Origin: a virus
Reading direction: 5' to 3' (one strand)
IMG/VR virus record: IMGVR_UViG_3300042305_002109
Coordinates: 1-33,058 of that record
Length of the DNA stretch: 33,058 nt
A model generated the notes under the pieces. It had not been told where the DNA came from and did no database searches. It saw nothing but the letters and a program-made list of their open reading frames with translations. The position numbers were made by a program, and so were the translations under genes. Of the stretch, positions 1-33,058 are shown in pieces; the stretch's first letter is position 1, and the number at the start of each line of letters is the position of its first letter.

Positions 1-490
1 GGGTTTGAGCCGCTGCCCCTTTCCAAAAGTTGATGCGAACCACATGACCCGCAGGCACGTTGGACGCTGTAAGCGTGACGGTCTGTGGCGTATTAAAGGC
101 AGGTTGCACTGCAAGTTGCTGACCACCAGTAGTTCTATTCACAATGTTCGCAGCCATTGCCCACGCGTTTCCATTGAATGGATTTGAGCCGTTCCATGAG
201 AGAATGAAATCAGACGTTGCAGGCATTGTGAAATCTTGGAAAAACGTCAACAGCCCCCCCGCCTCTTGAGGTGAACGTGTAAGGCCCTGAAGATTTGCGT
301 AATAGACGCCCCCAAGTAATCGAACCAATGAGTCGTTTGTAGCCACATTTACAAACGTGCCCCAGCCAAAAGGCACTGCTCTGCCCCACCAATTCGCAAC
401 ATTGCTGGTCATGCCAGTGACATTTGAAAAGTCACCGTTTACGACGCGTTCTTCAGCAAAGGCATACGGATTGATTACGAAAGCACTCAT
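1..490 (-). CDS. Adhesin/tail-fibre-like protein, C-terminus beyond window
   Basis: The ATG is at 490 and the frame stays open to base 1, giving about 163 residues; the C-terminus lies outside the window. The start overlaps the stop of the upstream tail fibre gene (ATGA), so the two are probably translationally coupled. The N-terminus contains VVNGDFSNVTG, and the region is rich in aromatic, Asn, Thr and Gly residues with alternating beta-type patterns. That resembles the opening of CBM4_9-type galactose-binding beta-sandwich domains, which phages use in receptor binding. Its place at the distal end of the structural operon fits an adhesin or fibre accessory protein. The domain assignment is inference from a short motif; the operon position is seen directly. 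Confidence 0.7.
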   Translation of the reverse strand, partial: MSAFVINPYAFAEERVVNGDFSNVTGMTSNVANWWGRAVPFGWGTFVNVATNDSLVRLLGGVYYANLQGLTRSPQEAGGLLTFFQDFTMPATSDFILSWNGSNPFNGNAWAMAANIVNRTTGGQQLAVQPAFNTPQTVTLTASNVPAGHVVRINFWKGAAAQT

Positions 491-2193
491 AAAGGACGGG
501 TTCCCTCCAAATATACTTTCAATCCTTTTCCTGCAAAAGAGCCGCCGACCTGTTGGACAAAAATGTTGAGCGCAATTGGTTGATCACCAAATATAGTCAT
601 GCTGTCAATGCTTGAAGCATGAGTTGTTCCGGCTGCTATAGTTACAGTTGCTAAATTATTAGTCCCCTGACGAAGATGCACGATTAGCGAAGATCCAGTC
701 GGGGCTTCAGTGACCGAAGCACGGAAAGTCGAGAATTCCCACTCGAAAAAGTTGGTGAACACGAGCTTTTGTCCAGTAGTCAAAGGGGATGACTCGTTCG
801 AACAAGCGGCGATGATTTGGTAAGGGACGTTTTCGACAGGAGGATAATACTGTATGAGACTCCACCCGTTTACGGTATCCCAGACTATAGTCGCCCACTG
901 AAACTTGGTACTCGCAAAGGCGGGGTCTAACTCCCCGAATTCCGTCTTAGTAAGAACGTTGGGTTTGTTAAGAATCTCCGCATCACCCGAAGTTGCGTTC
1001 CAGTCGGCCTTTGGAATATTCGCAATGTCCCGTCCATCAATATTCAGCCGATTACCCGGCCCTAAGTCCTGCCAATATACCGGATCGGTTACAGGTATAG
1101 ATTCATTGTCGAATTTCGCCCGATAAATCCGCCCTCCTGAATGCACTACATCCCCCGCAAGGTAGCGGGTTCCGTCAACAAGTGTATGGTTGGCAGTCCA
1201 CGGAACGGCGGCGTTGAAATAGAGGTCGTCGTGATTGTGGGCAGAAGGCGGAAACGAGGAGGGTTTATTTAGGATCTGCGCGTCCCCCGAGTTGGCGTTC
1301 CAATTAGCCTGCACGTTTGGACTGATCTCACTGTAAGAAGTGCCGTTCCAGACATATACTTTACCGTTGTCTGAAGTCACATACACGGAGCCACCTTGAG
1401 AAACAGCAACGCCAGTTGTAGGAAGAGCGGCAAAATTGGCTACGCTAACAAGTATATCCAAAGCGTCTCGTTGAGCTTGTGCATTTGCGGCAAGCAACAA
1501 AGCGCGGCCTGCGGCGGTGCTGTCGGAGATGGCCGAGGCGGGGTGAGTATGCTTTGAGGGGTTCTTGATCGACCAAGTGACGGGAGTGCTACCACCACCG
1601 ACTGCAACCAGTTCGACAGTCTCTCCATCAGCCAGAGTTATCAGGTCTGTAAAGCCAGTGCCGTATTGCGGACTCCCTTGGGGGGCGACTACCTCATATT
1701 GTCTGAGAACAACGCTCCACGGCCCACCAGCGTGAAACTGCGCGTTGTGGGTAAAGGTCAGGGTATCTCCGGGCTGCGCCCCATCATTCGACCTTGGCAA
1801 AGTGACCTTTCTGTTTTGTGAGAAGTTGTATGAGTTAAACGTGATAATTTGGTTCCTTCCGGCATTCACTACGGAATTGGCATTTGTCGTCCCCCCGATA
1901 TCGAAAGATATTCTAGACTCTTTCTGCCCTAGCGCGGTCTCCAACCCGGTCACTTCGCTTATGCTGGCCGCGACTACCTTCTCAACGAAATGCGAGTTAT
2001 CGACACCGTCTTTGAACCAATACTCCACGACAGAGTTGCCGCTTTTGATACCGACGGTTAAGCCCTGATAACGTAAGCCGGACGAGAGGTCAGCGAGCGC
2101 GAGCGCGGTAGTATCGTAAGGCCCGTACTTCGCATCGATGGGTTTAGGGGAGCCAACGACTACGCCGCTTGAAAGTTGAATTCCAGTAGGCAT
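487..2193 (-). CDS. Tail fibre protein
   Basis: A 568-residue protein that probably binds the host surface at the tail tip. It holds two fibre repeats of the type SGDA-x-ILNKP (about residues 300-312 and 400-412) and the metal-binding fibre motif HNHDDLYF near residue 318. After this comes a stretch of about 40 residues (about 332-375: YLAGDVVHSGGRIYRAK, then DPVYWQDLG) typical of chitin-binding ChtBD3/CBM5_12 modules. These features are common in long fibres of marine and freshwater phages. The start overlaps the stop of the upstream collagen-motif gene by one base, and the stop overlaps the next start by four, so the three genes form a tight unit. There are no GCTAGC sites in this gene or the next one downstream, unlike most of the window. 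Confidence 0.85.
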   Translation of the reverse strand: MPTGIQLSSGVVVGSPKPIDAKYGPYDTTALALADLSSGLRYQGLTVGIKSGNSVVEYWFKDGVDNSHFVEKVVAASISEVTGLETALGQKESRISFDIGGTTNANSVVNAGRNQIITFNSYNFSQNRKVTLPRSNDGAQPGDTLTFTHNAQFHAGGPWSVVLRQYEVVAPQGSPQYGTGFTDLITLADGETVELVAVGGGSTPVTWSIKNPSKHTHPASAISDSTAAGRALLLAANAQAQRDALDILVSVANFAALPTTGVAVSQGGSVYVTSDNGKVYVWNGTSYSEISPNVQANWNANSGDAQILNKPSSFPPSAHNHDDLYFNAAVPWTANHTLVDGTRYLAGDVVHSGGRIYRAKFDNESIPVTDPVYWQDLGPGNRLNIDGRDIANIPKADWNATSGDAEILNKPNVLTKTEFGELDPAFASTKFQWATIVWDTVNGWSLIQYYPPVENVPYQIIAACSNESSPLTTGQKLVFTNFFEWEFSTFRASVTEAPTGSSLIVHLRQGTNNLATVTIAAGTTHASSIDSMTIFGDQPIALNIFVQQVGGSFAGKGLKVYLEGTRPL

Positions 2194-3218
2194 TAGGTGG
2201 GGTTCCTTAGCTGAAGTGTTGTGTTGGAGTTAGTGAGCGGAAGAGGCGTAATGTGCATCTTGTACTCTACGGACCACAACGACGTAGCCACATCCTGTTG
2301 AGTAGCCACTGCGTTGAAAACAGACGTTATCGACCCGTTGTCCAAATCTGTGACGTAATACGTGGCTTTAGTAGTCAGCGCAGACTGATAAGCCACCCCG
2401 AGAAACTGATTGCTTAGGTTGTAGGGGACCGAAATTGTGCCACTCGCATCCCCAACGACTTTCGAAAGAACCGCTGACGTATGAATGGCCGTGGCATTAC
2501 CTGCCATAATAGCTGCCTTAAACTGGGCGGGAGTAAATGAGACGGGAGACTTGAGGTAATACCACGGATAAACCCCGGTAATGATAGGTGAACTAGTGCT
2601 ATCCGATACAGTGCCGTTTGGTTGACCGACATTCCGGTCAGCATCAAGCGCAGTGCTAGCATTTCCTTTGTTATCGAAATACAACCCCGTTCCCGGCTGA
2701 TGAACCACAGTAACAGCCCAATTATTTGAACCGAGAACAACCGGGACGTTTCCTAACGAATGCGTCCCTACATTAGGGACGGGTGTCCCCATTGCTGTAC
2801 CAGAATACGTGAAAGATATTGCGGGGCCTACTAGTTCAGGCCCTAAAGTGCCATTGCCGTTAGTAATACGCCCACGATCAAAAGTCGCCGTAAGCGTTCG
2901 GTTCACTACTGTGCCAACTTCCAAAACTCCTGAAAGCCCACTAACCGTGAGTGCAACAGACTTAGCTGTGCTTATAGAAGGAGAGACTGTCGGGAACAGA
3001 ATGACATCCAGAGCTTCCGAGAGCGTACGGGTCTTCCAAACGCTGGCTAATTCTGGGTCCGCTCCTCCGACTTCTGTGCTAAGAACGCTGTCTCCAACAC
3101 CGCTAGCATACAGTAGGGAAGCGCTTTCCCCCGGAGGACCCTGCGGACCTTGTGGGCCGACCGTGTTTACCTGAACAACAGTCGCAGCGGTAGAGATAAC
3201 TTCGATGACGTCAGCCAT
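2193..3218 (-). CDS. Structural protein with collagen-like segment
   Basis: A 341-residue virion protein, probably of the tail or fibre. After a short N-terminal segment it has a brief Gly-x-y run (GPQGPQGPPG, about residues 21-30), a common hinge or trimerisation motif in phage fibres. The remainder is rich in Ser, Thr, Val and Gly and looks beta-structured (for example SVALTVSGLSGVLEVGTVVN), consistent with Ig-like or fibre-shaft folds. No enzymatic motif is visible. Its ATG at 3218 abuts the stop of the preceding 119-residue gene, and its stop overlaps the tail fibre start, so it is translated as part of the fibre operon. The exact role is unassigned. Confidence 0.8.
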   Translation of the reverse strand: MADVIEVISTAATVVQVNTVGPQGPQGPPGESASLLYASGVGDSVLSTEVGGADPELASVWKTRTLSEALDVILFPTVSPSISTAKSVALTVSGLSGVLEVGTVVNRTLTATFDRGRITNGNGTLGPELVGPAISFTYSGTAMGTPVPNVGTHSLGNVPVVLGSNNWAVTVVHQPGTGLYFDNKGNASTALDADRNVGQPNGTVSDSTSSPIITGVYPWYYLKSPVSFTPAQFKAAIMAGNATAIHTSAVLSKVVGDASGTISVPYNLSNQFLGVAYQSALTTKATYYVTDLDNGSITSVFNAVATQQDVATSLWSVEYKMHITPLPLTNSNTTLQLRNPT

Positions 3219-3577
3219 TATCTCGTAACCTCCGGTGTAACTTCAGAGGGGCCTTCCAAAATACGAAGAACTTCACCTGAAGGGGAAACTAACTCCAAGT
3301 CCCAAACACCAGACCCCGCTGGTATATTTTGGGTCAAAATAGCAGTGGAGAACATATCAATACGGCCAAGCGCTCCCTCGGCTTGTAGCGTGATGCCTCC
3401 GTTCTCAGTATTCCACGTCGCCCAAACTGTGTTTGAAGAATACGAAGGACGCATCATCGAACGGGCGGTCCATCCCGTCAAATTTACAGGCGTTGCATTA
3501 GACGCAGTTGTCCCTGCCTTATAAATAAAGGTCTGCCGAAAAGTAGCGCCTTGATCGATTACGAGTTTATAAGTCAT
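3218..3577 (-). CDS. Conserved phage head-tail/baseplate-type protein
   Basis: A 119-residue protein beginning MTYKLVIDQGATFRQTFIYK, with VNLTGWTARSMMR in the middle and a C-terminus ending VWDLELVSPSGEVLRILEG then VTPEVTR. This arrangement matches a widespread family of small phage structural proteins with a beta-sandwich look, usually coded between capsid and fibre genes; that recognition is from memory. It probably takes part in the tail or baseplate, but no biochemical role can be read from it. The start lies within the last codons of the upstream Arg/Ser-rich gene, and the stop abuts the next start. Confidence 0.8.
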   Translation of the reverse strand: MTYKLVIDQGATFRQTFIYKAGTTASNATPVNLTGWTARSMMRPSYSSNTVWATWNTENGGITLQAEGALGRIDMFSTAILTQNIPAGSGVWDLELVSPSGEVLRILEGPSEVTPEVTR

Positions 3578-3749
3578 GGGAGTCGTCTAACCATACTCTA
3601 TCTCGTTTATGTTTGCGAGAAGTTCGTGAACGTTTTTTAGATGAGTCGCGAAAAGAATAATTATGTGAGTGATTGCGAGACTCGCGACGATGCTCGTCGT
3701 GTCTGTACTCGTCGTCCTCGAAAAGCTCGCGGTCGCGAACGCGGGGCAT
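3567..3749 (-). CDS. Small Arg/Ser-rich basic protein
   Basis: A 60-residue ORF with an acidic N-terminus (RELFEDDEY) followed by a strongly basic, His- and Ser-containing tail (RRESRNHSHNYS, then SSKKRSRTSRKHKRDR). It lies 8 bp after the preceding stop and overlaps the next gene by 11 bp, as expected of an operon member. Arg/Ser-rich sequence of this type could bind nucleic acid or be intrinsically disordered; no family is recognised. The composition differs sharply from its neighbours and the DNA is rich in TCGCGA-type words. It might be a chance ORF, but the snug fit between two real genes supports it. Confidence 0.5.
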   Translation of the reverse strand: MPRVRDRELFEDDEYRHDEHRRESRNHSHNYSFRDSSKKRSRTSRKHKRDRVWLDDSHDL

Positions 3750-3757
3750 AAACGAAA

Positions 3758-4048
3758 TTACGGCGTGGTGGGGCCGAATTTAAGTTTAAGCACTTCTTCG
3801 ATTCGTTTTGTGCGTTCGTCGATACGAATCAAAGTTTCCGCTCGCTCTGCCGCTGCTTTTTCGATGGCTGTGAGTCGCGCCTCTTGCCGCCCGTTTTCTT
3901 GGTTAATGTGCTGAATTTGGGTGGGTAAAACAATCCACCCATTCAACGCCACGAAACAGGTAACAAGAAGCGCGACCCCGGCGATTAACTCCCCGGCAGT
4001 CAAACGCAAGAGGTGTGTGGTACGAACCGCCTCCATTGTTATACTCAC
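3758..4048 (-). CDS. Membrane-anchored coiled-coil protein
   Basis: About 96 residues. One hydrophobic segment near residues 19-42 (AGVALLVTCFVALNGWIV) is followed by a charged helix with heptad spacing (HINQENGRQEARLTAIEKAAAERAETLIRIDE, quoted here in outline only by its ends HINQ and RIDE). One membrane span plus an exposed coiled coil suggests a holin-, spanin- or tail-associated membrane role, but no family could be fixed. The reading frame can start at GTG 4048, overlapping the upstream TGA, or at ATG 4036; coupling favours the GTG. It sits between the acidic post-capsid protein and the Arg/Ser-rich protein. Confidence 0.7.
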   Translation of the reverse strand: MSITMEAVRTTHLLRLTAGELIAGVALLVTCFVALNGWIVLPTQIQHINQENGRQEARLTAIEKAAAERAETLIRIDERTKRIEEVLKLKFGPTTP

Positions 4049-4407
4049 CCGACAGCTTCGTCTTTCGCGTCAGCGAAGCCCTTTTCAACCGCCGCCATGA
4101 AGTCAGGATCAGCAGGCTCTTCTTCCGCAACTTCAGCCTCTTCGGGTTCTGGAGCAGAAGCTGTAACGGGCAAGCCGTCGATAGCTTCCAAAAGAAGTTT
4201 TCCGCCAGACATCTTCACAGTTGCTAGCACGTCGAAGGGGCGCTCGTCGCCTGCTTCTTCCGGAGCCTCAAAACCAGCGGGGACGGGAATCTCAATAGCT
4301 GAGCCCTCATTCATCTCCGGGGTTTCTGGGGTTTCTTCCGAAGCTGCGGCCATCGCATCCTCCAAACCCGGCATCTCCTCCGGGGCCATTTCGGTGTCTT
4401 TAGCCAT
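4045..4407 (-). CDS. Acidic protein downstream of capsid gene
   Basis: A 120-residue, strongly acidic protein rich in Glu, Pro and Ala. It has disordered-looking ends around a more ordered core, residues about 60-82 (from FDVLATVKMSGGK to AIDGLPV). Short acidic proteins directly after the capsid gene are common in phages and are often minor head or decoration proteins, but no motif proves that here. The gene begins 63 bp after the capsid stop, and its TGA overlaps the GTG start of the next gene. Function unassigned. Confidence 0.7.
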   Translation of the reverse strand: MAKDTEMAPEEMPGLEDAMAAASEETPETPEMNEGSAIEIPVPAGFEAPEEAGDERPFDVLATVKMSGGKLLLEAIDGLPVTASAPEPEEAEVAEEEPADPDFMAAVEKGFADAKDEAVG

Positions 4408-4470
4408 AAAAAAGTATTCGGTCGGAGTGGGGGCAGGCCGAAGCCCACCCCCACTAACAACCGATGTTAA

Positions 4471-5670
4471 TTAGGCCGTAACCGTTCCGGCGCGTTTGAA
4501 CCGGATGACGTAACCGTACTCAGGCTTAATCGGCTTGGAACCGTTAGACATAACCGAGCGGAAGTAACCGATCGTTTTGTCCGGATTCAAGACTCGATCC
4601 TGAATATTCAACCATTTGAAGTCACCTTTATAGGCAACTGCGTCGAATTTGGTGTTGCCGCCCGGAGCCGTGATCGGCTTCGGAACCATGCTCACAAACA
4701 CGTCGCGATGGTAGACAATGGCGTCCTCGAACTCTGCTAGCTCGTAAGCCGGATTAACGATCCAGCCGCGAGCGCTAGCCGAGGTGTCCTTGATGAACGG
4801 ATAGACCCGCACCCACTTGTTGCCAGCAGTGTTGCCAGTAACGAAGTTGTACCTCGGAGCGAAGTCGTCAACCATGTGGTAGAAACCACGGAAGCTGCGT
4901 TCGATGCCGAGAGGAGTGAGAAGCTCATTGGCGCGAGTCGAGTAACGGAAGTCGTAACGAACGTTACCGTCGTTGTCGCGAATGAGGTTCATCGAAGCCT
5001 CAGAACCGAGGATGACGCCGAACTCAGGGCGACCATCCGCACGACCGAGAGGATTCAGGCCAGCACCGTCGCGAACGAGGCGCAGGTAAACTTTATCCAA
5101 CTGGGCTTGGGTGAGGGTGGCGGTAGGAGCCGTTTCAGCAATAGTGCTGGCAAACGTCTGTGCGCCGTGGGTGGCAACGCCCTTGTTCTCAGAGAGACGG
5201 ACGTACTCGTTACGATAGCGCTCTTTCCAGCTATAAGCGACGTTCTCAGTGAGGATGTCGAAGATGTTGGAAAGCTGCTCCTTGCGTTTGAAGGAGTAGC
5301 GCAGGTCGTTGATACAGAGCGGAGGACTCTCCAACGCGGTCTGCTTGAGGTTGTAGGTACGCAGGTAATGAGTGAACTCAATGACCGAAGCCTGCGGAAC
5401 GCAGTTCGCCGGATCGTTGACCACCGTATTGAAGGAAACGTCGTTCCACTTCGAGGTGATGTCACCACTGTTGTCAGAGACCGTAGGAAGCGAGCGACCG
5501 TAGGTGAGAACCGAAATGGTCTCGCCCATTTCATCGGGCCACGCTTCTTGTTTGGTCAGTTTGAGCCAGACGCTGGTGTCCAACGTCTTGCGATGGATGT
5601 CAGGGCCGATACGTCCGGCTTCTGCTTCCAGAATACTATTGATTTGATAATTGCTAAAGCTAGCAGGCAT
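4471..5670 (-). CDS. Major capsid protein
   Basis: A 399-residue protein starting MPASFSNYQINSILEAEAGR. The ATG at 5670 was chosen because a perfect Shine-Dalgarno (AAAGGAGG at 5675-5682) lies just upstream; the frame is open further but without a ribosome site. Size, high expression signal and position directly after the scaffold gene, downstream of terminase and portal, identify it as the major head protein. Many Asp, Tyr and Arg residues are interspersed through beta-like segments; the fold is presumably HK97-type but cannot be proven by eye. It is the only structural gene with its own long leader (229 bp) containing an inverted repeat, so it is probably independently boosted. A 325-codon antisense ORF here is a shadow. 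Confidence 0.85.
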   Translation of the reverse strand: MPASFSNYQINSILEAEAGRIGPDIHRKTLDTSVWLKLTKQEAWPDEMGETISVLTYGRSLPTVSDNSGDITSKWNDVSFNTVVNDPANCVPQASVIEFTHYLRTYNLKQTALESPPLCINDLRYSFKRKEQLSNIFDILTENVAYSWKERYRNEYVRLSENKGVATHGAQTFASTIAETAPTATLTQAQLDKVYLRLVRDGAGLNPLGRADGRPEFGVILGSEASMNLIRDNDGNVRYDFRYSTRANELLTPLGIERSFRGFYHMVDDFAPRYNFVTGNTAGNKWVRVYPFIKDTSASARGWIVNPAYELAEFEDAIVYHRDVFVSMVPKPITAPGGNTKFDAVAYKGDFKWLNIQDRVLNPDKTIGYFRSVMSNGSKPIKPEYGYVIRFKRAGTVTA

Positions 5671-5674
5671 AAAA

Positions 5675-5682
5675 CCTCCTTT
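5675..5682 (-). promoter_or_regulatory. Strong ribosome binding site of the capsid gene
   Basis: On the minus strand this reads AAAGGAGG, a full match to the 16S anti-Shine-Dalgarno, 4 bases before ATG 5670. It decides the capsid start. It stands out because many other leaders in this window have no such site. Confidence 0.85.
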
Positions 5683-5844
5683 GTTGAGTGTGAGACCCGC
5701 ATACATCCGAAACACCACACAGCGCCCAGAGACGCGGGTTTGATTCAGTCGGATGAGCGATACCGACACCCCGGAAAGGGGCTGCGCTCTAAAATACTGT
5801 CAGTGGTTTTTACGACTCCACAGAAGTCGCGCAGGATTGACTGC

Positions 5845-5885
5845 TCCTGCTAGCATGATGCAACCATCACATACCGCTAGCAGGA
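5845..5885. promoter_or_regulatory. Inverted repeat in capsid leader
   Basis: The 229-bp gap between scaffold and capsid genes holds TCCTGCTAGC at 5845-5854 and its exact reverse complement GCTAGCAGGA at 5876-5885, separated by 21 bases. A third arm, GCAGGA at 5831-5836, can pair with TCCTGC at 5845-5850, so two mutually exclusive hairpins are possible. Each main arm contains the recurrent palindrome GCTAGC. It may be an operator, an mRNA processing hairpin or a partial terminator. No clear -35/-10 pair was seen in the rest of the gap. Confidence 0.6.
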
Positions 5886-5899
5886 TGTCAAATAATTTT

Positions 5900-7108
5900 T
5901 TAGGACCCTATTCCGGCTTCGATGGCATCCAAAAAGGAAAGACCTTCGGGGGCAGCAGGGACGCCACCATCAGAAGTTCCCGCACCCGCTTTTGGCTTAC
6001 TCTTAGTGTACTTCGCCAAAGAAGTTTGCAATTCCTTAACTTTAGCATTGGCCTCTTTAACTTGACGGAGCACACCGGGCAAAAGAGCGGCTGCGAACGA
6101 GCTATAACTCTTCACATCGTTTGAAGCGTCTCCCAAAGTTGCGACTGCACTTCTAGCCATCTCGTAGGCCTTTGTCCGGTCAGACTCAGGCATATTCTTA
6201 ATGGGGCCGAGTTCGCTCAGCTTCTTCCAGACATCTTCAGAAGCCGAGAGAACTGCTTTTCGTTGTTCTGCGACGGTGGTTTCGTAAGCTTGCTTAGCCT
6301 CTGCCTGCTTCTGCGATACAAACTCTTTGTGATTATCGCGATACCAAGCTTTGCGCTCCATGATATTCCGCATCCCCCGAACCAGAAGATGAAGCTCCTG
6401 TTGGTCGAAAGTGTTCATGGAGGTGGCGACGTCTGTAAGCTCGTCGGAGGGTGTTCCCTTTTCAGCGCTCTCTTCAATAGCCCGCTCCAGAAGTCGTTTG
6501 GACACGCTGTACTTCTCGGAAAGAGCACCCGCACTACGCAAGGTATCAACCAAAGGGCGGATGACCTGCTCTTTATACTCAGGGGTCGTCTCTACAGAGA
6601 TAGTGGACAGTTCGGTCGAAACCTCTTCCAGCTTGGATTTAAGGACTTTGTTCTCTTCAGCTAGCTTCTGGACCTGTTCCGTATCTGCTGGCTTTTCGGA
6701 AGGCGACTCTTTGAGTTTTTGAAGCTCGGCCTTGGTCGTTTCAAGCTGCTTGGACAACTCCCGGTTCTTGACGCGGTACTCTTTGAAAGCCCGTCTCGCC
6801 TCGACAGACATATTCGTCGGCTCCGTTTCCTCGGAAGTTTCTTCGGAAGATGACTCTGTTTTATCGTCGGCACTCTCTGACTTTTCGTCCGACTTTTCAG
6901 TTTCCTTGGCTTCCTCGGAAGTGGGCTCTTCGACGTTTTCTTCCCCAAAGACATTATCCAGACGATCCAACCACGACTCAGAAGAACTCGAAGAAGAGTC
7001 AGCGGTTTGAGAAGTCGCTTCGCTAGTGCTAGCAACATCGGATGTGGTTTGAGGAGTTTCGGAAACCGGGGCTTCCGACAACGGGGCTTGTGCATTTTCT
7101 GTGGACAT
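5900..7108 (-). CDS. Head scaffolding protein
   Basis: 402 residues, very rich in Glu, Lys and Ser. A Ser/Glu/Thr-rich disordered N-terminal third is followed by long coiled-coil stretches (about residues 100-175, around REL-SKQLETTKAELQKLKES) and a further helical region, ending in a short Gly/Ala-rich linker and a conserved-looking tail SFLDAIEAGIGS. Position between portal and major capsid genes, predicted helical content and acidity are typical of phage scaffolding proteins, which guide procapsid assembly and leave before DNA packaging. No protease motif is visible. It follows the small 95-residue gene by 6 bp. Confidence 0.8.
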   Translation of the reverse strand: MSTENAQAPLSEAPVSETPQTTSDVASTSEATSQTADSSSSSSESWLDRLDNVFGEENVEEPTSEEAKETEKSDEKSESADDKTESSSEETSEETEPTNMSVEARRAFKEYRVKNRELSKQLETTKAELQKLKESPSEKPADTEQVQKLAEENKVLKSKLEEVSTELSTISVETTPEYKEQVIRPLVDTLRSAGALSEKYSVSKRLLERAIEESAEKGTPSDELTDVATSMNTFDQQELHLLVRGMRNIMERKAWYRDNHKEFVSQKQAEAKQAYETTVAEQRKAVLSASEDVWKKLSELGPIKNMPESDRTKAYEMARSAVATLGDASNDVKSYSSFAAALLPGVLRQVKEANAKVKELQTSLAKYTKSKPKAGAGTSDGGVPAAPEGLSFLDAIEAGIGS

Positions 7109-7114
7109 AAAGGT

Positions 7115-7402
7115 TTACTTGTTTGCTCCAGTTCGTCTCCAAGGCTGGAGGTCAACTGTTTCGGGTTTGATCGGCTGAACTGCCAAAGACTGGAAATTGC
7201 GAAGACACTCGAAATAGCCCTCTCGACGGGCGTTAATAAGAGCCCCGTGCTGAATCGGGTCTGTTCCCTGTGGAACAGGCTTCATAACTGGGAGCCCGTG
7301 GTCTCTCAAAACAGCGACGGCTTCCTGCATAACAGGATTCGCTAAAGCTTCTTTGAAGAGGATGACTTTATCCTCGTTCGCGTACCATTCCGCGAGGGTC
7401 AT
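7115..7402 (-). CDS. Small conserved protein of the head operon
   Basis: 95 residues, predicted helical, with a central segment LANPVMQEAVAVLRDHGLP and a C-terminal helix (INARREGYFECLRNFQSLA). Small proteins of this general shape occur between portal and scaffold genes in podovirus-like and siphovirus-like phages; the role is unknown. It begins 3 bp after the portal stop and ends 6 bp before the scaffold start, so it is firmly within the head assembly operon. Confidence 0.75.
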   Translation of the reverse strand: MTLAEWYANEDKVILFKEALANPVMQEAVAVLRDHGLPVMKPVPQGTDPIQHGALINARREGYFECLRNFQSLAVQPIKPETVDLQPWRRTGANK

Positions 7403-7405
7403 AAA

Positions 7406-9667
7406 TTAAACAGAGGCGAGGTTGGATGCAGTTTCAGCGTCTTTCAGACTCATTTTCTGACGGGCTTCCGCCGCCCGAATAGACATTTTGGCTTCAGCGG
7501 CCTCCTGCATAAGCTGTAGTTTCAAGCGGTGCTCGGAGATTTTTGCTTCGAGTTGGGGGTCTACGGCAGGTGCAGCGGGGGCCGGAGCGCCGGAACCTGC
7601 TTGAGAAGCTTGGGCTCTACGGGCGGCTGCTTGAACTTTCTTGATCCCGTTGGTCACAATCTCACCCAGATTCTGCAAAGCTTTGCGGAGCATCGCAGCT
7701 TCTTCCGCGAGTAAGGCATCTTTCGAAGCTTCAGCGACGTGGGGTTCGGTATGTGCAAAGCAACGAGACAGGAAATCAATGACCTGCTCAACAGGGACCT
7801 GCCCCTGCTCAACAGCCCCAGCGACCATTGTCATCGCCTCAATGTGAACCCGCGCATGAACCATGTGGTTGTCGTTGGGGAGCACGGCCATGTCGCTGCC
7901 TGTCCGCATCACGGCATTTTCAATCTCTGCAAACTTAACATCCATCGGAGGCCTACCCTCGTCGGAAACTTTGGGCGCGTAGCGGCTAGCAGCCTCGTAT
8001 CCAATTCTAGCAGCAAAGCGGTCACGAATCAGGTTCTTGCGACCAACGTCGTCCAACGACCCCAGCATCTCGGTAAACTCAGTGAGGGCCATCGTCCGCA
8101 TGGACTCGCTGCCATTACCGATTGCCCGAACAGCTTTAACTGAGGCGACGTCCACCGCATGAATTGCCTCACTAGGAACTCCGCGTTTGTGGCAACGCTT
8201 GCGAAAATCAATCACAGCGCGGCCACCGGGCTCCAACACGTTGTAGTCGCGGCGGATCAAACGGCTGACAACCGAACGAAGAAGACGAGTCCACGGCTCG
8301 TAAAACAGATTGAGGGACGCGGTGGAAACGCGATTCTGCGCCTGAAGCTGCGCTTGCACCTCAAACCGAGTGCGCTCTTTACTGCCAGCAAAATTCTCGC
8401 TGACGTTGTATTGGCCGACCTTCTTGGAAACAATGTCCGCCATATCGTTGAGGACAGGCAGCACGTTTTTCGAAAAATCAGGAACCGTACGCTCGGCGAC
8501 ATCGAAGCCGGGGTTCAAAATCGCGTAGGGGCCGTAGTAGGAGAAGGCCAGTGAGTCGAGAGCGTCTTCGGTCTGCGGCACAATCAACAAACTGCTAGCG
8601 AGCATGGAGCCATCAACCAACTGGCTACGAAGGCGGTTGCTAACTTGGATATGTGGGAAAATGCGGTGACCCAAGCCTCGGATACTGTGATAGTAACCGT
8701 TGGTCCCAATGCCGTAAGGGAACACAACAAAGGCGTGGCTGGGCGATTCGAAGCGGGAACGGCAAGAATAAAGAAACGTGTTGTTCTTATCGTCAGCGTC
8801 ATCTTCTAAAGCAATGTAGTGGCTGACGGTCCCGTCAAACTCCTGAACCCAACCGTGAATAACGCGGACTTCAGATGAGGTGGCATACGAATGATACAAG
8901 TCGTTGTTTTTGACTTCCGTTTGAAACTGCTCCCAGTCTCCGTACCCAGACTCGCCCAAGTGTTTCGGCTGGGCCTCCATGATGGCTTTCTTCGTAGCCT
9001 CGACATCCCAACCTGCTTTGATCGCTGTTTCTTCGTCTTCGATATATCGGAACAACTGCTGAACTTGGAAAGACCTGCGAGCAACCGCGACTTCCAACTC
9101 CTGCTCGGAGGCCTGCGTTTTCCTCGGCATGAGGAAATCGCCAAGACCAATAACTTTCCAACGCCAATCTACGTCGTCCTCAAAAAGAGCAATCCCGACT
9201 CCGTGAGCAATAAAGTGATGTGCTAGCAACAGATAGTTGTAATGGAAGTCGGGCCAACTCCGGAGCAGGTGTGAAATCTCTTCGGCGATGATTGGTTCCC
9301 ATTCAGATCGTTGAGCTTCCGACCCAACGGTCGTTTTAACGGAGACCAAATTCTCCACCGCGTTGAGCAAATCCACATATTGGCCGACCGATGCTTCTAG
9401 CATCGACGAAGCCTCATCGAAGTTCAGGTTACACCGGAACGATTGGCCTGTGGCCTGCAACTCGTTTTCATCATACGGGGGCTGACCATCGAACATCGCC
9501 TGCACTTCAGCACGATGTTCCGCAGCGCGGCGGTCGGCTTCACGAAGCCGTTGATAAATCTCACGTAAACTTTTCGCATCCTTGACGCGTGAACACGGCG
9601 GAATCCCCGACTCGGAATCGAGACCGGGGACGAGCAAATCAGAGGAATGGGAAACGAAGTCGCTCAA
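7406..9667 (-). CDS. Portal protein
   Basis: A large (753-residue) protein coded immediately after the large terminase and before the scaffold, the standard portal position. It has an N-terminal helical, charged region (KSLREIYQRLREADRRAAEH), a mixed core with many aromatic residues (FHYNYLLLAHHFIAHGVG) and a long C-terminal Ala/Gln/Lys-rich helical tail typical of portal crown regions. The portal forms the dodecameric vertex through which DNA enters and to which the tail binds. The best start is a TTG at 9667; the next in-frame ATG would remove about 57 residues. A GGTATATG-type motif lies 18-30 bp upstream of the start. Confidence 0.85.
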   Translation of the reverse strand: MSDFVSHSSDLLVPGLDSESGIPPCSRVKDAKSLREIYQRLREADRRAAEHRAEVQAMFDGQPPYDENELQATGQSFRCNLNFDEASSMLEASVGQYVDLLNAVENLVSVKTTVGSEAQRSEWEPIIAEEISHLLRSWPDFHYNYLLLAHHFIAHGVGIALFEDDVDWRWKVIGLGDFLMPRKTQASEQELEVAVARRSFQVQQLFRYIEDEETAIKAGWDVEATKKAIMEAQPKHLGESGYGDWEQFQTEVKNNDLYHSYATSSEVRVIHGWVQEFDGTVSHYIALEDDADDKNNTFLYSCRSRFESPSHAFVVFPYGIGTNGYYHSIRGLGHRIFPHIQVSNRLRSQLVDGSMLASSLLIVPQTEDALDSLAFSYYGPYAILNPGFDVAERTVPDFSKNVLPVLNDMADIVSKKVGQYNVSENFAGSKERTRFEVQAQLQAQNRVSTASLNLFYEPWTRLLRSVVSRLIRRDYNVLEPGGRAVIDFRKRCHKRGVPSEAIHAVDVASVKAVRAIGNGSESMRTMALTEFTEMLGSLDDVGRKNLIRDRFAARIGYEAASRYAPKVSDEGRPPMDVKFAEIENAVMRTGSDMAVLPNDNHMVHARVHIEAMTMVAGAVEQGQVPVEQVIDFLSRCFAHTEPHVAEASKDALLAEEAAMLRKALQNLGEIVTNGIKKVQAAARRAQASQAGSGAPAPAAPAVDPQLEAKISEHRLKLQLMQEAAEAKMSIRAAEARQKMSLKDAETASNLASV

Positions 9668-9684
9668 AGATTAAGAATTAGGCA

Positions 9685-9697
9685 GGTAACATATACC
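9685..9697 (-). promoter_or_regulatory. GGTATATG-type motif before portal gene
   Basis: On the minus strand this reads GGTATATGTTACC, lying in the 32-bp gap between terminase and portal genes. The same 13 bases occur on the plus strand at 16827-16839, and close relatives precede several other genes. It may be an operator or promoter element. Confidence 0.55.
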
Positions 9698-9699
9698 TA

Positions 9700-11460
9700 T
9701 TAAAAAGGCAAGCGCAACTCTTGTTTAGAGAGATTCACAGGCCGGGAGGCGGCGACTCGGTTGAACTTCTCTAGCAGCTTCCGCTTCGTAGCTCGTTGCC
9801 CTCCGAAGTCATCCCCGTAACCTGTTGAATCCGCCGTCATAGCATGACGCTGACGGGCCAAATCCAAAAGGATGAACGCGGCATCTGCTACGTCGGGGGA
9901 CTTCCCTGTGCGCTCTTTCATGTCAGACTTCGGCTCCACCCGGAGACGGAGGCTACCGCTCTTATCTGTAATATAGCGTCGCTCGCACATCTCCCGTGCT
10001 AGCTCCTTGCAGACGCCTCGAATCTGCCCGGTTCGCATCATCTCCTTTGCGGAAAACCAAATCTCAGTGACTCGGTTTCCGTACCGCTCATCAGAAGGCG
10101 TACGGTCAGTAAGTGAAACTGGGAGTTTGCTAGCTCGGCCCCCAAACTGAACTCGCAAAACATCCCGGCTCCACAAAGCATCGACAATGTCACCGAAAGG
10201 GTTTCCGGCTCCTGTGGCGTCGTAAGCGGCATTTCGGGCAGACACCCCTTCCTGCTCGCAACGAGCCCGGAACTGGCGGACGATCTGGTAAGCCCTCGGC
10301 TCCTTCGAAGACACGTCCTCTACGAGGTGCTCATAACGATCGAAGCAAACGGTGCGAAGTTTAGTATTCGCATCGATTCCGACATAGCCAAAGTAAAGGA
10401 TACTTCTGTCGCCGCCGTTGGTGAAAGCAGGGTCGAGTGCAGCAATAGGGGTGGGTGGGGAAAGCCAGAGCGGGGGAGCATCCGCTTGGGTCCGCACAAT
10501 ATCGGCTTCGGCGTAAATACAGTCTTCAGAACCGCTCGGACACCAGAACCCACGAAACATCCGCCAGAAAGCGACTGATTTCTCGCCAAATTTTTGACGG
10601 GCGTCCTCCAACTTGTCTTCCGTAATCATCCACGGATAAACGGTGCGACCCGCTAGGATGTTTGGGCTCTTGATTCCGTCCAAATGGATGCAAATTCCTC
10701 GCTCGGTCTCCCACTCGTCATCGTTGACGGTCACCGTAGCCCACCCATTCTTAGGCTGGGCCAAAAGACCGAACGCGTCGTAGTAAGAGTTGGGGTTTCC
10801 TAGCCCGACCAACTGAAAATACGGGTTCGCCGACAGGTTTGAATAGGCTGCTTGTAGGATCGCTTCCGACAACTCAGGCAACTCGTCCGCGATGAGAAAA
10901 ACCCTCTTCTGCTTCAGACCAATCAACTTGCCAATCGCCTCTTTTTCGCGCTTCCGCTCGGCGGCGACTAGTGTGATCCCCGCTTTATCGGACAAAGCAT
11001 TGCCCTCGGCGTCTTCAAAGCGAATCTGGCCGACTGAATCAACCAGCTTACCGGGAAGCCCCGGAACTGCCTGAAAATATTCTCTGACAGAGCCCCAAAT
11101 ACGTTTTCGTGACTCCTTCAGGGTGGTCGAAGTGACCAAAATCATTGTCTCGGTGGGGGCGCACAGCCAATTCACAATGCTCCAAACCGCAAAAAAATCA
11201 GTTTTTCCCGAGCTAGCGCACCCGGCAACGGCCAGATAGTTTGAACGGCAAGCCCCGTCCAGCATCTGCTCCGCCCACGGATGCCAAGTCCACGGTTTGG
11301 GACTGCCGGGATGCCAAAGAACATTGACAATGTTCCGAAAATGCCCAGCCTTACCGAGACCGCCTTGCTCGACGGTTCTACCATGCCGGAAGCAATAAAG
11401 CTCAATGTTCAGCGCATCTATGCCTTCGGGCCATTCTCGCCCATATCGGGTAATCCCCAT
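9700..11460 (-). CDS. terL: Terminase large subunit
   Basis: A 586-residue DNA-packaging motor that pumps and cuts phage DNA at the portal. The ATPase half shows a P-loop, AGCASSGKTDF, near residue 79-89 and a Walker B VFLIADELPEL with catalytic Glu. The C-terminal nuclease half has an RNase H-like first Asp strand (IAALDPAFTNGGDRS) and a late acidic motif (SPDVADAAFI). Length is ordinary for the family. It starts at ATG 11460, with a small palindrome just upstream, diverges from the integrase and leads the structural operon. No small-terminase gene lies directly upstream; a candidate is found at 27.8-28.6 kb. Confidence 0.93.
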   Translation of the reverse strand: MGITRYGREWPEGIDALNIELYCFRHGRTVEQGGLGKAGHFRNIVNVLWHPGSPKPWTWHPWAEQMLDGACRSNYLAVAGCASSGKTDFFAVWSIVNWLCAPTETMILVTSTTLKESRKRIWGSVREYFQAVPGLPGKLVDSVGQIRFEDAEGNALSDKAGITLVAAERKREKEAIGKLIGLKQKRVFLIADELPELSEAILQAAYSNLSANPYFQLVGLGNPNSYYDAFGLLAQPKNGWATVTVNDDEWETERGICIHLDGIKSPNILAGRTVYPWMITEDKLEDARQKFGEKSVAFWRMFRGFWCPSGSEDCIYAEADIVRTQADAPPLWLSPPTPIAALDPAFTNGGDRSILYFGYVGIDANTKLRTVCFDRYEHLVEDVSSKEPRAYQIVRQFRARCEQEGVSARNAAYDATGAGNPFGDIVDALWSRDVLRVQFGGRASKLPVSLTDRTPSDERYGNRVTEIWFSAKEMMRTGQIRGVCKELAREMCERRYITDKSGSLRLRVEPKSDMKERTGKSPDVADAAFILLDLARQRHAMTADSTGYGDDFGGQRATKRKLLEKFNRVAASRPVNLSKQELRLPF

Positions 11461-11471
11461 GACCGTATGCA

Positions 11472-11482
11472 GGTATCATACC
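11472..11482. promoter_or_regulatory. Palindrome upstream of terminase
   Basis: GGTATCATACC is a perfect 11-bp palindrome around a central base, 12 bp upstream of the terminase ATG on the other strand. It shares the GGTAT...ATACC arms with the motif at 26504-26516 and is probably an operator or promoter element of the late operon. Confidence 0.55.
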
Positions 11483-11529
11483 TCTGTAGACAAGTCAAAC
11501 ATACCTCGACGGACGAAACATCCGTTACA

Positions 11530-11550
11530 GGGGACAACTTCACTGTCCCC
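11530..11550. promoter_or_regulatory. GGGGACA hairpin in the int-terminase gap
   Basis: GGGGACA (11530-11536) and TGTCCCC (11544-11550) form a 7-bp stem with a 7-base loop. Related GTCCCC/GGGGAC words recur at about 11556-11562, 11794-11800 and 11813-11819, on both sides of the candidate attachment site. It could be a terminator for either strand, or paired protein sites; there is no strong T run. Confidence 0.45.
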
Positions 11551-11594
11551 AAAGCGTCCCCATACCCCTTTTTAGAGCACGACAGCATGAATAT

Positions 11595-11781
11595 AAGTTG
11601 TTGTAAATGAACATTTTGCCGGCGTGGCGGAACTGGCAGACGCGACGGACTCAAAACCCTATAAGCGCGGAGCATATACCCACATATACCGCGCAAGTTG
11701 CGGAGAAAGAGCAACTAAACCACAAGGCGAAAATTTTTGATATTTCGCCAGTAATTCGTTTTCAACGACTTACAACAACTT
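11595..11781. other. Candidate phage attachment site attP with inverted arms
   Basis: A perfect 12-bp inverted repeat, AAGTTGTTGTAA at 11595-11606 and TTACAACAACTT at 11770-11781, brackets a 40-bp tRNA-Leu-like segment (11618-11657) just upstream of the integrase. Tyrosine integrases of this type often use a tRNA-derived core flanked by arm-type sites, so this is read as attP. Phage genes lie on both sides, so the element is unsplit and the sequence is the non-integrated form. The two GCATATACC-type words at 11673-11690 lie inside. Exact core boundaries cannot be fixed without the bacterial site. Confidence 0.65.
11618..11657 (+). other. 5' half of a tRNA-Leu (attachment core)
   Basis: The sequence starts GCCGGCGTGGCGG, with a canonical Leu acceptor and D-arm (GGCGGAACTGGCAGACGC), and reaches an anticodon loop CTCAAAA (anticodon CAA). 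After that the anticodon stem fails to close and no 3' half follows within 200 bases. It is therefore a partial tRNA carried as homology for integration into a host leucine tRNA gene. A short ORF reading through it is an artefact. Confidence 0.75.
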
Positions 11782-11793
11782 CGAGTGCAACCC

Positions 11794-11819
11794 GTCCCCC
11801 TATCGCACAAACGGGGGAC
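11794..11819 (+). terminator. Terminator-like hairpin before integrase
   Basis: GTCCCCC (11794-11800) pairs perfectly with GGGGGAC (11813-11819) across a 12-base loop, followed by AATTTTGTTT. The T tract is interrupted, so termination may be partial. It would insulate the integrase from transcription entering through the attachment region, or from the tRNA promoter. Confidence 0.5.
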
Positions 11820-11852
11820 AATTTTGTTTGAACAGATGGTCGCATCTCCTGT

Positions 11853-11860
11853 CATATACC
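11853..11860 (+). promoter_or_regulatory. CATATACC motif before integrase
   Basis: CATATACC ends 12 bases before the preferred integrase ATG (11873). It is one of a set of such motifs upstream of genes in this window. Confidence 0.4.
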
Positions 11861-11872
11861 AGTACCAAGCCA

Positions 11873-13096
11873 ATGAAGACTGACGTGTTATCCTACCCGC
11901 AAACTATACCTACACCGCTGGGTCCGGTGAAAATCTATTGCTGCCGCAACGGTTTCAAAACCGAGTACGTCGTAAACTGGAGCATAGCGAAGCAACGAAA
12001 GCGGGAAAAATTCGCGGATGAACTCAAAGCGCTAAACCGTGCTCAGGAAGTAGCCAAAGACTTGAGCAAAGGGCGCATTGAGAGAACGGCGATCTCACCC
12101 GCAGATATTGCCGAGTTCATGGCGGCTAAACAGCTACTTAGTGGGGGTTCTTTGCTCCGAGCCGCTGAGTTTTTCGTGGAAAGCAACACAGGCCTCGTTC
12201 AGAAAACGGTCAAAGAAGTATGTGAACATCACTTGGCAGAACTCGCCATAGGGAGTAGCGAACGTCACAAAGCCACAACAAAGTGGAGGCACGGGGTTAT
12301 CAACGAGGTCTTTGAAAACCGTATCATTAGCTCAATAACAAGGGACGAAATCATCGACTTCCTTAAAAAGGCGAAATGCCGATCCAAGCAGAAAGCAGGA
12401 GTGGCGATGAGCGGCAAAAGCAAAAACAACCTAGCGAACGCCTTCGGTGCGGTCTGGAACCACGCCCAAACCCGAATGAGCGCCCTACCTAAAAATATGC
12501 CACACGCAGCGACAGAACTACCGACATTCGAGGAATCCCGAGAGAAACGGATATACACACCGGAACAAATGACAGCCATACTCCATTGGTTGGAAGATGA
12601 GGTCACCGCCCATCGCATCCCCAAATGGGTTCTCGCCACCGTAGCAATCAAAGCCTTTACAGGCATTCGAACGGCAGAGATTGAAAGACTTCAGTGGGAA
12701 GACGTGCGTTCCGACGCGGGTACAATCCTCCTCCATAGGGGGCTGACCAAAACTCAGGAGGGACGTATCCTCCCCATCCGACCAGCCCTAAACGAATGGC
12801 TTCAACTTTGCGCGAAGAGGTCGGGCAAGGTAGCAGAAGACCAATTCTTCACGTACACAAAAAAAATCGCCGAAGGCGTGTTCGGCAAAGGGGCTCCGTG
12901 GGAGAAGAACGCTTTGCGTCATAGCTTCATTTCTTACTCAATGGCCGAAACCGGAAACGCGGCTACCACGGCAGACATTAGCGGCAACTCAATCCGGATG
13001 GTTAAAGCCGTTTATCAAACCTTGGCCGTCCCGAGCGATGCTCATAAATACTTCAACATCAAACCGAAAGGAGGTGTAGGTGACCTGCCGTCTTGA
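11873..13096 (+). CDS. int: Tyrosine recombinase / integrase
   Basis: A 407-residue site-specific recombinase expected to insert the phage at a host tRNA-Leu. ATG 11873 is preferred over an in-frame TTG at 11828 because it follows a CATATACC motif. A core-binding domain (about 90-215) precedes the catalytic domain. Visible residues are Arg266 (FTGIRTAEI), the beta-hairpin Lys293 (LTKTQEGR), Arg349 (NALRHSF) and the nucleophile Tyr381 (VKAVYQTL). Both usual histidine positions appear as asparagine: Asn346 in place of the His of HxxR, and Asn372 in place of the later His/Trp (SGNSI). It diverges from the terminase and lies beside attP, as normal. A small hairpin (13088-13111) surrounds its stop. 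Confidence 0.9.
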   Translation: MKTDVLSYPQTIPTPLGPVKIYCCRNGFKTEYVVNWSIAKQRKREKFADELKALNRAQEVAKDLSKGRIERTAISPADIAEFMAAKQLLSGGSLLRAAEFFVESNTGLVQKTVKEVCEHHLAELAIGSSERHKATTKWRHGVINEVFENRIISSITRDEIIDFLKKAKCRSKQKAGVAMSGKSKNNLANAFGAVWNHAQTRMSALPKNMPHAATELPTFEESREKRIYTPEQMTAILHWLEDEVTAHRIPKWVLATVAIKAFTGIRTAEIERLQWEDVRSDAGTILLHRGLTKTQEGRILPIRPALNEWLQLCAKRSGKVAEDQFFTYTKKIAEGVFGKGAPWEKNALRHSFISYSMAETGNAATTADISGNSIRMVKAVYQTLAVPSDAHKYFNIKPKGGVGDLPS

Positions 13097-13111
13097 CTAC
13101 CAACGAGACGG
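13088..13111 (+). terminator. Hairpin at integrase stop
   Basis: CCGTCT (13088-13093) and AGACGG (13106-13111) form a 6-bp stem with a 12-base loop around the TGA of the integrase. No T run follows, so it is at most a weak terminator or an mRNA-stabilising structure. Confidence 0.3.
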
Positions 13112-13147
13112 TATGCTAGGTTGCAGACACCAATACCAACCACGACT

Positions 13148-13375
13148 ATGCCTAACCAAATAAGCGCACACACCAAAAGGGTAACCTTTTGCGTAGATAA
13201 AACGGACTACGTAAAATTAGAGCGCCTTGCATCCGAATCCGGATTGAATACTTCGGAACTAATACGCGAAGCGCTGTGGGAATACGTTGTCAAAAACCAA
13301 GACGCCGAGTTTATCCAACTCCGGAGAAGTACCGTCAAAAGTAAGTTTGTCCGGAACCGCTTCAAAAGAAGCTAA
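13148..13375 (+). CDS. Ribbon-helix-helix (CopG/Arc-like) DNA-binding protein
   Basis: 75 residues with the RHH layout: a short beta strand (RVTFCVDKTDYVKLERLA), a turn, then the second helix (TSELIREALWEYVVKN). The tail is basic and ends in Lys/Arg-rich sequence (KSKFVRNRFKRS). Such proteins bind DNA as dimers, often as repressors of phage early genes or as excision/partition factors. The start at ATG 13148 follows a C/A-rich leader without a Shine-Dalgarno; an upstream TTG at 13121 is less likely. It lies between integrase and a second RHH protein, and palindromic operator-like DNA follows at 13477-13494. Confidence 0.8.
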   Translation: MPNQISAHTKRVTFCVDKTDYVKLERLASESGLNTSELIREALWEYVVKNQDAEFIQLRRSTVKSKFVRNRFKRS

Positions 13376-13476
13376 CAACATAAGGAAAACGCGACCACTT
13401 TTCGCGACTAAGAAATATGCAACCTGCACATTTGCGCTTGCACATGAATATTATCTAGATACGATTGCCGTTTCAG

Positions 13477-13494
13477 TTAGTAAAACTAATTAGT
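13477..13494. promoter_or_regulatory. Overlapping TTAGT/ACTAA palindromes (operator candidate)
   Basis: TTAGT-AAA-ACTAA (13477-13489) overlaps the perfect 10-bp palindrome ACTAATTAGT (13485-13494), giving three half-sites in 18 bp. It lies in the 141-bp gap between two RHH genes, 22 bp before the second. Closely spaced short half-sites are what RHH repressors generally bind, so autoregulation is likely. The remaining gap holds an AAATATGCAACC word (13413-13424) that recurs at 14133-14144. Confidence 0.55.
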
Positions 13495-13516
13495 AACCAC
13501 CCACCACATTACACCT

Positions 13517-13687
13517 ATGTCGTCCCATACGTGCCTAATAGAACATCCACCAACCAAAACCAAAGCCACAATATCACTCCCCAACACTCTGTACGATAAA
13601 ATCCTCGAACGGGCGCACCAACAAAACAAATCGTTGGAAGACCTCATCGCTGAAGTCGTTCAACAATCAATTCCTAGCAATGAGTGA
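13517..13687 (+). CDS. Small ribbon-helix-helix protein
   Basis: A 56-residue protein. After a short Cys/His/Pro-containing N-terminus it has a strand TKATISLPNTLYDKILERA and a helix SLEDLIAEVVQQSI, matching the RHH fold. The leader (CCACCCACCACATTACACCT) has no Shine-Dalgarno. The last codons overlap the RuvC-like gene by 8 bp. Together with the 75-residue RHH protein it is the best candidate for control of the lysogeny/early region, as no helix-turn-helix CI-type repressor was found. Confidence 0.7.
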   Translation: MSSHTCLIEHPPTKTKATISLPNTLYDKILERAHQQNKSLEDLIAEVVQQSIPSNE

Positions 13688-14165
13688 AAAGCGCCCCATC
13701 CTCGGCGTTGATCCCGGCTTAGAACAATCGGGGTTTGTCCTTTGGGATGGGAACAAGATTATTGAGTCGGGGGTTATCGACAATGAACAACTCCGCGCAA
13801 AAATCGAAACAACGCCCGACAGTACCCACATCGTTTGTGAAATGATCGCCTCGTACGGAATGGCCGTTGGGCGAAGCGTGTTTGAGACGTGTGTTTGGAT
13901 TGGGCGCTTCATGGAAGCTGCTTTGCGGAGAAATTTGGATTGGAAATGTCTCTTCCGACAAGAAATCAAAATCCACCTCTGCCATTCGGCGAAAGCCAAA
14001 GACTCCAACATTAGGCAAGCTTTGATCGATCGGTTTGGTGAGCCCGGAACAAAGAAAAATCCCGGCCCCCTTTTTGGGGTCAAATCCCACGCATGGGCCG
14101 CGCTCGCCGTCGCTGTCACATTTTGTGATTTCAAATATGCAACCAGCATATACCCGCCCGAATGA
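13680..14165 (+). CDS. RuvC-like Holliday junction resolvase
   Basis: A 161-residue protein of the RNase H-fold resolvase type, expected to cleave branched DNA made during replication or recombination before packaging. The first catalytic Asp lies in ILGVDPGLEQSGFVLWD (Asp11), the second acidic residue in VCEMIASYG (Glu54), and the C-terminal helix reads KSHAWAALAVAV, with His137 near where RuvC has its late acidic pair. Phage homologues often deviate at that point, so this need not mean inactivity. The start overlaps the RHH gene, and the stop overlaps the next start by four bases. Confidence 0.8.
   Translation: MSEKRPILGVDPGLEQSGFVLWDGNKIIESGVIDNEQLRAKIETTPDSTHIVCEMIASYGMAVGRSVFETCVWIGRFMEAALRRNLDWKCLFRQEIKIHLCHSAKAKDSNIRQALIDRFGEPGTKKNPGPLFGVKSHAWAALAVAVTFCDFKYATSIYPPE
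14147..14154 (+). promoter_or_regulatory. CATATACC motif
   Basis: CATATACC lies inside the last codons of the resolvase gene, 7 bp before the next ATG (14162). It is preceded by AAATATGCAACC (14133-14144), which is also found at 13413-13424. Confidence 0.4.
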
Positions 14166-14407
14166 AAAAACGCGGAGTCAAAGTCATCCGAAGGAAACTT
14201 GGTCGGGAACAAGCCGACGGGCTCTGCACTTTCGACGGGAAAGTCCACGTCGATGAAAGACTTAGGGGAATCAAACACATGGAGACGCTTCTCCATGAAC
14301 TTCTCCACCACGAATTCCCGTTCCTGAGCGAAGACGCAGTGGATGCGTCAGCGAAAAGCATGGCAACGACCATGTATGACGACCATTGGCGGCGAGTGGA
14401 ACAATGA
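14162..14407 (+). CDS. Minigluzincin-like small zinc metalloprotein
   Basis: 81 residues with a clear HExxH zinc motif, His45-Glu46-Leu-Leu-His49, in TLLHELLHHEFPFLSEDAVD. Preceding beta strands (GLCTFDGKVHVDERL) and small size match minigluzincins, a family of short predicted zinc peptidases found in phages and bacteria near DNA-processing genes. A third ligand may be one of Glu51, Glu57 or Asp58. Substrate unknown. ATG 14162 overlaps the resolvase stop, so the pair is coupled. Confidence 0.7.
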   Translation: MKKRGVKVIRRKLGREQADGLCTFDGKVHVDERLRGIKHMETLLHELLHHEFPFLSEDAVDASAKSMATTMYDDHWRRVEQ

Positions 14408-14413
14408 AACCTT

Positions 14414-15160
14414 ATGCTAAACATACTGAAAAAGAACAACCCCCTCGAAATCTACTGGTGGACCGACGTCGAAGGGCTCGCTGAGGTATGTCCGATCCTA
14501 AGAGGTCACGAAGTTCCGCCCCCTGACTACTGGACTAAAATCCCGAAAATTCCGGACCTCAGCAACGTAAAGGACCGAGGGACCGCAAAGAACTGTCCCG
14601 CCATTCCCGATATGTGGAACATGGGGTATGTCCTTCCGCTTTGGTGTGACACAAAGTTTACGTTTTCCGAAGGGGGCAAATACACAATCGTTCCTTCAGA
14701 CAACAGGTTCTCTTTTACGCACCACGGCGACAGTCAGTACAAAGACCACCTCCCAAAAAAAGTTCAGGACGCTGTGAAAATGGTGATCAAGGCGAACTGT
14801 CCGTGGAGGGTCCGGACCCCGGAGGGGTACAGTATGATGCAGTTGCCGATGTACTACCACCACGACGAGCTTTTCGAAGTGATGCCGGGGACCATCTGGA
14901 CGGATATCCACCATGAAATCAACCAGCAGATGGTGATCAAAAAGCATGGGGAGTTCATCCTCAAGCGAGGACACCCACTCGCGGCTTACATCCCGTTCCG
15001 AAGGGACAACTTCAAAACAATCATTGAGGGACCCAACCCCCGCAACAGAGCGTGGGACTTGGAATCTCGGACACGTCTTTGGACTAAGTTTCGGTTTGGA
15101 TATCGAATGGGTCAGGCTGAGCACAAGAAGAAGTGCCCGTTTCACTCACTGTTCCAATGA
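14414..15160 (+). CDS. Conserved phage protein (DUF6065-like)
   Basis: A 248-residue protein. The N-terminus (LEIYWWTDVEGLAEVCPI), a central CPAIPDMWNMGYVLPLWCDTKF and later segments with many aromatic and His residues (MMQLPMYYHHDELFEV) resemble a family seen across T7-like, cyanophage and other phage genomes; DUF6065 is my recollection rather than a verified match. Function unknown. It ends in CPFHSLFQ, keeping several Cys/His residues that could bind metal. It lies 6 bp after the metalloprotein gene. Confidence 0.65.
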   Translation: MLNILKKNNPLEIYWWTDVEGLAEVCPILRGHEVPPPDYWTKIPKIPDLSNVKDRGTAKNCPAIPDMWNMGYVLPLWCDTKFTFSEGGKYTIVPSDNRFSFTHHGDSQYKDHLPKKVQDAVKMVIKANCPWRVRTPEGYSMMQLPMYYHHDELFEVMPGTIWTDIHHEINQQMVIKKHGEFILKRGHPLAAYIPFRRDNFKTIIEGPNPRNRAWDLESRTRLWTKFRFGYRMGQAEHKKKCPFHSLFQ

Positions 15161-15163
15161 GCT

Positions 15164-15382
15164 ATGAAAGCCATTTTAGAATTCAATCTGCCTGAAGACA
15201 AAGACGACTTCGAAGTGGCCCAGCAAGGTTGGCAGTGGAAACTGATCGTGTCTGATCTGCTCGACTTTTTGCGGAGTGAAACCAAGTACAAGGATCACAC
15301 CGCCGAAGAGTACGCGGTCTTTGACCTGATACGCGACCGCCTTTCGGACGAAATACGGGATAGAAACCTCTCCGTTTGGTGA
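15164..15382 (+). CDS. Conserved small phage protein
   Basis: 72 residues, starting MKAILEFNLPEDKDDFEVAQ and ending in an acidic helix (DLIRDRLSDEIRDRNLSVW). Proteins with the opening M-K-A-hydrophobic-E-F-x-LPE are common in phage replication regions, but their role is unknown. It begins 3 bp after the preceding stop, and its TGA overlaps the ATG of the next small gene. Confidence 0.7.
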   Translation: MKAILEFNLPEDKDDFEVAQQGWQWKLIVSDLLDFLRSETKYKDHTAEEYAVFDLIRDRLSDEIRDRNLSVW

Positions 15383-15525
15383 TGAGTGGGCCGTTAATCC
15401 TCTTCGTAATGGTCATCTACGGAATCATCTCCGTTGATCAGTTTCTTCGAGGAAACATGGGAATGGGGATCACGTGGGCTGGATACAGTTTGGCGAACAT
15501 TGGGCTATACCTCGCATCCCGGTGA
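15382..15525 (+). CDS. Small membrane protein (47 aa)
   Basis: A 47-residue ORF with a hydrophobic N-terminal span (GPLILFVMVIYGIISV) and a second moderately hydrophobic part (MGITWAGYSLANIGLYLA). It overlaps the stop upstream by one base (TGATG) and overlaps the helicase N-terminus by 52 bp in another frame. Overlaps of this length are less usual, so the expressed length is uncertain. It could be a small membrane effector; no family is known to me. Confidence 0.5.
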   Translation: MSGPLILFVMVIYGIISVDQFLRGNMGMGITWAGYSLANIGLYLASR

Positions 15526-18005
15526 AAAAACTTTACCCAGTGCAGGAGGCTAGCAGGGAACGCCTCCTATTTGCTATTCGCGAATACCGATCGGCGCTGG
15601 ATGCCAGCGAAACAGGGACGGGTAAAACCATCGTGGGGGCCGACGTTGCCAGAGTGCTTGAGCGCCCAACCCTTGTAGTCTGTCCTAAGATTGTTATCCC
15701 GGCATGGAAGGCGGAGCTAGCAGAACGTGGGGTCAACGTGATCGGTGTGATCAACTACGAACTTCTCCGCACAGGGAAAACAAAGTTTGGACACTGGGAC
15801 GGGAAGCTTTGGGTTTGGACGCTTCCGGAGGAGCCGTTGATTATCTGGGACGAAGTCCACAGGTGTCAGGGAGTGTCTACCAAGAACGCCAAAATGCTCA
15901 TCGCCGCCAAGCCGCTCTTAAACTTGATGTGCTCTGCCACAGCCGCCGAGGACCCGACAGAGATGCGAGCGCTAGGGTATGTCCTCGGACTGCACAGCTT
16001 GGCAAACTTTTGGTCTTGGGCTCAAAGACACGGATGCTTCAGGAACCACTGGGGAGGCTTTGAGTTTCGAGGCACAGCCCAACTTCTCAAGACTATTGCC
16101 GATCAAATATTTCCTAAAAGGGGGTCGTTGGTGACGAAGGTGATGCTAGCAGACCACTTCACTGAAACTCAGATAATCACGACACCTTTGGACATCGGTG
16201 ACGGTGGGAAGATTCAGAAAGTCTACGAAGACATGGAGCGGGAGCTTCAAAAACTAGAGCTTCAGGCCGCAGGGGACCGCAAGGGCCACGAACACGAAAA
16301 GCTGGTTGCCATGTTGCGAGCGCGGCAAAAAGTGGAATTGTTAAAAGTGCCTGTCTTTATTGAACTTGCGGAGGACCTCCTGCGTGAGGGGTACAGTTTA
16401 GCCATCTTTGTGAACTTCGACGCGACCGCCGAGGCGCTGAAAGAAAGGTTGGAAAACCCCGACATCATTCGTGGGGGTCAATCGGCTAAGGAGCGACAAG
16501 AGATAATAGAGAGATTTCAAAACAATGAAAAAAAAGTCATCATCGCAAACATCGCCGCAGGCGGGGTGGGCGTCTCGCTCCACGACCAAAAAGGCGGTCA
16601 CCCGAGAGCGGCGATCATCTCGCCGTCGTGGAACGCGAAAGACCTCGTCCAAACGCTCGGGCGCGTCCACAGAGCGGGGGGCAAAACGCCGTCGCTCCAA
16701 AAAATTGTCTTCGCTGCTGGGACCATTGAGGAAGAAATTGAGCGAAGTGTGCGGTCAAAGCTGGCGCAACTAAAAGTTCTCAATCCGGAACAAGCGAATT
16801 TGAACGACTTGACTTTTTTTGAGTCTGGTATATGTTACCCGCCATCACCCTGCCATACATCTCAAAAACCGCCCAACCCAATGTCTGAGCCTACGCAAAA
16901 GAAACACGCCGAGTTCTCCCCAAGTGGTTTGAAATATTTTGAAATGTGCCCGTCGTTCACGCGACGCGAAGGCACTAACGTAATCGCCGAGAGGGGCACA
17001 CGAATCCACGAAGCGCTCGAAACGGGAGACTTCAGCAAGTTGGAAAATGATGAAGAGGTCAACATTGCTTCGCTATGCCGATCGTTCGTGGCGGACCTCA
17101 TTGAATCGAAGGGCTGGAAATCAATCAAGCGGATCAACGAGCTTCGCCTAGAAGTCGATCTAGGCCAAGGCGTCGATACTTTCGGGACCTGCGACGTTTT
17201 TGTCCAGAGTGGCAACGAAGCCGTCATGGTCGATTTCAAGACGGGATGGGGAAGGGTAGATGACGCTGAAGAAAACGCCCAAGCCCAATGCTATGTGCTC
17301 GGGGCGTTCCAACGATTTCCGGAGTTGGAAACCATAGAGTTCTACTTCGCCATCCCGCACCGAGACGAAATCTCTTACGCGACCTACAAAAGGTCGGATT
17401 GCGATAAAATCGCCCTCCGATTCAACACCGTTATCCGTCGGGCGAGAGCGGCAAGGAGTGGAAAACTCCCACCAGTTGAAGCCTATTCACCGTCCCACGG
17501 ACTTTGTGAGTATTGCGGATTCCAAAGTTCCTGCCCCGCGCTCGCCGACAAGGTTCTTTCGATAGCCAAAAGGTACCAGCCCGACAGGATTGAACTTCCA
17601 GAGACGGTCGATGGGGCTGCGACAAACGACCCTGAAGTGCTAGCAACCCTTCTCAAGCTAGCACCGATTGCGGAGGAATGGGCCTCGTCGATCCGTAAAC
17701 GCTGTATCGAACTGGCGGTGCAAGAAGGGGTGAATTTCCCCGGTTTCAAACGCGTTGAACGAAGGGCGGCTCGGAAAATCCTGTCTGTAAGTGGGGCCTT
17801 TGATCAGGTCAAGGACGTCATGCCCTTCGAAGAATTTCTAAAAGCTTGTGACACCGTGTCGATAAGCAAACTGGAAGAAGCATTTGCGAGTCACGCTGCG
17901 AAGGGAAAAAAGAGCAACTCGCGCCAAATTTTAGAATGTCGGCTTAAAGACGCTGGCCTTCTGAAAGAAGAACAGGGGTTCATCTATTTGAAACAAATCA
18001 AGTAG
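15474..18005 (+). CDS. SNF2/SF2 helicase fused to Cas4-like nuclease (possible two-gene fusion)
   Basis: The 843-residue frame starts at GTG 15474. Residues 1-446 are an SF2/SNF2-type ATPase: GTGKT (48-52), DEVH (126-129), SAT (about 154-156), motif V GGVGVSL and motif VI QTLGRVHRAG (about 393-402). Residues 470-843 form a PD-(D/E)XK exonuclease with an Fe-S cluster: Cys492, TCDVF (about 573), Asp587-Phe-Lys589, QAQCY, and Cys678, Cys681, Cys687, the Cas4/AddB arrangement. The joint (449-469) is Cys/Pro-rich and its DNA resembles an intergenic leader. One extra T in the T7 run at 16814-16820 would give a TGA at once, leaving a separate 374-residue nuclease gene from ATG 16881. Both parts suit replication and recombination. 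Confidence 0.88.
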   Translation: MGWIQFGEHWAIPRIPVKKLYPVQEASRERLLFAIREYRSALDASETGTGKTIVGADVARVLERPTLVVCPKIVIPAWKAELAERGVNVIGVINYELLRTGKTKFGHWDGKLWVWTLPEEPLIIWDEVHRCQGVSTKNAKMLIAAKPLLNLMCSATAAEDPTEMRALGYVLGLHSLANFWSWAQRHGCFRNHWGGFEFRGTAQLLKTIADQIFPKRGSLVTKVMLADHFTETQIITTPLDIGDGGKIQKVYEDMERELQKLELQAAGDRKGHEHEKLVAMLRARQKVELLKVPVFIELAEDLLREGYSLAIFVNFDATAEALKERLENPDIIRGGQSAKERQEIIERFQNNEKKVIIANIAAGGVGVSLHDQKGGHPRAAIISPSWNAKDLVQTLGRVHRAGGKTPSLQKIVFAAGTIEEEIERSVRSKLAQLKVLNPEQANLNDLTFFESGICYPPSPCHTSQKPPNPMSEPTQKKHAEFSPSGLKYFEMCPSFTRREGTNVIAERGTRIHEALETGDFSKLENDEEVNIASLCRSFVADLIESKGWKSIKRINELRLEVDLGQGVDTFGTCDVFVQSGNEAVMVDFKTGWGRVDDAEENAQAQCYVLGAFQRFPELETIEFYFAIPHRDEISYATYKRSDCDKIALRFNTVIRRARAARSGKLPPVEAYSPSHGLCEYCGFQSSCPALADKVLSIAKRYQPDRIELPETVDGAATNDPEVLATLLKLAPIAEEWASSIRKRCIELAVQEGVNFPGFKRVERRAARKILSVSGAFDQVKDVMPFEEFLKACDTVSISKLEEAFASHAAKGKKSNSRQILECRLKDAGLLKEEQGFIYLKQIK
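16827..16839 (+). promoter_or_regulatory. GGTATATG-type motif inside the helicase-nuclease joint
   Basis: GGTATATGTTACC here is identical to the minus-strand motif before the portal gene. Four bases further on, ATCACCCTGCCAT (16844-16856) matches ATCACCTTGCCAT (31591-31603), which sits at the same 4-base distance after a CATATACC motif ahead of the gene at 31606. This region therefore looks like a former or real gene leader. Confidence 0.55.
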
Positions 18006-18045
18006 GCCCCCACCAACTAAACACAAACAATCAAATCAACAAATT

Positions 18046-18798
18046 ATGGCTACAATGTCATTCCGTAATAAAAACACCGAAGAAAAAACCGAGCCCGTCA
18101 TCGAAGTCGTTGCTGAAACGACAGCAATAACCCCCGCCACTGAAAAAACAGTCGCGGTCCCTGTAAGTGCTTCAGGTGACGTTCGCGGTGAGTTCGGTAT
18201 TTCCGATATCAAACTCCCCTACCTCAAGATCGTCCAAAAGATCAGCAACGATGCTGAGAGATTCGGGGCGGGAAGTATCCTCTTTAACGGGGAAGTCAAA
18301 GTCGGAGGAGAGAACCAGCCTTTTAGTGCCACGTTCCTCTCGCTCGACAAAATGTATGAGGAGAAGCTCCCAATGGACGCTCAGAAACGCCCGTTGGTGT
18401 TCGACAAAGCTGACGACGTTATTCAGGCGGGTGGCAGCTTCAACCCAAACGACGAGCACTACTTCCAAGACGTCGCGCTCATGCGTGTTGTCATCGAAAA
18501 ACCGGAGAACGCGTCCGACCAAGACTCACTCCTGTTCCCGTACAAAGCACCGAACGGCAAGTGGTACGCACAATCGCTGTGGTCCGCACGGGGTACTTCG
18601 TATTCGCAAACGGGTCCGGTTCTCTACACCGCAAGCATGAACTTCCTCGCCAACGGACTGTATCGCGGTCAGTGGGCGGTCAGCACGGAGAAACGCACGA
18701 ACAGTAAGGGTTCTTGGCACATTCCGTCGCTCCGGTTCATGGGAGAGCACGAAGAAGAAATGCAAAACTTCTTCCTGAAACTTCGCGGGAGCAAGTAG
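18046..18798 (+). CDS. Conserved replication-module protein (possible ssDNA-binding)
   Basis: A 250-residue protein. A disordered Thr/Glu/Ala-rich N-terminus (to about residue 45) precedes a folded part beginning ISDIKLPYLKIVQKISNDAE and continuing with beta-rich segments such as SILFNGEVKVGG. The C-terminus ends in RFMGEHEEEMQNFFLKLRG. Proteins like this often lie between Cas4-like nucleases and DNA polymerase in phages, and a DNA-binding role is commonly supposed; nothing here proves it. The 40-bp leader is C/A-rich with no Shine-Dalgarno, suggesting its own transcription start. Confidence 0.65.
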   Translation: MATMSFRNKNTEEKTEPVIEVVAETTAITPATEKTVAVPVSASGDVRGEFGISDIKLPYLKIVQKISNDAERFGAGSILFNGEVKVGGENQPFSATFLSLDKMYEEKLPMDAQKRPLVFDKADDVIQAGGSFNPNDEHYFQDVALMRVVIEKPENASDQDSLLFPYKAPNGKWYAQSLWSARGTSYSQTGPVLYTASMNFLANGLYRGQWAVSTEKRTNSKGSWHIPSLRFMGEHEEEMQNFFLKLRGSK

Positions 18799-18801
18799 CA
18801 C

Positions 18802-19125
18802 ATGAAGCTACGACGCACATACGAGCGCTTCGTAGTATGGCTCATCGGGAAGCTGGCGGACACGATCGTCCGTCCAGCGCCCCTTGAGCTAGTATCGAAG
18901 CTGGAACTCAAACCGTTCATGCACGTTGTCTTCGGAGACAACGGTGTCCGGCACATCGGAATCTATTGTGACGGTGTGTGGAAGGCGCTTAATGGCTATC
19001 CCGAGATGGGAATCCGAGGCGAGTTCGGTTTGAAATTTGTGGGTAACCCACCAAAACCGAAACGTGTGAGATTGGAAACCAAAAAGAAAAAGCACGGAAA
19101 GCGTGGAGTTGCTAATGCAAGCTGA
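18802..19125 (+). CDS. Basic protein of unknown function
   Basis: 107 residues. A mixed N-terminus (RTYERFVVWLIGKLADTIV) is followed by a beta-like centre (FMHVVFGDNGVRHIGIYCDG) and a very basic Lys/Arg tail (KPKRVRLETKKKKHGKRG), which could contact nucleic acid. It starts 3 bp after the preceding stop, and its end overlaps the DUF1599-like gene by about 20 bp. Not recognised. Confidence 0.6.
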   Translation: MKLRRTYERFVVWLIGKLADTIVRPAPLELVSKLELKPFMHVVFGDNGVRHIGIYCDGVWKALNGYPEMGIRGEFGLKFVGNPPKPKRVRLETKKKKHGKRGVANAS

Positions 19126-19465
19126 CGCCGTCATTACATATAATCCCGAAGAATTCGTCGATGCGACCGTTGACGATCTAGCTGCCAAACTCGGTCTCCA
19201 GACCGACATGGGTAAGGCGGCGTTGAAGGTAGCCCTTGAAAACATTAAACTGCTGGATCGAAAACAGCAGGATTATGGATCAGGCAACATCGCGACCTTC
19301 GGGGAAAAAGGGGTCTTAGTCCGTTGTGTGGACAAGACTGAACGACTAAAACAGTTGGTGTGGAAATCCAAGACCGCTAAGAACGAGACCATTTACGACT
19401 CGTGGCAGGACTTGGCTAACTACGCCGTAATTGCACAACTCTGTTCGCAGGGTTTGTGGAAATAA
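19103..19465 (+). CDS. DUF1599 / nucleotide modification associated domain 1 protein
   Basis: About 120 residues. The core reads LLDRKQQDYGSGNIATFGEKG, then VRCVDKTERLKQLV, then IYDSWQDLANYAVIAQL. This is the signature of DUF1599, also called nucleotide modification associated domain 1, found near genes for modified nucleotides in phages. The catalytic role is not established. The start is GTG 19103 or ATG 19115 (giving MQADAV); the latter gives only a 11-bp overlap with the upstream gene. With the dCMP deaminase at 26.8 kb it hints at altered pyrimidine metabolism. Confidence 0.75.
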   Translation: MELLMQADAVITYNPEEFVDATVDDLAAKLGLQTDMGKAALKVALENIKLLDRKQQDYGSGNIATFGEKGVLVRCVDKTERLKQLVWKSKTAKNETIYDSWQDLANYAVIAQLCSQGLWK

Positions 19466-19479
19466 GAAAATAATTCTTC

Positions 19480-20028
19480 GTGGGCGGGACGTATGCTGAC
19501 CGGAGAGATTCCGGTAGACGTGTAAAAAAAGGCAAGACAACGGACGTGCATAGGCGTCCGAAAGGTGGGTCTGCCGTTGGCATGGTGAAACAAAGTCTCG
19601 CTCACGAACTCCCCAAAGCTCGTTACGCAAACCATCAACAGTCCGAAATCGTCGAGAACTTCGTGGCGCAAGAACTCATCGGCCAAGGATGGTCTATCGC
19701 GTACCCACGCACGGAAAAATACCCCTTTGATCTAATCGCCGTGAAGGGGACCACCGTTCTTCGAATCCAAGCCAAATCCACCAAAGGACGCAAAACAGAT
19801 GCACGACTTCAGTTCTGTACTAATCGGTACCAAGCAGGAGGGGGGAAACGGAGGGGTTTGTCGTGCGAAGACTGCGACGTGCTGGCGCTTGTGAGCGTCA
19901 AAGATATGTCTCTTTTCTTAGTCCCTGTAGATGACGCCATCTCAATAGCAACTTTTACAATAAACTCAAAAAACAAAAGCCGATACTACCGCAAATTCTC
20001 AAATCTAAAACCATGCAAAACCACCTAA
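19480..20028 (+). CDS. PD-(D/E)XK endonuclease-like protein
   Basis: 182 residues if started at GTG 19480, 148 from ATG 19582. The nuclease core lies in the second half: a helix with a conserved Glu (QQSEIVENFVAQEL), GWSIAYPRTEKYPFDLIAV with the catalytic Asp, then VLRIQAKSTKG with the QxK pair. This layout fits the PD-(D/E)XK group containing I-Ssp6803I-type homing enzymes and small phage endonucleases. The region before ATG 19582 holds two hairpins (19499-19515 and 19541-19560), so it may be untranslated. The stop overlaps the polymerase start by 16 bp. It may be a replication/recombination nuclease or a mobile homing gene. Confidence 0.7.
   Translation: MGGTYADRRDSGRRVKKGKTTDVHRRPKGGSAVGMVKQSLAHELPKARYANHQQSEIVENFVAQELIGQGWSIAYPRTEKYPFDLIAVKGTTVLRIQAKSTKGRKTDARLQFCTNRYQAGGGKRRGLSCEDCDVLALVSVKDMSLFLVPVDDAISIATFTINSKNKSRYYRKFSNLKPCKTT
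19499..19560 (+). promoter_or_regulatory. Two hairpins before or within the nuclease N-terminus
   Basis: ACCGGA-GAGAT-TCCGGT (19499-19515) and CGGACG/CGTCCG (19541-19546 with 19555-19560, 8-base loop) form strong stems separated by an A7 tract. If translation starts at 19582 they would form a structured 5' leader of the nuclease mRNA; otherwise they are coding. Confidence 0.35.
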
Positions 20029-21797
20029 TCTACGCAATCGACTTTGAAACGTACTACTCTAAGACGGTTGGCATTAACTCACAGGGGACGTGGCACTACC
20101 TCATGCACCCCGAGTTCGAGGCCTACCGCGTCAGCATTGTGGGCTCCAACGGGTTCAAATTTGTTGGAAGCCCTAAAGACGTAGACTGGAAAGTGATCTG
20201 TGAAGCGGACGTCTGGGTCTCCCACAATGCGAGCTTCGACGAACCTGTATATCACTTCCTCCAACAGACAGAGCAGATCGAAGCACCGGAGGTCACCCCA
20301 GTCTGGCAGTGTACGGCAGACTTGAGTGCCTTCCTCGCAAGTCCACGCAGCTTAAAGCAAGCGGCGGGGGTTCTTTTGAACGAAGAGGTAACGAAAGACA
20401 TCCGAGATGCGATGAAGGGTAAACGGTGGACGGATATGACCCCAGAGTTTCAAAAAGAGGTGGACGAGTATGCTTTGAAGGACTCGGAATTGTGCTTACG
20501 GCTCTGGCTTGAATTCTCAGACAAATGGCCGGAGCACGAACGGCGCATCTCCCACCATACGCGAGAGATGGGGGCTGAGGGATTGATGATTGATAAGGAC
20601 AGCGTCGAGGAGGGTATCACGACACTGCGCCGACAAATTTGGGAAGCAGAACAAAAGATTCCGTGGGCGGATACCGACGCGAAAACGCTGTCGGCCAAAG
20701 CGCTAGCGATAGAATGCCGGAACGTCGGAATCGAACCCCCGTCGTCCTTGGCAATCGACTCTGAAGAGTGTGCCGCGTGGGAGGAGAAGTACGGGGATCA
20801 GTATCCGTGGGTTGGGGCGATGCGTACCTACCGCAGGTGCAATGCTCTCCTCAAGAAGGTCGAAAACATCAACAACAGGATAAGGCCGGACGGAAGACTG
20901 GGATACTCCCTGATGTATTGCGGGGCACATACGGGTCGGTTCAGCGGAGGGGGCTCCGGAATCAACTTCCAGAATCTCCCAAGGGAAGAGCTTTTCGGGG
21001 TCAACCTCCGTGGGATGATTGTCGCGCCAAAAGACAAAAAGCTGATCATCGCCGACCTAGCACAAATCGAACCGCGAGTTCTGGCGTGGTTTGCTGAGGA
21101 CTGGGAAACCCTCAAGATGGTTGAAAGCGGGGTAGACATTTACGAATCCCACGCACGAATGACAATGGGCTACGACTTGGACATCTCGCTCAAGCAAGCC
21201 GCAGAGAACGACCCAAAGTACAAAAAGCTACGGCAACTGGCGAAGGCTAGGGTATTGGGGCTGGGTTATGGGTGCGGCCCGGACAAGTTCGTTATTGTCG
21301 CCAAAACCCTAGCGGGTCTCGACATCACCCGAGAAGAATCTGAGGTGATCGTCAGCAACTGGCGGGAGAGCAACCCCAAGATTATCGCGTTTTGGAGAAA
21401 GCTAGAAAACCACTTCAAGATGCGCGTCCCCGAACCCGTCGAGATAGGCCTACCGAGCGGGAGGGAGATTCGCTACCGCGACACTCAAAGTCTTGCCGGA
21501 AACCTCACTGCACGGATTCCCAGACAGGGAAAACTCATCCCCGTAAAAATTTGGGGCGGAGTTATCTGTGAAAATGTCGTTCAAGGCGCGAGTCGAGATG
21601 TGTTTTGTGACGGCGTTTTGCGGCTGGAAGATGCTGGATATAAAGTCATCTTAACCGTTCACGACGAAGTAGTTGTCGAAGCCGAACCGCATCAGTCCGC
21701 CGACGAAGTGGTCAAAATTCTTTGCCAGACCCCGGAGTGGATGCCGGGGCTACCCGTAGATGCAGAAGCCGTCGAATCCTCTGTCTACGTCAAGTAA
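20013..21797 (+). CDS. polA: Family A DNA polymerase
   Basis: 594 residues; the phage replicative polymerase with proofreading. The 3'-5' exonuclease has AIDFETYY (Asp10, Glu12), HNASFDEP and YALKDSE. The polymerase domain has motif A DLAQIEPR (Asp348), motif B LRQLAKARVLGLGYG (Arg407, Lys411, Leu415, Tyr419) and motif C HDE (His550-Glu552). Leu415 aligns with Phe762 of E. coli Pol I. Environmental phage surveys associate Leu at this position with temperate or slower-replicating phages, which agrees with the integrase nearby. The 5'-3' exonuclease domain is absent, as usual in phages. ATG 20013 overlaps the nuclease gene by 16 bp. Confidence 0.93.
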   Translation: MQNHLIYAIDFETYYSKTVGINSQGTWHYLMHPEFEAYRVSIVGSNGFKFVGSPKDVDWKVICEADVWVSHNASFDEPVYHFLQQTEQIEAPEVTPVWQCTADLSAFLASPRSLKQAAGVLLNEEVTKDIRDAMKGKRWTDMTPEFQKEVDEYALKDSELCLRLWLEFSDKWPEHERRISHHTREMGAEGLMIDKDSVEEGITTLRRQIWEAEQKIPWADTDAKTLSAKALAIECRNVGIEPPSSLAIDSEECAAWEEKYGDQYPWVGAMRTYRRCNALLKKVENINNRIRPDGRLGYSLMYCGAHTGRFSGGGSGINFQNLPREELFGVNLRGMIVAPKDKKLIIADLAQIEPRVLAWFAEDWETLKMVESGVDIYESHARMTMGYDLDISLKQAAENDPKYKKLRQLAKARVLGLGYGCGPDKFVIVAKTLAGLDITREESEVIVSNWRESNPKIIAFWRKLENHFKMRVPEPVEIGLPSGREIRYRDTQSLAGNLTARIPRQGKLIPVKIWGGVICENVVQGASRDVFCDGVLRLEDAGYKVILTVHDEVVVEAEPHQSADEVVKILCQTPEWMPGLPVDAEAVESSVYVK

Positions 21798-21808
21798 TCA
21801 GCAACCAA

Positions 21809-21816
21809 CATATACC
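21809..21816 (+). promoter_or_regulatory. CATATACC motif touching primase start
   Basis: CATATACC immediately precedes ATG 21817 in the 19-bp gap after the polymerase gene. It supports that ATG, and the short leader has no Shine-Dalgarno. Confidence 0.4.
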
Positions 21817-23937
21817 ATGCCCTTATTCTCCATCAAAAATCTCCGTAGCTCCGAGGCGAACACCTGTGAGCCGTGGGCCTTGAATCAAAAGAGGCCCCTC
21901 TTCCCAAACAAAGAGGCTTTCCGAAAATGGAGCGCGGACGCGGCTACAGACTGGGTCTTCTTCTCCGCTTTCGAAGGAACAAACCAGAATGTCCGAATAT
22001 CGCGTCAAAACCCCGCGATCAAAATACACGGAATCATTGCTGACTACGACGCGAAGGTGTCCGCAACCGAAATAGCTTCACTGATCGACAAGAATGCTCC
22101 CGTTAAGCCGAAATACTACAGTCAGACGTTTTCCGGAGGGGCGCGGTTGGTGTGGTTACTAGAAGAGTCCACATATATCGACAATGGGAAGATTTCAGAG
22201 AACTTCGTTAAGATTGCGGCCAAAGAGTTAAAACTCAAAAGCGTAATTCCGGGGTTCGATCCTTCTTCGTTGGAATCGACCCAATACTTCGAACTCGGGG
22301 AAAACTGGGTCGAGATTCCGGACGCCGAACCGATCGACAGCGTCACAGTCGGTTTCTGGATGCACGAAGCTTGTAAGAAAATAGACGTATCGTCTGAAGG
22401 AACGGAAATACCTGTCGAAGTAATCAAAGAAGAAATCGACAGGCAGTTCCCCGGACGCTGGACCGGAAACTTCAGCATTGGGACACGTGGCCCCCTGTTC
22501 TGGATTCAAGACGGCATAGACCGCACAGGCTGTGAAGTAGCTAGCACGGGGATGATCTGCTACTCCTCCCGCGCCGGAACAAGCTTTGCTACTTGGGAGA
22601 TGATCTTTGGCAAGGGGTTCGTCAAAGCCTACGAGGAGAAAAAATATGGCTCCGTCGTTAACGACTTCTTCTACGACGGATCGTTCTACTGGTGGAGGAA
22701 GGAGAACGGTGATTGGAGGTCGGCGAACAAAGAAGACACCATCCTGCACCTCAAGGTTGCACAGAAGATGTCGTGCAAAACCAAGCAGAACGAGACGGCC
22801 AGTGAAGTAGACAAAATCCTCTATTCGATCCAGAGCAACAAGCTCATCGATGCGGCCCTTCCGTTCCTCTACCAAAAAGAACTAATCGTAGAAAACAACG
22901 GTCTGCGTCACCTGAACATCAACAGGCGTCAAGTCATGCAACCTGCGGATTGTACACACAAACTCGCATGGGGTGAAAACTTCCCGTGGATAGCCAATTT
23001 CATCGACAACAGCTTCGACCCAACTAACCAGAAATACTTCCTCATCGAATGGTTGCGGCGGCTTTATCAACCTGCCTACGAGGGAAACCTACAGCCGGGT
23101 CACACACTGTTCATCGCTGGCCCCCACGGTCGAGGTAAGTCGTTCTTCGGAATGCAAATCCTCCGTCAGATGATGGGCGGTGGAACTGACGCATCCTCGT
23201 TCTTGATGAGCGAAACGTCCTTCAACAAGGAGATGCTCGAAGTTCCCATTTGGAATGTGGATGACGGAACGTCGTCTTCGGATTGGAAGAGTCATCGCCG
23301 CTTTTCGGAAATGGTGAAGAAGGCTGCGGCGAACCAGTACTTCAACTACCACCCGAAGTACAAAGACTCGCAGACAATGCCGTGGCGGGGGCGCGTAGTT
23401 GTCACGCTAAACGACGACCCGCATTCGTTGAACCTCATCCCCGCGACTGACGGAACAATCATGGACAAGATCATGCTGCTCAAGATGTCCCCCAAGTTTG
23501 AGCCTCACTTCTCGCCGAACCAAGACGAGAACAATGCTATGATCGCCAGAGAACTGCCGTGGTTCTTGCGTTGGCTTCTTGATTCCGAACCGGACTCACA
23601 AATCAAGGGGTCCGCACGTTTCGGGTTTGAGCCCTACCACCACAACTCGTTGGTGCAAGCTTCGTTGGATCAAAACCCCTCGTTCCGGTTTATCGAAACC
23701 CTCGACGTCTTCCGCAGGGAATACAAACGACACCACGACGACAAGGTGATGTTTGAGGGGACGGTGACCGAGCTTGTGCGTGAGATCAACAAGATCGACG
23801 GACTTAAAGACGTTAACAAAGAGCACGTGAACGTTATTGGCCGCTGGCTTCACCAACTCCACGCGCACGTGGACTGGCTTCACAAACCCCGCACCCTTGA
23901 CGGGAGAACTATGTGGAAAATCGATTTACCTGTATGA
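21817..23937 (+). CDS. Primase-helicase (AEP-like primase with SF3/D5-type ATPase)
   Basis: 706 residues from ATG 21817. The N-terminal half looks like an archaeo-eukaryotic-type primase: HGIIADYDAK (His71, Asp76, Asp78 as metal ligands), YSQTFSGGARLVWLLEE and GFDPSSLESTQYFELG. The C-terminal half is a phage DUF5906/D5-like ATPase with P-loop GPHGRGKS (435-442), a Walker B-like WNVDDGTSS and a sensor-like VVVTLNDDPHS. It probably primes and unwinds DNA for the neighbouring polymerase. An in-frame upstream start at 21760 would overlap the polymerase gene and lacks support. It ends in an ATGA overlap with the next small gene. Confidence 0.85.
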   Translation: MPLFSIKNLRSSEANTCEPWALNQKRPLFPNKEAFRKWSADAATDWVFFSAFEGTNQNVRISRQNPAIKIHGIIADYDAKVSATEIASLIDKNAPVKPKYYSQTFSGGARLVWLLEESTYIDNGKISENFVKIAAKELKLKSVIPGFDPSSLESTQYFELGENWVEIPDAEPIDSVTVGFWMHEACKKIDVSSEGTEIPVEVIKEEIDRQFPGRWTGNFSIGTRGPLFWIQDGIDRTGCEVASTGMICYSSRAGTSFATWEMIFGKGFVKAYEEKKYGSVVNDFFYDGSFYWWRKENGDWRSANKEDTILHLKVAQKMSCKTKQNETASEVDKILYSIQSNKLIDAALPFLYQKELIVENNGLRHLNINRRQVMQPADCTHKLAWGENFPWIANFIDNSFDPTNQKYFLIEWLRRLYQPAYEGNLQPGHTLFIAGPHGRGKSFFGMQILRQMMGGGTDASSFLMSETSFNKEMLEVPIWNVDDGTSSSDWKSHRRFSEMVKKAAANQYFNYHPKYKDSQTMPWRGRVVVTLNDDPHSLNLIPATDGTIMDKIMLLKMSPKFEPHFSPNQDENNAMIARELPWFLRWLLDSEPDSQIKGSARFGFEPYHHNSLVQASLDQNPSFRFIETLDVFRREYKRHHDDKVMFEGTVTELVREINKIDGLKDVNKEHVNVIGRWLHQLHAHVDWLHKPRTLDGRTMWKIDLPV

Positions 23938-24128
23938 GACCTATACTCCGACAACTACACCCTAAACACCCACTCCTCAAAGCAACCCGCGCATATAAAC
24001 GTGTGTGGAAAGGCATCTGTGGTGGGGCTACTTGGAACGACCTATCGCATAACGCGACACCTATGCTCGCGAGAATGCAACGCGAGGCTCGGGAACGGGA
24101 GAACCCAACGTCGAGGATTGCCGTATGA
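23934..24128 (+). CDS. Small basic protein
   Basis: 64 residues, Arg/Lys/His-rich (RPILRQLHPKHPLLKATRAYKR in outline, ending REARERENPTSRIAV). ATG 23934 overlaps the primase stop and its own stop overlaps the next start (ATGATG), so it is a coupled operon member. No family recognised; nucleic-acid binding is conceivable from charge only. Confidence 0.6.
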   Translation: MRPILRQLHPKHPLLKATRAYKRVWKGICGGATWNDLSHNATPMLARMQREARERENPTSRIAV

Positions 24129-24538
24129 TGTGCTACCGAGACATGACGTTCTGTGAGGGGGAGGGATGCCTCAAGTTCAACGAGTGCCCCCGTGCCCTGA
24201 CACAAGACGTGCGGGAAAGAGCAAAAATGCTTGGCCTATTTGTATCGCGGTTTACAGAGCCTACGAAACTTCACTGCTACCGAGCGTCTTCAATTAACCG
24301 CCTCCTGAAGGAGGTTGGCAAAGAAGAAATCCTGCTAGCAGATGGGTTCGATGACGCCTTGATTGGAACAGCCCGTCGAACGAGCGGAACCCTCGTTGCC
24401 GTATACGACCGGGCCAAGTGCATCGAAATCCTCTCCCGCGAAATGTCCCCGGAGGAAGCTGAAGAATATTTCTCCTTCAACACCGAGGGGGCTTGGGTCG
24501 GGGAACAAACACCAATTTTCACGGAAATAAAACTATGA
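24125..24538 (+). CDS. Cys-motif plus DGFDDA-domain phage protein
   Basis: 137 residues in two parts. The first 30 residues form a Cys cluster (CYRDMTFCEGEGCLKFNEC, four cysteines) able to bind zinc. The rest carries ADGFDDALIGTARR, then VAVYDRAKCIEILSR and EEAEEYFSFNTEGAWVGEQTP, a pattern I know from many phage and bacterial proteins of unknown function. The joining of the two parts in one chain is a small oddity. The start overlaps the basic protein, and the stop overlaps the next start. Confidence 0.7.
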   Translation: MMCYRDMTFCEGEGCLKFNECPRALTQDVRERAKMLGLFVSRFTEPTKLHCYRASSINRLLKEVGKEEILLADGFDDALIGTARRTSGTLVAVYDRAKCIEILSREMSPEEAEEYFSFNTEGAWVGEQTPIFTEIKL

Positions 24539-24837
24539 GTATACGAACCACAACTACTACGACCAATCTGAAAAAGTACACCATCGTCATCAACAAGGAT
24601 GTGCCCCTCGTCCCGAAATCAACACTGTCTTCGAGAACGATGCACCCATTGTCGTTTCTCTTAAAGAAGCTCGAAGTAGGTGAAAGTTTTCAATGGCCCG
24701 TGGAAGCTGGTGGCGACTTCAACAAGCTGAGGTCCGTAGCAGCTTACTGGGGTAAGAAATGGGGCCGCTCGTTTACGGGGCGACAAGTTACAGCCACCAA
24801 AGGACGTAAAGGTCTTAGATTTTGGAGGACAGCATGA
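24535..24837 (+). CDS. Small conserved phage protein
   Basis: 100 residues. A Thr-rich N-terminus (RTTTTTTNLKKYTIV) is followed by LSFLLKKLEVGESFQWPV and a basic, Trp-containing C-terminus (AAYWGKKWGRSFTGRQV, ending GLRFWRT). The second half resembles short phage proteins with possible nucleic-acid contacts, but no function is known. It ends in an ATGA overlap with a small membrane protein, whose Shine-Dalgarno (TTGGAGGA) lies in its last codons. Confidence 0.6.
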   Translation: MSIRTTTTTTNLKKYTIVINKDVPLVPKSTLSSRTMHPLSFLLKKLEVGESFQWPVEAGGDFNKLRSVAAYWGKKWGRSFTGRQVTATKGRKGLRFWRTA

Positions 24838-24965
24838 GCGCGGGTTGGCTCCTCTTAGGGATAGCCATAGGGATACCCTTGGGTGGGTTGGCTACGTATG
24901 GAGCTATCTTTGCGTGGGCTGTTCGCTGCGCCAAAGCGGAAGGAGAAAACAACGATGCCGAGTGA
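24834..24965 (+). CDS. Small membrane protein (43 aa)
   Basis: 43 residues, nearly all one hydrophobic span (WLLLGIAIGIPLGGLATYGA) plus AIFAWAV, with a short charged tail. The start has a good Shine-Dalgarno (GGAGG, 7 bp away) and overlaps the previous stop. Its last 11 bp overlap the acidic protein gene. It may be a holin-like or small regulatory membrane protein. Confidence 0.65.
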   Translation: MSAGWLLLGIAIGIPLGGLATYGAIFAWAVRCAKAEGENNDAE

Positions 24966-25149
24966 TCCTGATCAAGACCGGGACGAAGCGCAGGGGATGG
25001 ACGCCGAAGAGGCCCATTACTGGAAGCGCCGAATGGACCCAATGGAAGAGTATTGCGAATACTGCGAAGGGTTCTACGGCGAGTGCGAGTGTGAAGAAAA
25101 AAGAGAAGCGGAGCGCAAGGCGGAAGAGGAGGAAGACGAGGATGAATGA
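24955..25149 (+). CDS. Acidic Cys-containing small protein
   Basis: 64 residues, mostly Glu/Asp. A central Cys cluster (YCEYCEGFYGECECEE; four cysteines in 11 positions) could bind one zinc ion, flanked by acidic low-complexity ends. It overlaps the membrane protein upstream and the two-span membrane protein downstream. Acidic DNA-mimic behaviour is possible but speculative. Confidence 0.6.
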   Translation: MPSDPDQDRDEAQGMDAEEAHYWKRRMDPMEEYCEYCEGFYGECECEEKREAERKAEEEEDEDE

Positions 25150-25510
25150 ACAAGTAATGGAAATCCTCCGCGTACTAGCGGAGAAGTTCGGGACCACCAC
25201 GGAGTTCTTGTGGGGGGTCTTGATCCGGCAGGCTTACGTCCACGGGGTCACGGCAATCGTTTGCTTCCTCATCACTTCAGTCTTAATCTTCGGATGGAAC
25301 TGGGTCTGGTGGCGAGCGGAAGTCGGAGAAGAAGTCAGCCACCGCGACAAAGGCGATCGAATGTTCGCTATATTCATGTGCCGACTCGGTGGTCTAGGTC
25401 TGGTGTTCATCTGGACCTGCTTTTTCCTGAGCGGAATGTTCGAGGTCACGACCGCGCTCCTCAATCCGGAATATTGGGCGCTTAAACAAGTCTTGGGAGG
25501 GTTGAAATGA
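25142..25510 (+). CDS. Two-span membrane protein
   Basis: 122 residues. A helical N-terminus (MEILRVLAEKFGTTTEFLWG) precedes two hydrophobic spans, about residues 34-56 (VTAIVCFLITSVLIFGW) and 82-103 (LGGLGLVFIWTCFFLSG). Related proteins with this LAEKFGTT opening appear in several phages next to small-protein clusters. Two spans with a charged loop would suit a holin or membrane-remodelling protein, but no lysis genes are recognised nearby. Confidence 0.65.
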   Translation: MNEQVMEILRVLAEKFGTTTEFLWGVLIRQAYVHGVTAIVCFLITSVLIFGWNWVWWRAEVGEEVSHRDKGDRMFAIFMCRLGGLGLVFIWTCFFLSGMFEVTTALLNPEYWALKQVLGGLK

Positions 25511-25692
25511 GTGAAACCCCCAGAACAGACGAAGCCGTCGAACGCTGGAGGCAGGGAAAAATAAACCTCTGGGAAGAGACGGCTCGGCTGGAGCGGGAGC
25601 TACGGTTAGCCCAAAAGGAGATTAAAGAACTTCGGGAGGAACGGGACCTGTTCCGAAAGATGTTCGAGAAGAGCGGAGCTTGGCATCCATGA
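25507..25692 (+). CDS. Coiled-coil protein with SETPRTDEA opening
   Basis: 61 residues, beginning SETPRTDEAV, a start often seen in small phage and prophage proteins, followed by a continuous charged coiled coil (ETARLERELRLAQKEIKELR). A strong GGGAGGG ribosome site precedes it within the upstream gene. It ends in an ATGATG overlap with the next gene. Likely an oligomerisation or accessory factor; no defined function. Confidence 0.65.
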   Translation: MSETPRTDEAVERWRQGKINLWEETARLERELRLAQKEIKELREERDLFRKMFEKSGAWHP

Positions 25693-25979
25693 TGCTAGAA
25701 TTTCAACGTCCGTTCTGTGTAAAAACACCTATCGGGTATGGGTGGGTTATCTACGTTTGCAAAGAAAGCCATCTGGCAAACGACATCTGGACGGTGGCAA
25801 TGGAACAAGGGGGTAGCGTCGCCCACTTCCGGTCGGACCAGATCAAGGCGCTACCTAACGGAACGTTAGACATTGTCGAAAATGCAGAGGTGGCTCCCCG
25901 AAAGGAACCACCTCGCGTCCGGTTGCCGAAGCGCCCGGAGGGGCGTCTAGCTAGAAAAGCAAAGCATGAAGACGAGTAA
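25689..25979 (+). CDS. Small protein of unknown function
   Basis: 96 residues from ATG 25689 (or 25692). The N-terminal part is compact and beta-rich (RPFCVKTPIGYGWVIYVCKE, then DIWTVAMEQGG), resembling a small SH3-like barrel. The tail is Pro/Arg/Lys-rich (PPRVRLPKRPEGRLARKAK). No family recognised. It overlaps both neighbours, as in the rest of this cluster. Confidence 0.6.
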   Translation: MMLEFQRPFCVKTPIGYGWVIYVCKESHLANDIWTVAMEQGGSVAHFRSDQIKALPNGTLDIVENAEVAPRKEPPRVRLPKRPEGRLARKAKHEDE

Positions 25980-26115
25980 TAAGCCGTTTGAACCTAGAGC
26001 AACGGGAAACTCGGGGCGGAGTCACGACACCGCCTTGAGTTCTCCGCTGTTGGACAATACAGCCGATTCCGCCATAGGGACCGTAAACAATCCCCAAGTG
26101 GTTGATAATATACAT
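25951..26115 (-). CDS. Possible antisense small ORF with perfect ribosome site
   Basis: On the minus strand an ATG at 26115 begins 54 codons ending in TAG at 25951, starting MYIINHLGIVYGPYGG and ending with a basic part. It is preceded at 26122-26132 by GAAAGGAGGTG, an 11-base match to the anti-Shine-Dalgarno, at normal spacing. It lies opposite the doubtful N-terminal part of the lipoprotein-like gene. No homology is recognised and it may be chance. Confidence 0.25.
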   Translation of the reverse strand: MYIINHLGIVYGPYGGIGCIVQQRRTQGGVVTPPRVSRCSRFKRLITRLHALLF

Positions 26116-26499
26116 TGTAAAGCACCTCCTTTCAATTTTGTGTTCCTCAATCGGTATTGTAGCATCTTTCGAACCACCCCTAAAACATTTTATCTGGGGA
26201 TTCTATTATTTCTAATCTACTGGTTCATCGGGTTTTTCCTTCTGGGATGCGCTAGCATGGTCCCCGAAAGACCGATGGCGAAGCCGTGGAATTTTCCCCC
26301 GCTGAGGGAATGGAACGCGCCCTTTGAATTCGCGTGGCAAAATGGTGTCGATAACTGGCGAAAACTGACAGTTAAGAGAACGAAAACGATCGAAGGTATG
26401 GTCTACGAGTACGACGAAGTGACACAGCTATACTTTCCAGACCTCATTCGATACGCCGAGGAGCCGCAGTGTGGGAGCACGATGGTTGACTCGTTGTGA
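25966..26499 (+). CDS. Membrane/lipoprotein-like protein
   Basis: Up to 177 residues from ATG 25966; an internal GTG at 26140 gives 119 and may be the true start. A long hydrophobic span (GILLFLIYWFIGFFLLGCAS) ends in LLGC, a near-lipobox, followed by a soluble part with many Trp, Tyr and charged residues (ending ADLIRYAEEPQC-like acidic sequence). From the GTG start this would be a lipoprotein precursor with the Cys about 38 residues in. The first 58 residues from the ATG look unstructured. It could be an outer-membrane spanin-like or surface protein; unassigned. Confidence 0.55.
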   Translation: MKTSNKPFEPRATGNSGRSHDTALSSPLLDNTADSAIGTVNNPQVVDNIHCKAPPFNFVFLNRYCSIFRTTPKTFYLGILLFLIYWFIGFFLLGCASMVPERPMAKPWNFPPLREWNAPFEFAWQNGVDNWRKLTVKRTKTIEGMVYEYDEVTQLYFPDLIRYAEEPQCGSTMVDSL

Positions 26500-26503
26500 G
26501 TTG

Positions 26504-26516
26504 GGTATATGATACC
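26504..26516 (+). promoter_or_regulatory. GGTATATGATACC operator-like motif
   Basis: GGTAT-ATG-ATACC has perfect inverted 5-bp arms around ATG. It lies in the 22-bp gap between the lipoprotein-like gene and a 38-residue membrane protein gene, and is related to the motifs at 9685-9697, 11472-11482 and 16827-16839. Confidence 0.55.
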
Positions 26517-26521
26517 AACGT

Positions 26522-26638
26522 ATGAGCTTCGAACCCCAAGGACCGATGGACCCAGAAGAGTTCATTCTGGCCTTACTTTTAGGGCTGCTCGCCCTCTCAG
26601 TAATGATGAGCTACATGGTCAAGAACCTGATTTGGTAA
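26522..26638 (+). CDS. Small membrane protein (38 aa)
   Basis: 38 residues: an acidic start (SFEPQGPMDPEEF) then one membrane span (ILALLLGLLALSVMMSYMV) and a short tail KNLIW. It begins 5 bp after the GGTATATGATACC motif and has no Shine-Dalgarno. The organisation (polar N-terminus, single C-terminal-type span) is like small phage membrane effectors. About 160 bp of non-coding DNA follows. Confidence 0.6.
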   Translation: MSFEPQGPMDPEEFILALLLGLLALSVMMSYMVKNLIW

Positions 26639-26708
26639 CCTGCGGAATTTATCACTTTAGAAGCACGGATTAGACTACGCTTTAACAACTACTCTTTTTC
26701 TACTCAAT

Positions 26709-26779
26709 GATGGGGGTGCATGGCAGCGGCCTCTAAAGCCGAAGGAGCCAGCTTTACTGGGGATTACCCGGACCCCATC
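26709..26779 (+). ncRNA. Possible structured RNA upstream of dCMP deaminase
   Basis: A closing stem GATGGGG (26709-26715) with CCCCATC (26773-26779) encloses a two-step hairpin, GGC (26722-26724) and CGGC (26727-26730) pairing with GCCG (26738-26741) and GCC (26747-26749) around the loop CTCTAAA. A second small hairpin is GGG-ATTA-CCC (26760-26769). This makes a compact three-way junction of about 71 bases, ending 24 bp before the ATG at 26803. It is not a tRNA: there is no D-arm or T-loop. It could be a cis-regulatory leader, an attenuator or an independent RNA. Confidence 0.35.
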
Positions 26780-26802
26780 CCCTCTAGCCACCGTATCGTT
26801 AA

Positions 26803-27204
26803 ATGAGACCTTCATGGGCTGAATTTGCAATGAGCGCGGCTGAAGTAGCCTCCTCTCGGTCGGAAGACCCGTGGGTCAAAGTCGGGGCCTGTGTCCTCCG
26901 AAAGGACCACAGCATAGCCGGGGTTGGGTACAACGGAGCGCCCTCTGGAGTCGAAATCGACTGGTCCGACCGGGAGAAACGAAGGCTCTATGTGATCCAC
27001 GCGGAGGCCAATGCACTGAGGTATTTGAGGCCTGACGAGGGGGATATCATAGCCGTCACCCTAGCCCCATGTCCGAACTGCCTTACGCTAATTGCTTCCT
27101 ACCGCATTCCGACAGTGTTCTACAGAGATACATCGGAAACATACCCGATCGGGATAACGGAAAATGTTGCATCAGAGTTAGGCGTCGTGCTGCACCAGAT
27201 TTAG
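26803..27204 (+). CDS. dCMP deaminase
   Basis: 133 residues; converts dCMP to dUMP for thymidylate supply or base modification. Zinc and catalytic residues are visible: His66-Ala-Glu68 in VIHAEANALRYL, and Pro89-Cys90-Pro-Asn-Cys93 in LAPCPNCL. The N-terminal substrate region reads SEDPWVKVGACVLRKDHSIAGVGYNGAPSG in outline (from SEDPW to GAPSG), typical of the family. Length is normal. It stands alone after about 160 bp of non-coding DNA with a possible structured RNA, and is followed by hairpins. The same pathway is touched by the DUF1599-type protein at 19.1 kb. Confidence 0.9.
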   Translation: MRPSWAEFAMSAAEVASSRSEDPWVKVGACVLRKDHSIAGVGYNGAPSGVEIDWSDREKRRLYVIHAEANALRYLRPDEGDIIAVTLAPCPNCLTLIASYRIPTVFYRDTSETYPIGITENVASELGVVLHQI

Positions 27205-27220
27205 TTCCCGTTCGGGTATA

Positions 27221-27265
27221 TGTCGGAGGTAGCCGACATCCTGTAAAAGTCGGAGAACGGCGACT
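27221..27265 (+). terminator. Tandem hairpins after dCMP deaminase
   Basis: TGTCGG-AGGTAG-CCGACA (27221-27238) is a 6-bp stem, followed by AGTCG (27248-27252) pairing with CGACT (27261-27265). They lie 17 bp after the deaminase stop and next to a GGTATATG word (27215-27222). No T run follows, so intrinsic termination is uncertain. Confidence 0.35.
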
Positions 27266-27312
27266 CCCGCCCCATCAAGTGCGAAAGCGTTATCGAAAGT
27301 AAGGGGGAAGAG

Positions 27313-27643
27313 CCCCACTTTCCCACTGCCTCCCCACTGCATATTCGAAGGCCTACAGAGTAAAAGTGGGAGTGGGGTAAGGGGGGTGGGAAAATAATCC
27401 CGGCAAAAATCTAAGAGGCGTTGGGGGCCTTCCCTTATATTATAATTTTTAGTCCATAAATGTTACTTTTCTTCATTTATCTCCACTTCTGGCTACCCAT
27501 CCGTCCCGTGCAAGACTCCGATTTACTCTGTTGAATGAGGGTCTTTCGGGGCGGGGGCTGGGCCTTTTTGGGAGTGGGGGTAAGTGGGGGTCCCCTCTGT
27601 AGCGTTGTCCCACTTCAACCCCACTTTTTAGGCCTACCCCACT
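27313..27643. other. Iteron-like CCCCACT array around AT-rich tract (candidate origin)
   Basis: This lies in the roughly 610-bp non-coding stretch between convergent genes. CCCCACT or a close relative occurs at 27313, 27322, 27332, 27608, 27619 and 27637, and its complement AGTGGGG or similar at 27365, 27371, 27386, 27573 and 27583. The copies form two clusters of opposing repeats flanking an AT-rich tract at about 27434-27480. Repeated short sites beside an AT-rich stretch are typical of replication origins and of packaging or recombination sites. The repeats can also form large hairpins. Function is inference. Confidence 0.4.
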
Positions 27644-27817
27644 TCCAGACCAAAAATTTTTTCTATCCCCCTAATTAAAGTAAAGACATTGCCGATTTCC
27701 CCCCTCCGGTCCTACCCGCGTGGTGGATGCTAGCTCCGTCTCTGCTTCTCTGTCGAGAGCTAAAGGGGGACGGTCGGGGGACAGATGACGGGACCAACAG
27801 ACAGGGGCCAGAGCGCC

Positions 27818-28606
27818 TCAGACAGGGGGCGGAGCAGGCAGGGCGAGGAGCGGCTCCCCGCTCTCTGTTGGCGACCCGCTCTCACATTCTTGCGGCCTTC
27901 TCTGTAGCGGCCTGCTTTGGACGTCAATCTGCTCCTCTGCTAGCTGAGACAGGAAGCCGATGTTCACTATGGTCTTCGACTCCTTGTCTCCTTGGTCTAG
28001 GCCCAAGGTCTGTCTGGCTACAGAGTTGAGGGAAGAGATATCTTTGGCCTTGGACAGAAGCTGAGGGCCGTTCATCTTCGCTACTGAGTCCGCAAAGACT
28101 AGGGAGGCCCTTGCCATCTTCTCTCTGTAGCTCTTACCCTGCTCGACTAGCTTAGAGACGGCGGCATTGGTCGCCGATTCGAATCTCGCCTGTGCCGCCT
28201 CATGGAGGGCGTCTATCTCCCTAGCCCACCCCTCCCTGCTGAACCTAGCTGTGAGGGTCTGCACCCCGCACCCCATGTCCGCCGCTATGTCTGCATAGGT
28301 GTCGCCACGGGCACGGCGAATCCTAGCCAACATCCAATCGATTGAATCAGTAAAGGTATCGGTCCCCGACTTCATTCGCTTCTTCGTCGCATAGCTCCTC
28401 TTCTTCTTCTTAGCCGGAGGCGATTCAGGATCAGGGGACTCAGGAGAATCAGGCGTGCTAGCACTGCTAGCAACTTCAGACCCGGCAGCCTCCGGGTCAA
28501 TCGCCGGGTCAATCGCCGGGTCTTCCGGGGGAAGCGCTGGGTCACTGTTGTGGAGCGCTAGCACAGTATCGAGAAACTCTTCTGACGGTTGGTCGTTCTG
28601 TTCCAT
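27818..28606 (-). CDS. Helix-turn-helix protein, possible small terminase subunit
   Basis: 262 residues from ATG 28606. The N-terminal third is acidic and Pro/Ser-rich, with a small tandem repeat (DPAIDPAIDPEA) and a basic patch (PPAKKKKRSYATKKRMK). A helix-turn-helix follows (RARGDTYADIAADMGCGVQTLTARFSREGW), then a long helical region (ALHEAAQARFESATNAAVSK) and a segment on RQTLGLDQGDKES. HTH plus helical oligomerisation region is the plan of small terminases, but the gene is far from terL on this map. It may instead be a transcription factor or origin-binding protein, as it neighbours the iteron-like region. It diverges from the AAA+ gene. Confidence 0.65.
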   Translation of the reverse strand: MEQNDQPSEEFLDTVLALHNSDPALPPEDPAIDPAIDPEAAGSEVASSASTPDSPESPDPESPPAKKKKRSYATKKRMKSGTDTFTDSIDWMLARIRRARGDTYADIAADMGCGVQTLTARFSREGWAREIDALHEAAQARFESATNAAVSKLVEQGKSYREKMARASLVFADSVAKMNGPQLLSKAKDISSLNSVARQTLGLDQGDKESKTIVNIGFLSQLAEEQIDVQSRPLQRRPQECESGSPTESGEPLLALPAPPPV

Positions 28607-28688
28607 TCGATCAAAGGACGCTAGCAGCAAATCACTGATTTGCAAGAGGTTTGTGATACCTGCTAGCAGGTTGGGGATAAGTCGCTGT
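28607..28688. promoter_or_regulatory. Divergent promoter region with nested palindromes
   Basis: The 82-bp gap between divergent start codons holds a perfect 17-bp palindrome GCAAATCACTGATTTGC (28627-28643), nested inside GCTAGCAG (28620-28627) and its reverse complement CTGCTAGC (28660-28667). The outer arms extend imperfectly towards the centre (AATCAC with GTGATA). A GGGGATAAG word lies 8 bp before the AAA+ start. This looks like an operator controlling both genes, perhaps bound by the divergent HTH protein. Confidence 0.65.
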
Positions 28689-29777
28689 ATGGAAAACATC
28701 AACACCACAATCAACCTCACAGCAACTGAACTCAGCGCTCTCTCTGTTAAAGAGCTTCGCAAGCTCGCCAACGAACAGAGCCTCGGGTCCGGAGGCTGGA
28801 GGGCCACCGCAACCAAGGACGCTCTCGTCACCGCGCTCTCGACCGGACAGGTTCCCGCTTCGCCGACGAACTCGGCTGCTAGCGCGGCAACTCTCGCCGA
28901 TGCCATCGAACGTGTGATTTCCTCGGTCACACCTTCGCTCGACGAAGACCGTGTCCGCGAACTGATCGCGGAGATCGTCCCCACAATCGACTCCAACCGC
29001 CCCCGAGAGATTGAGGTCATCCGCCTCGACACCTCCAAGGTCAACGTGGGTCGCCAGCACTACCTGTTCGCACAGCTTCTTCAGTGGGCTGCTCTCCGGA
29101 TTCCGGTCATGCTCGTCGGCCCCGCTGGCTCTGGCAAATCGACCGCCGCTGAATTTATCGCCAAAGCGCTCACTCTGGAATTCTACCCGATGAGCGTGAC
29201 GAACCAGACGAGCAAGTCCGATCTGATTGGCTACAAAGACGCGACCGGAAACTACCATCCTAGCATCTTCCGCCGCGCCTTCGAATTCGGTGGGGTCTTC
29301 AACCTCGACGAGGTGGACAAGGGTAACGCGAACGTCCTCGCCGTGCTGAACTCGGCCTCGGCGAACGGTTACTGCTCGTTCCCCGACCGTGTCGTGCAAG
29401 CGCACCCCGACTTCGTCTTCATCGCCGCTGGCAACACCTACGGCCTCGGGCGGAACGCTCAGTTCGTCGGCTCCAATCAACTCGACGCCGCTACGCTCAA
29501 CCGTTTCGCCACTCTGTCGTGGGGTTACGACGAGTCGCTGGAGAGCGAAATCACCGCGCCGTTCGGTCAGACCGATTGGGTTCGGTTCGTCCAGAAGGTC
29601 CGCTCTGTCGTGGATTCGCTGGGCATCCGCCACATCGTCTCGCCCCGCGCTAGCATCCAAGGTTCACAGGCCCTCGCTGCGGGAATCGACCGCCATGACG
29701 TCGAGTCCGCCGTGCTCTGGAAAGGCCTCGACTCCGCTTCAGTGGAGAAGGTCCGCCAGAACCTCATCGCCGCCTAA
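28689..29777 (+). CDS. AAA+ ATPase, CobS/MoxR type, with SAP/Rho-N-like N-terminus
   Basis: 362 residues. Residues about 14-47 (LSVKELRKLANEQSLGSGG) look like a SAP or Rho N-terminal helix pair that may bind nucleic acid. The AAA+ module has Walker A GPAGSGKS (144-151), Walker B VFNLDEVDKG (Asp207, Glu208), a sensor-1 Asn in FIAAGNTYG and an Arg-containing LNRFATLSW. Order and spacing match the CobS/MoxR group, which works as hexamers remodelling partner proteins, often with a vWA protein. The adjacent gene may be that partner. The long antisense frame here is a shadow. A hairpin (29784-29810) follows the stop. Confidence 0.88.
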   Translation: MENINTTINLTATELSALSVKELRKLANEQSLGSGGWRATATKDALVTALSTGQVPASPTNSAASAATLADAIERVISSVTPSLDEDRVRELIAEIVPTIDSNRPREIEVIRLDTSKVNVGRQHYLFAQLLQWAALRIPVMLVGPAGSGKSTAAEFIAKALTLEFYPMSVTNQTSKSDLIGYKDATGNYHPSIFRRAFEFGGVFNLDEVDKGNANVLAVLNSASANGYCSFPDRVVQAHPDFVFIAAGNTYGLGRNAQFVGSNQLDAATLNRFATLSWGYDESLESEITAPFGQTDWVRFVQKVRSVVDSLGIRHIVSPRASIQGSQALAAGIDRHDVESAVLWKGLDSASVEKVRQNLIAA

Positions 29778-29783
29778 CCGGAT

Positions 29784-29810
29784 TGGCACAGGGTCCGACC
29801 CCCTGTGCTA
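29784..29810 (+). terminator. Hairpin after the AAA+ gene
   Basis: GCACAGGG (29786-29793) pairs with CCCTGTGC (29801-29808) across a 7-base loop TCCGACC, extended by a G-T and a T-A pair. The 3' arm runs into GCTAGC. There is no T run. A sister hairpin with nearly the same loop follows the partner gene at 30759-30783. Confidence 0.45.
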
Positions 29811-29844
29811 GCACCTCAACCAACTCTGAAACTCTGAAAACCTC

Positions 29845-29853
29845 TGTGGATAA
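29845..29853 (+). repeat. DnaA-box-like 9-mer in gene leader (1 of 3)
   Basis: TGTGGATAA, the exact complement of the classical TTATCCACA DnaA box, lies 7 bp before the ATG at 29861. The surrounding CTGTGGATAAGA is shared with two further leaders in this region. Confidence 0.6.
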
Positions 29854-29860
29854 GAACCCG

Positions 29861-30751
29861 ATGAAAACCAGCACCACCTTCGAAACCGATCACACGCTCG
29901 TCCGATTCCCTTCGTTCGCCGACTACGTGGCCGCATCTGAGGCCCCGAACCCGAGTTCCGAAATCGGCAACCATTTCGGCAAGGGCAACGAGTGGGCGGG
30001 ATACGCGACCCTCACCCAAGCCCGAGACCTCATGTCCTCCGGTTGGGAAGAAGGCGCGGCCCGAGTCCGCTCAATCTCCGACCGTGTCAAGCAAGCCATC
30101 CCCGATGCCGTGCTCAGCGCCTTCCGCCCCGAACAGGTTTGGGACGTCACAGGCGAGCAACTCGACGTGGGTCGCTTTCTCGACGGCGAGCCCGAGTGCT
30201 TCATGGACGAGGTGGTCCCCGATCGTTCCGAGCAAATCGACGGCAACGGCATTGTCCGCATCACGATCAACCTGTGGGCCTCTGCTGGAATCTCGCCCGA
30301 CGAACTCCGGACGCGAGGCGTCTTCGTCGCAGCACTGGCGGACGTGCTGGAATCGATCGGCTACCGCGCTCAGATCGACGGCTACGTTGCTAGCGCCACC
30401 CATCACGACGTCAAAGGCAAGATGCTCAAGCGTCCGCTCGTCATCGCGTTCCCGATCAAACGCCCCGACGAGGCTCTGGAAATCGACCGCCTGTCGTTCG
30501 TGCTAGCTCACGCCGCCTCGCTTCGCCAGATCGGTTTCCATGTCATGGACGTTGTCGGGTCTCGCGCCAAATACTACGGCTCGCCCTGCACCTTGCCCAA
30601 AGTTTACGAGGGCCACGTTCCGGTCAACGCCCTGCACTTCCGTGACCTCACCGACAAGGATACGGCCAAGCAAATCCTCGACCAACTCAAACAGCTTGGG
30701 GTGGACCTCGACACCGACGACCTCTTCGAATCCAACGACGAGTGCTTCTGA
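29861..30751 (+). CDS. Partner of the AAA+ ATPase, possible degenerate vWA fold
   Basis: 296 residues from ATG 29861, preceded by a DnaA-box-like leader word. Conserved-looking segments include VGRFLDGEPECFMDEVVPD and IVRITINLWASAGISPDEL, followed by a helix (FVAALADVLESIGYRAQID) and later LVIAFPIKRPDEALEIDRL. The strand-loop-helix-strand order (ITINLWASAGIS, helix, AQIDGYV) resembles a von Willebrand A core lacking the DxSxS metal site. CobS/MoxR-type ATPases are commonly paired with vWA proteins, so a complex is plausible. It has the same orientation and lies 83 bp downstream of the ATPase. The fold assignment is inference; the gene itself is certain. Confidence 0.75.
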   Translation: MKTSTTFETDHTLVRFPSFADYVAASEAPNPSSEIGNHFGKGNEWAGYATLTQARDLMSSGWEEGAARVRSISDRVKQAIPDAVLSAFRPEQVWDVTGEQLDVGRFLDGEPECFMDEVVPDRSEQIDGNGIVRITINLWASAGISPDELRTRGVFVAALADVLESIGYRAQIDGYVASATHHDVKGKMLKRPLVIAFPIKRPDEALEIDRLSFVLAHAASLRQIGFHVMDVVGSRAKYYGSPCTLPKVYEGHVPVNALHFRDLTDKDTAKQILDQLKQLGVDLDTDDLFESNDECF

Positions 30752-30758
30752 GGAATCC

Positions 30759-30783
30759 GGTGCGGGGTCCGATCCCCCGCGCC
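30759..30783 (+). terminator. Hairpin after the partner gene
   Basis: GGTGCGGGG (30759-30767) pairs with CCCCGCGCC (30775-30783; one G-T pair) over the loop TCCGATC. The loop differs by one base from the hairpin at 29784-29810. Neither has a T run, so they could also be mRNA processing or protein-binding structures. Confidence 0.45.
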
Positions 30784-30806
30784 CCCGCTGATACACGCGC
30801 AACCCC

Positions 30807-30815
30807 TGTGGATAA
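30807..30815 (+). repeat. DnaA-box-like 9-mer in gene leader (2 of 3)
   Basis: TGTGGATAA in AACCCCTGTGGATAAGACT, 10 bp before the ATG at 30826. It matches the third copy over 18 bases. Confidence 0.6.
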
Positions 30816-30825
30816 GACTGAGACC

Positions 30826-30918
30826 ATGAACATATTCATCCCCATGCTTTTCTTCGTGATCATTCCCGCCGCTGGAGCGATCGCCATTCTCATCGCCGAC
30901 CATTACCGCAACGACTAA
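30826..30918 (+). CDS. Membrane microprotein (30 aa)
   Basis: 30 residues: MNIFIPMLFFVIIPAAGAIA continuing hydrophobic, then HYRND. Almost the whole chain is one membrane span. It lies between a DnaA-box-like leader and the DUF3846-like gene (4 bp gap). It is one of five small membrane proteins in the window. Confidence 0.5.
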   Translation: MNIFIPMLFFVIIPAAGAIAILIADHYRND

Positions 30919-30922
30919 CAAC

Positions 30923-31180
30923 ATGACCGCCGAACCCACACTTCAAATCCGTCACGACCACCCCTCGCTTCGCCCGACCTTGGAAGAGGCTCAGCAATAT
31001 GTCGGGGGGCTCGTCGAAATAGCTCCGGTCTACAACTCCGAATACCGTGACGCACAGCTTCTGGTCAACGAGGAGGGCCTCGTCCACGACCTACCACCCA
31101 ACGTCCTCGCTAGCATCTTCGCAGGTTACGAGATTCGCGGCAACGCCATGATCCTCTTGGGCGCGGCCAGATGGGATTGA
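30923..31180 (+). CDS. DUF3846-like protein
   Basis: 85 residues. The pattern YVGGLVEIAPVYNSEYRDAQLLV (in outline, YVGG-VEI then QLLVNEEGL), followed by LPPNVLASIFAGYEIRGNAM and ILLG, matches DUF3846, a family found in phages, plasmids and bacteria: a ubiquitin-like or small mixed fold of unknown role. The start ATG 30923 is 4 bp after the microprotein stop. The gene is GC-rich, like its neighbours. Confidence 0.7.
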   Translation: MTAEPTLQIRHDHPSLRPTLEEAQQYVGGLVEIAPVYNSEYRDAQLLVNEEGLVHDLPPNVLASIFAGYEIRGNAMILLGAARWD

Positions 31181-31244
31181 CCATGAACTCTTTCACCCGC
31201 TTCGAATCTCTGACCAGCACTGTGCGTGATATCTTCGAAACCCC

Positions 31245-31253
31245 TGTGGATAA
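31245..31253 (+). repeat. DnaA-box-like 9-mer in gene leader (3 of 3)
   Basis: TGTGGATAA in AACCCCTGTGGATAAGACT, 7 bp before the preferred ATG at 31261. This conserved leader is the reason for choosing that start over ATG 31183. Confidence 0.6.
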
Positions 31254-31260
31254 GACTACG

Positions 31261-31560
31261 ATGAAAAACCAATTCAGCCGCAAACATTACGAGGCGATCG
31301 CCTCCGCTCTCGCCAACCGCATCGCCCTTGAGGGCGCTCAGTCACCCGCCGCTGGCGGCATTCGCCTCGCCGCTCTCGACCTGTCCTACGTCTTCGCCGC
31401 CGATAATCCGCGCTTTGACCGTGGCCGATTCCTGTCCTCCGCTGGCGCAATCGACACGACCTTCCGACCGTTTCGCCGCCCCGAGCCCGACAACGGCCAG
31501 CGCACCCCCCGCTTCAGTGCGCTTCAGCCTTCCGGATCGCCCTTCGCTCGTTCTTATTGA
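31261..31560 (+). CDS. Small conserved phage protein (FSRKHYEAIA type)
   Basis: 99 residues starting MKNQFSRKHYEAIASALANR; then LAALDLSYVFAADNPRFDRGRFL and a Pro/Arg-rich tail. The helix FSRKHYEAIA plus DNPRFDRxRFL is a recurring arrangement in small phage proteins of unknown role. An in-frame upstream ATG at 31183 would add 26 residues. I prefer 31261 because the DnaA-box-like leader found before two other genes ends just before it. Confidence 0.7.
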   Translation: MKNQFSRKHYEAIASALANRIALEGAQSPAAGGIRLAALDLSYVFAADNPRFDRGRFLSSAGAIDTTFRPFRRPEPDNGQRTPRFSALQPSGSPFARSY

Positions 31561-31578
31561 CCGACTGCCATCAACCCG

Positions 31579-31586
31579 CATATACC
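31579..31586 (+). promoter_or_regulatory. CATATACC motif before small membrane gene
   Basis: CATATACC is followed 4 bases later by ATCACCTTGCCAT (31591-31603), a near-copy of the sequence at 16844-16856 in the helicase-nuclease joint. The ATG follows at 31606. Confidence 0.45.
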
Positions 31587-31605
31587 AATCATCACCTTGC
31601 CATCT

Positions 31606-31779
31606 ATGAATCTCGATCTTCTCCAGTCCGTGCTTGAGGCGTTCGTTTTCCTCACCGTGCTCATCGCTACTGCGATTGCGCTATGGCCCGAACCCGCCGT
31701 CGAACCCGAACCCGAGCATGATAGTCCGTTCGACGACTTCGATACTCAGCCTCAGTGCGAGGAGTTTTACGCCGACTAG
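31606..31779 (+). CDS. Small membrane protein with acidic tail (57 aa)
   Basis: 57 residues: one membrane span (AFVFLTVLIATAIALW, about residues 12-28) followed by an acidic Pro/Glu/Asp tail (PEPAVEPEPEHDSPFDD). The type, N-terminal span and charged cytoplasmic or periplasmic tail, is common among small phage proteins. The start ATG 31606 follows the CATATACC leader. The leader of the next gene is C/A-rich. Confidence 0.6.
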   Translation: MNLDLLQSVLEAFVFLTVLIATAIALWPEPAVEPEPEHDSPFDDFDTQPQCEEFYAD

Positions 31780-31824
31780 TAAGCAACCTTCCATACACCA
31801 ACACCAACCAACACACCAACAACC

Positions 31825-32028
31825 ATGCCCGAAACCATCGAACCCAACGCCGTCCTTCCTACGATTGACGGACCACTCAAGCTGAGCCAGCAACACGTGG
31901 CGTTCCTCGCCGTGCTAGCTGCTCTCAGCGGCGACCCGAGCGAGGCTTTGCAATTTGCACAGACCGAGCCCGACTACTTCATTTCACAGTCCAACGACTG
32001 GGCGGCGGAACAGGAGGTGTCGCTTTGA
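31825..32028 (+). CDS. Small acidic helical protein
   Basis: 67 residues, with a helical centre (LSQQHVAFLAVLAALSG, then PSEALQFAQTEPDYF). The 45-bp leader is extreme in C/A content (repeated ACCAACAC) with no Shine-Dalgarno. The stop overlaps the TTG start of the next gene. Not recognised. Confidence 0.6.
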   Translation: MPETIEPNAVLPTIDGPLKLSQQHVAFLAVLAALSGDPSEALQFAQTEPDYFISQSNDWAAEQEVSL

Positions 32029-32345
32029 GAAACGGACCCTTCACTCTTGACGAGGTCTTCGACCGGATCGCCGAAATCCTCGACCTCCCCGAGGAAACGA
32101 ACGACCTCTTCAATGCGTTTCTAGACGAGGCTCCCTGCGGCGAGGAAGAGGACGAGAGTCCACTTCTTGATATCCTCCCGAACGCAGAGCAAGTCGAGGA
32201 CGGCTTCGTCTATCGCGTCTCAGTCAATGAATCGGAAAGCGGCAACACGCTAGCAAGCGCCGTCTTCCAAACAGAGGAGCAGGGCCAGCAAGCCATCGAC
32301 CTTCTCCTTCTTCTCCAAGAACTCAACGAACACGGACTGCACTAA
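32025..32345 (+). CDS. Acidic protein of unknown function
   Basis: 106 residues from TTG 32025 (TTGA overlap). Strongly acidic centre (FLDEAPCGEEEDESPLLD), then a mixed part (FVYRVSVNESESGNTLASAVF) and a Leu-rich helix (AIDLLLLLQEL). Acidic small proteins in phage accessory regions are sometimes inhibitors of host DNA-binding proteins; no evidence for that here. Confidence 0.6.
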   Translation: MRNGPFTLDEVFDRIAEILDLPEETNDLFNAFLDEAPCGEEEDESPLLDILPNAEQVEDGFVYRVSVNESESGNTLASAVFQTEEQGQQAIDLLLLLQELNEHGLH

Positions 32346-32349
32346 ACTT

Positions 32350-32727
32350 ATGATACCACTGCACAACACAGTAATGGGCCAGCGATTGATTGAGGGCACG
32401 TTGCCCGACATCGCTCGCGAACTGAAAGCGCTCAACGTGAACATGAATCGGATTGCAGAAGCGTTCGAAAAGAAAGAGGTCTTTTCTTCTTCGTCCTCTT
32501 CTAGCTCTTCGGTGACTACCGTGGCGACCTGTCCGCCACCTCCGGTTTGTCCGGTTCCGGAAGGGACCTGTCCGGTCTGCGTAGTTGAAGCGCTTGTCGA
32601 ACACTTCGAAAGCATACATGGCGAGGGCGCTTGCGATTGTCGCCCCGAACCCGAGAACGAGGGATACACCTGCCCGATCTGTATCGCTCGCCTGTTTATT
32701 GACGAGAACGATGGGAGGGAACACTGA
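32350..32727 (+). CDS. Poly-Ser linker, double CPxC zinc protein
   Basis: 125 residues from ATG 32350, or 117 from ATG 32374. The N-terminal helix (GTLPDIARELKALNVNMN) recalls small phage proteins with the opening IEGTLPxIA. A run of nine serines (encoded at about 32485-32511) links it to a Cys-rich part with CPVC and CPIC knuckles plus CDC and His residues (HFESIHGEG), which could form a zinc ribbon or RING-like site. No known family fits exactly. It has a GGGAGGG ribosome site for the next gene at its end. Confidence 0.65.
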   Translation: MIPLHNTVMGQRLIEGTLPDIARELKALNVNMNRIAEAFEKKEVFSSSSSSSSSVTTVATCPPPPVCPVPEGTCPVCVVEALVEHFESIHGEGACDCRPEPENEGYTCPICIARLFIDENDGREH

Positions 32728-32924
32728 TGGAACCCAAAGAAGTCACAGAGCTAGAACGTGCGCGTCAGATGAATCACCGCCACATCAACCTCACGTTCCG
32801 CACCGAGATTACCACCGACGACATACCGGACGCCGCGCTGTTGGGATACCTCAAGAAGCGTTCGCTGTCCGAACTGTCGCAACGCCGCACCGAGATCATC
32901 GACGACGAAGGGAGGGGACAATGA
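32727..32924 (+). CDS. Small charged protein
   Basis: 65 residues. Beta-like start (HINLTFRTEITTDDIPDAAL) followed by helix (LKKRSLSELSQRRTEIID). The start overlaps the upstream TGA (TGATG) after a GGAGG ribosome site, and a further GGGAGGGG for the next gene lies at its end. Not recognised. Confidence 0.6.
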   Translation: MEPKEVTELERARQMNHRHINLTFRTEITTDDIPDAALLGYLKKRSLSELSQRRTEIIDDEGRGQ

Positions 32925-33058
32925 TGCTAGCAGACTTTGACCCCAAACCTTTCGTGGGGTGGGCGCGGAACATGGCATCCATCCTCAAGGACGGCGGCAC
33001 GTGGGCTGTGCCTATGAACCAAACAGCGTATCGCTTCGACCACAAAGCCAAGCAACTT
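32921..33058 (+). CDS. Conserved phage protein, C-terminus beyond window
   Basis: The first 46 residues only. They read FVGWARNMASILKDGGTWAV then AYRFDHKAKQL. The combination (V/W)-R-N-M-A-S-(I/M)-L-K-D-G-G-x-W-A-V-P is one I associate with short conserved phage proteins of unknown function. ATGA overlap with the previous gene and a strong GGAGG site support the start. It continues past 33058. Confidence 0.65.
   Translation, partial: MMLADFDPKPFVGWARNMASILKDGGTWAVPMNQTAYRFDHKAKQL

Follow-up and report, generated by a model that had tools for sequence, protein, structure and literature searches.

A probable phage attachment site carrying the 5' half of tRNA-Leu(CAA)

Described elements with a tRNA 5' fragment

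Among the 3919 islands in Islander, 3760 carry a 3' tRNA fragment and 159 a 5' fragment (PMC4383910), in agreement with the first-pass annotation of the DNA studied here, according to which most tRNA-using phages carry the 3' half. As in the minority of 159/3919 islands, the displaced fragment is the tRNA 5' end in the stretch of 33,058 nucleotides of viral DNA that was analyzed (the window), but the Islander entries are integrated islands in complete genomes, whereas the window contains the probable attP of an unintegrated phage. The 5' half is also used by pTN3-like integrases, where the rebuilt tRNA is expressed from the integrase promoter; such use is seldom encountered in bacteria (PMC8371274). 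Like the window phage, the element pTN3 of Thermococcus uses a tRNA-Leu 5' half (41 bp shared), and the rebuilt tRNA is parted from its original promoter (PMC8371274, PMC5495485), but pTN3 is archaeal, and its attP lies inside the integrase gene, which is split on integration. In the window, the integrase gene stays whole and the tRNA half is located upstream of its reading frame, which sets it apart from the suicidal integrases of the pTN3 type.

Experimental evidence for integration exists for the phage P-SSP7, which was demonstrated to integrate into tRNA-Leu, and likewise for S-TIP37 (PMC8776855). P-SSP7, P-SSP2, and P-SSP3 resemble the window in their tyrosine integrase, an attP composed of a tRNA-Leu 5' half that ends after the anticodon loop, and a -10 element 25-26 nt upstream, but they are T7-like podoviruses of cyanobacteria that use tRNA-Leu(TAA) and carry the integrase upstream of the half. 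Integration into a needed tRNA gene is furthermore common to the tRNA-dependent lysogeny of mycobacteriophages; in that system, recombination at a short core inactivates the tRNA, for which a complete tRNA gene of the phage substitutes (PMC10865867), whereas the 39 bp of the window would restore the tRNA and the window phage is devoid of a tRNA gene. The 5'-fragment class is thus already documented by Islander, P-SSP7, and pTN3, and the attP of the window is a further, well-supported case of this minority class.

The tRNA half and its flanking sequences

The window is contained in IMG/VR record 3300034063_001075 (positions 18200-51257), and all pieces that were compared are 100% identical. This record of 76,033 bases has a direct terminal repeat of 127 bases and is therefore read as a complete, unintegrated genome. 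A search of the complete 76-kb parent genome revealed no tRNA gene and no tRNA 3' half, which rules out tRNA-dependent lysogeny of the mycobacteriophage kind. The features of the locus are as follows; conservation refers to L161, the closest distinct relative of the window phage.

9700-11460, minus strand: terminase large subunit gene (terL), left neighbor, divergent from the tRNA half (PHROG terminase large subunit, 4e-09)
11595-11606, plus strand: left arm-type repeat AAGTTGTTGTAA, member of a perfect 12-bp inverted pair
11618-11656, plus strand: tRNA-Leu(CAA) 5' half, the identity segment common to attP and attB (exact match, 15 host stretches)
11645-11649, plus strand: left core half-site ACGGA (host attB, ACGGA-CTCAAAA-TCCGT)
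11650-11656, plus strand: anticodon loop CTCAAAA, 7 bp, putative strand-exchange (overlap) region by analogy with anticodon-loop integrases (PMC8371274)
11657-11661, plus strand: degenerate right half-site CCCTA (host attB counterpart, TCCGT)
11672-11690, plus strand: conserved block GCATATACCCACATATACC with tandem 10-bp CATATACC repeats (19 bp, 100% conserved in L161 amid poorly conserved sequence)
11760-11771, minus strand: third arm-type repeat with 2 mismatches, tandem to the right copy with a 10-bp period (region conserved in L161)
11770-11781, minus strand: right arm-type repeat TTACAACAACTT, perfect inverse of the left one (region conserved in L161)
11873-13096, plus strand: tyrosine integrase gene, 407 aa from ATG, with a TTG start at 11828 also possible (PHROG integrase, 9e-27; PF00589, 4.5e-08)
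13121-13375, plus strand: small ribbon-helix-helix protein (NikA-like/CopG), directly after the integrase (PF01402, 5e-06)

The segment at 11618-11656, GCCGGCGTGGCGGAACTGGCAGACGCGACGGACTCAAAA, matches tRNA-Leu(CAA) exactly over 39 nt, which span base 1 through the final position of the anticodon loop. Host genomes were searched for an identical gene, as the first-pass annotation had proposed, and a scan with one genome per species retrieved 15 exact copies, each within an intact tRNA-Leu(CAA) gene; 11 of these are labeled Verrucomicrobiota (Chthoniobacter, Chthoniobacterales, subdivision 6, and uncultured Verrucomicrobia), and the remaining four bear other labels. The identity between phage and host ends on the right with the anticodon loop in all 15 host stretches and begins on the left with tRNA base 1, one Clostridia genome sharing one base more. 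Judged by these exact edges, the part of the tRNA that the phage retains starts at base 1 and stops where the anticodon loop ends. The annotation had extended the identity to 11657; the 5' half through the anticodon loop proved to be exact, but position 11657 itself is a mismatch (C in the phage, T in all of the host tRNAs examined), and the end of the segment was accordingly moved to 11656. ARAGORN detected no whole or intron-split tRNA at the segment and Rfam no tRNA or intron match, which, together with the negative search for a 3' half, rules out a whole or split tRNA.

The tRNA half is located between terL and the tyrosine integrase gene, and the ribbon-helix-helix protein that follows the latter is a candidate excision factor or regulator. 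The plus-strand RNA of 11657-11830, which connects the tRNA half with the integrase gene, has a better fold than shuffled sequences (z -3.05) and contains several hairpins, e.g., GGCGAAA...TTTCGCC and a C-run/G-run hairpin at 11793-11820. Searches for relatives in the phage database provided just short tRNA-like matches for the window and none for L161.

With respect to the core, the loop CTCAAAA flanked by ACGGA and TCCGT would be the natural strand-exchange region. It is flanked on both sides by arm-type copies, i.e., three 12-mers of which two are perfectly inverse and one is tandem, as in attP sites of the lambda type. A perfect 12-bp inverted repeat of any sequence occurred in 8 of 2000 dinucleotide shuffles of the 412 bp at 11461-11872, whereas a family of three similar 12-mers appeared in 14 of 60 and is by itself not unusual; the case for arm sites therefore draws its strength from the perfect inverse pair and from conservation. 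L161 conserves the tandem right-arm block (TCAACGA, TTAC, and ACAA), but the left repeat is not conserved at the same place, and the inverted pair is off-center relative to the presumed crossover (about 43 bp on the left, about 113 bp on the right). The earlier proposal that the 12-bp inverted repeat looks like integrase arm sites has thus gained support from the tandem third copy and the region's conservation in L161. Moreover, the block at 11672-11690 is a candidate binding site of the integrase arm type or for an excision factor, and on its right side, the core is accompanied by tandem repeats of two types that are reminiscent of integrase arm sites and of sites for excision factors.

The relative L161 and further 5'-half loci

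L161 (IMGVR 3300033064_002981) shares the gene order of the window phage, and its proteins are 89% (terL) and 66% (integrase, over 400 aa) identical. It carries GTCGGCGTGGTGGAATGGCAGACACATCGGACTTAAAA, the 5' half of tRNA-Leu(TAA), at the same place where the window has its CAA half (L161 positions 4783-4820, minus strand), and the first-pass annotation's caveat that the tRNA-like segment might be unconserved among relatives is thereby answered. This half is one base off the host gene (T for C at acceptor stem position 2), with 36 contiguous identical nucleotides. Host tRNA-Leu(TAA) genes at this distance of one base are present in 3 of 384 Verrucomicrobiae genomes (G004, G005, and G364), and in two of them, G004 and G005, the CAA half of the window has an exact counterpart as well. 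Since both halves match host tRNAs, the segment is maintained as a match to the host while the particular tRNA changes, which would not be expected of a relic or a coincidence. A phage lineage can accordingly switch leucine isoacceptors yet keep the 5'-half layout. Both phages independently point to the same host lineage, which, going by the majority of the 15 exact matches and by the TAA half of L161, is probably a freshwater lineage of Verrucomicrobiota close to Chthoniobacterales. The comparison thus offers a tRNA-based host assignment for an uncultured group of 76-kb phages.

The leucine-CAA 5' pattern was found in 58 viral stretches, 8 of which form no whole tRNA. Two of these eight represent the window phage, three (L112, L117, and L122) belong to one phage group with a T7-like RNA polymerase gene next door, and L130, L139, and L152 are single cases, the last being ambiguous since it retains more of the tRNA. 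An integrase gene is located close to the tRNA half in all six stretches from L112 to L152, and in L117, L122, L130, L139, and L152 it is of the tyrosine type. Among the Verrucomicrobiae matches whose loci were classified, three are copies of the fragment type (G068, G112, and G340). G112 is the clearest host case of an integrated 5'-half element: its truncated copy retains the native, orthologous promoter region, in common with L049, L050, L052, and L053, whereas the intact copy, which is located on a separate contig, has unrelated upstream DNA with a divergent integrase frame directly beside it. In G068, a half and a whole tRNA-Leu(CAA) enclose an element of 12.3 kb that carries genes for an integrase, a terminase, and a primase-like protein. 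A clean comparison with an empty site failed, because the tRNA is inverted relative to its flanks in the relative G018 and the synteny is rearranged, and G068 therefore served just as an example of an island between a half and a whole tRNA. Native genomes hence document 5'-half integration that moves a tRNA gene off its own promoter, which makes the source of host tRNA transcription in a lysogen directly testable.

The G068 island (L097; G068:C61:139000-153500) is satellite-like, with an integrase, small and large terminase subunits, and a primase-like protein. In the Verrucomicrobiota genome G340, just a truncated 5' part of tRNA-Leu(CAA) is present (L057; G340:C43:10079-13111), and neither an intact copy nor an integrase was found. 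The synteny of G005 with G004 and G364 starts at the 5' end of tRNA-Leu(TAA), preceded by an integrase gene; a fragment copy of tRNA-Leu(TAA) was not found in G005. G103 and G130 were rejected as fragment cases, as their second copies are intact tRNAs. The integrases of the window and G068 are 22% identical, and other integrases align mainly at the catalytic motifs, which suggests that the 5'-half habit extends beyond any single close lineage of integrases.

Proposed integration and the candidate promoter of the rebuilt tRNA

Taken together, the site is very probably an attP through which a phage that is temperate, or can at least integrate, makes use of the 5' half of tRNA-Leu. The exact fragment, its 5' nature, and the adjacent integrase place it among the tRNA-targeting tyrosine-integrase sites of the 5'-fragment class, and the corresponding claim of the first-pass annotation stands on the exact edges, the integrase, the isoacceptor switch in L161, and naturally occurring integrations of the 5'-half type in the same class of bacteria. 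The segment could alternatively be what is left of a degraded phage-encoded tRNA-Leu, or belong to a split or intron-containing tRNA, and have no role in integration. Phages often carry tRNA genes, and in 50 of the 58 viral stretches, the leucine-CAA 5' pattern is part of an intact tRNA, but the edges of the segment fall exactly on base 1 and the loop end without decay, the corresponding site of L161 is occupied by a clean 5' half of a different isoacceptor, the complete genome lacks a 3' half or any tRNA, Rfam reports neither tRNA nor intron, and other half-only copies adjoin integrases, so that this origin is highly improbable. It is less remote, albeit unlikely, that the attP belongs to a phage whose integration is rare or transient and gives no stable lysogens. 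T7-like cyanophages are reported to behave in this way: integration of S-TIP37 takes place in a small fraction of the cells that it infects, and no stable lysogens were detected (PMC8776855). In line with such a lifestyle, and at odds with the expectation of prophages bounded by tRNA-Leu(CAA), no lysogen of the window phage was detected among 213 genomes of the order Chthoniobacterales, where the best integrase match is 36% identical and the terL matches are short and distant; elements bounded by a 5' fragment and an intact tRNA were seen for others, in G112 and G068. Absence from collections of metagenome-assembled genomes is weak evidence, though, and the open integrase frame with its similarity to that of L161, the conserved core and right arm region, and a tRNA half that tracks a real host tRNA in both phages argue against such a lifestyle.

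For the preferred reading as a functional attP, integration, arm binding, and promoter activity are inferred, whereas the two-junction outcome of any crossover within 11618-11656 is topology, not hypothesis. At one junction, the host promoter would be followed by the truncated tRNA 5' half and the integrase gene. At the other, the phage DNA of the terL side (to 11617), 11618-11656, and TCCGTTTCCC would form a complete tRNA-Leu, with its 5' end from the phage and its 3' half from the host. The tRNA sequence would be restored, but its upstream region would now be phage DNA, which must supply the promoter, while the native promoter of the host tRNA would now precede the integrase gene. In the window phage and L161, the integrase is downstream of the half tRNA, whereas P-SSP7, L117, L122, L130, L139, L152, G068, G112, and G005 have it upstream, next to the rebuilt tRNA; this orientation is the sole feature that sets the two phages apart among the 5'-half cases placed. 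Because of this position, the integrase would follow the host tRNA promoter in a lysogen. A promoter exchange, with the integrase under the native tRNA-Leu promoter behind a truncated-tRNA 5' leader and the tRNA under a phage promoter, could couple integrase expression and excision to host growth, a scenario that we regard as rather doubtful.

The candidate replacement promoter, for which the first-pass annotation had pointed to TATAAG, comprises the following elements.

11569-11574, plus strand: weak TTTTTA, candidate -35, with a 17-bp spacer to TATAAG
11592-11597, plus strand: TATAAG, candidate -10 of the replacement tRNA promoter, starting 26 nt before tRNA base 1 (position-specific p about 0.02; overall score p 0.23)

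The position of TATAAG fits, but the combined -35/-10 score is no better than chance relative to shuffles, and the upstream TG is 2 nt away instead of 1 nt as in a true extended -10. The position-specific value for a 5-of-6 match at exactly 25-26 nt is indicative only, as this distance was chosen post hoc and the weights are E. coli-like. A sigma-70 consensus scan of 11450-11900 returned nothing at its threshold. A replacement promoter at TATAAG is thus plausible, albeit weak by itself. It is a real possibility, though one we lean against, that the phage has no dedicated promoter, and that either the host tolerates the loss by having UUG codons read by the TAA isoacceptor or transcription enters from elsewhere in the phage. 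Apart from the score of the window, this would be consistent with L117, L139, G112, and G068, in which no promoter match was found at such a position; L161 has no counterpart of TATAAG. The position-specific match speaks against it, as do strong promoters 25 nt ahead of the tRNA half in P-SSP7 (TTGTTA-16-TATAAT with TG) and L130 (TTGACT-18-TACAAT) and, in P-SSP2 and P-SSP3, a TATAAT at a distance of 26 nt. In the P-SSP7 sequence (L159, 5840-5903), the consensus extended -10 ahead of the attP tRNA half reads TGTTATAAT.
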